Shown here: piece by piece, positions 1 through 64,000 of the stretch
How positions within the stretch are numbered: the first letter of the stretch is position 1
Layout of the letters: each line of letters starts with the position of its first letter
Source: Pseudotabrizicola sp.
Lineage (GTDB): Bacteria; Pseudomonadota; Alphaproteobacteria; Rhodobacterales; Rhodobacteraceae
Assembly: GCF_030684215.1 (NCBI RefSeq)
Contig: NZ_JAUXOV010000063.1
Location: 62,001 to 126,000, forward strand
Length of the DNA: 64,000 bases
Reading direction: 5' to 3'
Notes under the pieces: generated by a model
Told to the model about the DNA's origin: nothing
The model's database searches: none
The model's input: only the letters and a program-made list of their open reading frames with translations
Program-made: the position numbers and the translations under genes

Positions 1-360
1 CACCCGGATAAAGCGGTTGTCGTAATCGGTCTCAAGCACGCCATTCATCCGCGCCACACCAAGGATCACGCAATCTGCCGTCGGCAATGCGCCACCCGCC
101 AATGACGTGCCCGATCCGCGCGGCACCACCGGCACGCCCTCCTCAAAGCAGATGCGCAGCACGTCCGACACTTCTGCGGTCGTGCGCGGCAGCACCACCG
201 CCAGAGGTGGGCAACGATAGGCCGTCAACGCGTCACATTCATAGGCGCGGGTTTCGGTTTCATCCTCGATCACGGCATCGCGTGGCAGCACTTGGCGCAG
301 GCGCGCCACGATGTGCGATTTCGCAGACAAAACCATTGTGTTCGGCGCAGGCATTTCCAT
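1..360 (-). CDS. glcD: Glycolate oxidase subunit GlcD, N-terminal part (runs off the window)
   Basis: This is the first 120 codons of an FAD-linked oxidase; the rest lies before base 1. The translation begins MEMPAPNTMV. Residues 81-90 (RGSGTSLAGG) are the pyrophosphate-binding loop of the PCMH-type FAD domain, preceded by PLAVVLPRTTAEV, as in GlcD. In the family, GlcD works with GlcE and GlcF to oxidise glycolate to glyoxylate. Two ATGs lie close together, at 360 and 354, and I chose the upstream one. The gene is divergent from the DUF599 gene, with about 110 bp between them. A related D-lactate dehydrogenase of the same fold cannot be excluded without the C-terminus. Confidence 0.85.
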   Translation of the reverse strand, partial: MEMPAPNTMVLSAKSHIVARLRQVLPRDAVIEDETETRAYECDALTAYRCPPLAVVLPRTTAEVSDVLRICFEEGVPVVPRGSGTSLAGGALPTADCVILGVARMNGVLETDYDNRFIRV

Positions 361-471
361 CGGCGTATCCCTTGGCTACACGTATTCAGCCAATCCTACA
401 GCATGAATTGGTAAAATGAAATAACCAATTTTACCGTGGGAAAGGCGCGGGGCTTTGGCTACAGTCACGCC

Positions 472-1161
472 ATGACATCCTTGCTTTCCACCTTTTCCCT
501 TGATGCCCTTGACGGGATCGCGCTTGCGGTCCTGCTTCTGACATGGGCCATGACCGGCTGGCTGGCCGAACATCCGCCCGCAGCGCGGCCTTCGGTTTCG
601 GCCTTGATGGCCACGTATCGCCGCGACTGGCTCCGGCAATTTGTGACACGCGCGCCGCGGATCTTCGACGCCAACATCATCGATTCGCTGCGGCAAAGCA
701 CAGCTTTCTTTGCCTCGGCCTCGATGATTGCCATTGGAGGCGGTGTCGCGCTGATCGGCAATGTGACCAAGCTGGAAGGGTTGGCGCAAGACCTGACGCT
801 GGAAGCGGCGGGCGTGCGGGTTGAATTGAAGATCATTCTTGTCCTGGTATTTCTGGCCAATGCGCTGCTGAAATTCGTCTGGGCGCATAGGCTGTTTGGC
901 TATTGCGCGATTCTGATGGCGGCCGTTCCCAACGATCCAGCAGACCCGCTGGCCTATCCCCGCGCGGCACAGGCAGCGGAAATCAACATCACGGCGGCCA
1001 AAAGTTTCAATCGCGGCCTGCAGTCGATCTATTTCGCGCTTGCCGCAATCACCTGGCTGCTTGGGCCATGGGCATTGATCGGGGCTGCTGTTGTGACCAG
1101 CATCGTTTTGCTCAGGCGCGAGTTTGCCTCTGTGTCGCGCGAAGTCATGCTGGCGCGTTAA
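472..1161 (+). CDS. DUF599 family membrane protein
   Basis: The 229-residue protein has about four hydrophobic segments, at residues 10-28, 75-96, 115-140 and 185-215. This spacing and the central NIIDSLRQSTAFFASASM stretch match the DUF599 family, whose function is unknown. I chose the ATG at 472 (MTSLLSTF) over the in-frame ATG at 436 because the extra 12 residues (GKARGFGYSHA) are not family-like and sit in the glcD intergenic region. No convincing ribosome-binding site precedes either start. Its last 17 bases overlap the 3' end of the convergent amine oxidase gene. Confidence 0.75.
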   Translation: MTSLLSTFSLDALDGIALAVLLLTWAMTGWLAEHPPAARPSVSALMATYRRDWLRQFVTRAPRIFDANIIDSLRQSTAFFASASMIAIGGGVALIGNVTKLEGLAQDLTLEAAGVRVELKIILVLVFLANALLKFVWAHRLFGYCAILMAAVPNDPADPLAYPRAAQAAEINITAAKSFNRGLQSIYFALAAITWLLGPWALIGAAVVTSIVLLRREFASVSREVMLAR

Positions 1162-2392
1162 CCCGGCACTGCGCGACCACCTGCGCGGCCACCGATTCCC
1201 CCGACAGCCGCGCGCCAGAAGCGGTTTGCATCAGCGGGCCGGCCAGCGCTTCACCGGCAAACCAGATACGGTCGGCGACAGGCTCGGCCAGCGTGGTGCG
1301 GGCGGCAGATTTACCGGGGCGCGCAACGGCATAGGCCCCGCGCACATGGCGTTCCGCGCTCCATCTGGTCATGCAGCCATGCGTGATATGACCCCGGATG
1401 TCAGAACCGAAGATATCCGCCAACCGGTCGGTGGCGAAATCGACTGCGGCCTCTGGCCCTGCTGCTTCGATCTCCCACGCGAAATCACCGCCGACAAATC
1501 CGACCATCAGGTCAAGATCAAAGGGAAATGCCAGAAAGAACAGATCATGCCGCGCATGCCGTTCGATCAGCAGGTCGTCAAATGGCTCCAACCCCAGCCG
1601 AGTGCCGGAAACCGCAAGGGGAATCTTGGTCAAAAGCCCCATCGGCAGATCAAAAATCGCCTCTAGATGCGCGGGCGGCAAAGGCGGGTCAAACCGGATA
1701 CCATCATATTGCAGCACCCCGGTCGAGACCGTGACAATCACCGCACGCGCCCGGATCTGGCCAAAGGGACCAGAAACCGTGACGCCCGGACCGTCATAGC
1801 TGATCTGCCGGACAGGCGCGTTCAGCGTCACCGACACGTCCGCGCCCCAGTGGTGGATCAGGGCGCCGAACCCCTCTTTGGTAAAGTAATTCGGGTCCAG
1901 ATCGGCAGCCAACTTGAAATCTGAAATCGAGATTTCGTCATCATCCGCGCCAAAATCCATCGGCCCCGCAAAGGTTGAATTGGCGCGCAGATAATGGCAA
2001 TTGGCGATCACACTGGACAAGCGGTCATCTGGCCCCTCATGCGCCGCGACACAGGCGGCCAGTGCTTCCTCGGCCTCGCGCATCTGGGCCATTTCGGCGT
2101 CAGAGGCTCGGCGGCTGCCAAACCACAGGTGATCCAGCGTCATATCGTGATGTTGCAGCGTCCAACCCGCAGCGCGTGCATCGGCAAAGAACGGGTTGCG
2201 GTCGGCCGCGTGCAACCAAGCGCAGCCAATGTCAAACGGCACCCCGAAATCGGTTGTGGTGGTCCATGCCCGCCCACCGATCCGGTCCATTGCCTCCAGA
2301 ACCGCAACGGTCTGCCCCGCCGCACGAAGCGCTTTTGCGGCCCCAAGACCCGCCGCCCCAGCCCCAACGATAACAACATCCACCTCTGACAT
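1145..2392 (-). CDS. Flavin-containing amine oxidase (FAD-dependent oxidoreductase)
   Basis: The 415-residue protein opens with a Rossmann FAD motif (VVIVGAGAAGLGAAKAL, residues 6-22), then VLEAMDRIGGRAW, the typical amine-oxidase second motif. Near the C-terminus, RIWFAGEALAG followed by SGARLSGESVA is the FAD-contacting block of flavin monoamine oxidases and polyamine oxidases. The likely reaction is oxidative deamination of an amine with O2, but the substrate cannot be read from sequence. The start at 2392 gives MSEVDVVIVGAG; an in-frame ATG four codons upstream (2404) is possible. It may be transcribed after the moxR operon, which ends 65 bp upstream on the same strand. Confidence 0.8.
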   Translation of the reverse strand: MSEVDVVIVGAGAAGLGAAKALRAAGQTVAVLEAMDRIGGRAWTTTTDFGVPFDIGCAWLHAADRNPFFADARAAGWTLQHHDMTLDHLWFGSRRASDAEMAQMREAEEALAACVAAHEGPDDRLSSVIANCHYLRANSTFAGPMDFGADDDEISISDFKLAADLDPNYFTKEGFGALIHHWGADVSVTLNAPVRQISYDGPGVTVSGPFGQIRARAVIVTVSTGVLQYDGIRFDPPLPPAHLEAIFDLPMGLLTKIPLAVSGTRLGLEPFDDLLIERHARHDLFFLAFPFDLDLMVGFVGGDFAWEIEAAGPEAAVDFATDRLADIFGSDIRGHITHGCMTRWSAERHVRGAYAVARPGKSAARTTLAEPVADRIWFAGEALAGPLMQTASGARLSGESVAAQVVAQCRVNAPA

Positions 2393-2456
2393 GACTTCCC
2401 CCAAAACATTTTCAAATGCTGGAAAGTCTGCCGTCTTGGGACGATTCGGGGAAGCC

Positions 2457-4532
2457 TCAGGTCAGTTTGCGCGCGCCTTTACGGCCCTCTATCAGCCACG
2501 CGGCGATGGCAAAGCTGGCAACCAGCAGCAACCAGGCCCAGCCGGGCAACAGCGCGGCGACCCGCACATCCTGGGTCACATAGGCGCCACGCGGGGTTAT
2601 TCCGATCCAGCCACGGCCCACAGCGGGACGACCATCGCGCACTGTGCGCACATCCGGCGCACCATCGGAAAGGCGCAACACCCCCCCATTGGTGGCTGCA
2701 AGCGTCGCCGCCAGCACGTCACCAGACGCGATGGTTTCCACAAACTCGCGCGGCGATGAAGGGCCAATGGCCACCACGCGGCTTAGATCGCCCTGATCCA
2801 TCCGGTACAGGCCAACGGTCGGGGCATCAAATTCGCCCTCATGCCGACCGGGCGAAACCTCGGTCAGTTCCAGCGCAGTCTGTGTCCCATCCGGCCCGGT
2901 GATGATAACATCGCCGGGGGGCGTATCTTGAATGCTGCGGCGCGTCACGGTCAGGGTCTGGCCCGACACTGTGGCAGACAGGGTTTCTTCTTCCAGTTCC
3001 GGCTCTTTCAGCATCCAGTGCGCCAGACGCCGCAACAATTCCAGTTGCGGCCCGCCACCTTCATAGCCGCGCCCCCAAAGCCATGCATGATCCGACGCAA
3101 GGATAGCCACGCGACCCTCGTCCACCCGGTTCAGGATCAACAGTGGGCGGTTTTCCGGCCCTTCCATCACCACCTGCCCCGCACGCGGAATCACATCTAC
3201 CATGCGGAACCAACGGCCCCACCCCCCCTCGGGTGCCAGCGCCTCCAGCCCTTCGGTCACCGGATGACGGCGGCCAAGGTCGGTCAGGGCGGGCTGAAAC
3301 CCGCCTTCTATAACGCGAGCGGTGGGGTCGGCGGGCAGGATTTGCGCCAAAGGCGACCGCCAAAGGCTGTCCACCGCGCCGTATTCCGGGCCAGCGGCGA
3401 CCAGAACCGTGCCGCCACCGCGCACATATTGCACGATGTTCTCCATGTATGACATCGGCAGAATGCCCCGCATCGAATAGCGGTCGAACACAATCAGATC
3501 GAATTCCTCAATCTTTTCGACAAACAATTCGCGGGTGGGAAAGGCGATCAGCGACAGTTCACTGACCGGGATGCCATCTTGCTTTTCAGGCGGTCGCAGG
3601 ATGGTGAAATGCACCAGATCCACACTTGCATCCGATTTCAGCAGGTTGCGCCAGACCCGTTCCCCGGCATGCGGCTCACCCGACACCAGCAGCACCCGCA
3701 AACGGTCGCGCACGCCGTTGATCTGCACCACGGCAGCGTTGTTGCGGTCAGTCAGCTCGCCGTCGGTGGTCGCCACTGTGAATTGCAGCACGTTCATCCC
3801 GCCATGCGGCAGGGTCACCGGCAGTTCCAGATCTTCGCCCACCGGCACGGTATAGGTTTGCGGCGGATCGGCATCGACGGCGATGGTCAGTTCAGCCATC
3901 GGGCCGACACTGGCAGGCACAGCACCCTGATCCTCAATCCGCAGGGTCAGCATCACCTCCTCGCCCAGAATGGCAAAGGCGGGGGCGTTTTTGACAATCA
4001 ACCGGCGGTCCCAGTCATCGGGTTGGCCGGTCAGCAACAAATGCAGTGGCGCGGGCATATTTGGGGCAAGCTCCAGATCATGGACCTGCCCATCGCTGAT
4101 AATCACCGCCCCCGCGACCCGCGCACGGGGTTCTTCTGCCAAGGCTTCGGCAAGCGCGGTCATGGCACGGGTGCCCGCATCCTCTGGTCCATCGCCCACA
4201 CGGGTGACGCGCAACTCGGTGTTGTCCAGCGCCGCGATTTCTGCCTCCAACGCCGCAAGGGCGCGCGCGGTCTGTGCAGGGCGATCAGACAACTGCTGGC
4301 TGGCGCTGTCATCCACAACCGCGATCACGATGTCGGATTGCGGGCTGCGATCTTCTTCCTGCAAGGCCGGGTTGGCCAACGCCAGCAGAACCACGCCCGC
4401 AGCCACCGCCCGCAGGCCCCAGCCCGACAACCCGCGCAGCATGGCAAGCGTCAGCAACACCACGGCAAAGCCCAGCGCGCCCCACAGCATCGGCCACGGA
4501 ATCAGCGGGGCGAAGATAAGGCTTTGCGTCAT
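2457..4532 (-). CDS. VWA-like/glutamine-amidotransferase-fold membrane protein, last gene of the moxR operon
   Basis: This 691-residue protein has two N-terminal membrane segments (about 14-31 and 40-55). A von Willebrand-like strand follows with D74-D75-S76-A77-S78, a DxSxS metal-site pattern. The middle (about 330-400: ELSLIAFPTRELF, IVQYVRGGGTVLVAAG) resembles the class I amidotransferase-like fold seen in such proteins, and a C-terminal membrane helix is at about 662-682. Its ATG overlaps the stop of the gene upstream by four bases (ATGA), so translation is coupled. In relatives this is the fourth member of a MoxR-DUF58-BatA/DUF4159 cluster; the molecular role is unknown. I infer a periplasmic or envelope-facing domain. 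Confidence 0.7.
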   Translation of the reverse strand: MTQSLIFAPLIPWPMLWGALGFAVVLLTLAMLRGLSGWGLRAVAAGVVLLALANPALQEEDRSPQSDIVIAVVDDSASQQLSDRPAQTARALAALEAEIAALDNTELRVTRVGDGPEDAGTRAMTALAEALAEEPRARVAGAVIISDGQVHDLELAPNMPAPLHLLLTGQPDDWDRRLIVKNAPAFAILGEEVMLTLRIEDQGAVPASVGPMAELTIAVDADPPQTYTVPVGEDLELPVTLPHGGMNVLQFTVATTDGELTDRNNAAVVQINGVRDRLRVLLVSGEPHAGERVWRNLLKSDASVDLVHFTILRPPEKQDGIPVSELSLIAFPTRELFVEKIEEFDLIVFDRYSMRGILPMSYMENIVQYVRGGGTVLVAAGPEYGAVDSLWRSPLAQILPADPTARVIEGGFQPALTDLGRRHPVTEGLEALAPEGGWGRWFRMVDVIPRAGQVVMEGPENRPLLILNRVDEGRVAILASDHAWLWGRGYEGGGPQLELLRRLAHWMLKEPELEEETLSATVSGQTLTVTRRSIQDTPPGDVIITGPDGTQTALELTEVSPGRHEGEFDAPTVGLYRMDQGDLSRVVAIGPSSPREFVETIASGDVLAATLAATNGGVLRLSDGAPDVRTVRDGRPAVGRGWIGITPRGAYVTQDVRVAALLPGWAWLLLVASFAIAAWLIEGRKGARKLT

Positions 4533-7288
4533 TGTCCCAACCTGTCCAGCAGCGCAGGCACATGGACCTGATCGGATTTATAGTTGCCCGTCAGCACATG
4601 CATGATCAGGTTGACGCCAAAGCGATAGGCCATCTCACGCTGGCGCTCTCCGGCAAAACCGCGACCCACCGGCAACAAGGGCGCACCGCTGTCGGAAACC
4701 GCCCAGGCCGAGGCCCAGTCATTGCCGCCAATCACCACAGGGGTCACGCCATCATTCAGGTTGCGAAACGGCATCCCTTCCACCTGTTCGGCATCGGGGG
4801 GGGCGGCTTCCACCCAGACCGCCCCGCGCGGGTGGCGACCGGGGAAGTCCTGCAACAGATAAAACGTCCGGGTCAGCACATGGTCGGCGGGGATCTGCTC
4901 CAATGGCGGGATGTTCAGGCCAGCCGCAAGGCGCTGCAAATGCTGGCTTTCGGGTGATGACCCGCTCGCCAGATCCGCATCACGGGTGTCAAACAGGATC
5001 ATCCCCCCGGTGCGCAGATAATCATTCAGCCTGGAATAAGCGGCTGCCGAGGGCAGCGGTTGCGCCGTAGACACAGGCCAGTAAAGGAACGGGAAAAACG
5101 CCAGTTCATCGGTTTCAATGTTCACCCCAATCGGCCGGTCCGGCTCGATAGACGTGCGCGCCCACAGGATTTCACCCAAACCGATCAGCCCCTTGGCGGC
5201 GGTATCATCCAGCCGCGCATCGCCGGTCAGCACATGGGCCAGCACCAGCCCAGTGGTGGCCTGCAACGCCTGCTCATCCTTGGGCACACCCTGCGCCCGC
5301 GCATCAGGCGTCATCAGCGCCAGCGCGGCAACCATCGCCGCCCCGCGCGCAAAGCCGCCCAGACGGCCAGAAATCCAAAGTGCGGCAAGGATATCCAGCA
5401 TCAAAAGCACCAGCGCCCCCGACAGAAACGCGCCCATCAGGGCCTGCTCCGGCGGGCGCTCCAACCCTTCAATGACGGTGCCCTGCGGCCATGCGGCAGC
5501 GCTCAGCGTGGTCTCTGCAGTGATCACATTCAGCGCCACGCGGCGATCTGCCCCGGCATAAAGACCGGGGGGCTGATCCGGGCCGGGGCCGGTGGCCATC
5601 GCCCTCGCCAACGCCTCGCCGGGTTGGCCGGGCAGATCACCCGCATCCTGTAGCTGGCCATAGGCATCCAGCACGATCTGAGGCACCCATGTCTGACCCA
5701 CCAGATCGGCGGCCTCTGGCGCGGCGGGGCGTGTGGATACAGCCAACCGTTCCAGCATCGACATGAACAGGCCCGACAGTGGCAGGCTGGACCATTCGGC
5801 ATTGGCGGTCACATGCACAAGAACCACCTGACCCTGCCCCACCGCCTTGCGCGTGACCAGCGGCGTGCCATCGGCCAGCGCAGCAATGGTCCGTTCGGCC
5901 AGATCAGGATCAGGCTGCGCCAGCACTTGCGCCGTCACGGTCACGTCTTCGGGCAAGGGCAGACCATGAAACGGCGAGTCTTCGGGGAAAGGTGCCAGCG
6001 TTTTCGGCTCCCCCCAACTCATCGCCCCGCCCACAGCACGCCCACCTTCGCGCAGGCGCACCGGCATCAGCGGGTCTTCACTGGTGCGGCTGATATCGCT
6101 CGCCGCCATTTGCGGCCCGGCAAAGCGCAGCAAAAGGCCCCCCGTATCCAGCCAGTCTAGAAGCGCATCGGTATCGGCCTGCGACAGCCGCGCCACATCG
6201 GCCATGATCACCACATCGGGCGAGGCGAGCAGCAGATCGGTCAACGAGCCTTCCATCAGGTCGGCCACCGGAGCCAAAGCCTGCCGCAGATAGTGCAAGG
6301 GCGACAGCAGTTGCAGCCCCTCACGATCCGCGCCGCCCCCGATCAGCGCGACCTTGCGGCGTTTCAGACTGTCATCGGTCAGGCTGACCGCCCCAGCCGA
6401 CCGCAAGCCTGCGATTTCAAACCGGGTGATCCGGTTGCGCAATTCGGGCGGCAACGACAGCGCGGCCTCGGCCCGCCCGGCCCCAAGTCCAAAGTCCAGC
6501 CCGATGCGCGCCAGTTCACGCTCCACCCCCGACGGATCGGGGCCACGCGCCGACACTTCCACCGCTACAGGGTCGGCGGCAGGCATACGGCTGGCGGAAA
6601 GCTGTATCGCGCCGTCACCATAGGTGGCGGGGTGCAGCGCAAAGACCGGGCGGGGGCTTTCAAACACGGTGACGGTGCCTTTGTCGTCGAACGCGTCGAA
6701 CAGCGCCTCACGGCCCGGATGATTCAGCCCATCGGACAGCCAGAACGTGTCGAAATCACCCGTCGGCAGCGCCTCGGCCCACAGCGCCAGATCGCGCGGG
6801 GTCCACGCCTGCGGCGTCACCCCGGCCAGTCGGGTGGCCACGGCATCCGCCGCCTGAAACGCCACCTGCCCCGGCGCATCGGTCAGCCGGATCACGGCCA
6901 CAGGGCGGCCATCGCGGCCCGCCTCGTCAATCAGCGCCGACGCCCGGTCAAGCCTGCGGGTCCAGTCGCGGGCATCAGCCCATGTCGCATCCATCGCGAT
7001 CAACAGCGGACCGTTGCCTGCCTGCCGCTCGGTCGGGTTCAACACCGGGCCAGCAAAGGCGATGATGGCCGCCGCAATCGCCGCCATCCGCAGCAGCAGC
7101 AACCACCACGGGGTTTTATCCGCCTCGGCTTCTTCATCGCGCAGCCCCAGCAGCAAGGCGACACCGGGAAAACGACGGCGGATCGGCGCAGGCGGCACCG
7201 CACGCAGCAGAAGCCACAAGACGGGCAGCGCAAGCAGACCCAGCAGCAGCAGGGGCGTGGCAAACCCGACAGGGCCAAGCATGAACAT
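4529..7288 (-). CDS. BatA-domain and DUF4159-domain membrane protein
   Basis: The protein is 919 residues from the ATG at 7288. The N-terminus resembles the BatA/aerotolerance-regulator domain: a helix at about 7-25, then PPAPIRRRFPGVALLLGL, then a second helix at about 58-80. A membrane segment near residue 660 separates this part from a C-terminal DUF4159-type domain (FFPFLYWPVSTAQPLP, SRLNDYLRTGGMILFDTRD). Its start overlaps the DUF58 stop by one base (TGATG), which decides the start over the longer reading from 7372. BatA-type proteins usually carry VWA domains and act with a MoxR ATPase; here the first half reads as a degenerate VWA. The true function is unknown. Confidence 0.75.
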   Translation of the reverse strand: MFMLGPVGFATPLLLLGLLALPVLWLLLRAVPPAPIRRRFPGVALLLGLRDEEAEADKTPWWLLLLRMAAIAAAIIAFAGPVLNPTERQAGNGPLLIAMDATWADARDWTRRLDRASALIDEAGRDGRPVAVIRLTDAPGQVAFQAADAVATRLAGVTPQAWTPRDLALWAEALPTGDFDTFWLSDGLNHPGREALFDAFDDKGTVTVFESPRPVFALHPATYGDGAIQLSASRMPAADPVAVEVSARGPDPSGVERELARIGLDFGLGAGRAEAALSLPPELRNRITRFEIAGLRSAGAVSLTDDSLKRRKVALIGGGADREGLQLLSPLHYLRQALAPVADLMEGSLTDLLLASPDVVIMADVARLSQADTDALLDWLDTGGLLLRFAGPQMAASDISRTSEDPLMPVRLREGGRAVGGAMSWGEPKTLAPFPEDSPFHGLPLPEDVTVTAQVLAQPDPDLAERTIAALADGTPLVTRKAVGQGQVVLVHVTANAEWSSLPLSGLFMSMLERLAVSTRPAAPEAADLVGQTWVPQIVLDAYGQLQDAGDLPGQPGEALARAMATGPGPDQPPGLYAGADRRVALNVITAETTLSAAAWPQGTVIEGLERPPEQALMGAFLSGALVLLMLDILAALWISGRLGGFARGAAMVAALALMTPDARAQGVPKDEQALQATTGLVLAHVLTGDARLDDTAAKGLIGLGEILWARTSIEPDRPIGVNIETDELAFFPFLYWPVSTAQPLPSAAAYSRLNDYLRTGGMILFDTRDADLASGSSPESQHLQRLAAGLNIPPLEQIPADHVLTRTFYLLQDFPGRHPRGAVWVEAAPPDAEQVEGMPFRNLNDGVTPVVIGGNDWASAWAVSDSGAPLLPVGRGFAGERQREMAYRFGVNLIMHVLTGNYKSDQVHVPALLDRLGQ

Positions 7289-8157
7289 CAGCGACCCCCC
7301 TGCAAGGCGCTGTAAATCCACAGCAACGCCGATTGCGCAGGCTGGCCTGAATGATGCGTGGTTACATGCCACCCAACCGCGCGGGCCAGCGTGGCCAGTC
7401 GATCCTTGCGTTCCGCCAACCGCGCCAGATAGCGATCCCGCAAATCTCCCGCTTGCTGGGTTTCATGCCGCATCCCGCCACCCATCGATTCGAATATGGT
7501 GCGGCCTGAAAACGGAAACTCCTCCTCGGCCGGGTCCAGCACCTGCACCAAGGCGCCACGCACACCACGATCGGCGGCGGCGGTCAAAGCGGTCTCAAGC
7601 GAGGTTAAATCACCAAGGAAATCCGACAAAAACAGCGCGCGGCCATGACTGACCATACCCGTCGCAGTGGGGGCGCCATATTCGCCGCCTGCCTCTGCGC
7701 CAGACAGCACCGCCGCGAGCTTTACAATCTGCGCCCGTCCGGGGCGCGGTGGGGCGGCATCGCCCGCCAATCCCACACGCTCACCCGCGCGCAGCAGCAG
7801 CACTGCCGTTGCAAGTGCCAACAACCGTGCCCGGTCAGATTTGGGCGGGCGGGACTTGTCGCCGGAAAACGCCATCGACTTGGCCGGATCGACCCAAAGC
7901 GTCACCGATTGCGCCGCCTGCCATTCACGCTCGCGCACAAAATGCGCGTCGCCCCGTGCCGACCTGCGCCAATCAATCAACCGCGCCGAATCGCCCGCAT
8001 TCACTGGCCGGTATTGCCAGAATTCATCCCCCTGCCCCGCGCGCCTGCGCCCATGCTCGCCCATCATGACGGTGGCGGCCAACAGGTCCGCCTCTGCCAT
8101 CAGGGGCGGAAGCGACTGGCCAAGCGTCTCAGCGCGGGACTGAAGGTCTATGCTCAC
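7288..8157 (-). CDS. DUF58 domain-containing protein
   Basis: A 289-residue protein with the DUF58 core at residues 44-79: DEFWQYRPVNAGDSARLIDW followed by RRSARGDAHFVRERE. The C-terminal half reads as a VWA-like fold (VTLWVDPAKSMAFSG for the first strand; ALFLSDFLGDL for the later one). DUF58 proteins are constant partners of MoxR AAA+ ATPases and are thought to be their clients or co-factors. The start overlaps the moxR stop by four bases (8154-8157), and the stop overlaps the next start by one, so the genes form one translational unit. No membrane segment is evident, so it is probably cytoplasmic. Confidence 0.88.
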   Translation of the reverse strand: MSIDLQSRAETLGQSLPPLMAEADLLAATVMMGEHGRRRAGQGDEFWQYRPVNAGDSARLIDWRRSARGDAHFVREREWQAAQSVTLWVDPAKSMAFSGDKSRPPKSDRARLLALATAVLLLRAGERVGLAGDAAPPRPGRAQIVKLAAVLSGAEAGGEYGAPTATGMVSHGRALFLSDFLGDLTSLETALTAAADRGVRGALVQVLDPAEEEFPFSGRTIFESMGGGMRHETQQAGDLRDRYLARLAERKDRLATLARAVGWHVTTHHSGQPAQSALLWIYSALQGGR

Positions 8158-9167
8158 GCAGCGGCCTCAAGGCGCAGCGTGCGGCTGGTCACACGGTCGA
8201 TGATGCCAGACAGCGTCTCACCCCGGGCCCGCGCCGCAAACGACAGCGCCATCCGGTGGGTCAGCACCGCCCGGCTCATCGCGGCGACATCGCCGACCGA
8301 CGGCGCCAGCCGCCCATCCAGCAGTGCCCGCGCCCGCACAGTCAGCATCAACGCCTGCGCCGCACGCGGTCCGGGGCCCCAAGACAGGCTGCCCTCCAGA
8401 TCGCGGCCCTCGGCCTCACCGGGACGGCAGGCGCGCACCAGATCAAGGATCGCCTCGACCACCTGCTCGCCAACCGGCATTCGCCGGATCACCGCTTGCG
8501 CATCCAGCAACTCGTCCGCGGTGAACACCTGCGTCGATTGCGCGTCCTCGGCCCCGGTGGTGGCGATCAGAATATCGCGCTCGGTCGCGCGGGTCGGATA
8601 TTCCACATCGACCTGCACCAGAAAACGATCAAGCTGTGCCTCGGGCAGCGGATAGGTGCCTTCTTGTTCAATCGGGTTTTGCGTAGCCAGAACGTGGAAC
8701 GGGCGGCCCAGCTTGCGGTGCTGGCCCGCGATGGTCACCTCTTTTTCCTGCATCGCCTGCAACAGCGCCGATTGTGTCCGGGGGCTGGCACGGTTGATCT
8801 CATCCGCCATCAGAAGCTGGCAAAAGATCGGCCCTTCGATAAAGCGAAACGCCCGCGCGCCGCCATCTGCTGTTTCAAGCACCTCAGACCCCAGAATATC
8901 GGCGGGCATCAGATCGGGGGTGAACTGGATACGGTTGGCCGAAAGCCCCATCACCGTGCCCAGCGTGTCCACCAACCGCGTCTTGCCCAGACCCGGCAGA
9001 CCGACCAGCAACGCATGGCCGCCACACAGCATAGAGGCCAGCACCAGATCGACCACTTTCTCCTGCCCGATAAAGCGGTGATTGATCGACGCCTTGGCCT
9101 GGCCCAGCTTGTCGCCCAGCCTTTCAATCGCGTCCACAAGATCGGCTTCAGGGGATGTTGCGGCCAT
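8154..9167 (-). CDS. moxR: MoxR family AAA+ ATPase
   Basis: A 337-residue AAA+ ATPase. Walker A is GLPGLGKT (residues 56-63) and Walker B is LLMADEINRASPRTQ (D122-E123). The text between them, RIQFTPDLMPADILG, and the later LATQNPIEQEGTYPLPEAQLDRF are diagnostic for MoxR. Members are chaperone-like ATPases that mature metalloenzymes or envelope complexes with DUF58 and VWA partners. It is the first gene of a four-gene minus-strand operon, and the run of overlapping starts and stops behind it supports one transcript. The symbol denotes the family, because the particular client is not known. Confidence 0.92.
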   Translation of the reverse strand: MAATSPEADLVDAIERLGDKLGQAKASINHRFIGQEKVVDLVLASMLCGGHALLVGLPGLGKTRLVDTLGTVMGLSANRIQFTPDLMPADILGSEVLETADGGARAFRFIEGPIFCQLLMADEINRASPRTQSALLQAMQEKEVTIAGQHRKLGRPFHVLATQNPIEQEGTYPLPEAQLDRFLVQVDVEYPTRATERDILIATTGAEDAQSTQVFTADELLDAQAVIRRMPVGEQVVEAILDLVRACRPGEAEGRDLEGSLSWGPGPRAAQALMLTVRARALLDGRLAPSVGDVAAMSRAVLTHRMALSFAARARGETLSGIIDRVTSRTLRLEAAA

Positions 9168-9355
9168 ATCGACGCCTCCTTGGGGATTGGTTGCAGCCCA
9201 TTAGACCCAACTATGCCGCGCGGCACAAATAGCAAAAGCAGACAGCAGACAAATGATCGTGAGATTTTGCAAACCCCGCATCACACTTGAAAGCAGCAAT
9301 GCCATGCGAAACCGCCCCTGACGAAGCAGGATGCAATCTTGTATCATGGGGAAAG

Positions 9356-9430
9356 TGGCAGCCCGTAGGGGAGTCGAACCCCTCTTCCCAGGTTGAAAAC
9401 CTGGTGTCCTAACCGATAGACGAACGGGCC
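9356..9430 (-). tRNA. tRNA-Glu (anticodon TTC)
   Basis: Read on the minus strand, a 75-nt cloverleaf runs from G at 9430 to an encoded CCA at 9358-9356. The acceptor arm pairs GGCCCGT with ACGGGCT. The anticodon stem CCAGG/CCTGG encloses the loop TTTTCAA, which gives anticodon TTC (Glu). The T arm carries GGTTCGACTCC. It stands alone between moxR and the transglycosylase gene. Confidence 0.96.
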
Positions 9431-9484
9431 ACTGGCGGGGTCAATAGGCCACAGGCCCAAGACACGCAAGAGGGAAAATGGCGG

Positions 9485-10285
9485 TCAGTTGTCGATGCGT
9501 CTGGCCATGATTGCGATGGCCTTCTGATAGACGGTCGCCGAGTTCCACTCTTTGATCACGGCAAAGTTTGGCTCGCCTTCCTGATAGCCGGCACCGGGTC
9601 GCCAACCCTTTTGGCGCAGGAAATTCGCGGTTGAAGCCATTGCGTCGGTCAGGTTGTTCAGATCGACCTTGCCATCGCCGTTGCCATCGACCCCATAAAC
9701 CAGTGCATTGCCGGGCAGGAATTGCGTATGGCCCCATTCGCCATGCTTTGCACCAACCGAATTGGCCGACAAAGACCCCTTGTCCACCAACTTCAAAGCG
9801 CCGATCAGATGCGGGCGGAAAAAGGCGCTGCGGCGGCAATCATAAGTCAGCGTGGCGATGGCCGAGACGATGTTGGTGTCGCCCATATAGCCGCCAAAGG
9901 CTGTTTCCATCCCGTGAAGCGCCAGCAAAACCCCTGCAGGCACGCCATAGCGCTGTTCAAGTTGCGCATAAAACTGGGGATTCTTGGCCTTGCGCTGCTT
10001 GCCCTGACGGACAATCGTATCAGCGCCACGCACCTGCAGGAACTTGTCCAGCGAATACCGAAAGCTTTTCTGATTGCGGTCTGCCGCGATGGTCGCACTC
10101 GAATAGCTCGATGCCATCAGCGCAGCCAAGCCACGCTCACGCACACCTTCGGCACGGGCTTCGGCGGCCATTTCCGATTTCCAGCCTTCATACCGCCCCC
10201 CGGTATCGGAACAGGATGCGGCCTGAGACGCAGTGGCGAAAAGGGCAAAACCAATGGTCAGACAAATGGATTTCACGGCAGACAT
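9485..10285 (-). CDS. Lytic murein transglycosylase, MltB family
   Basis: A 266-residue secreted enzyme. A signal peptide covers about residues 1-22 (ICLTIGFALFATASQAA), with no lipobox, so it is probably periplasmic and soluble. E127 in LALHGMETAFGG is the expected catalytic glutamate of the MltB/SLT fold. Later motifs GEWGHTQFLPGNAL and GDGKVDLNNLTDAMASTANFL are typical of the family. MltB enzymes cleave the MurNAc-GlcNAc bond of peptidoglycan to form 1,6-anhydro ends. The gene stands alone, downstream in orientation of the UbiK-like gene (136 bp gap). The family often has a C-terminal peptidoglycan-binding domain, which is absent here. Confidence 0.88.
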   Translation of the reverse strand: MSAVKSICLTIGFALFATASQAASCSDTGGRYEGWKSEMAAEARAEGVRERGLAALMASSYSSATIAADRNQKSFRYSLDKFLQVRGADTIVRQGKQRKAKNPQFYAQLEQRYGVPAGVLLALHGMETAFGGYMGDTNIVSAIATLTYDCRRSAFFRPHLIGALKLVDKGSLSANSVGAKHGEWGHTQFLPGNALVYGVDGNGDGKVDLNNLTDAMASTANFLRQKGWRPGAGYQEGEPNFAVIKEWNSATVYQKAIAIMARRIDN

Positions 10286-10421
10286 AACGGCACTCCGGGT
10301 TCAAAAATCACTGTCAGTGTAATGATGCAAGAATGCGGATCAAGCAAATGCGCATCCGCAGCCGTCAGCCTGCGCACAAGTTTTCGTCAGAATGTCCGTG
10401 ATAGCACCGCCCCAAAAGGGT

Positions 10422-10688
10422 TCAGACCGATGGCTTGGCCTTTTTCGCGCTGCCTGCTTCCAGCGCAGCGATACGCGCCTCAAGCGCTGCGTTTTCTTCG
10501 CGCGCCTTGACCGCCATGGCCCGCACCGCATCAAATTCTTCACGGGTCACAAAATCACGGTCTGCCAGCCAACGGTCCATCAGACCCTTCAGTGCCGTCT
10601 CTGCCTCGGTCTTGGCACCTTGTGCCACGCCCATGGCATTCGTCATCAGATGGCTGAGGTCGTCGAGGATCTTGTTGCGGCTCTGCAT
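10422..10688 (-). CDS. UbiK/BMFP-domain accessory factor (YqiC-like)
   Basis: An 88-residue protein starting at the ATG at 10688 ([20 protein letters not shown]). The C-terminal half ([21 protein letters not shown]) forms a coiled coil. This layout, an amphipathic N-terminus plus a coiled coil, is that of the BMFP/UbiK family. UbiK homologues assist ubiquinone biosynthesis under oxic conditions and also fuse membranes in vitro. The longer frame reaching 11021 is rejected because it would run into lgt on the other strand. It is divergent from lgt with about 125 bp between starts. Confidence 0.8.
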
Positions 10689-10813
10689 TGGACTGGTCCT
10701 TGTTGTATCCTGTTGCTTATATGGTCCCGCGCCCGCGCGCCGCAAGACGGCGCGGCACATTGACATCTGACGTGCCGCTGCCGACAACGCAGGGAACTGC
10801 CAGCCGAGGTGCC

Positions 10814-11689
10814 ATGTCTTACCTTCCGTTCCCCAATATCTCGCCCGATATCTTTGCCATCGACATCTTTGGCATGACCTTCGCCCTGCGCTGGTACGCG
10901 GTGGCCTATATCGTCGGCCTGATCGGCGGCTGGCGGCTGGTGCTGGACACGCAGCGACGGCCCGCCTTGTGGCACGGCCCCGCGCCGATGACAGCCGATC
11001 AGGTCGAGCGGTTGCTGACATGGGTGATCGTCGGGGTCATCCTTGGCGGGCGACTGGGCTTTGTGCTGTTTTATCAGCCGGGGTTCTACCTGCAAAACCC
11101 AGCCGCGATTCTGCGGGTTTGGGAAGGCGGCATGTCGTTCCACGGTGGTTTCCTTGGCGTTGTCGTCGCGGGCATCCTCTTTTGCCGCCGCGAAGGCATC
11201 CCGATGCTGAAAGCTGCCGATGTGATGGCACTGGCGGCACCTTTGGGGCTGTTTCTTGGCCGCGTGGCGAATTTCATTAATGCCGAACTGTGGGGCCGAC
11301 CCACATCCATGCCGTGGGGCGTGGCCTTTCCGGGTGAGGCGGCGCAGACCTGCCCCGATGTGCTTGGCGTGTGCGCCCGCCATCCCAGCCAGCTTTACGA
11401 AGCGGTGCTTGAAGGGCTGTTGCTCGGGATCGTCCTGCTGTGGCTGGCCTATCGTCGCGGCTGGCTGAAGTGGCCGGGCGCGCTGACGGGGTTTTTCCTG
11501 ACAGGCTACGGCGCAGCGCGCTTTGTGGTGGAATTCGTGCGCCAACCCGACGCGCAATTCATCTCCGAAGGCAACCCGCTGGGCCTTGCGTTTCAGATCG
11601 CAGGCCACGGCCTGACCATGGGGCAGATCCTGTCCGTGCCGATGATCGCAGTGGGGCTGTGGCTTTTGTTGCGCGCCAAGCTCGCATGA
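10814..11689 (+). CDS. lgt: Prolipoprotein diacylglyceryl transferase
   Basis: A 291-residue polytopic membrane enzyme that moves diacylglycerol from phosphatidylglycerol to the lipobox Cys of pre-lipoproteins. Diagnostic motifs are [11 protein letters not shown] (the essential His-Gly-Gly block) and [19 protein letters not shown], the Lgt signature. Near the end, [18 protein letters not shown] is the conserved C-terminal block. I chose the ATG at 10814 ([11 protein letters not shown]) because the 42 residues upstream are Arg-rich and not family-like. The stop overlaps the next gene's ATG (ATGA), so lgt and the MidA-like gene are translationally coupled. Confidence 0.95.
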
Positions 11690-12741
11690 CCGAACTGGCC
11701 CGCCTTATCGCCGCGCGGATTGCGGCAACGGGCCCGATCACTCTGGCCGCGTACATGGCAGAATGCCTGCTGCACCCTGACCACGGCTATTACACCACGC
11801 GCGACCCGTTCGGCGCGGCGGGCGATTTCACCACCGCGCCCGAAATCAGCCAGATGTTTGGCGAGTTGCTGGGCCTGTCATTGGCGCAGGCATGGCTGGA
11901 TCAGGGCGCGCCCGCCCACTTTACGCTGGCCGAATTCGGGCCCGGTCGTGGCACGCTTATGGCCGATGTGCTGCGCGCCACCCAAGCGGTGCCGGGATTT
12001 CACATGGGCGCAAGCGTTGTGCTGCTAGAGGCGTCACCCGCCCTGCGCGCCGCACAAGTGGCGCGGCTGGCCCCGCATCGGGTCCGCCATATCGACAGCC
12101 CCGACGCCCTGCCCGACCAGCCGCTGTTCCTGCTGGCGAATGAATTTTTTGACGCCCTGCCGATCCACCAGTTCCAGTTTGACGGCACGGCATGGCGCGA
12201 ACGTCTGGTGGGTCTTCGTGACGGGCAAATGGCCTTTGGCCTGTCCGACCCGATCCACCGCAGCTTTGATGCACCTGCCTTTCAAAACCCGGTGCCGGGC
12301 CGTGTGGCCGAGGTGTGCCCAGCCGCGCAACCTTATGCCGGGGTGATCAAAAACCGCATTCAGGCGCATGGTGGCGCGGCCCTGATCGTGGATTATGGCG
12401 GCTGGCGGTCGGGAGGCGATACGTTTCAGGCCATGCGCGCGCACAGCTTTGCCGACCCGCTGGCGGAACCGGGCTTGGCCGACCTGACCGCGCATGTGGA
12501 TTTTGAGGCATTGGCCTCGCTCTGCACCCTGCCCCATGCCTACACCGAGCAGGGCGCGTTCCTGAAACACCTTGGCATTGACGCACGCGCAACGCGGCTT
12601 GCCCAATCCTTGACCGGCGCTGCACTCGAATCGCACCTTGCCGCGCATCGGCGCTTGACCCATCCGCAGGAAATGGGTTCGTTGTTCAAGGTGCTGGGGC
12701 TTCACGGCCCCGGCACGCCCCCACCACCCGGATTTACCTGA
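11686..12741 (+). CDS. Class I SAM-dependent methyltransferase, MidA/NDUFAF7 family
   Basis: A 351-residue protein from the ATG at 11686, overlapping lgt by four bases. Motifs are [21 protein letters not shown] near the N-terminus, [11 protein letters not shown], and the SAM-binding [16 protein letters not shown], all typical of the COG1565/DUF185 family. Mitochondrial NDUFAF7 of this family methylates an arginine of a complex I subunit; whether the bacterial protein does the same is inference. The lgt-midA-pgeF order on one strand, with only 4 bp between this stop and the pgeF start, suggests one operon. Confidence 0.88.
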
Positions 12742-12745
12742 TACC

Positions 12746-13498
12746 ATGACACTTGAGATCATCACCTCTGACGCCTTGCCGGTCCGGCACGGATTCTTCA
12801 CCCGCAAGGGGGGGGCATCTTCGGGTATTTTCGCCGGGTTGAACTGTGGCGCGGGGTCCAGCGACTTGTCGGATGCGGTGGCCATCAACCGCGCCCGTGT
12901 GGCCACGGCAATGGATGTGGCGCTGGATCATCTGGTTGGCGTGCATCAGGTGCATTCCGCCGATGTGATCGCCGCAACCGGCCCTTTGCCGGTGCGACCC
13001 CATGCCGATGCGCTGGTCACTGCAACGCCCGGCGTTGCGCTGTCTGTGCTGACCGCCGACTGCCAGCCCGTTCTGTTTGCCGACACAAGCGCCGGGGTCA
13101 TCGGGGCCGCCCATGCCGGATGGCGGGGTGCCGTCGATGGTGTGCTTGAAGCCACGCTGGACGCGATGGAAGGTTTGGGCGCAAACCGAGCCAATATCAC
13201 TGCCATCATAGGCCCGTGCATCAGCCAACGCGCCTATGAGGTCGGGCCCGAGTTTTTTGAAACTTTCACTGCCGAAGACCCCACCAACAGCCGCTTTTTC
13301 ATCAACGGCAGCGGCGACCGGATGTTGTTCGATCTGCCCGGCTTTGGCCTGCACCGGTTGCGTGCGGCGGGCGTGGGCCATGCCGAATGGACCCGGCATT
13401 GCACGTATGATGACGCCACACGATTCTTTTCGTTCCGGCGCACCACTCATGCGGGCGAGGCAGACTATGGCCGCCTGATTTCGGTGATCCGCCTGTAA
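12746..13498 (+). CDS. pgeF: Peptidoglycan editing factor PgeF (YfiH, polyphenol-oxidase/laccase-domain family)
   Basis: A 250-residue protein of the Cu/Zn-binding YfiH fold. Metal and active-site blocks are visible: LVGVHQVHSADV (His), LTADCQPVLFAD (Cys) and GAAHAGWRGAVDGVL (His). AIIGPCISQRAYEVG completes the family pattern. E. coli YfiH removes wrongly incorporated L-Ser from peptidoglycan precursors, and related proteins act as purine nucleoside phosphorylases. It begins 4 bp after the MidA-like gene and probably shares its transcript from lgt. Confidence 0.9.
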   Translation: MTLEIITSDALPVRHGFFTRKGGASSGIFAGLNCGAGSSDLSDAVAINRARVATAMDVALDHLVGVHQVHSADVIAATGPLPVRPHADALVTATPGVALSVLTADCQPVLFADTSAGVIGAAHAGWRGAVDGVLEATLDAMEGLGANRANITAIIGPCISQRAYEVGPEFFETFTAEDPTNSRFFINGSGDRMLFDLPGFGLHRLRAAGVGHAEWTRHCTYDDATRFFSFRRTTHAGEADYGRLISVIRL

Positions 13499-13738
13499 CC
13501 CAAGGCAAAATTGCGGCAAGAATTGCTGCGCGCCTTGGAAACAATGTCGCCGTTTACCCAGAATTGCCGACAAAACCCTTGCTTTTCAGGCTCGCGGCAC
13601 CGGGATCATGCCGCCACATTCTGCCGTGCCTTATGCGCCCCAGACCACAATTTTTCACATTTGCTGCCCCGGCACCGCCCCAAAGACAGGTCAAATTTGT
13701 CTCAACGTCAAATGACAACCGGACAAGGGACACTGAAC

Positions 13739-13882
13739 ATGAAAAAAGAACGCCGCTGGCTGAAGTCCGCAATCGCTGCCAGCCTTGAACAGCAGGTCAC
13801 CCTGCCTTGGGCCGCACGTCGCAATAGCCAAGCTCCAAAAGCTGCGCCCGCCGCCAAGCCTCGTGCCATCGCCGCGCGCTGA
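13739..13882 (+). CDS. Small basic protein, 47 residues
   Basis: The ATG at 13739 follows CAAGGGACACTGAAC, where AAGGGA gives a fair ribosome-binding site. The product starts MKKERRWLKSAIAAS and continues QVTLPWAARR, ending in an Ala/Pro/Arg/Lys tail. The motif RRWLKSAIAA...LPW followed by basic residues looks like a small conserved protein I associate with Rhodobacteraceae, from memory only. A strong terminator sits 18 bp after the stop, as expected for a real monocistronic gene. No function can be given; nucleic-acid binding is only a guess from charge. Confidence 0.6.
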   Translation: MKKERRWLKSAIAASLEQQVTLPWAARRNSQAPKAAPAAKPRAIAAR

Positions 13883-13899
13883 CGAATCAACCCGACTCA

Positions 13900-13930
13900 C
13901 AAAAAGGGCCACGCATCGCGTGGCCCTTTG
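13900..13930 (+). terminator. Rho-independent terminator after the 47-residue protein gene
   Basis: A perfect stem AAAGGGCCACGC / GCGTGGCCCTTT with a three-base loop (ATC) is flanked by A and T runs. It would also work on the opposite strand. Confidence 0.85.
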
Positions 13931-14269
13931 TCATTTGATCCGAGCCCCTCACAGTTAGGCCATGTTTCGCCGATTTTTGTCGCCAATTCTGGAACAATAA
14001 GGCGGCCCGCCACCATTTTGTCGCGCCGCGCGGCCAATTGCGGAAACCCTTTGACGATCCGCCAGATTCTTGCCATCTTCTCAGCATCACGGTCTACCAC
14101 CTGCATGGTGGTCTGGTTTCCGGTGTAAGACCCTCGCAAATGCGTGGGGCAACGTAAACCAGAACGGTCGTTGCTTTGGCAAAAGCGGTCCCGGTGCTCC
14201 TCTGGCACGATAACGGGGCCGCTTTTTGCATGTGGCTCCTGCCGCGCCAAACCTGTGACGCCAAAACCG
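13931..14269. other. Intergenic region without a supported gene
   Basis: About 340 bp between the terminator and the end of the Lrp gene. A minus-strand frame from the ATG at 14106 to 13897 (69 codons, MQVVDRDAEKMARIWRIVKG) reads somewhat protein-like. It lacks a good ribosome-binding site, and its end runs through the terminator stem, so I do not call it a gene. Confidence 0.5.
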
Positions 14270-15925
<1,656 letters not shown>

Positions 15926-15939
15926 GCCAGACCGCCGGA

Positions 15940-15971
15940 TTGTGACAATGCGCGGTTGTGACAATGCGCGG
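15940..15971. repeat. Tandem duplication of a 16-bp unit
   Basis: The unit TTGTGACAATGCGCGG occurs twice back to back, with no mismatch, between trxB and the 2OG-oxygenase fusion gene. Each copy holds the near-palindrome TTGTGACAA. Confidence 0.9.
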
Positions 15972-16091
15972 CAAAGCGTTGCATAAACTCACAGTTGACA
16001 GAAAAACCATCGCATCGCCGGGTTGACCGATCCGGCGAACTTTCCCACCATTGCACCCGGTTCTTACCCGTCCTCAAAGTAAACAGGTGCA

Positions 16092-17189
16092 ATGCAAGGT
16101 CCAGTCACACTCGCCGCAGGCGATCCCGCTCCGTCTTTCACGCAACGCTCTGCTGCGAATCCGCGCTATGCCATTGATACCGCCGCTGGCCGCTATCTGG
16201 TGCTGTGCTTTTTCCACTCCCTTGCGACTCCTCGTGCGCAAGACGCGATTGCCGCGTCCCTGTCGCGCGAAGATGTCTTCAATGACGACCACGCCAGCTT
16301 TTTCGGCATCTCATCAGACCCCGCAGACGAATCCCGCCTTGCCAACCGCATCCCCGGCAGACGCTTTATCTGGGACAGCGATCTCATCGCCAGCCGCCTT
16401 TACGGCGCGGCGCATGGCGATCTGCGCAAACCGATTTGGGTTGTGCTGGACCCCACCATGCGGGTGCTGAACGTCATCCCGTTTTCCAACGAAGACAGCC
16501 GCGTGGCACAGGTGATCGACTATGTGGCCAACCTGCCACCGCCTGCCCTCTTCGCCGGGGTGGAATTGCAGGCCCCGATCCTGCTGCTCCCGAATGTCTT
16601 TGAACCCAAACTCTGCCGCCATCTGATCGACCTCTATGACGCACAGGGCGGCGAGGAATCCGGCTTCATGCGCGAGGTGGATGGCAAAACGATCGGCATG
16701 AAAGACCGTGGCCATAAAAGCCGCCGCGACATCACGCTGAACGACCCTGATCTGATTGCATCGCTTCAAACGCGGTTTGTGCGCCGGGTCGTGCCGCAGA
16801 TTGCCAAGGCGCATCAGTTTCACATCACCCGGATGGAGCGGTATATCGTGTCGTGCTACGACGCCGCCGAAGGGGGCCATTTTGCGCCACACCGCGACAA
16901 CACCACATCCGGCACCGCGCATCGGCGGTTTGCGGTCTCGGTCAACCTGAACGACGACTTCGAGGGTGGCGAGGTCAGCTTTCCCGAATACGGGCCGCGC
17001 AGCTTCAAAGCGCCGCCGGGTGGGGCGGTGGTATTTTCCTGCTCGCTTCTGCACAAGGTATCCACGGTGACGAAAGGGCGGCGCTACGCGTTCCTACCCT
17101 TTCTCTACGATGATGCTGCGGCAAAAATCCGGCAAGCCAATCTGCACGCGTTAGAACCCGCGCAAGAGCAAGACACTCCTGCGCGGTGA
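16092..17189 (+). CDS. Fusion of a degenerate peroxiredoxin-like domain and a 2OG-Fe(II) oxygenase
   Basis: A 365-residue protein in two parts. Residues 1-150 read as an AhpC/TSA thioredoxin fold (DPAPSFTQRS, ...YLVLCFFHSLATPRA). At the place of the peroxidatic Cys of the family pattern (PxxxTxxC) there is A49, so peroxidase activity is unlikely. Residues 160-345 are a prolyl-4-hydroxylase-like oxygenase: H267-R-D269 (HxD) and H321 as iron ligands, with R330/R331 for 2-oxoglutarate, followed by YAFLPFLYD. The oxygenase needs Fe(II), O2 and 2-oxoglutarate; the substrate, possibly a protein side chain, is unknown. It sits alone downstream of trxB. Confidence 0.82.
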   Translation: MQGPVTLAAGDPAPSFTQRSAANPRYAIDTAAGRYLVLCFFHSLATPRAQDAIAASLSREDVFNDDHASFFGISSDPADESRLANRIPGRRFIWDSDLIASRLYGAAHGDLRKPIWVVLDPTMRVLNVIPFSNEDSRVAQVIDYVANLPPPALFAGVELQAPILLLPNVFEPKLCRHLIDLYDAQGGEESGFMREVDGKTIGMKDRGHKSRRDITLNDPDLIASLQTRFVRRVVPQIAKAHQFHITRMERYIVSCYDAAEGGHFAPHRDNTTSGTAHRRFAVSVNLNDDFEGGEVSFPEYGPRSFKAPPGGAVVFSCSLLHKVSTVTKGRRYAFLPFLYDDAAAKIRQANLHALEPAQEQDTPAR

Positions 17190-17196
17190 CAGCGGC

Positions 17197-17775
17197 TTAG
17201 TATCGAGTGCGGGACCGTTCGCGCGATGGCAGTTCCCCGCCATGATCCAGCGCACCTGATGGGGCGATGTTGCGGGCCTGATCGGCCATCGCACCTTTTC
17301 CCGGATCGGCCTCGGGGTCTTGGGGGTGCAGTGGGCCGCCATCTTCCTGCATCGGGCTTGCATCGCTTCCGGCCTCTTTCAGCGCCATTGCCTTTTGGGA
17401 CAGGTCTTGCTGAGAGGGCGCCTTGCTGGCCTCAGCCTTGGGATCGGCCTCGGCATCAGAGCGACGCTGGCGCTCTTGGGCCACAAGGTCCAGCGCAAGG
17501 CCCAGCACACGCGCCTTGCCTTCGGATCCGGCGTTGTGCGTGGCCGGATTAACGCCGGACGGGTCTGCCTTGCCGCGCGCCTCGCGCCGTTGGCGGTTTG
17601 CCAGATCGCGCGCCCGGTCACGCCGGTCTCGCAACCGCTGAAGTGTGTCGCTCAGATCTGACGCGCTCATTTCGGCCAGATCACCCCGCGCGGCTTCCAC
17701 CAGCTTTGCCTCGTCCTGATCCAGCAGGCGCATGTCATCGGCTGTAAAGTTCGGGGCGGTTTGCGGCGCAGTCAT
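17197..17775 (-). CDS. Hypothetical protein, charged and probably disordered
   Basis: A 192-residue reading from the ATG at 17775 (MTAPQTAPNFTADDMRLLDQ). The first 100 residues are rich in Asp, Glu and Arg and look helical (LSDTLQRLRDRRDRARDLANRQRREARGK could form a coiled coil). The rest is low in hydrophobic residues, rich in Ala, Ser, Lys, Asp and Gln, and probably disordered. No membrane or catalytic motif is visible. I prefer 17775 over 17838 because GGAAGATGTGCC before the ATG offers a Shine-Dalgarno-like GGAAG, and the extra N-terminus is not acidic like the rest. Function unknown. Confidence 0.6.
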   Translation of the reverse strand: MTAPQTAPNFTADDMRLLDQDEAKLVEAARGDLAEMSASDLSDTLQRLRDRRDRARDLANRQRREARGKADPSGVNPATHNAGSEGKARVLGLALDLVAQERQRRSDAEADPKAEASKAPSQQDLSQKAMALKEAGSDASPMQEDGGPLHPQDPEADPGKGAMADQARNIAPSGALDHGGELPSRERSRTRY

Positions 17776-18095
17776 GGCACATCTTCCTTTCAAAAAATTC
17801 ACTGGTAAAGCAACGCGCGCCACCGCCGATGGTTCCAACCCGGCGCAGCCATGGTCAACGGCGGCGAAAAGCCTGAAAAATTACCATCACTCAGCCAAAA
17901 CCCAAACGAAGTTTCGGCATATCGCGACAGAAGCGAACAGGCTTCCGAATTGCTGGCATTGTGAAGCATTTTGGCCCTACATGCGCAGATTCTTGGTTGT
18001 TTCGCTTGAATTTCGCCGCATTGCCGCGCTAAAGCCCCGCGCGAATGAAGAGCGCGAACGCTCTCCCGGCTGTGCATTTGAAAGGCCTGTATCTG
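17776..18095. other. Intergenic region between divergent genes
   Basis: About 320 bp that must hold the promoters of the hypothetical gene (minus) and sat-cysC (plus). I see no clear -35/-10 pair, riboswitch or repeat. Confidence 0.5.
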
Positions 18096-19802
18096 ATGTC
18101 GCTTCCCAACCTTGCTCCGATCCCGGAACTGTATGTTTCCTACGATTCCGCCCAAAAACTTAAGGCAGAAGCGGGTGATCTTCCGTCATGGGATATGACT
18201 GCGCGCCAGATCTGTGATCTGGAACTGCTGATGAACGGCGGTTTCAATCCACTGAAAGGCTTCATGTCCGAGGCCGACTATGATGGCGTTGTCGCTGACA
18301 TGCGCACGGCATCGGGTGCCTTGTTCCCCATTCCGATCACGCTGGACGTGAATGAAAAATTCGCTGAAACCGTCGAACCCGGTCAGGACATTGCGCTGCG
18401 CGACCAAGAAGGCGTGATCCTTGCCATCCTGTCGGTCACCGACAAATGGGTGCCCAACAAGGCGCTAGAGGCAGAGCGCGTGTTTGGCGCTGACGATCTG
18501 GCCCACCCGGCCGTGAACTACCTGCACAATCAGGCTGGTAAGGTCTACCTTGGCGGGCCGGTCACCGGCATCCAGCAGCCTGTGCATTACGATTTCAAGG
18601 GCCGCCGCGACACGCCCAACGAATTGCGCGCGTTCTTCCGCAAAATGGGCTGGCGCAAGGTCGTGGCCTTCCAGACCCGCAACCCGCTGCACCGCGCCCA
18701 TCAGGAACTTACCTTCCGTGCCGCCCGCGAAGCGCAAGCGAACCTGCTGATCCATCCTGTCGTCGGCATGACCAAACCCGGCGACGTGGATCACTTCACC
18801 CGCGTCCGCTGCTACGAGGCGGTGCTGGACAAGTATCCGCAGTCGACCACCTCGATGAGCCTTCTGAACCTTGCCATGCGCATGGCTGGCCCGCGTGAAG
18901 CGGTCTGGCACGGCATCATCCGCAAAAACCACGGCTGCACCCATTTCATCGTGGGGCGTGATCATGCTGGTCCGGGCAAAAACAGCGCGGGGCAGGATTT
19001 CTACGGCCCCTATGATGCGCAAACCCTGTTTGCCGCCCATGCCGAGGAAATCGGCATCGAAATGGTCGATTTCAAGCACATGGTCTATGTACAAGAAAAA
19101 GCTCAATATTATCCCGCCAATGAGGTGCCCGAAGGCACCACCGTTCTTGATATCTCGGGCACTGAACTGCGCCGACGCCTGCGCGAAGGCATCGACATTC
19201 CTGAATGGTTCAGCTTCCCCGAAGTGGTGAAAGAACTGCGCCGCACCTCGCCGCCACGGGCCAAGCAGGGCTTTACGGTGTTCTTCACCGGGCTTTCCGG
19301 CTCGGGAAAATCCACCATCGCCAATGCGCTGATGGTCAAGCTGATGGAAATGGGTGGCCGTCCGGTCACGCTGCTGGATGGCGACGTGGTGCGCAAACAC
19401 CTGTCATCGGAACTGGGGTTCTCAAAAGAACACCGTGACATCAACATCAAGCGCATCGGCTATGTCGCGTCGGAAATCACCAAGAACGGCGGCATTGCGA
19501 TCTGTGCGCCGATCGCACCCTACACCGCCACCCGCCGCGCCGTGCGCGAGATGACCGAAGCCTTTGGCGCGTTCATCGAAGTGCATGTCGCGACCTCGAT
19601 CGAGGAATGCGAAAAGCGCGACCGCAAGGGCCTGTATAAGCTAGCCCGTGAAGGAAAAATTAAGGAATTCACAGGTATTTCAGACCCTTACGAAGCACCG
19701 ACCAATGCCGAGCTGGTGGTCGATACCCAAGATGTCGATGTGGACCACTGCGCGCATCAGGTGATCCTGAAACTGGAATCGATGGGCCTGATCCGCGCCT
19801 GA
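18096..19802 (+). CDS. Bifunctional sulfate adenylyltransferase / adenylylsulfate kinase
   Basis: A 568-residue fusion that first makes APS from sulfate and ATP, then phosphorylates it to PAPS for sulfate assimilation. The ATP sulfurylase part (about 1-385) has QTRNPLHRAHQEL with the HxxH motif, and the later VGRDHAGPGKNSAG. The APS kinase part (about 390-565) has a P-loop GLSGSGKST, then LLDGDVVRKHLS, ELGFSKEHRD and FIEVHVATSIEECEKRD. This is the monomeric Sat type, not CysD/CysN. The ATG at 18096 follows AAGGCCTGTATCTG. A terminator 22 bp after the stop shows it is the last gene of its transcript. Confidence 0.95.
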   Translation: MSLPNLAPIPELYVSYDSAQKLKAEAGDLPSWDMTARQICDLELLMNGGFNPLKGFMSEADYDGVVADMRTASGALFPIPITLDVNEKFAETVEPGQDIALRDQEGVILAILSVTDKWVPNKALEAERVFGADDLAHPAVNYLHNQAGKVYLGGPVTGIQQPVHYDFKGRRDTPNELRAFFRKMGWRKVVAFQTRNPLHRAHQELTFRAAREAQANLLIHPVVGMTKPGDVDHFTRVRCYEAVLDKYPQSTTSMSLLNLAMRMAGPREAVWHGIIRKNHGCTHFIVGRDHAGPGKNSAGQDFYGPYDAQTLFAAHAEEIGIEMVDFKHMVYVQEKAQYYPANEVPEGTTVLDISGTELRRRLREGIDIPEWFSFPEVVKELRRTSPPRAKQGFTVFFTGLSGSGKSTIANALMVKLMEMGGRPVTLLDGDVVRKHLSSELGFSKEHRDINIKRIGYVASEITKNGGIAICAPIAPYTATRRAVREMTEAFGAFIEVHVATSIEECEKRDRKGLYKLAREGKIKEFTGISDPYEAPTNAELVVDTQDVDVDHCAHQVILKLESMGLIRA

Positions 19803-19823
19803 TCTGTAAAACTGTACCTGAAT

Positions 19824-19855
19824 AAAAAGGCGGCGCTTCGGCGTCGCCTTTTGTC
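19824..19855 (+). terminator. Rho-independent terminator after sat-cysC
   Basis: The stem AAAAGGCGGCGC / GGCGTCGCCTTTT, with one G-T pair and a three-base loop, ends in a T run. Confidence 0.85.
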
Positions 19856-19919
19856 GTTAACCTGATCAAAAACAGACAGGCGCATGATCCCTAGAGTTTA
19901 GGGATCGGGCGGTCAGGCT

Positions 19920-20984
19920 ATGATAGAAACAGACAGCTGGGCCTGGCACGTCACAACGCCCTGGCCGGGTTTTGACCCCACGGACCAGAGCAATCTGGAT
20001 GCGGGCGGCAATAGCATGTCTGTTGATCCCGCCACTTACACCGAAATCACCTGGCGGGACGCCGAAGGCGACGACATGATCGCCGACACCGATACGGACG
20101 ACGCCAGCACCAGCAGCAATGACCGGGTAATTATCAACGGTGTCGAACACAGCATCCGCGAAATCGGCGGCTATCCGGGCGGCACAATGGTGGCGAACGG
20201 AGTGACCTACACCGTAAACTTCTCCGTCTGGCTGCTGGACGACGGCACCTACTTGGTCCGCATCCGCGATGAACACATCCCGCCGGATCTGCATTACAAA
20301 AAGGTCGAATCCCTGACGCTTGGCACTTTTGACAATGTCGAATACAGCCACAGCCTTGTATCTACCCGTGACGAACCGTTCTTGTGTTTTGTCGCGGGCA
20401 CCCTGATCCATACCTTTGACGGTCTGATCCCGGTCGAAGACCTTCTGCCCGGTGATCTGGTGCTGACCGCAGACAACGGTTTTCGCCCGCTGCGGTGGTC
20501 TGCAAGCCGCCGGGTGGCCGGGCGCGGGCCAGCGGCGCCGGTCTTGATCACCGCCGGCACCTTGGGAAACAGCCGTGATCTGCGGCTGTCGCAACAGCAC
20601 CGGATTCTGGTATCAGACTGGCGGGCAGAATTGCTGTTTGGCACTTTCGAGGTGCTGGTCGCCGCTCTCCATCTGGTGAACGGTCAGTCTATCCGTCTCG
20701 CTCCCTCTGCGTCGGTCAAGTATGTGCATTTGCTGTTTGACAAGCATGAGCTGATTTTTTCCGAAGGCATTCTGACTGAAAGCTTTCATCCTGATACCTA
20801 TGGTCTGTCCCTTCTGGACCAACCCACGCGGGATGAAGTGCTAAGCCTGTTTCCCGATCTTGGCGATGTCAGGGCCAGTTCAACCGCGCGTCCCTGCCTG
20901 CGCGGCTGGGAAGCGCGGTCGCTTGCGCAGATCAACCGCTCAATGCACGCTGACAGGGGCCAGATCGTGCTGGCGCGCCAATGA
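19920..20984 (+). CDS. Hint-domain (Hedgehog/intein-like) protein
   Basis: A 354-residue protein. Residues about 1-155 are an acidic, Asp/Thr/Ser-rich region with beta-type text (WAWHVTTPWPGFDP, VNFSVWLLDDGTYLVRIRDE). From FLCFVAGTLIHTFDG a Hint_2 domain begins: the leading Cys, then PVEDLLPGDLVLTADNGFRPLRW, LSQQHRILVSDWRAELLFG, and YVHLLFDKHELIFSEGILTESFHP. Hint domains rearrange the peptide bond before the first Cys; many such Rhodobacteraceae proteins occur without a known partner. There is no signal peptide, so any secretion would need a type I system. The last 45 bases overlap the convergent DUF1150 gene. Confidence 0.85.
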   Translation: MIETDSWAWHVTTPWPGFDPTDQSNLDAGGNSMSVDPATYTEITWRDAEGDDMIADTDTDDASTSSNDRVIINGVEHSIREIGGYPGGTMVANGVTYTVNFSVWLLDDGTYLVRIRDEHIPPDLHYKKVESLTLGTFDNVEYSHSLVSTRDEPFLCFVAGTLIHTFDGLIPVEDLLPGDLVLTADNGFRPLRWSASRRVAGRGPAAPVLITAGTLGNSRDLRLSQQHRILVSDWRAELLFGTFEVLVAALHLVNGQSIRLAPSASVKYVHLLFDKHELIFSEGILTESFHPDTYGLSLLDQPTRDEVLSLFPDLGDVRASSTARPCLRGWEARSLAQINRSMHADRGQIVLARQ

Positions 20985-21167
20985 AAACGCCATGCTACGC
21001 TCACGCACCAGCGCCACGCGCTCGCCATCCGGGCGATGCACGGAATAAACCGTCTCCACATCGCCGATCTGCTCACGCAACTCGTCTGGCAGATCGGCCA
21101 CCGTCACCGGGCGCACATAAACGATCGGGCTTTCCACTTGGGCAAATGCCTTGAAAGGACTGTTCAT
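20940..21167 (-). CDS. DUF1150 family protein
   Basis: A 75-residue protein (MNSPFKAFAQVESPIVYVRP, VTVADLPDELREQIGDVETV, YSVHRPDGERVALVRERSMA). This matches the DUF1150 family of alphaproteobacteria, which has no known function and is often next to hsp20, as here. It starts 12 bp after the hsp20 stop on the same strand, so the two are probably co-transcribed and heat-shock controlled. Its 3' end lies inside the 3' end of the Hint gene. Confidence 0.88.
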   Translation of the reverse strand: MNSPFKAFAQVESPIVYVRPVTVADLPDELREQIGDVETVYSVHRPDGERVALVRERSMAFSLARQHDLAPVSVH

Positions 21168-21179
21168 CGCAAAATCTCC

Positions 21180-21593
21180 TTATCCTCGGCCGATGCGGAT
21201 GGTCTGCACCACCGCATCCGGAACCGAGCGTTTCAGATCAATGTGCAACAGCCCATGATCCATGTTCGCGCCCGCAACCTCGACCCCGTCCGCCAGTACA
21301 AAACTGCGCTGAAAGGCCCGTGCGGCAATGCCTCTGTGCAAAAACACACGGTCTTGTGTGTCATCAGGCTGGCGCCCGCGCACGACAAGCTGGCGGTCCT
21401 CGACCGTGATCGCCAGATCTTCCTCGCGAAACCCAGCGACTGCCAGTGTAATGCGGTAAGTGTTGTCTGACGTCGCCTCTATGTTGAACGGGGGATACCC
21501 CTCGCCCGAAGACTTCGCAGTGCGCTCGACCAGCCGTTCCAATTGTTCAAATCCCAACAAAAACGGGTGCGCCCCAAAACTTAGTTTCGTCAT
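21180..21593 (-). CDS. Small heat-shock protein, Hsp20/alpha-crystallin family
   Basis: A 137-residue protein (start MTKLSFGAHPFLLGFEQLER). The alpha-crystallin domain covers about residues 33-125: YPPFNIEATSDNTYRITLAV, AGFREEDLAITVED, RVFLHRGIAARAFQRSFVLA and HGLLHIDLKR. It is an ATP-independent holdase like IbpA. The in-frame ATG at 21602 (MGQMTKL) is an alternative start. About 70 bp upstream is a heat-shock-type promoter (21665-21696). DUF1150 follows closely downstream. Confidence 0.93.
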   Translation of the reverse strand: MTKLSFGAHPFLLGFEQLERLVERTAKSSGEGYPPFNIEATSDNTYRITLAVAGFREEDLAITVEDRQLVVRGRQPDDTQDRVFLHRGIAARAFQRSFVLADGVEVAGANMDHGLLHIDLKRSVPDAVVQTIRIGRG

Positions 21594-21664
21594 CTGTCCC
21601 ATGCCCTTTGCAAAAGCGACATTGCTTGACGCCAGCCCCATGACAGGCACCGGCACCTTACGGG

Positions 21665-21696
21665 AAATATGGGGCGCTGACGCGCAGGCTGCAAGG
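21665..21696 (-). promoter_or_regulatory. Sigma-32 (RpoH)-like promoter of hsp20
   Basis: On the minus strand, CTTGCA (21695-21690) is followed after 15 nt by CCCCATATTT (21674-21665). This matches the RpoH consensus CTTGAA-N13-15-CCCCATnT closely and lies about 70 bp before the hsp20 ATG. Confidence 0.55.
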
Positions 21697-21719
21697 GCGG
21701 GGCCGCAAACCCGCCTTGC
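21691..21719. repeat. GC-rich hairpin between hsp20 and DUF465
   Basis: GCAAGGGCGGGG pairs with CCCGCCTTGC across a seven-base loop, with one bulged G. It overlaps the -35 of the hsp20 promoter and resembles, but does not match, the REP palindromes elsewhere in the window. Confidence 0.5.
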
Positions 21720-21793
21720 GCTGTGCCCTCGTCGCTTGCCCACCAACCACCATTGGCCAACCACCACTGGCTTGAATCGTTGCACCAAATTCT

Positions 21794-21822
21794 TTGCTGC
21801 ACGGTCAAAGAATCCCTATAAT
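21794..21822 (+). promoter_or_regulatory. Sigma-70-like promoter of the DUF465 gene
   Basis: TTGCTG (21794-21799), a 17-bp spacer and a perfect TATAAT (21817-21822) lie about 75 bp before the DUF465 ATG at 21897. Only three of six -35 bases match the consensus. Confidence 0.45.
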
Positions 21823-21896
21823 CGGATGCACAAGGCCAAGACGACTCAGCAACGGTCTGATACCGCCACCCCTGACCCAGCCAGTAAGCGAATCCC

Positions 21897-22115
21897 ATGA
21901 ACGCGCCCAGCGAACTCAACTTCGAAGACATGCTCCAGATCCGGCTGGAGGTTCTGCGCCGTGGGCATCGCGATCTGGATGAGGCGGTTCACGCCCTTGA
22001 GGCGACAGGTCGCCCCGATCAGCTGACATTGCGCCGCCTGAAAAAGCAAAAACTGGCGCTGAAAGACCAGATCGTGAAGATCGAAGATCAGTTGATCCCC
22101 GATATCATCGCCTGA
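21897..22115 (+). CDS. DUF465 (YdcH) family protein
   Basis: A 72-residue helical protein (LNFEDMLQIRLEVLRRGHRD, LDEAVHALEATGRPDQLTLR, RLKKQKLALKDQIVKIEDQL). The RLKKQKLALKDQI block is diagnostic for DUF465, a small coiled-coil family of unknown function. It precedes purE, with a tandem repeat in the 121-bp gap. Confidence 0.85.
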   Translation: MNAPSELNFEDMLQIRLEVLRRGHRDLDEAVHALEATGRPDQLTLRRLKKQKLALKDQIVKIEDQLIPDIIA

Positions 22116-22122
22116 AGGCACC

Positions 22123-22185
22123 TACGCTTGCGGTCAAAGCCCATACGCTTGCGTCCAAAGCCCAGACGCTTGCGTCCAAAGCCTT
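22123..22185. repeat. Three tandem 21-bp repeats upstream of purE
   Basis: Units at 22123-22143, 22144-22164 and 22165-22185 share the core ACGCTTGCGTCCAAAGCC. Unit 1 has GGT for GTC, and the last unit ends TT instead of CA. They are direct, with no spacer. Confidence 0.92.
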
Positions 22186-22236
22186 GCTCCGGCGCGCATC
22201 CTGTCGTAATCGCGCCCAAAGCAATGGGGGACACGC

Positions 22237-22722
22237 ATGGCCGTTGACGTCGGAATTATCATGGGGTCGCAAAGCGACTGGCCCACGATGAAAGAAGCCG
22301 CGCTTATCCTTGATGCGCTTGGTATCAGCTATGAGACAAAGATCGTCAGCGCCCACCGCACGCCGGATCGGCTGTGGACCTATGGCAAGACGGCGGCAGA
22401 GCGTGGGCTGAAAGTGATCATCGCAGGCGCAGGCGGTGCGGCGCATCTGCCGGGCATGATGGCCAGCAAGACGCGGGTGCCGGTTATCGGCGTGCCCGTG
22501 CAGACCAAGGCGCTGTCGGGGGTCGATAGCCTGTATTCCATCGTGCAGATGCCAAAAGGCTACCCCGTGGCCACCATGGCGATCGGCGCGGCGGGTGCCG
22601 CCAATGCCGGACTGATGGCGGCGGGCATCCTTGCGATTTCCGATTCTGCTCTTGCGGAACGGCTGGACGCGTGGCGCGATGCGCTGTCGGCCTCTATCCC
22701 CGAGGAGCCAAAGGATGACTGA
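22237..22722 (+). CDS. purE: N5-carboxyaminoimidazole ribonucleotide mutase
   Basis: A 161-residue PurE class I enzyme that converts N5-CAIR to CAIR in purine synthesis. Motifs are [30 protein letters not shown] and [20 protein letters not shown], followed by [17 protein letters not shown]. The last 8 bases overlap purK, its partner enzyme, so the two are coupled. No PurR-like or purine riboswitch is visible; the 21-bp repeats lie 51 bp upstream. Confidence 0.96.
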
Positions 22723-23791
22723 CATGCTGCGCCCCGGCGCGATGATCGGCATTCTGGGCGGCGGGCAATTGGGCCGGATGCTGTCGGTTGCCGCCAGCCG
22801 GCTTGGTTTTCAATGCCATATCTACGAGCCGGGGCCAAACCCGCCAGCGGGCGATGTTGCGGCCCGCGTGACCACCGCATCCTATGAAGACCTCGACGCG
22901 CTGCGCGCATTTGCGCAAAGCGTCGATGTCATCACCTATGAATTTGAAAACGTTCCCGCCGCCTCGCTTGACGCGCTTGAGGCCATCCGCCCGATCCGCC
23001 CCAACCGCCGCGCTTTGGCGGTGTCACAAGAGCGGATCGCGGAAAAGGATTTCCTGACCAGCCTTAGCCTGACAACCGCGCCCTATGCGCGCGTGGTGGA
23101 TAAGGCCTCACTCGAGGCAGCCTTGGCGCAGATCGGCGCACCCGCCATCCTGAAAACCACAAGGCTGGGCTATGATGGCAAGGGGCAGGCCCGAATCATG
23201 ACCCCGGCCGACGCCCCGGCCGCATGGCAGGCCATGAACGGCGCAGAATCGGTTCTGGAAGGCTTTGTCGACTTCAGCCACGAAGTCTCGGTGATCGCAG
23301 CCCGTGGCCTTGACGGGTCGGTCGCCTGCTACGACCCCGGCGAAAACGTGCACCAAAGCGGCATCCTGCACACCACCACCCTCCCCGCCCGCCTGTCGCC
23401 CGGTCAACGCAGCGACGCAGTGCTGATCGCCGCCCGCATTCTGAACGCGTTGGATTACGTCGGCGTGCTGGGGGTAGAGCTGTTCGTGACCCCCGTAGGG
23501 CTGATCGTCAACGAAATCGCCCCCCGCGTCCATAACTCCGGCCACTGGACCCAGGCCGGCTGCGCCGTGGATCAGTTCGAACAACACATCCGCGCGATTG
23601 CAGGCTGGCCCTTGGGCGACGGCGGGCGCCATGCCGATGTGGTGATGGAGAACCTGATCGGTGAAGATGTGGACCGCGTCCCCACACTTGCCCGCGAGCG
23701 CAGCACCCAGATCCATCTTTACGGCAAAGTCGAAGTCAAACCCGGCCGCAAAATGGGCCACGTAAACCGCGTGATCCGCGGCCTGACCTGA
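22715..23791 (+). CDS. purK: 5-(carboxyamino)imidazole ribonucleotide synthase
   Basis: A 358-residue ATP-grasp enzyme that makes N5-CAIR from AIR, bicarbonate and ATP. Motifs: [17 protein letters not shown] at the N-terminus, [10 protein letters not shown], then ATP-grasp text [14 protein letters not shown] and [15 protein letters not shown]. The ATG at 22715 follows GAGGAGCCAAAGG, a strong ribosome-binding site 7 nt away inside the purE end; the ATG at 22724 is a weaker alternative. The pair purEK fits the two-step bacterial route. Confidence 0.96.
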
Positions 23792-23891
23792 TCACAGGGG
23801 CCATCTGCGGGGGTATCGAGCGCCCGCGGCTGGCATTTTCCTGAGGCTGCCGAAATACGGTCAGGACAGGAGCACACTGCGCAAGAGTATT

Positions 23892-24290
23892 TCAGGCACC
23901 GACACCGACCGAGGGCAGCAGTTGCACGCCGTTGATCTGCCAGCCGTCCGCTGTCTCGATCATCTGGTAATCGAGCAGATGGGTCCGGCCCTGTTGGTCG
24001 GTGATCATCACCCTTTGCCACAGGCTTCCGGCGACTTCGCGCAGGTCCAGCATCCTTACATCGCCCGGACGATGCACCATCGGATAGCCTTGACGCACCA
24101 TCATACCAAAATTATCGGCGGTGCCGAAGATGCCTTTGATCGTCGGGCTGGCGAAGCTGAAGGCTGTGACGTAGTCGTCCTGTCCAAGCGCGGACAACTG
24201 GTTGCGGATGGTGTTCTGGATCTGGTCATCCTGCGCCAATGCGGGCGCGCAGAGGCAAGCGGCGGTCAGCAGTCCGGCAAGCAGGCGCAT
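23892..24290 (-). CDS. DUF4864 domain secreted protein
   Basis: A 132-residue protein with a signal peptide at residues 1-20 (MRLLAGLLTAACLCAPALAQ). The mature part has IQNTIRNQLSALGQDDYVTA, FSFASPTIKGIFG and DYQMIETADGWQINGVQLLP. This NTF2/SnoaL-like pattern matches DUF4864, which has no known function. I chose the start at 24290 because it makes a clean signal peptide; the frame is open to 24353. It follows the lysS gene on the same strand, 72 bp away. Confidence 0.72.
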   Translation of the reverse strand: MRLLAGLLTAACLCAPALAQDDQIQNTIRNQLSALGQDDYVTAFSFASPTIKGIFGTADNFGMMVRQGYPMVHRPGDVRMLDLREVAGSLWQRVMITDQQGRTHLLDYQMIETADGWQINGVQLLPSVGVGA

Positions 24291-24362
24291 AGCCGTGGTC
24301 CTTTCGCGGAAACATCCCCACAAAAAGGATAGACCGGGCATGCGCCCGGTCAATGTTTAGCA

Positions 24363-25946
24363 TCAGGCTTTGATAAAATCGCCTGCAAGCCCCTTGTCGA
24401 TAAGGGCAATTGTTTCCGGCACGCCATAAAGCGCGGTGAAGCCACCAAAGCGCGGGCCATCAGAGGCGCCAAGCAGCACCTCATAAAGCGCCTTGAACCA
24501 GTCGCGCAGCGGCTCGAACCCGTGCTCCTTGCCCACCGCAAATACCATGGTCTGCAGGGCGTCGGCGTCATTGCCGCCATCCCATGCCGCAAGCCGTGCG
24601 CGCAGATCGAGAATTGCGGCACGTTCCTGATCGGTGGGCAGACGGAACACCCGTGCGGGCGCAATCTTGTCCGCGAAGTAGCGCACAGCATGGCCGGCTG
24701 CAGCATCCAGATCGGGGTGCGTCTCGGGCGAGGCATCCGGCGCATAGGCGCGGATATAGCCCCAGAGCCCTTTTGCATCCTTGGCCCCGGCCACCGAGGC
24801 CAGATTGAGCAGCATCGAGAACGGCACCACCATTTTCGACACCGGCGGCTGACCACCATGAATGTGCCAGACCGGATTGTTGACCTGTGCATCAACATCC
24901 TGATCGGCATAGGCCCGCAGCTGTTGGTGGTATTCATCCACCGCGCGCGGGATCACGTCGAAATGCATCCGCTTGGCGGTCTTCGGCTTTTGATACATGA
25001 AATAGGACAGCGATTCCGTGGCCGCATAGCTCAGCCATTCGTCAATCGTCAGGCCGTTGCCCTTTGATTTCGATATCTTTTGCCCCTGATCGTCCAAGAA
25101 CAGCTCATAGGTCATGTGGTTGGGCTTGCGCGCGCCCAGCACCTCACAAATCCCGTCATAGATTGGGGTGTTGGTGGAATGGTCCTTGCCATACATCTCG
25201 AAATCGACGCCCAGCGCCGCCCAGCGTGCGCCAAAGTCGGGCTTCCATTGCAGCTTCACATTGCCGCCCGTCACCGGCAGCGTCCATTCGCGGCCGGACT
25301 CGTCGTCAAAGGTGATCTCGCCGCGCACCGCATCGACATTCTTCATCGGCACATACAGCACGCGCCCGGTTTCCGGGTGTATCGGCAGAAACGCCGAATA
25401 GGTCTGCTGGCGTTCTTCACGCAAACTTTTCAGCATGATAGCCATGATCGCGTCATAACGCTCAGCGCACAGGCGCAGGGTGTCATCAAAGCGGCCCGAT
25501 TTGTAGAACTCGGTGGCGCTGATGAATTCATATTCAAAGCCGAACGTATCCAGAAACCGGCGCAGCATGGCGTTGTTATGCGCGCCAAAGCTGTCGTATT
25601 CGCCGTAAGGATCGGGCACCGATGTCAGCGGCTTTTGCATGTGCTGGCGCAGCATATCCTGCTGTGGCACGTTTTCGGGCACCTTGCGCATGCCGTCCAC
25701 ATCATCGGAAAAGCAGATCAGCCGCGTCGGAATGTCGCTGATCACCTCAAACGCGCGGCGGATCATCGTCGTCCTTGCAACTTCTCCAAACGTGCCGATA
25801 TGCGGCAGGCCAGACGGGCCATAGCCGGTTTCAAACAGCACATAGCCCTTTTCCGGGGCTTTCTTTTCATAGCGTTTCAGAATGGCGCGGGCCTCTTCAA
25901 AGGGCCATGCCTTCGATTTCATTGCCGCATCACGCAAAGCAGACAT
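24363..25946 (-). CDS. lysS: Lysyl-tRNA synthetase, class I
   Basis: A 527-residue class I LysRS, the type found in archaea and many alphaproteobacteria (also named LysK). It charges tRNA-Lys with lysine. The HIGH motif reads HIGT in [14 protein letters not shown], and the KMSKS-type motif reads [10 protein letters not shown] in the central region. Other family text includes [20 protein letters not shown] and [19 protein letters not shown]. The usual class II LysRS is not present in the window. The gene is divergent from the TerB-like gene. Confidence 0.95.
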
Positions 25947-26057
25947 TGCTTACATCCTTGAACCGCCCCCATACCCCATGCACGGGAAAGCCTCCGTCCT
26001 CTATTGCCGGAACCCCGGCGCGTCAATATTGTCGCCGCAAACGCAAAGGAATGCACG

Positions 26058-26480
26058 ATGCCCGATACGCCCCCCTCAATGTCCCCTCAGGATGCGCTTG
26101 TTGCCGTTATGGTGGCGGTGTCGGCGGCGGATGAGCAGATGCGGACCTCGGAACTGGTCGCCATTCAACGGATGGTCAATCACATGCCGGTGTTTGCCTC
26201 CTATGATTCCGACCGCATCCGCACGGTCAGCCAGACCGTGTTTGACCTGTTCGAAGAAGAAGACGGGCTGGATGCGCTGTTCGGCCTGATCCGCGATGCG
26301 CTGCCCGAACGGTTGCGCGAAACCGCCTATGCGCTGGCCTGCGATGTGGTGGCGGCTGATGGCAAGCTGCGCGACATGGAGCTGCGGATGCTGGAAGAGG
26401 TGCGCGAGGAGCTGGCCATCGACCGGCTGCACGCCGCCGCCATCGAATGGGGCGCGCGGGTGCGTCATCTGAAGCCCTGA
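26058..26480 (+). CDS. TerB-like tellurite-resistance-family protein
   Basis: A 140-residue all-helical protein (SPQDALVAVMVAVSAADEQM, RTSELVAIQRMVNHMPVF, ALACDVVAADGKLRDMELRM). The two VxxADexm/VAADGxL blocks are the acidic repeats of the TerB/COG3793 fold. Only this single member of the Ter set is present, so tellurite resistance is not implied. The ATG at 26058 follows AAAGGA with a 7-nt gap. The role is unknown. Confidence 0.72.
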   Translation: MPDTPPSMSPQDALVAVMVAVSAADEQMRTSELVAIQRMVNHMPVFASYDSDRIRTVSQTVFDLFEEEDGLDALFGLIRDALPERLRETAYALACDVVAADGKLRDMELRMLEEVREELAIDRLHAAAIEWGARVRHLKP

Positions 26481-26527
26481 CGCCAGCCGCGCAATCGAAT
26501 GAGATTTGCGAAGCGTATCCACCAAGG

Positions 26528-26537
26528 GTAGGGCGGG
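26528..26537 (+). repeat. Partial REP half-site
   Basis: GTAGGGCGGG matches the first ten bases of the REP consensus, but the second half is absent (CCACCG follows). It lies in the convergent gap between the TerB-like gene and dacB. Confidence 0.35.
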
Positions 26538-26552
26538 CCACCGACACCGCTC

Positions 26553-28034
26553 TCAGGCATAGGCCTGTGACCAGCGCGCCAACAATTGCCATTGCAGATT
26601 GCGGGCGCGCGCCAGCCACGCCTCGCCACCCGGCGGGGCTTCCCGCTCGGTCACACTCAGCATGTCGCGGCGCGCGGTATCGGCAAGGAAGATCGCAAAG
26701 ATCAGTTCGCGGCCTTGGGGCGGGCGGATATGGCCCGACAGACCTGACACGAAATTCAATGTGCCGCTTTTGGCGGTGACACGGGTCGGATGATTGGCAA
26801 TCTCTTTCCCCTTGGCGTCCCGCAGGCCCATATCGCGCAGCAAAGGTTGCAGACCGGCACTTGATCCGCGCGCTTGGTGAATGATTTTTGCCATGTCTTC
26901 AGCCGTCACCCGCGACGCAGAGCCAAGGCCCGAATGATCGACGAATCGGCAGTCCACGCCAAACGTCGCGCGCACCCAGTCGGACATCGCCGCGCCAGAC
27001 CCGGCAAGGTCTGCCGCCCCCGAGGCGCGCAGCCCCACAGCCTCGGCAGTGATATTGGTGGAAAACCGCAGCATGTCGCGCAAGATCGTCGTCAGGGGCA
27101 CACTGTCCACCGCCGCCAGTTCCTGCCCGACGGGTTCTGACTGCAACGGCTGCGGCTCCGCCAGAGTGACGCCTTGCGCCTTTGCAAGCGTCTGAAACAC
27201 CTCACCGACATAGAGCGCGGGGTGGCGCACCGGCAGCCAACGGCTGCCACCTTTGCCCAGCGCGCCCGAGGCGACGGTCCATTCATCGGCCGAATCGGCA
27301 GTCTGGTAGGTGAAGACCGGCGCATCACGCGTCACCACCTGCATCCGCGCCATACGCACGGCGGGCACAAAGCGCTCGCCCCGCGCATCCATGGCCGTAG
27401 ACCAGCCGTCGTTCGCCCGCTTCCATTCAAAATGCACACGGTTGAAGTTCAGGTTCAGGCCGCTGATCGACGGGTTGTAACCCACCTGCACGGGCTGTTC
27501 GTCACTGATCTGCGAAACCGGCGGCAAGGCACGGTCCCATGTCAGAAAGCGCCCGGTTGCGGATTTCACCCCGCGCGCGGCAAGCGCCGCCGCAAGATCG
27601 CCCAACTGATCGGTTTGCAGCGTCGGATCGCCCGCACCCACCAGCAACACGTCGCCCTGCACCACACCACCCACCACCGGCCCTGTCGCCAGAATACGCG
27701 TGCGATACCGGAACTCTGGCCCCAACCGCGCCAGCGCATACAGCGCCGTCACCGCTTTGGTCACACTCGCGGGCGGCATCGCGGTCTGCGCCTCGCGCTG
27801 CTCCAGCACGGTGCCCGTAGCGGCATCCATCACAACATAGCTTGCAACGGCAGCCGCGCCCAGCTTGGCATTATTGATCAAGACCTCTGCCGATGTGCCA
27901 CGCACCGCGGGCTGCTGACCGCCTCGCGGCACCGGACGGGGCGAGCGTGCCGGGGCCTCAGCCAGCACAGGCCCGGCCAACAGGGCAGCACAACTGCCCA
28001 GCAACCCGCCAACAATCCTTCGCCGTGAAACCAT
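26553..28034 (-). CDS. dacB: D-alanyl-D-alanine carboxypeptidase/endopeptidase (PBP4 type)
   Basis: A 493-residue penicillin-binding protein of the S13 family, acting in the periplasm on peptidoglycan. A signal peptide covers about residues 1-25. The catalytic triad motifs are S90-V-T-K93 (SxxK), STN in MLRFSTNITAEAVG (SxN) and KSG in VTAKSGTLNFVSG (KTG box). Family text includes DRALPPVSQ and VDHSGLGSASRVT. It cuts terminal D-Ala or cross-links. It ends the nadD-dacB pair on the minus strand, 65 bp after nadD. Confidence 0.93.
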   Translation of the reverse strand: MVSRRRIVGGLLGSCAALLAGPVLAEAPARSPRPVPRGGQQPAVRGTSAEVLINNAKLGAAAVASYVVMDAATGTVLEQREAQTAMPPASVTKAVTALYALARLGPEFRYRTRILATGPVVGGVVQGDVLLVGAGDPTLQTDQLGDLAAALAARGVKSATGRFLTWDRALPPVSQISDEQPVQVGYNPSISGLNLNFNRVHFEWKRANDGWSTAMDARGERFVPAVRMARMQVVTRDAPVFTYQTADSADEWTVASGALGKGGSRWLPVRHPALYVGEVFQTLAKAQGVTLAEPQPLQSEPVGQELAAVDSVPLTTILRDMLRFSTNITAEAVGLRASGAADLAGSGAAMSDWVRATFGVDCRFVDHSGLGSASRVTAEDMAKIIHQARGSSAGLQPLLRDMGLRDAKGKEIANHPTRVTAKSGTLNFVSGLSGHIRPPQGRELIFAIFLADTARRDMLSVTEREAPPGGEAWLARARNLQWQLLARWSQAYA

Positions 28035-28099
28035 CGCGCACCCAATTCCTGAAGCCGCAGTCTAGGCGATCAGACCTGCCGCAAGCAACCACACCGCGT

Positions 28100-28726
28100 T
28101 CACGTTCCCGCGCCACCATGGCCCGCGCCGCCGCGCCAATCACCCCGCGCCCGGATAGCGCTGCTGCTGGCCCCGTTCATCGGCAGGTTGATGAACGCCC
28201 AGACCGGGGGCCGCCGTGACCCGCCCAGCCATTCACCCCGGTCCAGCTGCTTGGACCGGAATGCCTGCGCCGCCCGGCTCAGCCGCGCCTTGACCCCGGC
28301 GCCGGGCCGCGCCAGCACCGCCACAGGCACGCTGCGCAGAATATCGCGCCAGCGGTCCCAGCGGTGAAACTGTACCAGATTATCCGCCCCCATCAGCCAG
28401 ACAAACCGCACGCCGGGATACATCGCCTGCAACCGCCTCACCGTCTCATAGGTAAAACGCGTGCCCAGTCGCGCCTCCAGATCCGTGATCTTGACCCGTG
28501 GGTGCTGCATCACCGCCCGCCCCCGCGCGATCCGGTCCGCCATCGGCGCAGGCTGGCGCGCCTTGAGCGGATTGCCGGGCGTGACCAGCCACCAGACCTG
28601 ATCCAACCCCAGCCGCTTCATCGCCTCGCGCGTGATATGGGCATGCCCTTCATGGGCCGGATCAAACGACCCGCCCAACAGGCCAATCACCTGCCCCTTA
28701 CCCGCTACCGGAAACCCGACCCGCAT
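28100..28726 (-). CDS. nadD: Nicotinate-nucleotide adenylyltransferase
   Basis: A 208-residue enzyme that makes NaAD from nicotinate mononucleotide and ATP in NAD synthesis. The nucleotidyltransferase motif [11 protein letters not shown] lies at residues 18-28 with the HxxH-like pair, and [12 protein letters not shown] follows. The C-terminal SSSAIRARG stands for the usual ISSTxIR motif, with Ala for Thr-like positions. The divergent gene is ettA. Confidence 0.92.
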
Positions 28727-28851
28727 TCCGCCCCCTTATTTGGCTGGCCAAATTGCCCCTGCCGCGTTGCCCTTGTCCAGCAATATCGCTACATCAGGGG
28801 CAACCCAAGCACATGCGCGCACCCGCCGCCCCGCGACACCGGAGAATACAC

Positions 28852-30507
28852 ATGGCCAGCTATCAATATGTTTACCACATGGAAGGCGTCTCAAAGACCT
28901 ATCCCGGTGGCAAGAAATGCTTTGAAAACATCCACCTGAACTTCCTGCCCGGCGTAAAGATCGGCGTCGTCGGCGTCAACGGGGCTGGTAAATCCACCCT
29001 GCTGAAGATCATGGCGGGCATGGACACCGATTTCAAAGGCGAGGCATGGGCCGCCAAAGGCGCCAAAGTCGGCTATCTGGCGCAGGAACCCCACCTCGAC
29101 CCTACGCTGAACGTCAAAGAAAACGTGATGCTGGGCGTAGCCAAACAGACCGCCATTCTGGAACGCTACAACGACCTCGCCATGAACTACTCGGACGAAA
29201 CGGCGGACGAGATGGCCGCGCTCCAAGACCAGATTGACGCGGGCAACCTGTGGGAACTGGAAGCCACCGTCGGCGTCGCGATGGACGCCCTGCGCTGCCC
29301 CCCGGATGATGCGAATGTCGAAGACCTGTCGGGCGGGGAACGCCGCCGCGTGGCGCTGTGCAAGCTGCTGCTTGAAGCCCCCGACATGCTCCTGCTGGAC
29401 GAACCGACCAACCATTTGGACGCCGAATCGATTGCATGGCTGCAAAAGCACCTGATCGCCTATAAGGGCACCATCCTGATCGTCACCCACGACCGCTATT
29501 TCCTCGATGATATCACCTCGTGGATTCTCGAACTCGATCGCGGCCGCGGCATCCCCTATGAGGGCAACTATTCCGCATGGCTCGACCAAAAGGCCAAGCG
29601 CATGCAGCAAGAGGCGCGCGAGGACAAATCCAAGCAGAAAGCGCTGGAAAAAGAACTGGAATGGATTCGCTCCGGTGCCAAGGCACGCCAAGCCAAGGGC
29701 AAGGCCCGAATTGCGCGCTACAACGAGATGGCAGGCCAGACAGTGCTGGAACGCTCGTCCAACGCGCATATCATCATTCCCAACGGGGAACGCCTTGGCA
29801 ACAAGGTGATCGAAGTCACTGGCCTGAAAAAAGCCATGGGCGACAAGCTGTTGATCGAAGATCTGACCTTCACCATCCCGCCGGGGGCCATCGTCGGCGT
29901 CATCGGCCCCAATGGTGCCGGCAAATCCACCCTGTTCCGCATGCTGACCGGGCAGGAACAACCCGATGAGGGCACCGTCACCCTCGGCGACACCGTGAAA
30001 CTCTCCTACGTCGACCAGTCCCGCGATGCACTGGACCCGAATAAAAACGTGTGGGAAGAAATCTCAGGCGGCTCGGAAATCATCCAGCTTGGCGACATGC
30101 AGATGAACAGCCGCGTCTACACCGGGGCGTTCAACTTCAAGGGCACCGACCAGCAGAAAAAGGTCGGCCTGCTGTCCGGCGGAGAGCGTAACCGCGTCCA
30201 CATGGCCAAACTGCTGCGCTCGGGCGGCAACGTGCTGCTGCTGGATGAGCCGACCAACGACCTTGACGTGGAAACCCTGCAAGCCCTCGAATCCGCCATC
30301 GAAGACTTCGCCGGCTGCGCCGTGATCATCAGCCACGACCGTTTCTTCCTCGACCGCCTCTGCACGCATATTCTGGCATTTGAGGGCGACGCCCATGTCG
30401 AATGGTTCGAGGGCAACTTCCAGGCCTATGAAGAAGACAAGATCCGCCGTCTGGGGCCAGACGCGCTGGAGCCGAAGCGGGTGAAGTACAAGCGGTTTTC
30501 TAGGTAA
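28852..30507 (+). CDS. ettA: Energy-dependent translational throttle protein EttA (ABC-F ATPase)
   Basis: A 551-residue ABC-F protein with two ATPase domains and no membrane part. The first Walker A is GVNGAGKST and its signature LSGGERRRVAL. The second pair is GPNGAGKST and LSGGERNRVHM. The linker between them (EAREDKSKQKALEKELEWIR, RSGAKARQAKGKARIARY) is the EttA-specific helical arm. EttA binds the ribosomal E site and gates the first elongation steps by ATP/ADP level. The ATG at 28852 follows GGAGAATACAC, a clear ribosome-binding site. A REP pair lies 22 bp after the stop. Confidence 0.95.
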   Translation: MASYQYVYHMEGVSKTYPGGKKCFENIHLNFLPGVKIGVVGVNGAGKSTLLKIMAGMDTDFKGEAWAAKGAKVGYLAQEPHLDPTLNVKENVMLGVAKQTAILERYNDLAMNYSDETADEMAALQDQIDAGNLWELEATVGVAMDALRCPPDDANVEDLSGGERRRVALCKLLLEAPDMLLLDEPTNHLDAESIAWLQKHLIAYKGTILIVTHDRYFLDDITSWILELDRGRGIPYEGNYSAWLDQKAKRMQQEAREDKSKQKALEKELEWIRSGAKARQAKGKARIARYNEMAGQTVLERSSNAHIIIPNGERLGNKVIEVTGLKKAMGDKLLIEDLTFTIPPGAIVGVIGPNGAGKSTLFRMLTGQEQPDEGTVTLGDTVKLSYVDQSRDALDPNKNVWEEISGGSEIIQLGDMQMNSRVYTGAFNFKGTDQQKKVGLLSGGERNRVHMAKLLRSGGNVLLLDEPTNDLDVETLQALESAIEDFAGCAVIISHDRFFLDRLCTHILAFEGDAHVEWFEGNFQAYEEDKIRRLGPDALEPKRVKYKRFSR

Positions 30508-30529
30508 TCGCCGCGCGGTCACCACAAGC

Positions 30530-30594
30530 GTAGGGCGGGGTTCTCCCCGCCTTTCTTTCGACGACCGGGGGCGGCGGGGTGAACCCCGCCCTAC
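30530..30594. repeat. REP pair (REPIN) between ettA and the RAYT gene
   Basis: A 22-bp REP at 30530-30551 (plus sense) with core GTAGGGCGGGGTTCTCCCC is followed by an inverted copy at 30573-30594 after 21 bp. The inverted copy ends CCCTAC, whose reverse complement GTAGGG gives the TAG stop of the RAYT gene at 30591-30593. Confidence 0.9.
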
Positions 30595-31154
30595 TCCCCG
30601 AATTCCCCCACCTCAATCGACCCACCCCACTCCGGCTCCACCACTCCCAACCGGATATCCCGGTGGATCGACGAATACGGCCAATCAACGGGCCGCTGCA
30701 CCAACCCATGCTTGACCGGATTGCCTCAGCAATACCGGACATGGGCCGCATAATCCGCCTCATCCCGGATATGGTGTTCCCAAAACCGTGGTTGCCAAAG
30801 CCCGACCTCTCCCTTGCGCCGTAGGGCGGGGTTCACCCCGCCATTCTTGCGCCCCACAGGCGGCGGCGGGGTGAACCCCCGCGACTTGCGCATGCTCATC
30901 GAGAACCGCGCCTTGATCGCCCCCCACCGCACCGCAAAATCCCCATCCCCCGCCGGCATCTGCCAGACGCAATGCAGATGATCCGGCAGCACCACCCAAG
31001 CCGCGATCTGAAAGGGCCGCTCGGCGCGCGTCTGCGCCACTGCGCGACGCAGGGCGACCACCTCCCGCTGCAACAGATCACTGCCACGCAGCGCAAGGCA
31101 CAGGGTAAAGAACACCCGCGCGCCGTATGATCTGGGGCGGTGATACTGTGGCAT
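30591..31154 (-). pseudogene. REP-associated tyrosine transposase (RAYT), disrupted by a nonsense codon and a REP pair
   Basis: Read from the ATG at 31154, MPQYHRPRSYGARVFFTLCL, AAWVVLPDHLHCVWQMP (the HxH motif of Y1/HUH transposases) and RFWEHHIRDEADYAAHVRYC match RAYT (TnpA_REP) proteins. An in-frame TGA follows at 30728-30726, where I expect Trp in the motif RYCWGNPVKHG; translation after it continues GNPVKHGLVQRPVDWPYSSI to a TAG at 30591. Residues about 91-112 (GFTPPPPVGRKNGGVNPALR) are a translated REP pair inserted in frame. RAYTs act on REP sequences. The gene probably no longer makes a full protein. Confidence 0.82.
30821..30886. repeat. REP pair inserted inside the RAYT reading frame
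   Basis: A full REP at 30821-30842 with core GGGCGGGGTTCACCCCGCC and an inverted, 3'-damaged copy from 30865 (first 15 bases intact, GGCGGGGTGAACCCC) enclose 22 bp. The hexamer CGCAAG lies on both sides in the RAYT sense, a possible target duplication. Confidence 0.88.
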
Positions 31155-31385
31155 CGGGCAACGATGACAGAGCGCGGTTAACACCGCGTTGCCGCACCCG
31201 CGCGCATCCCGCCGGGACCGCACAAACGTCATGACGTAAACCCGACGCCCGCCATACCCGGACCAGACGCAGCGCATATCTGAAGAAATGCAAGTTTTCA
31301 GGCGCTTACGACTTTTCCACTCGAATGCGGAACCATCACCCCGCTCTTGCGTTCGTTTTTCGAACCCACCTGAAAGGACGACCCC
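31155..31385. other. Intergenic region upstream of the RAYT and the 25-residue protein
   Basis: About 230 bp with no credible gene. The short inverted repeat CGCGGT-TAAC-ACCGCG lies near 31179. AAAGGA just before 31386 is the ribosome-binding site of the next small gene. Confidence 0.4.
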
Positions 31386-31463
31386 ATGAAAGGCGCATTG
31401 GCTTGGCTGATCGGCATCCCGATCCCGATCATCATCATCCTTTACCTGCTCGACGTATTCTGA
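31386..31463 (+). CDS. Small single-pass membrane protein, 25 residues
   Basis: ATG at 31386 follows GAAAGGACGACCCC, a good ribosome-binding site. The product reads MKGALAWLIGIPIPIIIILY and LLDVF: almost entirely hydrophobic, one membrane helix, with Asp near the C-terminus. A strong terminator starts 40 bp after the stop. A good ribosome-binding site, a short frame and a clean terminator make a real gene likely. It resembles small membrane proteins of unknown function that I believe are common in Rhodobacteraceae; no role can be given. Confidence 0.6.
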   Translation: MKGALAWLIGIPIPIIIILYLLDVF

Positions 31464-31502
31464 ACACCCGGCAGGCAAAGCTGCGACCCCCATTCGCAGC
31501 CA

Positions 31503-31535
31503 GACCCTCACCTTTCCCCAAGGTGGGGGTCTTTT
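31503..31535 (+). terminator. Rho-independent terminator after the 25-residue protein gene
   Basis: The stem GACCCTCACCTT / AAGGTGGGGGTC (one T-G pair) with a short C-rich loop is followed by TTTT. Confidence 0.85.
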
Positions 31536-31652
31536 CTATGTGCAACGACACAGCTGAAAGCGCCAATAAAGGGATTGAAGCCGCCCTGTCAGGCCGTTGA
31601 AACCAAATGGCAATTCAGCTCGAAACGCATATGGCGCAAAAAACATGATGTA

Positions 31653-31729
31653 TGGTGAACCCGGAGCGATTCGAACGCCCGACCCTCAGATTCGTAGTCT
31701 GATGCTCTATCCAGCTGAGCTACGGGTCC
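31653..31729 (-). tRNA. tRNA-Arg (anticodon ACG)
   Basis: A 77-nt cloverleaf on the minus strand, from GGACCCG at 31729 to an encoded CCA at 31655-31653. The anticodon stem TCAGA/TCTGA holds the loop CTACGAA, giving ACG (Arg, wobble to inosine). The D arm AGCTCAGCTGGATAGAGC and T arm GTTCGAATC are standard. Confidence 0.96.
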
Positions 31730-31779
31730 ACTATGGGGGCGGATTTAGCGACCCCCGCCGGGGTTTGCAAGGGCAAAAG

Positions 31780-33201
31780 TCACGGATGGGCCAGACTGTT
31801 TTCAGAAACTGCTTTGGGCAGGTGAATCAGAAACTCCGTCCCCTCATCATCGCTGCGCCCCAGTTCCAGCCGACCACCATGGCCCCGGATCAACTCTGCC
31901 GCAATCGCCAGCCCCAGCCCGATCCCCCCTTTGCGGGCACCGCCCTGAAAGGCTGCAAACAAATGCTCGCGGGCCTTTGGTGGCAGGCCCGGCCCTGTGT
32001 CGCCAACACGCAACCACCACGCCGCGTCATCCTCTCCCGCAGAGATCTCGACGGTGCCACCCTGCCCTGTCGCCTCCATCGCCTGACGGGCATTGCGAAC
32101 CAGATTGGACAGCACGCGGTACAACTGTTCACCATCGGCGCGCAGGGTAAAGCCCGCCGGAATGTCGATCAGTGCGGTGATTGCGCTCTCGCCCAACAGA
32201 CCCTCGGCCTCAGCCACTTCTTCGGCCAATGGGCGCAGCTTCAATTTCTCCAACCGCGGTGGCGGTTCTTCCGCTTTACCAAAGGCAAGCGTTGATTCGC
32301 ACAAGCTGACCGCCCGGCTGATCGAGCCTACCAGCTTTGGCGCGGCACGGGCCACCATAGGGTCGGCGCTGCCCTCGATCCTGTCGGCGAACAGTTGTGC
32401 TGTGGTCAGGATGTTGCGCAGATCATGGCTGATCTTGGCCACCGCCCCGCCCAACTGGGCCAGCCGTTCCTTTTGCCGAAGCGCCCCGGTCAACTGCTTT
32501 TGCATGCTTTCCAACGCATCCTCTGCCGCGCGCAATTCCACCACGGGAGAGGTGGGCGCGATCACCCGGCGCGCATCTTCGGGGGCCTCGGCATAGGCTT
32601 GCATGTGGTTCACCACACGGCGGATCGGCGCCACGATCATCCTCTGCACCGAGATGAACAACAATACCGCCGTCACCGCTGAAATCAGCACAGACAGCAC
32701 CAGAATGCGCAGACCATAATCGATCATCGCCGCCCGTAGCGGCCCGGTTTCCATCGTGACCTCTATCAGCAGCCCGGCTTGCTGAACCGGGTTGCCGATC
32801 ACCCGGATCACCCGGTTCATCGGGTCGCCCAAAACGCCAAAGGCATCGCGGATCAACTCCCACGGGCCCGAGGCGCGCAGGTCATATGTGCCTGAAATCG
32901 CGGCGGGAATCGGAGAGGACAGAACCAGTTGCCGCACCTCATCACGCCGCAGCACCACGTTGAACACGCCCGCATTGACCAAAAGCTCGGCCTCCAGAGC
33001 TGGGGCGATCACCTCATCAGTGGTCAGCAGGGCCAATGACGCGATCTGTGCCTTCTCAAGCCGCAGCAGCAGATAGTCAGCCCGGAACCGCGCAATCGAG
33101 GGCACAAGGATCAGCACCTCGGCCAGCATGACAAAGGCGATTGTCAGCAGCAAGAAACGCCCCGAAAGCGTCTTGAAAAACCCGCCGTGCCCCGCCTTCA
33201 C
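31780..33201 (-). CDS. Membrane sensor histidine kinase
   Basis: A 473-residue kinase with membrane helices at about residues 16-36 and 165-187 flanking a periplasmic sensor region. A HAMP-like linker follows (APIRRVVNHMQAYAEAPEDA). The phosphoacceptor is H259 in KISHDLRNILTT. The ATPase part has NLVRNARQAM (N box), GDTGPGLP (G1) and KGGIGLGLAIAAEL (G2). No response regulator gene is adjacent, so the partner is unknown. Its minus-strand neighbour is the FAD oxidoreductase, which ends 27 bp upstream. Confidence 0.9.
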   Translation of the reverse strand: MKAGHGGFFKTLSGRFLLLTIAFVMLAEVLILVPSIARFRADYLLLRLEKAQIASLALLTTDEVIAPALEAELLVNAGVFNVVLRRDEVRQLVLSSPIPAAISGTYDLRASGPWELIRDAFGVLGDPMNRVIRVIGNPVQQAGLLIEVTMETGPLRAAMIDYGLRILVLSVLISAVTAVLLFISVQRMIVAPIRRVVNHMQAYAEAPEDARRVIAPTSPVVELRAAEDALESMQKQLTGALRQKERLAQLGGAVAKISHDLRNILTTAQLFADRIEGSADPMVARAAPKLVGSISRAVSLCESTLAFGKAEEPPPRLEKLKLRPLAEEVAEAEGLLGESAITALIDIPAGFTLRADGEQLYRVLSNLVRNARQAMEATGQGGTVEISAGEDDAAWWLRVGDTGPGLPPKAREHLFAAFQGGARKGGIGLGLAIAAELIRGHGGRLELGRSDDEGTEFLIHLPKAVSENSLAHP

Positions 33202-33228
33202 CCTGCTTCACCCCTCCGCCGCCTTGGG

Positions 33229-34647
33229 TCAGGGCAAAACCCTTTGCACCAACCGCACCACACGCTTGAGCATAGGATTATCAAAGAGTTTAGGGGAAAA
33301 ATAGGCTCCTGCCGCACGTTTCGAGATTTCGCCCAAGGTAGGATAGGGCGCGACCATTCCGGCGATGGCGCTGATCTTCGCCCGCGAGGCGATGGCAAAG
33401 GCCCAAAGCCCGATCAATTCGCCCGCCACTGGTCCGGCAATGGAAACGCCGATCGGGCGCCCCTTGACCACCATCACCTTCAGCAGCCCCTGCGCTTTGC
33501 CTTCGGCCTGCGCGCGGTCATTGTGGTGGAACTCTTGCCGCAGCACGGTCAGGGCCGCGCCGTGCGCCTTGCGCGCCTCGGCCTCGGTCAGGCCGACCTG
33601 CGCCAGTTCGGGGTCGGTATAGGTGACCCAAGGGATGTGCCGGGTGGTCGCTTTTGCGGGCAGACCCAGCACGATCTGGCGAATGACGATGCCCGCATGA
33701 TATCCCGCAACATGGGTAAATTGCAGCCCGCCTGCCGCATCGCCCACCGCATAGACCCGGCGGTTGGTGCTGCGCAGATCAGGGCCAACGGTGACACCCT
33801 TTCGGTCATGCTTGATGCCTGCCGCGTCAAGGTTCAGCCCTTCCAGATGCACTTTGCGCCCCACGGCCATCAGCAGATGGCTGCCCTGCACGGCGCGCCC
33901 GTCTTGCAGCGTGACCGTGATGGCCCCCGCCCGACCCGACAGGGCAGTCACAGGCGCGTCTTCCAAAATCTCCACGCCCTCGGCCCGCAGATTGGCCAGC
34001 ACCACGGCTGCCATTTCCGGATCATCCCGACCAAACGCCTTTGCACCCTCGATCACCGTGACCTTGCAACCCAACCGCCGATGCGCCTGCGCCATTTCCA
34101 TACCAATCGGGCCACCGCCGATGACCAGCAGATGGTCCGGGCGGTCGCGCAGGGCAAAGATCGTCTCGTTGGTCAGGTAGGGCACAGTATCAACGCCCGG
34201 TATTGGCGGCACAAAGGGGCGGCTGCCAGTGGCCACGACAAAGCGGCGCGCTTTGATGACCTGCCCCCCGGCCTCGACCTCATCCGGCCCAGTGAACCGC
34301 GCCCATGCCCGGATCACCTGCACGCCCAGGCCCTCAAACCGTTCCTGACTGTCCACAGGCGCGATGGTCTCAATGACCTTGGCGACGTGATCTTTGACCG
34401 CGCCAAAATCCACCTGCGGCTCTGACGGCGTGATCCCGAACTTGGCCCCGTCGCGCATCGCTTGTGCCGCCTTGGCCGCCGCAATCAGCGCCTTTGACGG
34501 GATGCAGCCCGCGTTCAGGCAGTCGCCGCCCATCTCGCCGCCCTCAATCAACACCACGCGCGCGCCCATCTGCACCGCCCCCGCAGCGATAGATAAGCCG
34601 CCAGAGCCCGCGCCGATTATACAGATGTCTGTCTCGATCCGGTTCAT
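33229..34647 (-). CDS. FAD-dependent pyridine nucleotide-disulfide oxidoreductase (MerA/Lpd-like)
   Basis: A 472-residue flavoprotein. The FAD motif is CIIGAGSGGLSIAAGA (residues 9-24) and the redox disulfide is C43-C48 in GGDCLNAGCIPSKAL. The NAD(P) motif is VIGGGPIGMEMAQAHRRLG. In the C-terminal interface, where Lpd has His-Pro-Thr with the catalytic base, this protein reads APYPTLGEISKRAA, with Tyr in that place, as in mercuric reductases. It lacks MerA's C-terminal Cys pair and N-terminal metal domain. The substrate is unknown. It starts one base after the VTT gene's stop, so the two are coupled. Confidence 0.8.
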   Translation of the reverse strand: MNRIETDICIIGAGSGGLSIAAGAVQMGARVVLIEGGEMGGDCLNAGCIPSKALIAAAKAAQAMRDGAKFGITPSEPQVDFGAVKDHVAKVIETIAPVDSQERFEGLGVQVIRAWARFTGPDEVEAGGQVIKARRFVVATGSRPFVPPIPGVDTVPYLTNETIFALRDRPDHLLVIGGGPIGMEMAQAHRRLGCKVTVIEGAKAFGRDDPEMAAVVLANLRAEGVEILEDAPVTALSGRAGAITVTLQDGRAVQGSHLLMAVGRKVHLEGLNLDAAGIKHDRKGVTVGPDLRSTNRRVYAVGDAAGGLQFTHVAGYHAGIVIRQIVLGLPAKATTRHIPWVTYTDPELAQVGLTEAEARKAHGAALTVLRQEFHHNDRAQAEGKAQGLLKVMVVKGRPIGVSIAGPVAGELIGLWAFAIASRAKISAIAGMVAPYPTLGEISKRAAGAYFSPKLFDNPMLKRVVRLVQRVLP

Positions 34648-34648
34648 G

Positions 34649-35362
34649 TCAGACCTCTTTCTTGAAACGCTTGAGGATGATCGGCAAAGCCGAAAGGGCA
34701 GCCAGACCCAGAATCGGGCCAAGGATATGCGGCGCAAAGATTATCGACAGGTCGGGGGTATCGCCGCGTGCAAATACCTCACCCAGACCCGCACCGACCG
34801 AGGTGAACACGAATGTCCCCGGAATGATCCCGACAAAGGTCGTCAGCGCAAAGCGAAACAGCGAGGTGCCGACAAAGGCGGGCAGCAGGTTGGCAATGAA
34901 AAACGGCACCGCAGGCACCAGTCGCATGATCAGCAGCGCCGACCATTCATTTTCGCGCAATCCCTGTTGCAGACGGGCGGCGGCACCGCCCTTTTCTTCG
35001 ATCCGCGCGGCCACATCCGCACCAAAGCCGGCCCGCGCGGCAAGGAAAACCGCCGCCGCACCCACCGTGGCGCCACCCACATTGTAAAGCACCCCCGGAA
35101 ACAGGCCGAATAAAAAGCCGCCCGCCAGCGTGGCGATGGTCGCGCCCGGCAGGCTGAACCCGACGATGATCACATAGGCCGCCACAAACACCAGACTGGC
35201 CAGTATGAAATTGCTGTCCCGAAACGCCAGCAAAGTATCCCGGTGCTGGGCCAGTGCATCAAAACTGATCTGGTCACGCAACAAGAACGCCCCCAGCAAG
35301 GCCACCAAAACTATGGCAAGGAACGGCAGGCGTTTCAGCCATGGATTTGCAGGTCTGGTCAT
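34649..35362 (-). CDS. TVP38/TMEM64 (VTT-domain) membrane protein
   Basis: A 237-residue polytopic membrane protein from the ATG at 35362 (MTRPANPWLKRLPFLAIVLV). The VTT core reads GFSLPGATIATLAGGFLFGL, then LLIMRLVPAVPFFIANLLPA and FVGIIPGTFVFTSVGAGLGE. Another ATG at 35386 (MHTKTEDQ) also has GAGGACC just before it, so the start is uncertain by eight codons. VTT proteins are DedA-like; lipid scrambling or transport is proposed for relatives. Pairing with a FAD disulfide oxidoreductase recurs in marine bacteria, by my recollection. Confidence 0.82.
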   Translation of the reverse strand: MTRPANPWLKRLPFLAIVLVALLGAFLLRDQISFDALAQHRDTLLAFRDSNFILASLVFVAAYVIIVGFSLPGATIATLAGGFLFGLFPGVLYNVGGATVGAAAVFLAARAGFGADVAARIEEKGGAAARLQQGLRENEWSALLIMRLVPAVPFFIANLLPAFVGTSLFRFALTTFVGIIPGTFVFTSVGAGLGEVFARGDTPDLSIIFAPHILGPILGLAALSALPIILKRFKKEV

Positions 35363-35386
35363 CTGGTCCTCGGTCTTGGTGTGCAT

Positions 35387-35691
35387 CTTGGTCCTCGTGG
35401 CGTGGTCAGTTTCACTACGCGCGGGTGGGTCCAACCGTTTCTCGAAAGCCACTTTGCAACAGGCTCATCACGCGGCCTTGATCGCAACCGCTGCTTTGAG
35501 GCAAGGCTAGCCGGATTTTGCAACAAACGACGGGACGGTGTGATCGTATCGGTAAGCCATATGTGATTTGTTGCGCGAAATCCTTGCGGCTTGCGTTGAC
35601 TTGGGCGCCAAGCCTGCGTAAAGGACGGGCTTGAAGTTCCCTGCCCTCGAATCCTTTGGGGTTCGGGCAAGCCGTCTGATGGAGAGCCGCG
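35387..35691. other. Intergenic region before rpmH
   Basis: About 305 bp. It includes a possible rpmH promoter at 35596-35624. I find no gene or repeat in the first 200 bp. Confidence 0.5.
35596..35624 (+). promoter_or_regulatory. Possible rpmH promoter
   Basis: TTGACT (35596-35601), 17 bp, then TAAAGG (35619-35624) lie about 70 bp before the rpmH ATG. The -35 is good; the -10 matches only three of six bases. Confidence 0.35.
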
Positions 35692-35826
35692 ATGAAGCGC
35701 ACATACCAACCGTCCAACCTGGTCCGCAAGCGCCGCCATGGTTTCCGCGCCCGCATGGCCACCAAAGGTGGTCGTCTGGTGTTGGCAGCCCGCCGCGCCA
35801 AGGGCCGTCACAAGCTGTCGGCATAA
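35692..35826 (+). CDS. rpmH: 50S ribosomal protein L34
   Basis: A 44-residue basic protein, [20 protein letters not shown] then [20 protein letters not shown], ending KLSA. This is a complete L34 and a large-subunit component. It heads the rpmH-rnpA-yidD cluster on the plus strand; rnpA starts 42 bp later. Confidence 0.97.
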
Positions 35827-35868
35827 GTCCTTCGGCCCTGTTAAGGGCCGGATATGGAGTGGCAAGAC

Positions 35869-36282
35869 ATGACGCCGCCGGAGGAAATGAGCCAAGGCAT
35901 CGCTGCCAAAACGCTCATAGCGCCTCCGGCGGTTTCGTTTTGCATAACAACCATGCGCCACCGCCCTGAATTTCTGCGTGCTGCTTCAGCCCGCAGGCAT
36001 GGGGCTGGTGGTTTTTTGGTGCAGGCCCGGTTTAGGGATGATGGCAAACCGGGGGTGCAAGTCGGCTTTACCGCATCCAAGAAAATCGGAAATGCGGTGT
36101 TTCGTAACCGCGCCAAGCGCCGCTTGCGTGAAGTGGCGCGCGCCGTGCTGCCTGTTTTGGCGCAGCCCGGCTGGGATTACGTGCTGGTTGCCCGCCCCGG
36201 TGTGACCGTAGACCGGCCCTATGCTCAACTGTTGCTGGATCTGGAAACCGCCCTGCGCGCCATTCACGGGGCGCGGGCGTGA
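35869..36282 (+). CDS. rnpA: Ribonuclease P protein component
   Basis: A 137-residue reading from the ATG at 35869 ([10 protein letters not shown]). The catalytic-protein core is [15 protein letters not shown], then [20 protein letters not shown] (the RNR motif) and [11 protein letters not shown]. RnpA binds RNase P RNA and helps mature tRNA 5' ends. The first 28 residues contain a long inverted repeat, so a shorter start at 35953 (MRHRPEF) is conceivable, though that ATG lacks a ribosome-binding site. GGAG lies 9 nt before 35869. The stop overlaps the yidD start by four bases. Confidence 0.85.
35875..35940 (+). terminator. Long inverted repeat with T tract inside the rnpA 5' end (possible attenuator)
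   Basis: CCGCCGGAGG (35875-35884) pairs with CCTCCGGCGG (35923-35932); inside, ATGAGC pairs with GCTCAT and GGCA with TGCC. TTTCGTTTT follows. This looks like an intrinsic terminator between the rpmH stop and the rnpA core. Confidence 0.6.
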
Positions 36283-36548
36283 CGCCGCTGGCGCAACTGG
36301 TGGCGTTGCCTGTGCGCGCTTACCGCCTGCTGCTGTCGCCTTGGGTTGGCCATGGTTGCCGCTATCAACCCACATGCTCGGTCTATGCGCTTGAGGCGCT
36401 GCAGCGCCATGGTGGCATCAAGGGCGGCTATCTGACCGCGCACCGCCTGTGCCGCTGCCACCCTTGGGGCGGGCATGGCTATGACCCGGTGCCGGGGGCT
36501 GACCCCGCGCACGACGCCTCACTCCAGCGTGGCGATGATCGCGCGTAG
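36279..36548 (+). CDS. yidD: Membrane protein insertion efficiency factor YidD
   Basis: An 89-residue protein with the YidD signature: [35 protein letters not shown], and [15 protein letters not shown]. It uses a GTG start (36279), overlapping the rnpA stop (GTGA). YidD aids YidC and the Sec insertion pathway. Its last 30 bases overlap the convergent engB gene end (36519-36548). Confidence 0.93.
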
Positions 36549-37172
36549 GGTCTCGATCCCCTCACCCTTTTCCGAACTGGTGATAACGATTTCAGGATAG
36601 GCCGCCGGGTGCTTGGTCAACGCCTCTTGGACCTGTGCGATATTGGCGTCCCGCGTGGCGGTGTTCACCTTATCCGCTTTGGTCATCACCACCTGAAACG
36701 TCACTGCGGATTTGTCCAGAAGCGACAGGATTTCCTGATCCACTGCTTTGATCCCGTGGCGGGTATCAACCAGCACAAAGGCCCGCCGCAGGGTCTGGCG
36801 TCCTTGCAGATAAGACCGCAGCAACGCCTGCCACTTTTCAACCACCGCCAACGGTGCCTCGGCATAGCCATAGCCGGGAAGGTCGACCATATAGCGGTGA
36901 TCCCCCAGTGCAAAATAGTTGATCTCTTGCGTCCGGCCTGGCGTGTTAGACGCCCGCGCCAAAGTCTTGCGCCCAGTCAACGCGTTAATCAGGCTGGATT
37001 TCCCAACATTTGAGCGCCCTGCAAAACACACCTCCAGCCGGTCAGCCGGGGGCAGACCGGGCATGGCGACCACGCCTTTGACAAAATCAACCGGCCCGGC
37101 AAACAGCAGACGGCCCTTTTCACGGGTAAAGTCATCTGGCTGATCTGCCATGGGAAACCGCAAAGCGCTCAT
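36519..37172 (-). CDS. engB: Ribosome biogenesis GTPase EngB (YsxC/YihA)
   Basis: A 217-residue GTPase for late 50S assembly. G1 is [15 protein letters not shown], the G2 region is [13 protein letters not shown]3 is [11 protein letters not shown] and G4 is TKADK. The ATG at 37172 overlaps the MOSC gene stop by four bases (ATGA); the ATG at 37151 is an alternative. It is the last gene of the yidC-MOSC-engB operon on the minus strand. Confidence 0.95.
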
Positions 37173-37915
37173 AGCACCTCCACTTGGTCGCCACGCACGA
37201 TGGGACCGGATTTTGTGACCACGGCATAGGTGCCAAAGTCCTGATGGCCGAAGCCGCTTTGCAACGCGACAAGTGTGTCTGCATCAACGGACCCGGTATC
37301 GGGGTTCACCGTCGTGGCTTTGCAGCGGGTGATGCGCTGCTCGATCCGCAGCTCTGCCCTGCCAATACGCAAGGTGCGGCCCAACAGATCCCACTCGGCC
37401 CAAGGTGCAAGGCCGTCCAGCCAAAGATTCCCGCGCCAGCGGTGAATTGACAGATCGCGGCCCATGCGTTGCCCAAGATCAGCGTTGGACGCTGTGTTCA
37501 GCACCGCGAGGAACGGCTCTGGCACATCGGTCATTGCCTGTCCCGGCACATGGGTCACCCGCGCAGGAGCGGGCCTGTCAACGGGCCACAGCGGCCTTAA
37601 CCAAGACACCAGCGCGGCGCTGTCGGTATCGGGGGTGATCGTTATGTCCCCCGCCACCGGGTGGGTCAGCGCAACCCGGCGCGCGCCTTCATCCAAGCGC
37701 GCACGAATGGCCATCAACTCTGGCCCGGCCACTCCGCGCAGAAAGTTCATCTTGGGAACCCACTCGGTCAGATCAGTGACCTTTGCCGCGTTATGCAGCA
37801 CCGCCCATTCCCTGTCGAACGGCAAAGCGCGCCCCTGTGTCAGGGGCGCGCTTGCCAGTTCCTCAAAGCCAATGGATTTGATCGGATGGCGACAAATCTG
37901 GGCCAGCCGAATCAT
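37169..37915 (-). CDS. MOSC domain-containing protein
   Basis: A 248-residue protein with an N-terminal MOSC-type beta-barrel (MIRLAQICRHPIKSIGFEEL) and a C-terminal MOSC domain. ITRCKATTVNPDTG carries the conserved Cys that binds sulfur or molybdenum cofactor in the family. Relatives include the mARC and YcbX enzymes that reduce N-hydroxylated compounds. Starts and stops overlap on both sides by four bases (yidC upstream, engB downstream), a strongly coupled operon. Confidence 0.88.
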   Translation of the reverse strand: MIRLAQICRHPIKSIGFEELASAPLTQGRALPFDREWAVLHNAAKVTDLTEWVPKMNFLRGVAGPELMAIRARLDEGARRVALTHPVAGDITITPDTDSAALVSWLRPLWPVDRPAPARVTHVPGQAMTDVPEPFLAVLNTASNADLGQRMGRDLSIHRWRGNLWLDGLAPWAEWDLLGRTLRIGRAELRIEQRITRCKATTVNPDTGSVDADTLVALQSGFGHQDFGTYAVVTKSGPIVRGDQVEVL

Positions 37916-39765
37916 TTCTTCTTTGGCTTCGCGCTCTTGTCAGCCACTGCGGGGGCAACGGGTGGCTTTTTCTTGAAGCCCGATTTGATGTTCCCGAACA
38001 AGTCCGGCTTGTGCCCATGGCTGCGCATGATCGCGTATTGCTGGCTAAAGGTGATCACATTGTTGGTGATCCAGTAGACGACCAGACCGCTGGCAAAGCC
38101 GCCCAGCATGAACATGAACACCCATGGCATCCAGGCAAAGATCATCTGCTGTGTCGGATCCGTCGGCGCGGGGTTCAGCTTTTGCTGCAACCACATGCTG
38201 ACGCCCAGCAGGATCGGCAGGATACCGATAAAGATCAGCGCAAGGATAGAGCTTGGCTCTGGCGCGGCCCAAGGCAGCAAACCGAACAGATTGAAGATCG
38301 ACGAGCTATCAGGTGCCGACAGGTCATTCAGCCAGCCAAAGAACGGCGCGTGGCGCAATTCGATGGTGACAAAAATCACCTTGTAGAGGGCAAAGAAGAT
38401 CGGAATCTGGATCAGGATCGGCAAACAGCCCGCGGCAGGGTTCACCTTTTTGTCCTTGTACAGCTTCATCATTTCGCGCTGCATCATCTGCTTGTCGTCG
38501 CCCGCACGCTCTTTGAGCGCCTCCATCTCGGGCTGCAACTCTTTCATGCGGGCCATGCTGACATAGGACTTATAGGCCAGCGGCAGAACCAGCAGCTTGA
38601 GAATGAACGTCAATGCGATAATTGCCAGCCCCATGTTGCCGATATTGGCATTCAGCCAGTGCAGCAGGGCAAAGATCGGCTTGGTCAGAAAGAAGAACCA
38701 GCCCCAGTCGATAGCGTCGATAAAGCCGGGGATGGGCTGCGCGGCAGTACCAACAGCGCCCTCGTTCTGATAGGCGCGAATGGTCTCCCACCGCTTCGCC
38801 CCAGCAAACAAGCGCTGGGTCGAGGTCACGGTTTCGCCCGGTGCAACGGCAACAACGGCCTGCCGAGTCTCGGTCTGGTAGATATTGGCTTGCGGCACGA
38901 ACTTGGTGACAGAGGTAAAGGGCTTGCCCTGTTCCGGCACCAGCACCGTCATCCAGTATTTATCGGTAAAGCCGATCCAGCCGTCGGTTGTTGATTCGAC
39001 GACCCGGGCCTGCGCGCCCTCACGCTCGACCAGCGGCAGATCAGCCACATCGTCGTAATCCGTCTCAGTCAGCTTGCCATCAGCGCGGGCGACCACGCCT
39101 TCGTGGCTGACAAAGAAATTCTCAAGGTTGGTCGGCTTGCCGTGACGGGCAACGATGCCATAGGGGAACAGCCGGGCCTCAACCGTGCCAGAGTTTTGCA
39201 CGCTTTCGGTCACGGTGAACATGAAATGCTCATCCACGGCGATCTGGCGGGTGAAGGCCAGACCGTTGCCATTGTCCCAGCGCAGCGTGACCGGCTGGCC
39301 GGGCGACAGGGTGCCGCCGCCTGCGGGCATCCATTCGGTGTTCGCACCGGGCACGTCTTCAAAATTCAGCGCCCCGGCAGGGCCCCAGCCGAACAGCGCG
39401 TAATATGCGTTTGGTTGACCCACCGGCGCAAGCAGGCGCACGATGCCGGAAGTTTCATCCAGCGTCTGTCTGTAGGCTTTCAGCTCAAGATCGTCGATCC
39501 GCCCACCCAGCAACGAGATAGAGCCGGTCAGCTCTGGCGTGTCGATGGTCAGGCGCGGCGCTTGTGTGGTCGGAGCGGCGCCATCCGCAGTCGCAGTTGC
39601 ACCCGGCACGGCAGCCGCCGGAGGTGTGGTTGCGTCGGTCACAGAGACCGTGGGCGCATTCGGGTCGATCACCGGTTCGGGCGGTGGAAACATCACGAAC
39701 CAGACCATGATGACCACGAAGGACAGCACAGTTGCGAGGATAAGGTTCTTATTCTGATCGTCCAT
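37912..39765 (-). CDS. yidC: Membrane protein insertase YidC
   Basis: A 617-residue Gram-negative-type YidC. The N-terminal helix (about 7-27: LILATVLSFVVIMVWFVMF) is followed by the large periplasmic domain, with family text FTDKYWMTVLVPEQGK. The catalytic core has LPLAYKSYVSMARMKELQPE, then KKVNPAAGCLPILIQIPIFF, WMPWVFMFMLGGFASGLVVY and a Lys-rich tail. It inserts membrane proteins alone or with SecYEG. I chose the ATG at 39765 (MDDQNKNLILATVL), the normal family start. In most relatives yidC runs in the rpmH-rnpA-yidD direction; here it is opposite. Confidence 0.96.
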   Translation of the reverse strand: MDDQNKNLILATVLSFVVIMVWFVMFPPPEPVIDPNAPTVSVTDATTPPAAAVPGATATADGAAPTTQAPRLTIDTPELTGSISLLGGRIDDLELKAYRQTLDETSGIVRLLAPVGQPNAYYALFGWGPAGALNFEDVPGANTEWMPAGGGTLSPGQPVTLRWDNGNGLAFTRQIAVDEHFMFTVTESVQNSGTVEARLFPYGIVARHGKPTNLENFFVSHEGVVARADGKLTETDYDDVADLPLVEREGAQARVVESTTDGWIGFTDKYWMTVLVPEQGKPFTSVTKFVPQANIYQTETRQAVVAVAPGETVTSTQRLFAGAKRWETIRAYQNEGAVGTAAQPIPGFIDAIDWGWFFFLTKPIFALLHWLNANIGNMGLAIIALTFILKLLVLPLAYKSYVSMARMKELQPEMEALKERAGDDKQMMQREMMKLYKDKKVNPAAGCLPILIQIPIFFALYKVIFVTIELRHAPFFGWLNDLSAPDSSSIFNLFGLLPWAAPEPSSILALIFIGILPILLGVSMWLQQKLNPAPTDPTQQMIFAWMPWVFMFMLGGFASGLVVYWITNNVITFSQQYAIMRSHGHKPDLFGNIKSGFKKKPPVAPAVADKSAKPKKK

Positions 39766-39953
39766 CGGGACTACCGCCACCATTGTTCAGGTCAGCGGTC
39801 GTTCAACAGAAGGGGGCGGGAAAGGTCAAGCGGTTTTCCCGCTTTGGGGGCGAGTATTGATCCCACAGCCGCTTTACTGACAAGAAAAGACCTGTGCCGC
39901 GTCGACAATTTGCCAGCCCTGCCACAGCGACCTGTTTTGGCACCGCACTTCGC

Positions 39954-41489
39954 CTAGCGCAGCTGACCAAAGCGGATGGCCCCCTGCCGCCCCGCTTCAT
40001 GCCGGGCGATCCAACCGAAGGTTTCCTCGACTGCCATCGGGCGGGCAATGCCGAACCCTTGGACATGATCGCAACCAAGTTGGGCCACGGTTGCGTGTTC
40101 GCCGGGTGTTTCAATACCTTCCGCAACTGTGGACAAGCCCAGTTGTTCACACAATGAGAGGATTGCGGCGACCATGCGCTTTTGATCCGGGTCCGTATCG
40201 CAGCGCATGACAAAGCAACGGTCAACCTTGATCCGGCGCACCGCAAATCGGCGGATGTTGACAATCGAAGCCTGCCCCGTGCCAAAATCATCCAGATCAA
40301 TCCCACAGCCAAGCTTTGCAAGCTGCGCCAGATTTGTCACGATCACATCATCATCAGAGCGCGCCACCACGGTTTCCAGCACCTCGATGGTCAGACGGTC
40401 AGGGGTCAAGGAAAAGCGATCCAGTTCCCATTTCAGTTTATAGGGAAGATGGGGATTGCGCAGTTCACTGGCCGAGAAATTCACTGAAACGCGGGCGATG
40501 CGATGCCCTGCATTGTCCCAGCGGGTCAGCGCCGACAACGCGCCGTACAGAATTACCTCTCCCAGCCGTTCAGACAGACCTGTGTCTTCGACCAGTGGCA
40601 GAAACTCTGACGGAGCGATGATCCCGCGTTCGGGGTGATGCCACCGGGCCAAGGCCTCAAACCCGCTGACCTCACCGGTATCTGTTGAAAGTTGTGGCTG
40701 AAACCATGGACGGATCTGGCCACAATCCAGCGCAGCCTCCAGCCCTGCGCGCAGTTCAGCACGGTCAGCACGGCGCCGGGACATCTCTGGCTGATAGGCG
40801 CGAATTGCACAGGGACCGTTACGCAACGCCTCATCGGCCGCGCAGCGAGCTGCGTCAAGCAAGGACGCACCCAGCAAGGCCGGCGCACGGTCAGCCAAAC
40901 AAAACCCAACCGAAACAGAGGGATGCACCGTCATATCGTCCACGGGCAGCGGGGCAGAGACGGATGACTGCAAGCGCGCGGCCATTTGCACAGCATTTTC
41001 CAGATCAAACCGCCGGATTGGCGCAAAACTGATGGCAAAGCCATGGCTTGGCAAACGCGCCACGACATCACCCGCGCGCAACGATACGCCCAACCTTTCA
41101 CCCGTGCGCATCAAGACCCGATCAAGCGCGAGGCGGCCATGCCGGTCGGCAAGCATCTCCAGATCATCAAACACCACGACAAAACAGGCAGTTGTGCCGC
41201 CATGAACCGCCACATCATTCAGAACCGTGTCAAGATTTTCCACCAACTGCGTTTCGGTCGCGAACCCAGTCAAGCCTGCGGAAGGGATTGACGCGCGCCG
41301 CACACGTTTGCCCCATCCGATCAGGGCAAAAGCAACGGGCGCGGCTATCGCAAGTGTCAGCAAAGCGACTTCACCACCCAGCCAGAAGGCCGCAACAGAG
41401 ACGGCGGGCAACAGCACCAGTGCTTCACCATCGACCAGACGCGAAAGCAAGGCCGAGGCCGTTGGCCTGATAGAACTGTCCCGCTTCAT
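39954..41489 (-). CDS. EAL-domain cyclic-di-GMP phosphodiesterase with degenerate GGDEF domain
   Basis: A 511-residue protein with N-terminal membrane segments at about 25-60 (LVLLPAVSVAAFWLGG, ALLTLAIAAPVAFALIG). The GGDEF domain is degenerate, reading LPSHGFAISF where GGDEF should be. The EAL domain is complete: FEALARWHHP (EAL), NFSASELRNP, LDDFGTGQAS (the DDFGTG loop) and GIETPGEH. So it should hydrolyse c-di-GMP to pGpG, with the GGDEF part perhaps acting as a regulatory GTP-binding site. It lies between yidC and ttcA on the same strand. Confidence 0.86.
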   Translation of the reverse strand: MKRDSSIRPTASALLSRLVDGEALVLLPAVSVAAFWLGGEVALLTLAIAAPVAFALIGWGKRVRRASIPSAGLTGFATETQLVENLDTVLNDVAVHGGTTACFVVVFDDLEMLADRHGRLALDRVLMRTGERLGVSLRAGDVVARLPSHGFAISFAPIRRFDLENAVQMAARLQSSVSAPLPVDDMTVHPSVSVGFCLADRAPALLGASLLDAARCAADEALRNGPCAIRAYQPEMSRRRADRAELRAGLEAALDCGQIRPWFQPQLSTDTGEVSGFEALARWHHPERGIIAPSEFLPLVEDTGLSERLGEVILYGALSALTRWDNAGHRIARVSVNFSASELRNPHLPYKLKWELDRFSLTPDRLTIEVLETVVARSDDDVIVTNLAQLAKLGCGIDLDDFGTGQASIVNIRRFAVRRIKVDRCFVMRCDTDPDQKRMVAAILSLCEQLGLSTVAEGIETPGEHATVAQLGCDHVQGFGIARPMAVEETFGWIARHEAGRQGAIRFGQLR

Positions 41490-41558
41490 GACGCCCCCGA
41501 AACCGCAAGCCACTTGATCCGCTTTGCGTGACGCTAGAATCGCGAGGTGAGTGAATGC

Positions 41559-42428
41559 TTAATCCACGTCCCGAAGTTGCAGAGGATTTTCTACATTTGT
41601 TCCAATTTTCTGCATCAGCCCTGCAAAGTCAAACAAGGCCGGATCCGCCAGATGCGACGGGCGCACGTTCATCAGCGAACGGAACATGATCTGTCGCCGC
41701 CCCGGAACCCGTGCCTCCCAGTCATCCAGCAGCTTTTTCACCTGCGCGCGCTGCAAGCCTTCTTGAGAGCCACACAGATCGCAGGGAATGATCGGATAAC
41801 CCATCACGCGGGCAAAACGGTCACAATCGGCCTCGGCCACGAAAGCCAGTGGGCGGGCTACGAACAGATCACCGTCCTCGTTCAGCAGACGCGGTGGCAT
41901 CGAGGCCAGACGCCCGCCATGAAACAGGTTCATGAAAAACGTCTCTAGAATATCATCGCGGTGATGCCCCAGAACGACCGTGGAACAGCCCTCTTCCCGG
42001 GCGATGCGGTATAGATTTCCGCGCCGTAGCCGCGAACAAAGCGAACACATCGTTCCACCGGGTTTGATCTTGTCGATCACCACCGAATAGGTGTCCTGAT
42101 ACTCAATCCGGTGTTCCACCCTCATGCGGGTCAAAAACTCGGGTAGCACCGTCGCGGGAAAACCGGGCTGGCCCTGATCGAGGTTGCAAGCCAGAATATC
42201 CACCGGCAGCAAGCCACGCCATTTCAGCTCGTGCAAAACGGCCAGCAGCGTGTAACTGTCTTTACCGCCCGACAGACAGACCAGCCACCGTTCGCCGGGC
42301 TTGGCCATGCCATAGGTGTCAATCGCCTCACGCGCTTGTTGCACCAGCCGCTTGCGCAACTTGCGAAACTCCAGCCCCTTGGGCGCGCCGTGAAACAGGG
42401 GGTGAATGTCGTCGGCATCGTCAAGCAT
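41559..42428 (-). CDS. ttcA: tRNA 2-thiocytidine(32) synthetase TtcA
   Basis: A 289-residue PP-loop enzyme that thiolates cytidine 32 of tRNA, using a [4Fe-4S] cluster. [10 protein letters not shown] is the PP-loop, followed by [13 protein letters not shown] and [14 protein letters not shown], the two CxxC motifs. The ATG at 42428 ([11 protein letters not shown]) is the family-like start. It is followed 69 bp downstream by the EAL gene on the same strand. Confidence 0.94.
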
Positions 42429-42516
42429 GGGGGCCTCCGCAGGGTCAGGCGGATATGCGACCAAGGCGGGCGCGCGTCAAGCTTTCCTACTGTCTGCGCC
42501 GGACACGGGCGGCGCG

Positions 42517-43248
42517 TCAGACGTGCTGCGCGCCGTTTACCTCAATCTCGGCCCCGGAAATATAGCTCGACTGGTCCGAGCACAGGAACCAGATCACATC
42601 GGCCACTTCCTTGGGCTGGCCCAACCGCTGCATTGGCAACTTTTCCACTATCTTATCGGTTCCGGGCGACAGGATTGCGGTTTCCACTTCACCCGGCGCA
42701 ATCGCGTTGACCCGGACACCCAGGGGGCCGAAATCATGCGCCATCTCGCGCGTCAGCGCCGCAAGCGCCGCCTTGGACGTAGCATAAGCCGCACCCGCAA
42801 AGGGATGCACCCGCACCCCGGCGATTGAGGTCACGTTAACCACAGACCCTTTGGCCGCCGCCAACTCATCCTTCAACCCGCGAGCCATGATGACACTTGA
42901 GAAGAAATTGACATGAAACACCTGACCCCATGTCCGCAAATCGGTATCAAGTGTGCTGAGCCGCGCACCATCAGGGCCCTTCGGACTGATCCCGGCATTG
43001 TTGACCAGCGCATCCAGACGGCCGCCTATCTTTTGCTTGATAGTCTCGATCGCGGCGATGGTCTTGGTGGGATCTGCCAGATCAATCTGAATATGGTTTT
43101 CCTCTCCGCCGGGCCATGGGCAGCGAGGATCGAAGGGCTGGCGCGAACAGGTCAGCACGCGCCAGCCCTCGGCTGAAAACCGCTTGACCGTGGCATGACC
43201 GATCCCCCGCGAAGCACCTGTCAGGACAATGGTTTTCTGGTCAGTCAT
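42517..43248 (-). CDS. Short-chain dehydrogenase/reductase (SDR)
   Basis: A 243-residue NAD(P)-dependent oxidoreductase. The cofactor motif TGASRGIGHATVKRF begins at residue 9, NNAG is present in LDALVNNAGISPKG, and the catalytic Ser/Tyr/Lys set is in VVNVTSIAGVRVHP and AAYATSKAALAALTREM (YxxxK). EVNGAQHV closes the family pattern. The substrate is unknown. It is divergent from argB, 117 bp apart, and precedes ttcA in the minus-strand block. Confidence 0.88.
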   Translation of the reverse strand: MTDQKTIVLTGASRGIGHATVKRFSAEGWRVLTCSRQPFDPRCPWPGGEENHIQIDLADPTKTIAAIETIKQKIGGRLDALVNNAGISPKGPDGARLSTLDTDLRTWGQVFHVNFFSSVIMARGLKDELAAAKGSVVNVTSIAGVRVHPFAGAAYATSKAALAALTREMAHDFGPLGVRVNAIAPGEVETAILSPGTDKIVEKLPMQRLGQPKEVADVIWFLCSDQSSYISGAEIEVNGAQHV

Positions 43249-43365
43249 TGATGCCTCCTTGGATCGGGCAAACCCTACGCTTACGCGTCGGAAAGACAAG
43301 CTCGGACACACCGCTTGGCAGACCCGACCAAAGGCGCTACCACCCTACCAACGCCGGAGGCCCTC

Positions 43366-44265
43366 ATGAAACAGCAGACCCTGACCATGCAAGATGCCCT
43401 GAACACCGCCAAGATGTTGTCCGAAGCCCTGCCCTATCTGCAACGCTACGCCGACTCGGTCGTGGTGGTAAAGTTTGGCGGCAACGCCATGGGGGACGAT
43501 GCCGCCATGGCGGAGTTTGCCCGCGACATCGTCTTGATGCGCCAAGTCGGGGTGAACCCGGTTGTCGTGCATGGCGGCGGGCCGATGATCAACGACATGC
43601 TAAACAAGCTGGGGATCAAAAGCGAATTTGTGCGCGGCAAACGGGTGACCGACAAGGCCACCGTGCAAGTGGTTGAGATGATCCTGTCCGGTCTGGTCAA
43701 CAAGCGCATCGTGCAGGCAATCATGGATGCGGGCGGGCGGGCGGTTGGCATCTCGGGCAAGGACGACGACCTGATGGTCTGCGAGGCCGATGACCCGGAG
43801 CTTGGCTTTGTCGGTCGTCCGGTCGAGATGAACGTGCAGGTGCTGCGAGACCTCTATGCCGCTGGAATCATTCCCGTGATCGCGCCCGTCGGCACCGGTA
43901 TGGCAGATAACGAGACATTCAACGTCAACGGCGACACCGCAGCGGGGGCCATCGCAGGGGCGTTGCAGGCAGACCGACTTCTGCTTTTGACCGATGTTGC
44001 GGGTGTAAAAAACGCCAATGGCGAGGTGATGACCCAAATCACCCCCGACGAAATCCGGCAGATGACGGCAGATGGCATTATTTCGGGGGGAATGATTCCC
44101 AAGACCGAAACCGCATTGCTGGCGATCGAACAAGGCACACGGGCGGTGACGATTCTGGATGGGCGCATTCCCAATGCCTGTTTGCTGGAGCTGTTCACCG
44201 ACCATGGCGCAGGCAGCCAGATCCGATCAACCGAACCACGGGTGAAACCGTCGGTGCGGCGCTGA
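43366..44265 (+). CDS. argB: Acetylglutamate kinase
   Basis: A 299-residue amino-acid kinase that phosphorylates N-acetyl-L-glutamate in arginine synthesis. The nucleotide-binding [17 protein letters not shown] and the substrate loop [14 protein letters not shown] are clear; VFVN-like [14 protein letters not shown] and [12 protein letters not shown] are family blocks. GGAGG lies 5 nt before the ATG at 43366. No arginine-pathway gene is adjacent. The C-terminal [11 protein letters not shown] is normal. Confidence 0.96.
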
Positions 44266-44296
44266 TCAGAAGGGCGCTCTGGGGGCTTTCGAAGAC

Positions 44297-44323
44297 GCCT
44301 CCGGCGGGAGTATTTGGAAAGCA
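44297..44323 (+). repeat. Dispersed intergenic repeat, copy 1
   Basis: CGCCTCCGGCGGGAGTATTT then GGAAAGCA sits just before the ferredoxin-like gene. Core GCGGGAGTATTT recurs at 53228-53270 on the other strand; such elements are common between genes in Rhodobacteraceae. Confidence 0.65.
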
Positions 44324-44327
44324 GCAA

Positions 44328-44981
44328 ATGCCAGAGCTTAGTCTTGACCGTCTGAACAAGCTGCTGGAGCCGAACTGTCTGGAGGTTCTGGGCGGGTTTG
44401 ATTGCGCCGGAGAGCCGGAGTTTCCGGACTGGGCGCACTGTCTGGTGCTGCTGGGGCCAAGCGAGCCGGGGTTCTGGCCGCATTTAAAAGCACAGCCGGA
44501 ATGGGGTGGGCCAGATCCAGTGGACAGTTGGTCGCGGCGAGTGATCGGGCGGCTGGCCTGCGATCTTGGGGGAAAGGCGCGCTTTCCCTTTGGCGGGCCG
44601 CCGTATCATCCGTTTTACGGCTGGGCACTGCGGACGGGCCGGATATGGGACAGCCCGGTCAAATTGCTGGTTCACGACACCCAAGGGTTGATGGTCAGCA
44701 TTCGGGGTGCGCTGATCCTGCGGGAGGTGCTGGAGTTCCCTGCCGCATCAAAGCCCTGTGAGACATGCGTGGCCCCCTGCCTCTCGGCCTGCCCCGTCGG
44801 GGCGCTGACAGGCGCGCGTTATGATGTTGGCGCGTGCCATCAGCTTCTTGACTTGCCCGAGGGCGCAGACTGCCTTGGGGCTGGCTGTCAGGTTCGCCGC
44901 GCTTGCCCGGTGTCCCAAGGCTATGCAAGACTTGCAGAACAGTCGGCCTACCACATGGGCCGATTCCACAGGGCGGGGTAA
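44328..44981 (+). CDS. Ferredoxin-like iron-sulfur protein, epoxyqueuosine-reductase-related
   Basis: A 217-residue protein. Cysteines cluster in the C-terminal third: SKPCETCVAPCLSACPVGAL and GACHQLL...CLGAGCQVRRACPV. Together they could hold two 4Fe-4S clusters, as in the ferredoxin domain of epoxyqueuosine reductase (QueG). The N-terminal part (GPSEPGFWPHLK, DPVDSWSRRVIGRLA) lacks the cobalamin-binding sequence of QueG, so the exact role is open; electron transfer is inference. It begins 62 bp after argB. Confidence 0.68.
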   Translation: MPELSLDRLNKLLEPNCLEVLGGFDCAGEPEFPDWAHCLVLLGPSEPGFWPHLKAQPEWGGPDPVDSWSRRVIGRLACDLGGKARFPFGGPPYHPFYGWALRTGRIWDSPVKLLVHDTQGLMVSIRGALILREVLEFPAASKPCETCVAPCLSACPVGALTGARYDVGACHQLLDLPEGADCLGAGCQVRRACPVSQGYARLAEQSAYHMGRFHRAG

Positions 44982-45006
44982 CCGCCCGTATTTGGGGGGA
45001 GTGGGA

Positions 45007-45510
45007 ATGAAGCGCCTGATCTTGACGCGACATGCAAAATCGAGCTGGGATGATCCTTTGACGCCGGACCACGACCGTCCGCTGAACGAGCGGGGCCGGG
45101 CAGCGGCGGCGGATCTGGGGCAATGGCTGGCAAGCCGGGGGTATGTGCCGGGGCAAGTGCTGTGTTCTGACGCGCTGCGGACCCGCAAGACATGGGCCGG
45201 GATCGCCCCCGCCCTGCCAGCGACGCCGGTGCTGGAGCTGAAGCCTTCGCTTTATCATGCCGGGCCGGACGTGATGCTGGCAGTGCTGCGGCATGCTACG
45301 GCTGACACAGTCATGATGGTCGGGCATAACCCCGGCATTGCGGAATTTGCGGCCCGGCTGGTGGCACATACCCCCGTCAACCCAGAGTTCACGCGTTATC
45401 CGACCGGAGCGACGCTGGTGGTGGATTTTACCGCCGACTCTTGGGCCGATGTTGGGTTTGGGCAGGGTGTTGTGGATGATTTCATCGTTCCGCGTGAGAT
45501 CATGGCCTGA
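45007..45510 (+). CDS. Histidine phosphatase family protein, SixA-like
   Basis: A 167-residue phosphatase of the SixA type. LTRHAKSSWDDPLTPDHDRP carries the RHAKSSW signature, with the catalytic His; the second catalytic His is in VGHNPGIAEF. SixA of E. coli acts on phosphohistidine in the nitrogen PTS; the substrate here is unknown. GGGGGGAGTGGGA before the ATG is a strong ribosome-binding site. It follows the ferredoxin-like gene by 25 bp and may share its transcript. Confidence 0.88.
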   Translation: MKRLILTRHAKSSWDDPLTPDHDRPLNERGRAAAADLGQWLASRGYVPGQVLCSDALRTRKTWAGIAPALPATPVLELKPSLYHAGPDVMLAVLRHATADTVMMVGHNPGIAEFAARLVAHTPVNPEFTRYPTGATLVVDFTADSWADVGFGQGVVDDFIVPREIMA

Positions 45511-45671
45511 CGTTCCCCCCGCGATACAAGGTGCAAAACCACGCGCAATCAATCGTTTGATGGCGTGGCTCTTGTCAAATCTTGACGATTGCCTCCAAAG
45601 GGGCAATCCTTGCGGTTGGCCCCGGTTTCGGGCATGACGCATGATCAGGATATAGGATAAGGCGACAGGCC

Positions 45672-45857
45672 ATGGATTACGCAAAATCAGGCAACCCGAA
45701 ACTGAGCAAGGATCAGGGCCGCCAGAAAGACCCCAGCGCCAAGCCGGGCAAGGAACTGAAGGCCAAAGCGCCGACCAAAACGCCAAACCTGCGCCCCAGC
45801 AAGGAAGAACTTCTGGAGCGGATGAAGGCCAAGGCGGCGGATAAGACCGGGGAGTAA
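45672..45857 (+). CDS. Small hydrophilic protein, 61 residues
   Basis: A 61-residue Lys/Ala/Pro-rich protein (MDYAKSGNPKLSKDQGRQKD, PSAKPGKELKAKAPTKTPNL, RPSKEELLERMKAKAADKTGE). The start MDYAKsGNPK and end LLeRMKAKA resemble small Rhodobacteraceae proteins I recall but cannot check. Probably disordered in the middle with a C-terminal helix. Function unknown. Confidence 0.6.
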   Translation: MDYAKSGNPKLSKDQGRQKDPSAKPGKELKAKAPTKTPNLRPSKEELLERMKAKAADKTGE

Positions 45858-45968
45858 GCACCGCCGGAAGGCGGCCAGACAGGCTGATCTCTGCGCTTTG
45901 GACTCAACCATTGGCCAAGGGCGCACTGAGGGCAAACCCACGGAACTTCCGCTCTGCGGCGCCGGGTT

Positions 45969-46415
45969 TTAACCGCCCTTGTTAGCCCGTTTGTCGTCGC
46001 GGCTCGGTTCGTTTGGGTCGTTGGAAAACAAGGCAATTTTGTTGCCCTGAGGGTCGCGAAGGTAGCCTACGTAAAAGTGAGGCCCATACGCGTCACGAAA
46101 TCCGGGCTGACCCTCATCAGATCCGCCTGCAGCAAGCGCGGCTGCGTGGAGTAAATGAACTTGGGTTTGACTGCGAACGTCGAACGCGATCATGGTGCCG
46201 TTCCCTGCCGACGCCGGACGCCCATCAAAGGTCGGCTTGACGTAGAAATCAGGCAGAGCGGTTTGTTGTCCCGGCTCTGACGCTAACGCGTAGCTTAGAC
46301 CCTCTGGGCCTTCCTTCAGCGAGTAGTCAAGGACTGGCAGGAAAGCAGAGTAAAACCGCTTTGCGCGCGCGAGGTCATCAGCACCGACAGTGACATAGCC
46401 GATCATGCCAAGCAT
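45969..46415 (-). CDS. VOC (glyoxalase/dioxygenase-fold) family protein
   Basis: A 148-residue protein of the vicinal-oxygen-chelate fold: MIGYVTVGADDLARAKRFYS at the start, then the second half GYLRDPQGNKIALFSNDPNE. Metal ligands would be His or Glu at the strand ends, but no clear glyoxalase set is seen, so the enzyme type is undefined. The start could be 46415 or 46406. Both lie just after the bzt terminator, so the gene probably relies on a promoter of its own or on readthrough. Confidence 0.8.
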   Translation of the reverse strand: MLGMIGYVTVGADDLARAKRFYSAFLPVLDYSLKEGPEGLSYALASEPGQQTALPDFYVKPTFDGRPASAGNGTMIAFDVRSQTQVHLLHAAALAAGGSDEGQPGFRDAYGPHFYVGYLRDPQGNKIALFSNDPNEPSRDDKRANKGG

Positions 46416-46426
46416 CTTTTTGCAAA

Positions 46427-46453
46427 AAAGAGGCCCCATGGGGCCTCTTTTGT
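46427..46453 (-). terminator. Rho-independent terminator of the bzt operon
   Basis: A perfect stem AAAAGAGGCCCC / GGGGCCTCTTTT with a two-base loop, 18 bp after the bztD stop. It is symmetrical and could act on both strands. Confidence 0.9.
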
Positions 46454-46470
46454 CGTCTTGTCTGTTCCCT

Positions 46471-47259
46471 TCAATGCCCCAGAATCTGCGACAGGAACAG
46501 CTTTGTCCGCTCGCTCTGCGGGTTGTTGAAGAACTCTTTCGGCGCGTTTTGTTCCACGATCTGGCCCTGGTCCATGAAGATAACCCGGTTTGCCACGGCT
46601 TGGGCGAAGCCCATTTCGTGGGTGACGCAGAGCATGGTCATGCCCTCCTCCGCCAGTTCGATCATGGTGTCGAGCACCTCTTTGATCATCTCGGGGTCGA
46701 GTGCCGATGTGGGTTCGTCAAACAACATGATGCGAGGCTTCATGCACAAAGACCGCGCAATGGCCACGCGCTGTTGCTGGCCGCCTGACAACTGGCCGGG
46801 GTATTTGTTTGCCTGTTCCGGGATTTTCACCTTGCGCAGATAGTGCATCGCAACTTCCTCGGCTTCTTTGCGCGGGGTCTTGCGGACCCAGATCGGCGCG
46901 AGCGTCAGATTTTCAAGAATGGTTAGATGCGGGAACAGGTTGAAATGCTGAAACACCATCCCGACCTCGGACCGGACCTTGTCGATGTTTTTCAGGTCTG
47001 AGGTCAGTTCGGTGCCGTCAACGATGATCTGACCCTGCTGGTGTTCTTCCAGCCGGTTGATGCAGCGGATAAGGGTGGATTTACCCGAACCGGACGGGCC
47101 GCAGATCACGATCCGTTCCCCCCGGTTAACGGTCATGTTGATGTCACGCAGAACGTGGAATGTGCCATACCACTTGTTCATCTGGGTGATCTGGATAGCA
47201 ACTTCGTCGCTGACCTGCATATGGCTGTGGTCAATTTCGCGGGCGATGGCTTCGGACAT
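46471..47259 (-). CDS. bztD: Polar amino-acid ABC transporter ATP-binding protein (BztD/AapP)
   Basis: A 262-residue ATPase. Walker A is [14 protein letters not shown], signature [19 protein letters not shown], Walker [15 protein letters not shown], and the switch His is in [13 protein letters not shown]. It powers uptake of glutamate, glutamine, aspartate and asparagine in R. capsulatus (Bzt). It is the last gene of the bztABCD operon; the bztC stop is 13 bp upstream. Confidence 0.94.
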
Positions 47260-47272
47260 GTTTCCGGCTCCC

Positions 47273-48583
47273 TTAGCGATGATCGGTTTTCAGCTTGCCT
47301 TCGAGATACATCGAGTACCGCGACATGGCGAAGCAGAAGAGAAAGAAGATAGCGCCGACAAAGATGTAAGGTTCCCAATAGATCCCCTTCCAGTCGGTGG
47401 AGGCGCGGACGGCGTCTGTGATGCCTTTTAGCGGGTCCAGCAGGCCGACGAAGACCACCAGCGTGGTGTCTTTGAAAAGGCCGATAAAGGTGGACACGAT
47501 GCCGGGTATCGATATTTTCAGCGCCTGCGGCATGATGATCAGGCGTTGCGCCTTCCAGTAATCAAGGCCAAGCGCATCCGCCGCTTCATATTGGCCGCGT
47601 GGCAGGGCGGCGAGACCGCCGCGCACCACTTCGGCGATATAGGCGGCCGCGAACAGCACCACCATGATGATGACACGCAGGATGATGTCAAAATCGGTGC
47701 CCGGCGGCAGGAAGTAGTTGAGCAACAATGAGGCCGTGAACAGCAGGGTGATCAGCGGCACGCCCCGGATGAACTCGATAAACCCGACCGACAGTTTGTT
47801 GACGATGAACATGTCGGACTGACGGCCAAGCGCAAGCATCACGCCCAAGGGCAGCGAAAAGGCAATGCCGGTAAAGCCAATTGTGAAGGCAAGGACAAAG
47901 CCGCCAAATTCACGTGATCGCACACCTTGGAGCGCAATCGGCAGGATGGATTGCATCGCGTCAGCAGCAGGGCCAGCAAGGAACAACCACCACAGGACCG
48001 GAGCCAAAACGGCGGCGATGGTGGCGACGATGGTGCCTGCAAGGGGTTGCACGATCTTTGCAGCGGCATAGCCGATGGCAAAACCTGCGAGCGCCATCAC
48101 GGGCACCCAGACCGACCCGCCCCACAAAAGCCAGAAGCCGACAGCGGGGTAAACCAGCGAGAACCAGAGCATCTGGCGTGGCAACTTATCAAACAACACT
48201 GGAGCAACAGCGACGCAGAGCAGTGCAAAGGTCAGAACCGGGCGCCAATACAGATGCGACGGGTAGAAGCCGAACAGATACTGCGGCCAACGTTCGCGGA
48301 TAACCGCCCAGCAGGCGCCGGTAGCGCCTTCACCATACCGATCAGCGATGATCTGACGGCATTCGGACAGACTGCTGGCAACCCAGACCGAGCGGGAGAG
48401 CCAAGGTGCTATCTGCAGAGTGATGTAGACGACAACCGCGACACCCAGAACGGTCAGAATGCCGTTCAGGACGGACGAGAACAGGTTCTCGCGCACCCAT
48501 TTCACAGCCCCTGCCTCGGTGATTGGAGGTGTTTGCTGGGGCAGCATTTCGGTGCGCACGAAGGTGCTTGTGCTGGTGTTCAT
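47273..48583 (-). CDS. bztC: Polar amino-acid ABC transporter permease (BztC/AapM)
   Basis: A 436-residue polytopic permease, with around eight membrane helices. The ATPase-contact (EAA) motif reads [26 protein letters not shown]. It carries an N-terminal extension before the first helix, usual for this family. Together with BztB it forms the channel. Its start follows the bztB stop by one base. Confidence 0.93.
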
Positions 48584-48584
48584 C

Positions 48585-49838
48585 TCAGCGCTCCTTCAGC
48601 TTGACGGAATTGTTGTAGACGTTCATCGCCGATGAAATCAGCAAACTGATGATCAGGTAAATCAGCATCAGAAGCATCATCGCCTCTAGCCCGCGCCCCG
48701 TCTGATTCAGCGTGATGCCACCTAGCGTGCCGCGCAGGTCCATGTAACCGACGGCGATGGCAAGCGACGAGTTCTTGGTCAGGTTCAGGTATTGCGAGAT
48801 CAGCGGCGGAATGATGACCCGAAGCGCCTGTGGCAAAATGATCAGGTTCATCGTGCGACCAGGGCGCAGGCCAAGGGCAAAGGCCGCCTCGGATTGCCCG
48901 CGAGAGATGGCGTTGATCCCGGCGCGGACGATTTCGGCGATGAAGGCCGCCGTGTAGAGCGTCAGGGCAAGCCACAGCGCCACGAGCGAGTTCGACACCT
49001 GCAATCCGCCGGTGAAGTTAAAGCCTTGCAAGCTGGGGTTATCAAGATGGGTGCCAAGGAACAGGAAGACCAGAATGATCGGACCGAACAGCGCAAGAAT
49101 CGACTGCCACCATGTGGTGGGCCGAAGGCCGGTGGCCTCTTGAATGCGGGTCGCACGACGCAGGATCGTGCGGTTGATCAGGAAGCCACCGACCAGCGCG
49201 GCAACGATCAGCGCAAGGTCAAGGTTCAGCCAGATCGGCCCCAAGGACAGCCAGCCCATCGAATTGTCAAACACCAGCCACGGAACAGCAGTGTAGCGGT
49301 TGGTAAAAGCCACCGTGTCGAACAGGACCATCGACGCCGCCGGGTTTTCACCACGGAACGCATTTGGCGCAGGCAATGCCTCGGTGAACACGGTATAGAC
49401 CATCAAAATCCACAGCAAAAGTGGGATGTTGCGGAATATCTCCACATAAACCGTCATCAATCGGGCAATCACCCAGTTGTTAGACAGGCGCAGAACCCCT
49501 GCGATCACCCCAACAACCGTTGCCGCGATACAGCCCAAAAAGGCAATCAGCAGCGTGTTGAGCAGACCAACCAAGGTTGCGCGGGCGTGGCTGCTGTCAT
49601 TGGTGTATTCTACAAGCGTCTGGTTGATATCGTAGCCCGCACGGTTCCACAAAAATCCGAACGAGATGCCCCGGCCCAGCGCATCAAGATTGCGCAAAAG
49701 GTTGTCTATCAGCCAAGCGGCCCCCAACATGACAAGCATGAGCACAACGATCTGAATGGTGATGGAGCGATAGCGGGTGTCGTATATGAGCATCCCGAGC
49801 CGAAAGCTGGCTTTCGGTTCTTCCGTGACTACGGCCAT
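48585..49838 (-). CDS. bztB: Polar amino-acid ABC transporter permease (BztB/AapQ)
   Basis: A 417-residue permease with multiple helices. The EAA-type loop reads EIVRAGINAISRGQSEAAFALGLRPG. The pairing of 417 and 436 residues matches AapQ/AapM and BztB/BztC, which are longer than usual amino-acid permeases. A hairpin lies in the 135-bp gap after bztA. Confidence 0.93.
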   Translation of the reverse strand: MAVVTEEPKASFRLGMLIYDTRYRSITIQIVVLMLVMLGAAWLIDNLLRNLDALGRGISFGFLWNRAGYDINQTLVEYTNDSSHARATLVGLLNTLLIAFLGCIAATVVGVIAGVLRLSNNWVIARLMTVYVEIFRNIPLLLWILMVYTVFTEALPAPNAFRGENPAASMVLFDTVAFTNRYTAVPWLVFDNSMGWLSLGPIWLNLDLALIVAALVGGFLINRTILRRATRIQEATGLRPTTWWQSILALFGPIILVFLFLGTHLDNPSLQGFNFTGGLQVSNSLVALWLALTLYTAAFIAEIVRAGINAISRGQSEAAFALGLRPGRTMNLIILPQALRVIIPPLISQYLNLTKNSSLAIAVGYMDLRGTLGGITLNQTGRGLEAMMLLMLIYLIISLLISSAMNVYNNSVKLKER

Positions 49839-49933
49839 TTATTTTCCCCTGAAGTCCGCACGCCCCTGGGCTTTGCCCTTGTGTTTGGGGGCTGCCCCCC
49901 GACGCTGCGGATAACCCTGTTCTCACTGTTAGA

Positions 49934-49960
49934 AAGGGCGCGCCATGAAAGCGCGCCCTT
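49934..49960 (-). terminator. Hairpin between bztA and bztB (mRNA stabiliser or attenuator)
   Basis: AAGGGCGCGC pairs with GCGCGCCCTT across a seven-base loop. No T tract follows on the minus strand. Such hairpins after solute-binding-protein genes usually keep their mRNA more abundant than the permease part. Confidence 0.55.
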
Positions 49961-49973
49961 GATTGTCAGTCGA

Positions 49974-50999
49974 TCAACGGAACGGCGGGGTGTAGAGCAG
50001 ACCGCCTTGGGTCCACTGTGCGTTCAGACCACGCGCCAGACCGATCGGAGTCGACTCGCCGATGGTTGCCGCAAAGATCTCGCCATAGTTGCCGCTGGCC
50101 TTGATCGCGTTTTTCGCCCATTCGACGTCAAGACCGATCATCGCCCCCAAGTTGTCCGAACTGCCCAGCAAACGCTGAACTTCTGGATTCTGGGACGATG
50201 TTGCCAGTTCGTCGATGTTGGCCGAAGTGATGCCGAACTCTTCGGCAGCAACCAGCGCGTTCATCGTCCAGCGAATCACGTCACCCCAAGCGCTGTCACC
50301 ATGACGCACGGCAGGCCCAAGCGGTTCTTTGGAGATGATTTCAGGCAGGATGATGTGGTTATCAGGGTCTGCAAAAGCAGCGCGGGTGGCTGCAAGGCCC
50401 GATGCATCGGTGGTGTAAGCATCGCAGGCACCAGCCAGATACTGCTGTTCGCCTTCAGCGTTGGTTTCGATCGGAACCGCTGTGTAAGCCATATTGTTGG
50501 CTTTGAAGTAGTCAGCCAGGTTCAGTTCAGTGGTGGTGCCGGTCTGGATACAGATCGTTGCGCCGTTCAGCTCTTTTGCGGAAGACACGCCCAGATCCTT
50601 GCGAACCATGAAGCCCTGACCGTCATAGTAGTTCACGCCAACGAAATCCATTTTCAGATCCGTATCGCGCGAGAAGGTCCAAGTGGTGTTGCGGACAAGA
50701 AAGTCGATCTTGCCCGAAGTCAGCTGTTCAAACCGGTCCGACGAGGTGGTCGGGATATAGACCACTTTCGACGCATCGCCGAAGATTGCAGCGGCGACGG
50801 CTTTACAAACAGCTACATCAAAGCCCTGCCAGTTACCGCTTGCATCCGGAGCGGCAAAGCCGACCAGACCGGTATTGACGCCGCAGTTCAGTTCGCCACG
50901 GGCCTTGACGGTATCAAGCGTCGAGGTGCCCTGCGCCATTGCCACACCTGCGAAAAGGGTGGCTGCGGCGAGGGTGCCGAGGAATACGGATTGTTTCAT
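49974..50999 (-). CDS. bztA: Polar amino-acid ABC transporter solute-binding protein (BztA/AapJ)
   Basis: A 341-residue periplasmic binding protein, with a signal peptide at about 1-22 (MKQSVFLGTLAAATLFAGVAMA). Family text: LNCGVNTGLVGFAAPDASGN, WQGFDVAVCKAVAAAIFGD and NTTWTFSRDTDLKMDFVGV. It captures glutamate, glutamine, aspartate or asparagine for BztBCD. GAGG lies 6 nt before the ATG, right after a leader hairpin (51017-51034). First gene of the operon. Confidence 0.95.
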   Translation of the reverse strand: MKQSVFLGTLAAATLFAGVAMAQGTSTLDTVKARGELNCGVNTGLVGFAAPDASGNWQGFDVAVCKAVAAAIFGDASKVVYIPTTSSDRFEQLTSGKIDFLVRNTTWTFSRDTDLKMDFVGVNYYDGQGFMVRKDLGVSSAKELNGATICIQTGTTTELNLADYFKANNMAYTAVPIETNAEGEQQYLAGACDAYTTDASGLAATRAAFADPDNHIILPEIISKEPLGPAVRHGDSAWGDVIRWTMNALVAAEEFGITSANIDELATSSQNPEVQRLLGSSDNLGAMIGLDVEWAKNAIKASGNYGEIFAATIGESTPIGLARGLNAQWTQGGLLYTPPFR

Positions 51000-51016
51000 T
51001 CTTACCTCATCCTGAG

Positions 51017-51034
51017 TAGTCGGCCTTGGGCCGA
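51017..51034. promoter_or_regulatory. Leader hairpin directly before the bztA ribosome-binding site
   Basis: GTCGGCC pairs with GGCCGAC over three or four loop bases, 7 nt from the GAGG in the bztA sense. On the plus strand it is followed by TTTTT and would look like a terminator, but no plus-strand gene precedes it. Confidence 0.5.
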
Positions 51035-51079
51035 CGTTTTTATATGCCCCGAGGCCGGTTGATGGGCGGACGGGGACGG

Positions 51080-51116
51080 AACTAGTGGAGGTGAGCCTCT
51101 CCCAGTGGAGCTAGTT
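51080..51116. repeat. Inverted repeat upstream of bztA
   Basis: AACTAG (51080-51085) and CTAGTT (51111-51116) bracket GGAGG...CCTCTCC, which can pair too; AGTGGAG occurs twice. It lies about 80-115 bp before the bztA ATG and could be an operator or part of a leader. Confidence 0.4.
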
Positions 51117-51241
51117 TCCTCCGAAGCGGTTTGAAAGGTCAAGCGTGTCGCGGGAATTTGCCTAAATTCTTTGCATTCAGGCGGTTTCAAAGCGGCATCG
51201 GGCAAGATGGCGTCGTCGCGCCCGTCATTTGGGCAGGATTG

Positions 51242-51949
51242 TTACCCGCACAAAGTATAGAATCGCTCTGCGGTCAGGAAAGCCTCCTGCCGCAACGCCT
51301 CCAGCGCGGCGGCATCCTCGTCTTCGCCCCAAAGCTCGCTCTGCCATTTCTCATCGATTCGGCTCAGACCAAAAGCCTGATCACCCGTCAGCCTTTGGTG
51401 GGCAACGGCAAGACCCAGAACGAGCGATCCGGAAATCGCCACTAGGTCATGCAGCGCCGCCAGATGAAACGGGCTGTGCCCTGCTACATGGTCGCGCAGA
51501 CGGGCAAGGCTGGCTGCTGGCTGCGAAATGGGAATCACGCCATAAGTGACAGCCAGCGGAGCGCCCAACGCATCGCGCGCCCAGTCCAGAAGCGGGCCCC
51601 AGCCTGCGGCCTGACGGTCGATCAGCGGTTGCGGATCGGTGGCGCGATAGCACAACAGGTCGGTGGTGCCATAATTGGCAATCTCGCCCACCACGCCGTC
51701 AAACTGCGGGGCAACCTTGTCGATGGCGGAATTGGCGGCACGCGTCAGCGGCATGGTGTCCGGCTTGATCAGGCCATGCTGTGCATCCCATTCAGTGGCG
51801 ACGGCCTGCGCCATGGCAAGGCTGGGCAGAACCAGCGGTTGCTTGGCCGGGGTCTTTACGGGCCGCGCATCAAGACGGACGGTAAAGCCACCATCACAGG
51901 GTTCCGCGGAGGCCGCCTGCCAGAACCGCTTGGCCGCCCAAGCGCTCAC
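51242..51949 (-). CDS. ATP12 family F1-ATPase assembly chaperone
   Basis: A 235-residue protein. Family text: MSAWAAKRFWQAASAEPCDG, GFTVRLDARPVKTPAKQPLV, then TDLLCYRATDPQPLIDRQAA and W-plus-PLLDWARDALGAPL. ATP12 (AtpAF2) assists assembly of the F1 alpha subunit, in mitochondria and alphaproteobacteria. It overlaps the rluC stop by four bases (ATGA). Confidence 0.9.
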   Translation of the reverse strand: MSAWAAKRFWQAASAEPCDGGFTVRLDARPVKTPAKQPLVLPSLAMAQAVATEWDAQHGLIKPDTMPLTRAANSAIDKVAPQFDGVVGEIANYGTTDLLCYRATDPQPLIDRQAAGWGPLLDWARDALGAPLAVTYGVIPISQPAASLARLRDHVAGHSPFHLAALHDLVAISGSLVLGLAVAHQRLTGDQAFGLSRIDEKWQSELWGEDEDAAALEALRQEAFLTAERFYTLCG

Positions 51950-52992
51950 CGCAGCCCCTCAAACGGGTCAGCGGGCACGTCCTTTTCATTCCAGTCCAGA
52001 AGCTTCCAGGTCCGAGCCATATGTTCGGGCAAGGGGGCGGTAAAGGTCATCATTTCCTTGGTGATCGGGTGCTGAACCGACAGACTGCGGGCGTGCAGAT
52101 GCATCTTTTTCGACATCTCGCCCCCTGCCTGCGCCCCCCAGCCATCGCCCATGTTTTCCTGCGCAGAGGTGCCGTACTTTCCATCCCCGATGATAGGGTG
52201 GCCCAATTCGGCAAGATGTGCGCGCAACTGGTGCGTGCGGCCCGTCACCGGCTCCATTGCCATCCACGACATCCGGGTGCCAAGGAACCACAGCGTGAAA
52301 TAGTCGGTGTGTGCGCGCTTGGCGTCGGGAAAATCACCCATTTTGGCTGGATGGATGCAGATCATCTTTTCGCCTTCGCCACCGCGCCCATGGCCCGGCG
52401 CTTTCATCAGCCCGTATTTGATCGACCCCTGACGCGGATGCGGGACGCCTGCCACCAGCGCCCAGTAGATCTTGCGCGTGTTGCGATGGCGCAAGGCTTC
52501 GGACAACGCGCGCGCCACCCGGTCGGTACGCGCCAGCATCAACAGGCCCGAGGTATCCTTGTCCAGCCGGTGGACCAGCTTGGGCTTTTCCTTGTAGCCG
52601 AATTTCAGCGCTTCGGCCAATCCATCGACATGCCGGTCACCCTGCCCCGACCCACCCTGCGACGGCAGACCGGCGGGCTTGTTGAGGATGATGATATGCT
52701 CATCTTTCCACAAAACCGCGTTCTGGATCATCTTGGCGTCCGCCGCATTCACCCGCCCCTCAGCCGGACGACTGGGCGCTTCGGTGTCGGGCAAGGGCGG
52801 CACGCGAATGGTCTGACCCGGTGCCACCCGGTCGGCGGCTTTCGCCCGCGCTCCATCCACCCGGATCTGCCCGGTGCGGCACATCTTTTCGACATGGCCT
52901 TGCGTCAGTTGCGGAAAGCGCCGCTTGAACCACTTGTCCAGCCGCTGCTCGCCCTCATCTTCGGACACCGTCAATGTTTTCACGCCGCTCAT
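51946..52992 (-). CDS. Ribosomal large-subunit pseudouridine synthase RluC type
   Basis: A 348-residue enzyme: an S4 RNA-binding domain (EQRLDKWFKRRFPQLTQGHV) at residues 15-75, then the RluA-type catalytic domain. The catalytic Asp is in KLVHRLDKDTSGLLML. GRTHQLRAHLAELGHPIIGD follows. RluC of E. coli modifies 23S rRNA at 955, 2504 and 2580; the exact sites here are not shown by sequence. Overlaps the ATP12-family gene. Confidence 0.9.
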   Translation of the reverse strand: MSGVKTLTVSEDEGEQRLDKWFKRRFPQLTQGHVEKMCRTGQIRVDGARAKAADRVAPGQTIRVPPLPDTEAPSRPAEGRVNAADAKMIQNAVLWKDEHIIILNKPAGLPSQGGSGQGDRHVDGLAEALKFGYKEKPKLVHRLDKDTSGLLMLARTDRVARALSEALRHRNTRKIYWALVAGVPHPRQGSIKYGLMKAPGHGRGGEGEKMICIHPAKMGDFPDAKRAHTDYFTLWFLGTRMSWMAMEPVTGRTHQLRAHLAELGHPIIGDGKYGTSAQENMGDGWGAQAGGEMSKKMHLHARSLSVQHPITKEMMTFTAPLPEHMARTWKLLDWNEKDVPADPFEGLR

Positions 52993-53299
52993 ATCATGGA
53001 CCTTGCAAGTTGGAGGCCCGCCACACGCGCAGCAAGCAAGAAAAGAACCAGCCCCCGGTCACCCGCTGTCGGGCAATCAGTATCAGAAAGTGCAACGTCG
53101 CACGAATGGACCCACAAAAAGCGGGCTGAGGCACGGTCAGGATCATGCCCCGGTCTTTGCGTCTGTTGTGCGGAATTGTCAACGTGCGCTCATCGCTCGG
53201 GCGAAGCTCTGCGCATTTGGTGCCCCATTCATCTTGGCAAAAATACTCCCGCGCGGAGCGCACTCGGGCGAAGACGCGCGCAAAGCTGGATGAGCGTCC
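52993..53299. other. Intergenic region between rarA and rluC
   Basis: About 307 bp with no convincing gene. It holds copy 2 of the dispersed repeat (53228-53270). Confidence 0.5.
53228..53270 (-). repeat. Dispersed intergenic repeat, copy 2
   Basis: On the minus strand it reads GCGGGAGTATTTTTGCCAAG then ATGAA, preceded by GTGCGCTCCGC. It shares GCGGGAGTATTT with copy 1 at 44297-44323. Confidence 0.65.
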
Positions 53300-54613
53300 C
53301 TATCCGCCCTGACGCTTCGCCCGCAGCTTGGCAAAATACTCCACCCGCTTTTTCAACTCGCGCTCGAACCCGCGTTCGGGGGGCAGATAGAACACCGGGC
53401 GCTTCATGCCTTCGGGGAAATAATCCTGCCCGGAAAAGCCATCTTCGGCCTCATGGTCATAGGCATATCCAGATCCATACCCGATCTCTTTCATCAGCTT
53501 GGTCGGTGCATTCAGGATATGACGCGGCGGCATCTGGCTGCCGGTTTCCCGCGCACTTGCCCGCGCAGCCTTATACGCCACATAGACCGCGTTCGATTTT
53601 GGCGCGAGCGCAAGATACACCACCGCATTGGCCAGCGCCAATTCCCCCTCGGGGCTGCCAAGGCGTTCATAGGTATTCCACGCATCCAGACAGACCGATT
53701 GCGCCTGCGGATCCGCCAGACAAATATCCTCAACCGCCATCCGCACCAGACGCCGCGCCAGAAAGCGGGGGTCTTCGCCACCCTCCAGCATCCGGGCAAA
53801 CCAATACAGTGCGGCGTCGGGGTCTGATCCGCGTACCGATTTATGCAAGGCGCTGATAAGGTTGTAATGTTCCTCACCCGACTTGTCGTATTTCGCTGCG
53901 CGGCGCATCAGCCGGGTCGCCAGCTGGTCGCGGTCAATCGGTTTATCCAGCCGCCATGCCGCCACCTGTTCGGTCAGGTTCAAAAGCGCACGCCCGTCAC
54001 CATCAGCCATTTCCAGCAGCGCCTCGCGCGCTTCGCCGTTCAGTGGCAAAACGCGGCCAAGCTCCATCTCGGCGCGCTGCATCATCCGCTCCAGATCCGT
54101 AAGGTTCAGGCGTTCCAGCACAATCACCTGCGCGCGGCTCAGCAACGCCGCGTTCAGCTCAAAACTGGGATTTTCAGTGGTGGCGCCGACCAGAAGGATG
54201 GTGCCATCTTCCATATGCGGCAGAAAGCCATCCTGCTGCGCTTTGTTGAAGCGGTGGATTTCATCAACAAACAGCAAGGTACCCTGCCCGTTCTGTCGCC
54301 GAATTTTAGCAGAGTCGAACACTTTGCGCAGGTCAGGCACGCCGGTAAAGATCGCTGAAATCTGCACAAAGGCCATATCGGTTTCGCGTGCCAAAAGCCG
54401 TGCGATGGTGGTTTTACCCACACCAGGCGGCCCCCACAGGATCAGCGACGACAGACTGTTTGCCGCCAGCATCGCACCCAGCGGGCCCTCTGACCCCAGC
54501 ACATGCGCCTGCCCGATCACCTGCGCCAACGATTGCGGGCGCAGGCGATCCGCCAAAGGGCGCGGACCTTCGGCTTTCGGGATCGCGGCTGCGGAGTCAA
54601 ACAGATCTGCCAT
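53300..54613 (-). CDS. rarA: Replication-associated recombination protein RarA (MgsA)
   Basis: A 437-residue AAA+ ATPase. ILWGPPGVGKTTIARLLA is Walker A, and LLFVDEIHRFNKAQQDGFLP is Walker B. The sensor 1 text VGATTENPSFELNAALLSR and C-terminal clamp-loader-like helices follow. RarA acts at stalled replication forks. It has its own 31-bp gap from the DegP-like gene downstream of which it lies on the same strand. Confidence 0.95.
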   Translation of the reverse strand: MADLFDSAAAIPKAEGPRPLADRLRPQSLAQVIGQAHVLGSEGPLGAMLAANSLSSLILWGPPGVGKTTIARLLARETDMAFVQISAIFTGVPDLRKVFDSAKIRRQNGQGTLLFVDEIHRFNKAQQDGFLPHMEDGTILLVGATTENPSFELNAALLSRAQVIVLERLNLTDLERMMQRAEMELGRVLPLNGEAREALLEMADGDGRALLNLTEQVAAWRLDKPIDRDQLATRLMRRAAKYDKSGEEHYNLISALHKSVRGSDPDAALYWFARMLEGGEDPRFLARRLVRMAVEDICLADPQAQSVCLDAWNTYERLGSPEGELALANAVVYLALAPKSNAVYVAYKAARASARETGSQMPPRHILNAPTKLMKEIGYGSGYAYDHEAEDGFSGQDYFPEGMKRPVFYLPPERGFERELKKRVEYFAKLRAKRQGG

Positions 54614-54644
54614 AGCGCACGATACGCCGCCACGCGCGCAAGGG

Positions 54645-56021
54645 CTAGAGCCGGAAACGCAGACGCAAGAGCTGCCCGCCCCGGTTCACATCGATGGCCC
54701 AGCGGCGGGTTTGCTCTGTTGCTGCGTCAGCCACATCCTGCGGTTGGGCAATGCTGCGGCCGTTGATCGACAGCAGCACGTCGCCGGGGCGCAGTCCTAC
54801 CTGCGCTGCAACATCCTGCGCGTGTGTCACCACCACGCCAGACGCATCGGTTGGCAGCGCAATCTCGGCAGCAAGCGCAGGATTGATTCGCGCCACCGTA
54901 AGCCCGCGCAATGCCACCGCGCCCGCTATCGTCACCGGATCGCGCGGCGGCGACTCGGGTGGAGCTATTAGTGCGACATCCATGGTCGAGATACCATTCT
55001 CATGCAGATAGGTCACAAGTGCGGTGCCGCCGATCCCAAGCGCGGACAGGCGGAAAATCATTTCTTGTGGGGTGTTCGTCGGCTCTCCCGCGATGGAGAG
55101 CACCACATCGCCGGGGCGTAATCCTGCTGCAGCAAAGGGGCTGTCGGGATGCAGATCTGACAGCAGCACACCATCGGGGCGCGGCAGGTTCATGGCCGCA
55201 GCCAGCCCCGCGTCCACCGCTTGCCCCTGCACTCCCGCCCATGGCCGGGCAAAGCGGCTGTTGCCCGCCAACGCCTGCGCCACGACCGTTTGCACCAGAT
55301 TGGCTGGTATCGCAAAGCCGATGCCGTTGGACCCGCCAGACCGGGTCAGGATCGCGGTATTGATCCCCACCAAACGCCCCTTCATATCCACCAGCGCGCC
55401 ACCCGAATTGCCGGGGTTGATCGCCGCATCAGTCTGTATGAAATACCCGCGACCCAACTCGACCGAGCTGCGCGCAAGACCAGACACGATGCCCGAAGAT
55501 ACCGTCTGCCCCACGCCAAACGGGTTGCCAATGGCCAGCACCAGATCGCCAACCTCGACCTCATCCGAATTGCGAAAATCCAGCGCGGGCAGGCCCTCGG
55601 CATCTTGTAGCCGCAGGATCGCCAGATCGCTTTCCTCATCGCCAAGGATCAGATCGGCCGCATATTCGCGGCGGTCATTCAGCACAACCCTGATCTCTGT
55701 TGCCTGTCCCACAACATGGTAATTCGACACCACAATGCCATCGCCAGACACAATCACCCCCGAACCAAGCGAGTTCTGCATGCGCGGCTGGGTCTGGCCG
55801 TAGCCGCTGAAGAACTGGTCAAAGAACGGATCGCCTGCAAAGGGTGACAACCGCTCCTCGACCACGCGACTGGCATAGATGTTGACCACGGCAGGGGCGG
55901 TGGATTTCACCACCGGGGCAAAGCTGAGGCTGATTTCCACGGCAGAGGCCGGAGGTCGGCTGTCGGTTTGTGCGGCAAGTGGGACGGTACAGAACAGGAT
56001 AAGTGCGACGAGGCGGAGCAT
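54645..56021 (-). CDS. Periplasmic serine endoprotease, DegP/DegQ family
   Basis: A 458-residue protease with a signal peptide (MLRLVALILFCTVPLAAQ). The catalytic triad is His in VVSNYHVVGQ, Asp in DEESDLAILRL and Ser in NPGNSGGALVDM. Two PDZ domains follow: one around LHPDSPFAAAGLRPGDVVLS, the second around AAQVGLRPGDVLLSINGRSI. HtrA proteases degrade misfolded envelope proteins. I chose 56021 for the clean signal peptide. It lies 31 bp before rarA. Confidence 0.9.
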   Translation of the reverse strand: MLRLVALILFCTVPLAAQTDSRPPASAVEISLSFAPVVKSTAPAVVNIYASRVVEERLSPFAGDPFFDQFFSGYGQTQPRMQNSLGSGVIVSGDGIVVSNYHVVGQATEIRVVLNDRREYAADLILGDEESDLAILRLQDAEGLPALDFRNSDEVEVGDLVLAIGNPFGVGQTVSSGIVSGLARSSVELGRGYFIQTDAAINPGNSGGALVDMKGRLVGINTAILTRSGGSNGIGFAIPANLVQTVVAQALAGNSRFARPWAGVQGQAVDAGLAAAMNLPRPDGVLLSDLHPDSPFAAAGLRPGDVVLSIAGEPTNTPQEMIFRLSALGIGGTALVTYLHENGISTMDVALIAPPESPPRDPVTIAGAVALRGLTVARINPALAAEIALPTDASGVVVTHAQDVAAQVGLRPGDVLLSINGRSIAQPQDVADAATEQTRRWAIDVNRGGQLLRLRFRL

Positions 56022-56151
56022 GGTGCATCCTTTCTTGCTTTGCACAGGGATATGGCAAGACCTGTTGCGCATTCAACCAACCACACATGACAAAGCCCGC
56101 CCCTGTTGCCAAGGACAGGCTTTGCGAAACTATTGGCCGATGGCCGGGCGC

Positions 56152-56565
56152 TTATTCCGCCTCGGCTGCCTCGGTGCGGGCGTGGTCAGCAGCACCCTTG
56201 GCGTTCGGATCGCGATCCACGAATTCGATGATCGCCATCGGTGCCATATCGCCGTAGCGGAAGCCAGCCTTCAGCACTCGCACATAACCGCCGGCGCGGT
56301 CCTTGTAACGGGGGCCGAGGATCTCGAACAGACGTGCGGTGTGAATGTCCTGCTTTAGCTGCGAATGCGCCTGACGGCGAGCGTGCAGATCGCCGCGCTT
56401 TGCCAGTGTGATCAGCTTTTCAATGATCGGGCGCAGTTCTTTTGCTTTCGGCAGAGTGGTTTTGATCTGCTCGTGTTCAATCAGCGAACCAGCCATGTTA
56501 GCGAACATCGCTTTGCGGTGTTCATGGGTCCGGTTCAGTTTGCGGTAGCCGTTAGAGTGACGCAT
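56152..56565 (-). CDS. rplQ: 50S ribosomal protein L17
   Basis: A 137-residue L17: [20 protein letters not shown], then [20 protein letters not shown] and [19 protein letters not shown]. The C-terminal acidic tail ([13 protein letters not shown]) is common in alphaproteobacteria. It ends the alpha operon; rpoA precedes it with a REP in the gap. L17 lies near the exit tunnel. Confidence 0.97.
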
Positions 56566-56678
56566 GGAAATTCTCCTGATCGCGTGTTTTGCTTTGTCCG
56601 GTGCGGCCTACGTGCGGCTACACTCACCTTGGGGCCTTGTGACCCATGTTTTCCCCGGCAGTCCGGGCATTTTTAGCG

Positions 56679-56700
56679 GTAGGGCGGGGTTCACCCCGCC
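56679..56700 (+). repeat. Solo REP between rpoA and rplQ
   Basis: An exact REP with core GGGCGGGGTTCACCCCGCC, 10 bp after the rpoA stop in the operon's 3' direction. No second REP is close. Confidence 0.9.
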
Positions 56701-56710
56701 CTTTTTGTTA

Positions 56711-57727
56711 TCAGAACTGGTCCTCAAAACGCTTGGCCAGATCCTCAATGTTCTCTGGTGGCCAGTCTTCGACTTCCATGCCCAGATGCAGACCCATGCC
56801 GGACAGCACTTCCTTGATTTCGTTCAAGGACTTGCGGCCAAAGTTCGGGGTGCGCAGCATTTCTGCTTCGGTTTTCTGGATCAGATCGCCGATATAGACG
56901 ATGTTGTCGTTCTTCAGGCAGTTGGCTGAGCGCACGGAAAGTTCCAGCTCGTCCACTTTCTTCAGAAGCAGCGGGTTGAATTCCAGACCCGCATCGACTT
57001 CGCCCAGTTTTGCCGATTCCGGCTCGTCGAAGTTGACGAAGATCGACAACTGGTCTTGCAGGATGCGCGCGGCATAGGCCACAGCGTCATCGGGCGTCAG
57101 CGAGCCGTCAGTTTCCACCTTCATCGTCAGCTTGTCATAGTCCAGCACCTGGCCCTCGCGGGTTGGCTGCACTTCGTAGCTGACCTTTTTCACCGGCGAA
57201 TAGATCGCATCAATCGGGATCAACCCGATCGGCGCATCTTCAGGGCGGTTCTTGTCGGCCGAGACATAGCCTTTGCCGGTGTTTACAGTGAGTTCCATGA
57301 ACACATCAGCGCCATCATCCAGGTGGCAGATCACATGTTCACGGTTCAGAATCTCGATGCCGTTCGACTCCGAGATATCGGCCGCCGTCACAACGCCCGG
57401 ACCCTTGGCCGAGATCGACAGGCGCTTTGGCCCCTCGACGTCCATCTTAATGGACACGCCTTTCAAGTTCAGCACGATGTCGGTCACGTCTTCGCGCACG
57501 CCAGCGACGCTGGAAAACTCGTGCAGCACATTGTCGATCTGCACGCTCGTGATGGCAGCGCCTTGCAGCGACGACATCAGCACGCGGCGCAGGGCGTTGC
57601 CCAGCGTCAGACCAAAGCCGCGCTCCAGCGGTTCGGCGATCACGGTCGCCACACGCGCCGCATCCGAGCCCGGTTTCACAACCAGTTGGGTCGGTTTGAT
57701 CAGTTCTTGCCAGTTCTTATGGATCAT
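56711..57727 (-). CDS. rpoA: DNA-directed RNA polymerase subunit alpha
   Basis: A 338-residue subunit. The N-terminal dimerisation domain has [20 protein letters not shown] and the C-terminal domain has [20 protein letters not shown] and [17 protein letters not shown]. It assembles the polymerase core and contacts activators. The operon continues to rplQ after a gap of about 145 bp that holds one REP. Confidence 0.97.
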
Positions 57728-57846
57728 GCTGTCGCCTCCATTCTTGTCCCATTGCCCATGTCCAGCAAGCGGTGGGACGCCCGAGGGTCCTAAAATGCCG
57801 AAATCGGGCCGTGCGACATCGCACGGCCCGACAGTATTTCAATCAA

Positions 57847-58242
57847 TCAGACGCGACGACGCTTTGGCGGGCGGCAGCCGTTGTGCGCCAGCGGGGTCAC
57901 GTCGCGGATCGAAGTGATGTTCAGACCAACAGCGGCCAGCGCGCGCAGCGCCGACTCGCGGCCCGAACCCGGACCCTGCACTTCAACCTCAACGGTCTTC
58001 ATGCCATGTTCCTGGGCCTTGCGGGCCGCATCTTCGGCAGCCATCTGGGCCGCATAAGGCGTCGACTTACGCGAGCCTTTGAAACCCATGGTGCCCGAGG
58101 ACGACCAAGAAATCGCATTGCCCTGAACGTCAGAGATCAGGATTTTGGTGTTGTTGAACGAAGAGTTCACATGAACCACGCCAGCGGCGATGTTCTTGCG
58201 CTCTTTTTTCTTGGTGCGGGATGCTTTGGTATCGCGTGCCAT
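57847..58242 (-). CDS. rpsK: 30S ribosomal protein S11
   Basis: A 131-residue S11: [40 protein letters not shown], and [15 protein letters not shown] at the end, the usual C-terminal signature. It binds 16S rRNA in the platform. It sits 119 bp before rpoA in the alpha operon. Confidence 0.97.
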
Positions 58243-58257
58243 ATCTGTCTGCTCCCC

Positions 58258-58626
58258 TTATTTCTTCTTGCCAGCGATGGCTTTTGCGGGGCCCTTGCGG
58301 GTACGAGCATTGGTATGGGTGCGCTGACCACGGACCGGAAGGCCCTTGCGGTGACGCAGGCCGCGATAGCAGCCCAGATCCATCAGACGCTTGATGTTCA
58401 TCGACGTTTCACGACGCAGATCACCTTCAACGGTGAAGTTCGCATCGATGAATTCGCGGATTGCCAGAATTTCGGCATCCGAGAGCTGATTTACGCGGCG
58501 AGCGCGATCAATCTTGAGCGACTCGCAGATGGCTTCAGCATTGGTCGAGCCAATACCGGTGATGTAGGTCAGGGCGATCGGAACCCGCTTTTGGGTCGGA
58601 ATGTTAACGCCAGCAATACGTGCCAA
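58258..58626 (-). CDS. rpsM: 30S ribosomal protein S13
   Basis: A 122-residue S13: [37 protein letters not shown], then [20 protein letters not shown] and [11 protein letters not shown]. It contacts the large subunit and P-site tRNA. The start is 178 bp after the adk stop, and rpsK follows 15 bp later. Confidence 0.97.
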
Positions 58627-58803
58627 ACGTGTGTCCTTTTCAATGTTGCGGTTCCGTGGTGCCAGAACCTTTTTTCACAACTCCGTCAGGGCAATGCCCT
58701 TCTGGGTCTAATCCCGATTGAGGGAGACCCCGGCACGATTCCATACCGGGACGCTGTGCTTTATGGGCAAATGCTGCGCCCGTCAAGGGCAGCGGCGGTG
58801 TTT

Positions 58804-59388
58804 TCATGGTTTGTCAAGAATTTTCGCTATATCCGCGCTGACACTGTCCATGGCGGCCAGACCATCCACGGACCGTAGCGCGCCCTTGGCATAGTAATAG
58901 CCGATCAGGGGGGCAGTATTCTTGTAATACTCGCGCAGACGCACCTCAAAAACCTCGGGCGTGTCATCCCGGCGAACCGGCTGGCCCTGCGCTGCAGCCT
59001 CGGCGGCACGCTTGACGATGCGGCCAACCAAGGCAGCATCATCCACGGCCAGTTCGATCACAGCATCCAGCGCCAGACCCTTTTGCGACAAAAGCGCGGC
59101 TAAGGCATCGGCTTGCTTCAGGGTGCGTGGAAAGCCGTCAAATATGAACCCGCCGGGCGCGCCCTGGGTCAGCTTTTCCTCGATCAGCCCGATCACGATG
59201 TCATCTGTGACAAGCGCGCCGCGCTCCATCACGTCGGCAACCTTGCGGCCCATTTCTGTGCCGCTGGTCTTTGCTTCGCGCAGCATATCGCCAGTCGACA
59301 GCTGCACCATCCCACGCGTATCGACCAGACGCTTGGCCTGCGTGCCCTTACCGGCCCCAGGAGGCCCCAAAAGAATGATGTTTGCCAT
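58804..59388 (-). CDS. adk: Adenylate kinase
   Basis: A 194-residue short-type kinase that interconverts ATP+AMP and 2 ADP. P-loop [15 protein letters not shown] lies at residues 6-20; [17 protein letters not shown] is the NMP/catalytic block. The zinc-binding LID domain is absent, so it is the short type common in alphaproteobacteria. It sits 3 bp after the secY stop. Confidence 0.96.
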
Positions 59389-59391
59389 GGG

Positions 59392-60750
<1,359 letters not shown>

Positions 60751-60859
60751 ATCCGGTCTCTTTCAAAGACAGCGCCGCCAAACCGTTCTCCGGTCGGCGG
60801 CGCGGGAAAACTAAAGGTGATGTAAGCGACCTGAGGGCCGCTCACAACTCCTATTTGGC

Positions 60860-61330
60860 TTACTCAGCCGCTGCCGCCGGAAGGGTGATCGACCCGCCAG
60901 CCGCTTTTATGGCCTCAACAGCCGCAGCCGACGCACCCGAGACAACCAGTTTCACAGCCGATTTGATCTCACCCTTGTTCAGGATGCGGATGCCGTCGCG
61001 CTTGTGGTTGGTCAGGCCAGCGGCCACCAGCATGTCTTCGGTCAGGTCAAGCTTGATGTCCAGCTTGCCGGCCTCGACAAATTTCTCAATCAGGCCAAGG
61101 TTGACGACGGCATACTCCTTGCGGTTCGGCTTGGTGAAGCCGCGCTTTGGAAGGCGACGGTACAGCGGCATCTGGCCGCCTTCGTATCCGCCAATCGCCA
61201 CGCCCGAACGCGATTTCTGGCCCTTGATACCGCGGCCAGCGGTCTTGCCCTTGCCCGAACCGGGGCCACGGGCGACGCGCTTTTGCTTCTTGTTCGCGCC
61301 ATCATTGTCACGAAGTTCATTCAGTTTCAT
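60860..61330 (-). CDS. rplO: 50S ribosomal protein L15
   Basis: A 156-residue L15: [61 protein letters not shown] chose the ATG at 61330; the earlier ATG at 61429 would add a Cys/Arg-rich stretch from the REP-containing gap. Secy follows 109 bp downstream. In nearly all bacteria rpmD precedes rplO directly; here ectC and REPs lie between. Confidence 0.97.
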
Positions 61331-61469
61331 GTCGCACTCTCCATCGCCGGAACATCCCCGCCTGCGACGGGAGGGGACAACACGGCATTTCTTGTTGATT
61401 CTGTAGCCACAGAGGGCCACTCGGGGCATATAATGGCTGTGGGGATGTTAGGCAAGCGGATTGGGGATT

Positions 61470-61491
61470 GGCAGGGTGAACCCCGCCCTAC
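61470..61491 (-). repeat. REP, minus sense, between ectC and rplO
   Basis: It reads GGCAGGGTGAACCCCGCCCT on the plus strand, one mismatch from the inverse REP. It lies 36 bp from the next copy in the opposite (everted) orientation. Confidence 0.88.
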
Positions 61492-61526
61492 CCATGCCCC
61501 AAGAATACGCCCAAAGCAAACCGGGC

Positions 61527-61548
61527 GTAGGGCGGGGTTCACCCCGCC
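61527..61548 (+). repeat. REP overlapping the ectC stop codon
   Basis: An exact REP (core GGGCGGGGTTCACCCCGCC). In the ectC sense, its GGGGTGAACCCC holds the TGA stop (61541-61539), so the last few bases of ectC come from the REP. Confidence 0.9.
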
Positions 61549-61925
61549 GCCGGATAGCTCCCCGAGGCGTCGTGTTTTTCCTGCCCGGTCAACGCAGGGG
61601 TGAAAACGCAGATGATCCGCATATCACCACGCTGTGCGCGTAGTATATGTTCTTCGTGCCGGTCCAGCACATAGACCGTGCCCGGCGACAGCGCGAACAC
61701 CTCGCCACTCGCCACATTCTGCACCTCGCCCTCTCCTTCGATGACGTAATTCGTCTCGACGTGGTTCTTGTAGTGCAACACCTGCTCGGACCCCTCCTTG
61801 CAGATCGTGTCATGCAAGGAATAGCCGAGGCCATCAGCGGCCAGCAAAATGCGGCGGCTCTCAAACGCGTCGCCCTTCACATGAGCAGAGGTGTTGAGGA
61901 TGGCGGCGAGGGAGCGGACGATCAT
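61539..61925 (-). CDS. ectC: L-ectoine synthase (solitary EctC)
   Basis: A 128-residue cupin with all key EctC residues by position: T40, Y52, E57, Y85 and H93. E57/Y85/H93 bind the catalytic iron in characterised EctC. Family text: SRRILLAADGLGYSLHDT, NYVIEGEGEVQNVASGEV, PGTVYVLDRHEEHILRAQ and CVFTPALTGQEKHD. EctC closes N-gamma-acetyl-diaminobutyrate to ectoine. No ectA, ectB or ectD is in the window. It lies in the spc operon between rpmD and rplO, with REPs on both sides; the stop comes from a REP. The true substrate or use is open. Confidence 0.88.
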   Translation of the reverse strand: MIVRSLAAILNTSAHVKGDAFESRRILLAADGLGYSLHDTICKEGSEQVLHYKNHVETNYVIEGEGEVQNVASGEVFALSPGTVYVLDRHEEHILRAQRGDMRIICVFTPALTGQEKHDASGSYPAAG

Positions 61926-62018
61926 GATGCGGCCTTTGGCAAATGCTTCACGGCCACCTTAGCCACCTTCGCGCAAAAGAAAACGCCCCAAGGTTTCCCT
62001 CGGGGCGCAATTCAAACG

Positions 62019-62040
62019 GCAGGGCGGGGTTCGCCCCGCC
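62019..62040 (+). repeat. REP between rpmD and ectC
   Basis: GCAGGGCGGGGTTCGCCCCG then CC: a REP with two changes from the consensus, ending 5 bp from the rpmD stop. Confidence 0.85.
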
Positions 62041-62045
62041 ATCCC

Positions 62046-62240
62046 TTAGCCGCGCTCTTCGATGATCTTCACAAGATGCGAGATCTTGTTGACCATGCCG
62101 CGCACGGAAGGTGTGTCTTCCAGCTCGCGGGTGCGGTTCATCTTGTTCAGGCCCAGACCCTTGAGGGTCGCGGTTTGAATGGCCGGGCGGCGGGCGGCAG
62201 AAGCCACCTGCTGCACAACAATGGTTTTCTTCTCGGTCAT
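62046..62240 (-). CDS. rpmD: 50S ribosomal protein L30
   Basis: A 64-residue L30: [40 protein letters not shown] and [19 protein letters not shown]. It follows rpsE by 2 bp. After its stop come a REP and ectC in place of rplO. Confidence 0.95.
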
Positions 62241-62242
62241 GA

Positions 62243-62812
62243 TCAGGCCTCCTGCACTTCAGCTTCGGGCTTCTTCAGGATCTCGGCCACCTTTTTACCG
62301 CGACGTGCGGCAACCTGGCGGGGCGAAGTCTCTGCTCTTAGACCGTCGATGGTGGCGCGGATCATGTTGTAGGGGTTCTGCGAGCCGATCGACTTCGCAA
62401 CAACGTCCTGGATCCCCAGCATCTCGAAGACGGCGCGCATTGGGCCACCGGCGATGATGCCGGTACCTGCAACGGCCGTGCGCATCACGACTTTTCCAGC
62501 GCCGTGGCGGCCTTCCATGTCGTGGTGCAGGGTCCGGCTGTCCTTCAGCGGCACACGGATCATCTGGCGCTTTGCCTGTTCCGTAGCCTTGCGGATTGCC
62601 TCCGGCACCTCTTTCGCTTTGCCCTTGCCGAAGCCTACGCGACCACGCTGGTCACCGACGACGACGAGTGCTGCAAAGCCAAAGCGCTTGCCGCCCTTGA
62701 CGGTTTTCGAAACACGGTTGATCGCGACCAGACGGTCAGCGAATTCGGGCGTTTCCTCACGGGAGTCCTGACGACGATCGCCGCCGCGGCCCCGATTTTC
62801 ACGTTCTGCCAT
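62243..62812 (-). CDS. rpsE: 30S ribosomal protein S5
   Basis: A 189-residue S5 from the ATG at 62812 ([13 protein letters not shown]). S5 domain text: [40 protein letters not shown] and [20 protein letters not shown]. It shapes mRNA entry and fidelity. An ATG two codons upstream (62818) is also possible. rplR lies just upstream and rpmD follows 2 bp later. Confidence 0.96.
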
Positions 62813-62823
62813 ATCCAAACTCC

Positions 62824-63183
62824 TCAGAACTTCAGGCCGCCTTCACGGGCAGCGTCGGCCAAAGCCTTGATCTTACCGTGAAAGAGGAAACCACCACGAT
62901 CGAAATAGACGTCTTCGACCCCTGCCTTCTTCGCCCGCTCTGCAATCGCAGCGCCGATTTTGGCCGCAGCCTCGACGTTGTTCTTGCCCATCAGACCCAG
63001 ATCTTTCTCCAACGTGGAGGCGGACGCAACGGTCACGCCTTTCACATCATCGATCAACTGGACGCTGATGTTCTTGGACGAACGATGAACCGAAAGGCGC
63101 AAGCGCCCGTTCGACATCGCCTTGATTTTGTTCCGGACGCGCAGGCGGCGCTTGAGGAACAGCTCTCTTTTGTTCAAAGCCAT
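62824..63183 (-). CDS. rplR: 50S ribosomal protein L18
   Basis: A 119-residue L18: [40 protein letters not shown] and [20 protein letters not shown]. It binds 5S rRNA. The start is 63183; a longer frame to 63333 would overlap rplF. Confidence 0.97.
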
Positions 63184-63193
63184 TTTGCCACCC

Positions 63194-63727
63194 TTACTTC
63201 TTCTTACCTTCTTTGCGGAAGATGTATTCATCCTTATAGCGGATGCCCTTGCCTTTATACGGCTCGGGCTTGCGCCATTCGCGGATGTTTGCTGCGACCT
63301 GACCAACAAGCTGCTGATCGATCCCTTCCACAACGATTTCGGTTTGCTTCGGAGACGTGACGGTCACGCCTGCCGGAACGGCGAAGTTGACTTCGTGGCT
63401 ATAGCCAAGCGACAGCTTCAGAATGTTGCCGTTAACTGCAGCACGGTAACCAACGCCCTGAATCTCAAGCTCTTTCTTGAAGCCGGTCGAAACGCCCTGA
63501 ACCAGGTTGTCCACCATGGACCGCGCCATGCCCCACTGTTGACGGGCGCGCTTCGAGGTGCCGCGTGGCGTCACCTTGATCTCTGCGCCGTCGATGGTGA
63601 TGGTCACATCGTCGGTAGCGGTAAAGCTGCGGGTGCCTTTCGGCCCCTTCACTTCGATGGTCTGGCCGGACACCGACGCCGAGACGCCACTGACCAAAGA
63701 GACGGGTTTCTTGCCGATACGAGACAT
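63194..63727 (-). CDS. rplF: 50S ribosomal protein L6
   Basis: A 177-residue L6: [20 protein letters not shown], then [40 protein letters not shown] and [24 protein letters not shown] lies about 5-8 nt before the ATG at 63727. rplR follows 10 bp later. Confidence 0.97.
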
Positions 63728-63737
63728 TGCACCCTCC

Positions 63738-64000
63738 TCAGAATACGGTGCAGAGCACTTCGCCACCAACATTGGCGGAGCGTGCAGCTGCATCGGACAT
63801 GACGCCTTTTGGCGTCGACACAATCGAAACACCGAGGCCGTTACGGACCGACGGGATTTCCTTGACGCCCATATACACACGGCGGCCCGGCTTCGATACG
63901 CGCTTGATTTCGCGGATCACAGGGGTGCCTTCGTAGTATTTGAGCGAGATCACGAATTCGCCCTGACCGTTTGCGGTCGGGTTCTTTTCGTAACCGCGGA
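63738..64000 (-). CDS. rpsH: 30S ribosomal protein S8, C-terminal part (runs off the window)
   Basis: The last 87 or so codons of S8: [60 protein letters not shown] then [20 protein letters not shown]. The start lies beyond base 64000. The block STxKGVMSDxxAR is the S8 signature. rplF follows 10 bp later. Confidence 0.96.

Follow-up and report, generated by a model that had tools for sequence, protein, structure and literature searches.

A solitary EctC-type gene carrying Phe-21 in the gap between rpmD and rplO of Pseudotabrizicola and other Rhodobacteraceae

Introduction

What does a single gene of the ectoine synthase family do between two ribosomal protein genes, in a genome that holds neither ectA nor ectB? 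The question is posed by a locus of Pseudotabrizicola sp. (assembly GCF_030684215.1, contig NZ_JAUXOV010000063.1) within a stretch of 64,000 nucleotides, here called the window, where an ectC-type gene is flanked by rpmD (L30) and rplO (L15), all three on the minus strand (Table 1). The main review (PMC5924519) treats it as unresolved what properties solitary EctC proteins have and what physiological role they play.

What we consider established from the sequence is that the gene is the sole copy in its genome, that its product has the fold and the iron site of the family and a Phe at position 21, that it is under purifying selection in an old position shared with relatives, and that terminator and promoter boxes lie around it. 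The explanation that we favor, and to which we give an even chance, is that of a functional, selected, and mostly vertically inherited solitary salvage enzyme of the EctC type, housed between the end of one ribosomal transcription unit and the start of the next.

Table 1. Features at the rpmD-rplO gap, in window coordinates.
Feature	Position	Strand	Description
rplO (L15)	60860..61330	-	probable start of the downstream transcription unit
Structured rplO leader (candidate)	61331..61405	-	stem in two parts, with a loop complementary to the sequence directly preceding the rplO start
Predicted rplO promoter	61426..61456	-	TTGCCT-N17-TATATG; from sequence and conservation
Second REP arm downstream of ectC	61470..61491 (palindrome 61470-61487)		inverted pair
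REP-like palindrome over the ectC stop codon	61531..61548		pattern match
ectC-type gene	61539..61925	-	128 aa; Phe-21 variant of the EctC cupin family, solitary
Predicted intrinsic terminator between rpmD and ectC	61983..62008	-	11-bp stem, T-rich tail
REP-like palindrome upstream of ectC	62023..62040		pattern match
rpmD (L30)	62046..62240	-	probable end of the upstream transcription unit

The Gene and Its Product

The span 61470-62040 comprises the ectC-type gene and the REP-like palindromes around it. The open reading frame scores 171 bits against the NCBIfam model of ectoine synthase (NF009806; cut-off 128), and the protein 167.7 bits against PF06339 (cut-off 27), which places it in the family. 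When the whole 4.44-Mb genome was searched with PF06339, the window gene was the only match. Family-model searches of the same genome gave no match for EctA and, for EctB, 10 aminotransferases with at most 225 bits, where the cut-off is 552. There was no match for EctD either, an absence that carries less weight because the control genomes gave none. The gene is therefore a solitary ectC, without the ectA/ectB cluster that marks a bona fide ectoine synthase gene. The first-pass annotation, which had recognized a lone ectC between rpmD and rplO, had found ectA, ectB, and ectD absent from the window, and had proposed a search of the whole genome for the first two, was right on the gene and on ectA and ectB, and less securely so on ectD.

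The AlphaFold2 model of the protein has a mean pLDDT of 91.5, and ranks 1-8 of the Foldseek search are crystal structures of the EctC proteins of Paenibacillus lautus (5onm/5onn/5ono) and Sphingopyxis alaskensis (5bxx/5by5), the closest solved structures; the window protein thus has the cupin fold of ectoine synthase. It shares 64 of 124 aligned residues with the former and 60 of 125 with the latter. In the numbering of P. lautus EctC, Ser-23, Arg-25, Thr-40, Tyr-52, His-55, Glu-57, Tyr-84, His-92, Cys-104, and Phe-106 are kept, among them the iron ligands Glu-57, Tyr-84/85, and His-92/93. At position 38 the window protein shares a His with S. alaskensis EctC; P. lautus EctC has Asn there. The earlier claims that Thr-40, Tyr-52, Glu-57, Tyr-85, and His-93 are all present and that fold and iron site are intact are thus supported. 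What went unmentioned is the missing Trp-21: the protein resembles the two crystallized enzymes in fold, iron ligands, and most substrate residues, and differs from them in that Trp-21 is replaced by Phe and that there is no ect cluster.

Residue 21 and Relationships of the Protein

Trp-21 is reported as completely conserved in 437 cluster-encoded EctC proteins and has been proposed to drive a flip of the substrate (PMC6344544). When it is exchanged for Ala, P. lautus EctC retains 9.7% of its activity (PMC6344544) and S. alaskensis EctC 26% (PMC4795551). In the available parts of these two papers on P. lautus and S. alaskensis EctC we found no exchange for Phe. The window protein thus lacks a residue characteristic of the cluster-encoded ectoine synthases. 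Among 173 distinct sequences, position 21 is Trp in 147, Phe in 21, Leu in 1, and Gly in 4; the four with Gly have a Trp three residues earlier, counting back from Ser-23. The clade to which the spc-located copies belong has Phe in 20 of its 21 members and Leu in the other, and the sole Phe-21 outside it is that of the long-branch L055. The two typed crystal sequences have Trp.

In the EctC tree, made up of 99 rows (all distinct solitary sequences, every third distinct ectABC locus row, and the two crystal sequences), 18 spc-located rows and three copies from elsewhere (L041, L044, L074) form one group with a support of 90/92. The clade is, as far as sampled, limited to the Rhodobacteraceae. 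Next to it stand Trp-bearing solitary copies of the same family (L070, then L071 and L043), followed by a group from Burkholderia, Achromobacter, Paracoccus, Pseudomonas, and others. A branch with a support of 98/91 sets apart all 40 ectABC-linked rows together with four unlinked ones (L024, L042, L055, L107). With 131 columns the deeper forks are limited in resolution, and the root is arbitrary. By its place in this tree, the window gene belongs with the orphan EctC proteins, near the amidase-linked group and apart from the ectABC enzymes.

The nearest published counterparts are the orphan proteins, mostly of groups 2 and 3, of Czech et al. 2018 (PMC5924519), likewise EctC proteins without ectAB, many of them from Alphaproteobacteria. 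The window protein falls outside the ectABC group of the 99-row tree, and it differs from the published orphans by Phe-21 and by its recurrent position between rpmD and rplO. Its identity to P. lautus EctC is 52%, versus 37 to 42% for 145 published orphans (PMC6344544). Pseudomonas syringae B728a also has only ectC and no ectAB, and its EctC is reported to have given rise to ectoine when expressed in an ectC mutant of H. elongata (PMC5924519); the host is a different one, and the likeness is one of gene content.

Solitary EctC genes of Burkholderia, Achromobacter, and Paracoccus (L105, L097, L109, and relatives) adjoin genes for an amidase, a GntR regulator, and a DUF1989 protein, as assigned by a family search on one representative protein each, and for an amino-acid ABC transporter, as read from the sequence. 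Such a set would likely constitute an operon for the uptake and breakdown of some amide or amidine. At three loci of uncultured Gammaproteobacteria (L079, L082, L086), the neighbor of EctC is a protein of the M24 peptidase family with a distant likeness to ectoine hydrolase; that of L086, the one tested, reached 72 bits against the ectoine hydrolase model (cut-off 613).

Has the substrate changed with residue 21? With Phe-21 instead of the mobile Trp-21, the clade might make or hydrolyze a different cyclic amidine, as the related amidase-operon group may. Phe or Leu stands at position 21 in 21/21 clade members versus Trp in 38/38 ectABC-linked locus rows counted, 12 of the 15 rows of the nearest larger group are amidase-linked, and a new function of orphan EctC proteins is raised as an open option in PMC5924519. 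However, Phe is a conservative replacement, the remaining ligand-binding residues that were checked are either unaltered or the same as those of S. alaskensis EctC, and across genera the spc-located copies share no partner gene, except for the VWA-like gene of the Roseovarius-like loci. We take a change of substrate seriously but lean against it.

The rpmD-rplO Gap

In a family sample of 295 genomes drawn from a larger group, PF06339 was found in 92, with 96 matches in total, all of which were examined with their surroundings: 72 adjacent to EctB, 21 solitary, 2 below threshold, and 1 undecided (G282:C72, L024; no EctB within 1.5 kb of the sequence examined). Five of the 21 solitary genes, in as many of the 295 genomes (G000, G135, G178, G073, G036), lie between L30 and L15. 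Within Pseudotabrizicola, 5 of 16 genomes carry ectC, always in this gap; absence is unsure in G302, G303, G305, and G308, which are 82-87% complete and in which rplO was not found either. A scan of named genomes, confined to the best 80 of 587 confirmed stretches, gave at least 13 loci with ectC in the gap, the matches listed including Tabrizicola oligotrophica, Rhodobacter sp. Har01, and several Roseovarius.

In ectC-free members of the family the gap ranges from 128 nt to more than 1300 nt, and the other genes found in it vary by genus (for example VWA-like, reverse transcriptase-like, and GFA-like, names read from the sequence rather than from a family search). Given this variety across genera, the space between rpmD and rplO is an insertion hotspot, and ectC is a recurrent tenant there. 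The notion that bacteria normally have no gene here is untrue for this family. As to how old and how ordinary the position is, for which the first-pass annotation had suggested a comparison of the rpmD-rplO junction in relatives, the position proved to be long held and at the same time far from universal. No earlier report of ectC between rpmD and rplO came up in a limited literature search, in the parts of the sources available.

Several observations on the gap and on related loci may be added. In L069 (6001-7688), from an uncultured Roseovarius, two ectC copies in the gap flank a gene for a two-domain GNAT acetyltransferase. As EctA is a GNAT protein too, this may be a small unit that acetylates and cyclizes. 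A VWA-like gene (by sequence reading), secreted-looking and on the opposite strand, lies near ectC in the Roseovarius-like loci L067, L069, L073, L074, and L075. An open reading frame of about 48 codons, whose product as translated by eye ends in ...HGGGCRKSSPPG.CCHM....GRVHCH, is found in the gap of L147, L142, L143, and L141, with or without ectC.

Age, Selection, and Inheritance

Pairwise dN/dS ranges from 0.07 to 0.23 (28 pairs from 8 genomes), so the protein is under purifying selection. In 17 spc-located loci, EctC distances were compared with those of S5+L15+SecY: Pearson and Mantel r are both 0.68, with none of 5000 permutations as high, and the Spearman coefficient is only 0.45. The EctC tree gives good support to two pairs, L045+L064 and L046+L068. 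Both are found again in the ribosomal tree, where, as in the EctC tree, L062 is attached to L045+L064. In the EctC tree L046+L068 stands weakly (71/75) beside Pseudotabrizicola, and elsewhere in the ribosomal tree. These comparisons are consistent with ectC being an old, patchy resident of the gap that is mostly inherited vertically, a history included in the even chance given jointly to the favored explanation.

The history could have been different without prejudice to the function: instead of descending with losses, the gene may have spread from one relative to another by homologous recombination in the conserved ribosomal flanks. On the L15+SecY tree of 42 rows, the presence of ectC requires seven changes, a patchiness that such spreading would account for, and exchange together with the flanks would also yield congruent distances. 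Simple loss explains the patchiness too, however, and the well-supported pairs agree between the EctC and the ribosomal trees. These comparisons fit either history; we regard recombination as rather unlikely and continue with mostly vertical descent.

It is very improbable that the gene is a decaying relic of a lost ectABC pathway. The lack of ectA and ectB in the genome and the patchy presence would fit such a relic, but it is contradicted by the dN/dS values, which led us to drop it, by the intact reading frame of the copies within the genus, and by the tree, which sets the window EctC apart from the ectABC enzymes of the family.

The palindromes were another lead. On the 3' side of ectC, 61527-61548 and 61470-61491 form a 22-nt inverted pair, and the palindrome GGCGGGGTTCACCCCGCC is present at 9 places of the window, with 16 strand-matches versus 0.32 expected. 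Palindromes of this kind occur at six places of the window besides the surroundings of ectC, and similar ones at the ectC-free rpmD-rplO gap of a relative (G296, L147). They are thus not specific to an insertion, and they mark the neighborhood rather than the gene. That ectC is a recent insertion linked to REPs, the link having been proposed earlier from the palindromes on both its sides, is hardly credible, and the idea was abandoned in view of these ectC-free sites, the congruence of EctC and ribosomal protein distances over genera, and the position shared with Roseovarius, Tabrizicola, and other genera.

Transcription Around ectC

Is ectC transcribed with the ribosomal genes, as had been supposed when its expression was described as tied to ribosome production? 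Four terminator-like sites were found in the region versus 1.8 expected, and the predicted terminator between rpmD and ectC is a strong one. Over the family, 39 rows were scanned, of which 36 are distinct after the repeats L148, L149, and L154 had been left out. In a loose scan without shuffled control, 32 of the 36 loci have a terminator-like site no more than 130 nt past rpmD (missing in L158, L165, L167, and L170). Upstream of rplO, 28 of the 36 have a TATAYGC box, each with a TTG 20-21 nt before it; the box is missing in L144, L062, L156, L158, L161, L165, L170, and L173. Both elements occur in carriers and non-carriers of ectC alike. The predicted rplO promoter rests on this conservation because a generic sigma-70 scan found no promoter there; nor did the generic scan of the region find a consensus promoter for ectC itself.

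Next to the promoter box lies a leader that, in the window and at 41 other loci of the family, looks like a conserved RNA structure. Its outer stem is GCCG/CGGC, with GCCG in 40 of the 42 leaders. In the inner stem, changes on both sides are seen in 5 of 10 modeled pairs (35 of 42 leaders), and pair 37/51 is broken in 6. In all 42 the loop has a complementarity of 5-8 nt to the sequence immediately preceding the rplO start codon (mean 6.2 versus 1.9 in shuffles; a tally with a looser pattern missed 2). The leader is a candidate for a pseudoknotted ribosomal-protein leader. In Rfam there were two matches, both far below the gathering scores and neither to the rplO leader. When 240 genomes from the class, an uncounted share of them from the family, were searched with the leader model under strict filters, there were three strong matches, all in Rhodobacteraceae and all before rplO, and a fourth, weak one with no rplO nearby. 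A narrow literature search for an rplO leader gave no result.

In this family the spc operon is thus probably split at the ectC gap, with a terminator after rpmD and a promoter and leader before rplO. Since a predicted terminator separates ectC from rpmD and rplO has a conserved promoter box of its own, coupling of ectC to ribosome transcription appears unlikely, and the supposition was given up. Transcription of ectC would probably come from read-through of the rpmD terminator or from a weak promoter of its own rather than from the spc promoter as such.

Ectoine Breakdown and a Possible Role

EutE is needed for the breakdown of ectoine, and the chemistry of EutD is that of EctC in the reverse direction. 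The window genome has eutD (697 bits) and eutE (593 bits) side by side, both over the cut-off, with an aminotransferase gene adjoining them. With both genes present, the organism probably degrades ectoine. EutD and EutE (DoeA and DoeB) belong to other protein families than EctC and are encoded at another site of the genome. EutD of H. elongata is reported to yield the alpha and gamma isomers in a ratio of 2:1, and the gamma isomer is apparently no substrate of EutE (PMC5924519). For DoeA of a methanotroph, the alpha isomer only is reported (PMC7192451).

Is a link between EctC and EutD general? EutD over the cut-off is commoner in genomes of the spc-type clade (5/7 versus 44/288; Fisher p 0.0017) and in those with a solitary EctC (8/21 versus 41/274; p 0.012), both values ignoring relatedness. 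EutE is not associated with either the clade (2/7 versus 38/288; p 0.24) or the solitary carriers (4/21 versus 36/274; p 0.50). Within the genus, 3 of 5 genomes with ectC have EutE versus 4 of 11 without it (p 0.60), and 3 of 5 versus 5 of 11 have EutD (p 1.0). In G306 and G307, two near-complete genomes that carry ectC (G307 is 8% contaminated), no match to EutD or EutE exceeds the cut-off. Co-occurrence is thus not consistent, and because the counts are mixed, recycling linked to EutD is a possible source of substrate but seemingly not a general one.

It was also observed that in L177, L178, and L231, the three Pseudotabrizicola loci from genomes carrying eutD as well as ectC, the eutD/eutE cluster includes an aminotransferase gene and is of another type than that of the ectC-free L232-L235. 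The number is three, the comparison ignores relatedness, and among 13 EutD rows the ectC label is not clustered beyond shuffles (59/500 as low), so no weight is placed on this difference.

How might the favored salvage enzyme work? It would carry out chemistry of the EctC type, in which an N-acyl-diamino acid is closed into a ring with loss of water in an iron-dependent reaction. Its substrate would be the product of neither EctA nor EctB and would instead be imported or arise as a by-product, for example N-gamma-acetyl-diaminobutyrate. A single enzyme could thereby salvage this compound, or an analogue, into ectoine or an analogue of it. With EutD and EutE in the window genome, EctC could return the gamma by-product of EutD to ectoine.

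Concluding Remarks

What distinguishes this gene is the clade-wide loss of Trp-21 in an old, selected solitary EctC that resides in an apparently split spc operon. The arrangement corrects the idea that genes found among ribosomal genes must be co-expressed with them. We suggest tentatively, and with somewhat less than even confidence, that the EctC clade of the Rhodobacteraceae, having lost Trp-21 and long resided between rpmD and rplO, has taken up a new reaction, be it the recycling of the wrong-isomer product of ectoine breakdown or the forming or opening of a cyclic amidine other than ectoine. For the question of what solitary EctC proteins do, the clade offers a clean test case: one gene without a pathway, long under selection, with a single clade-wide change at Trp-21.
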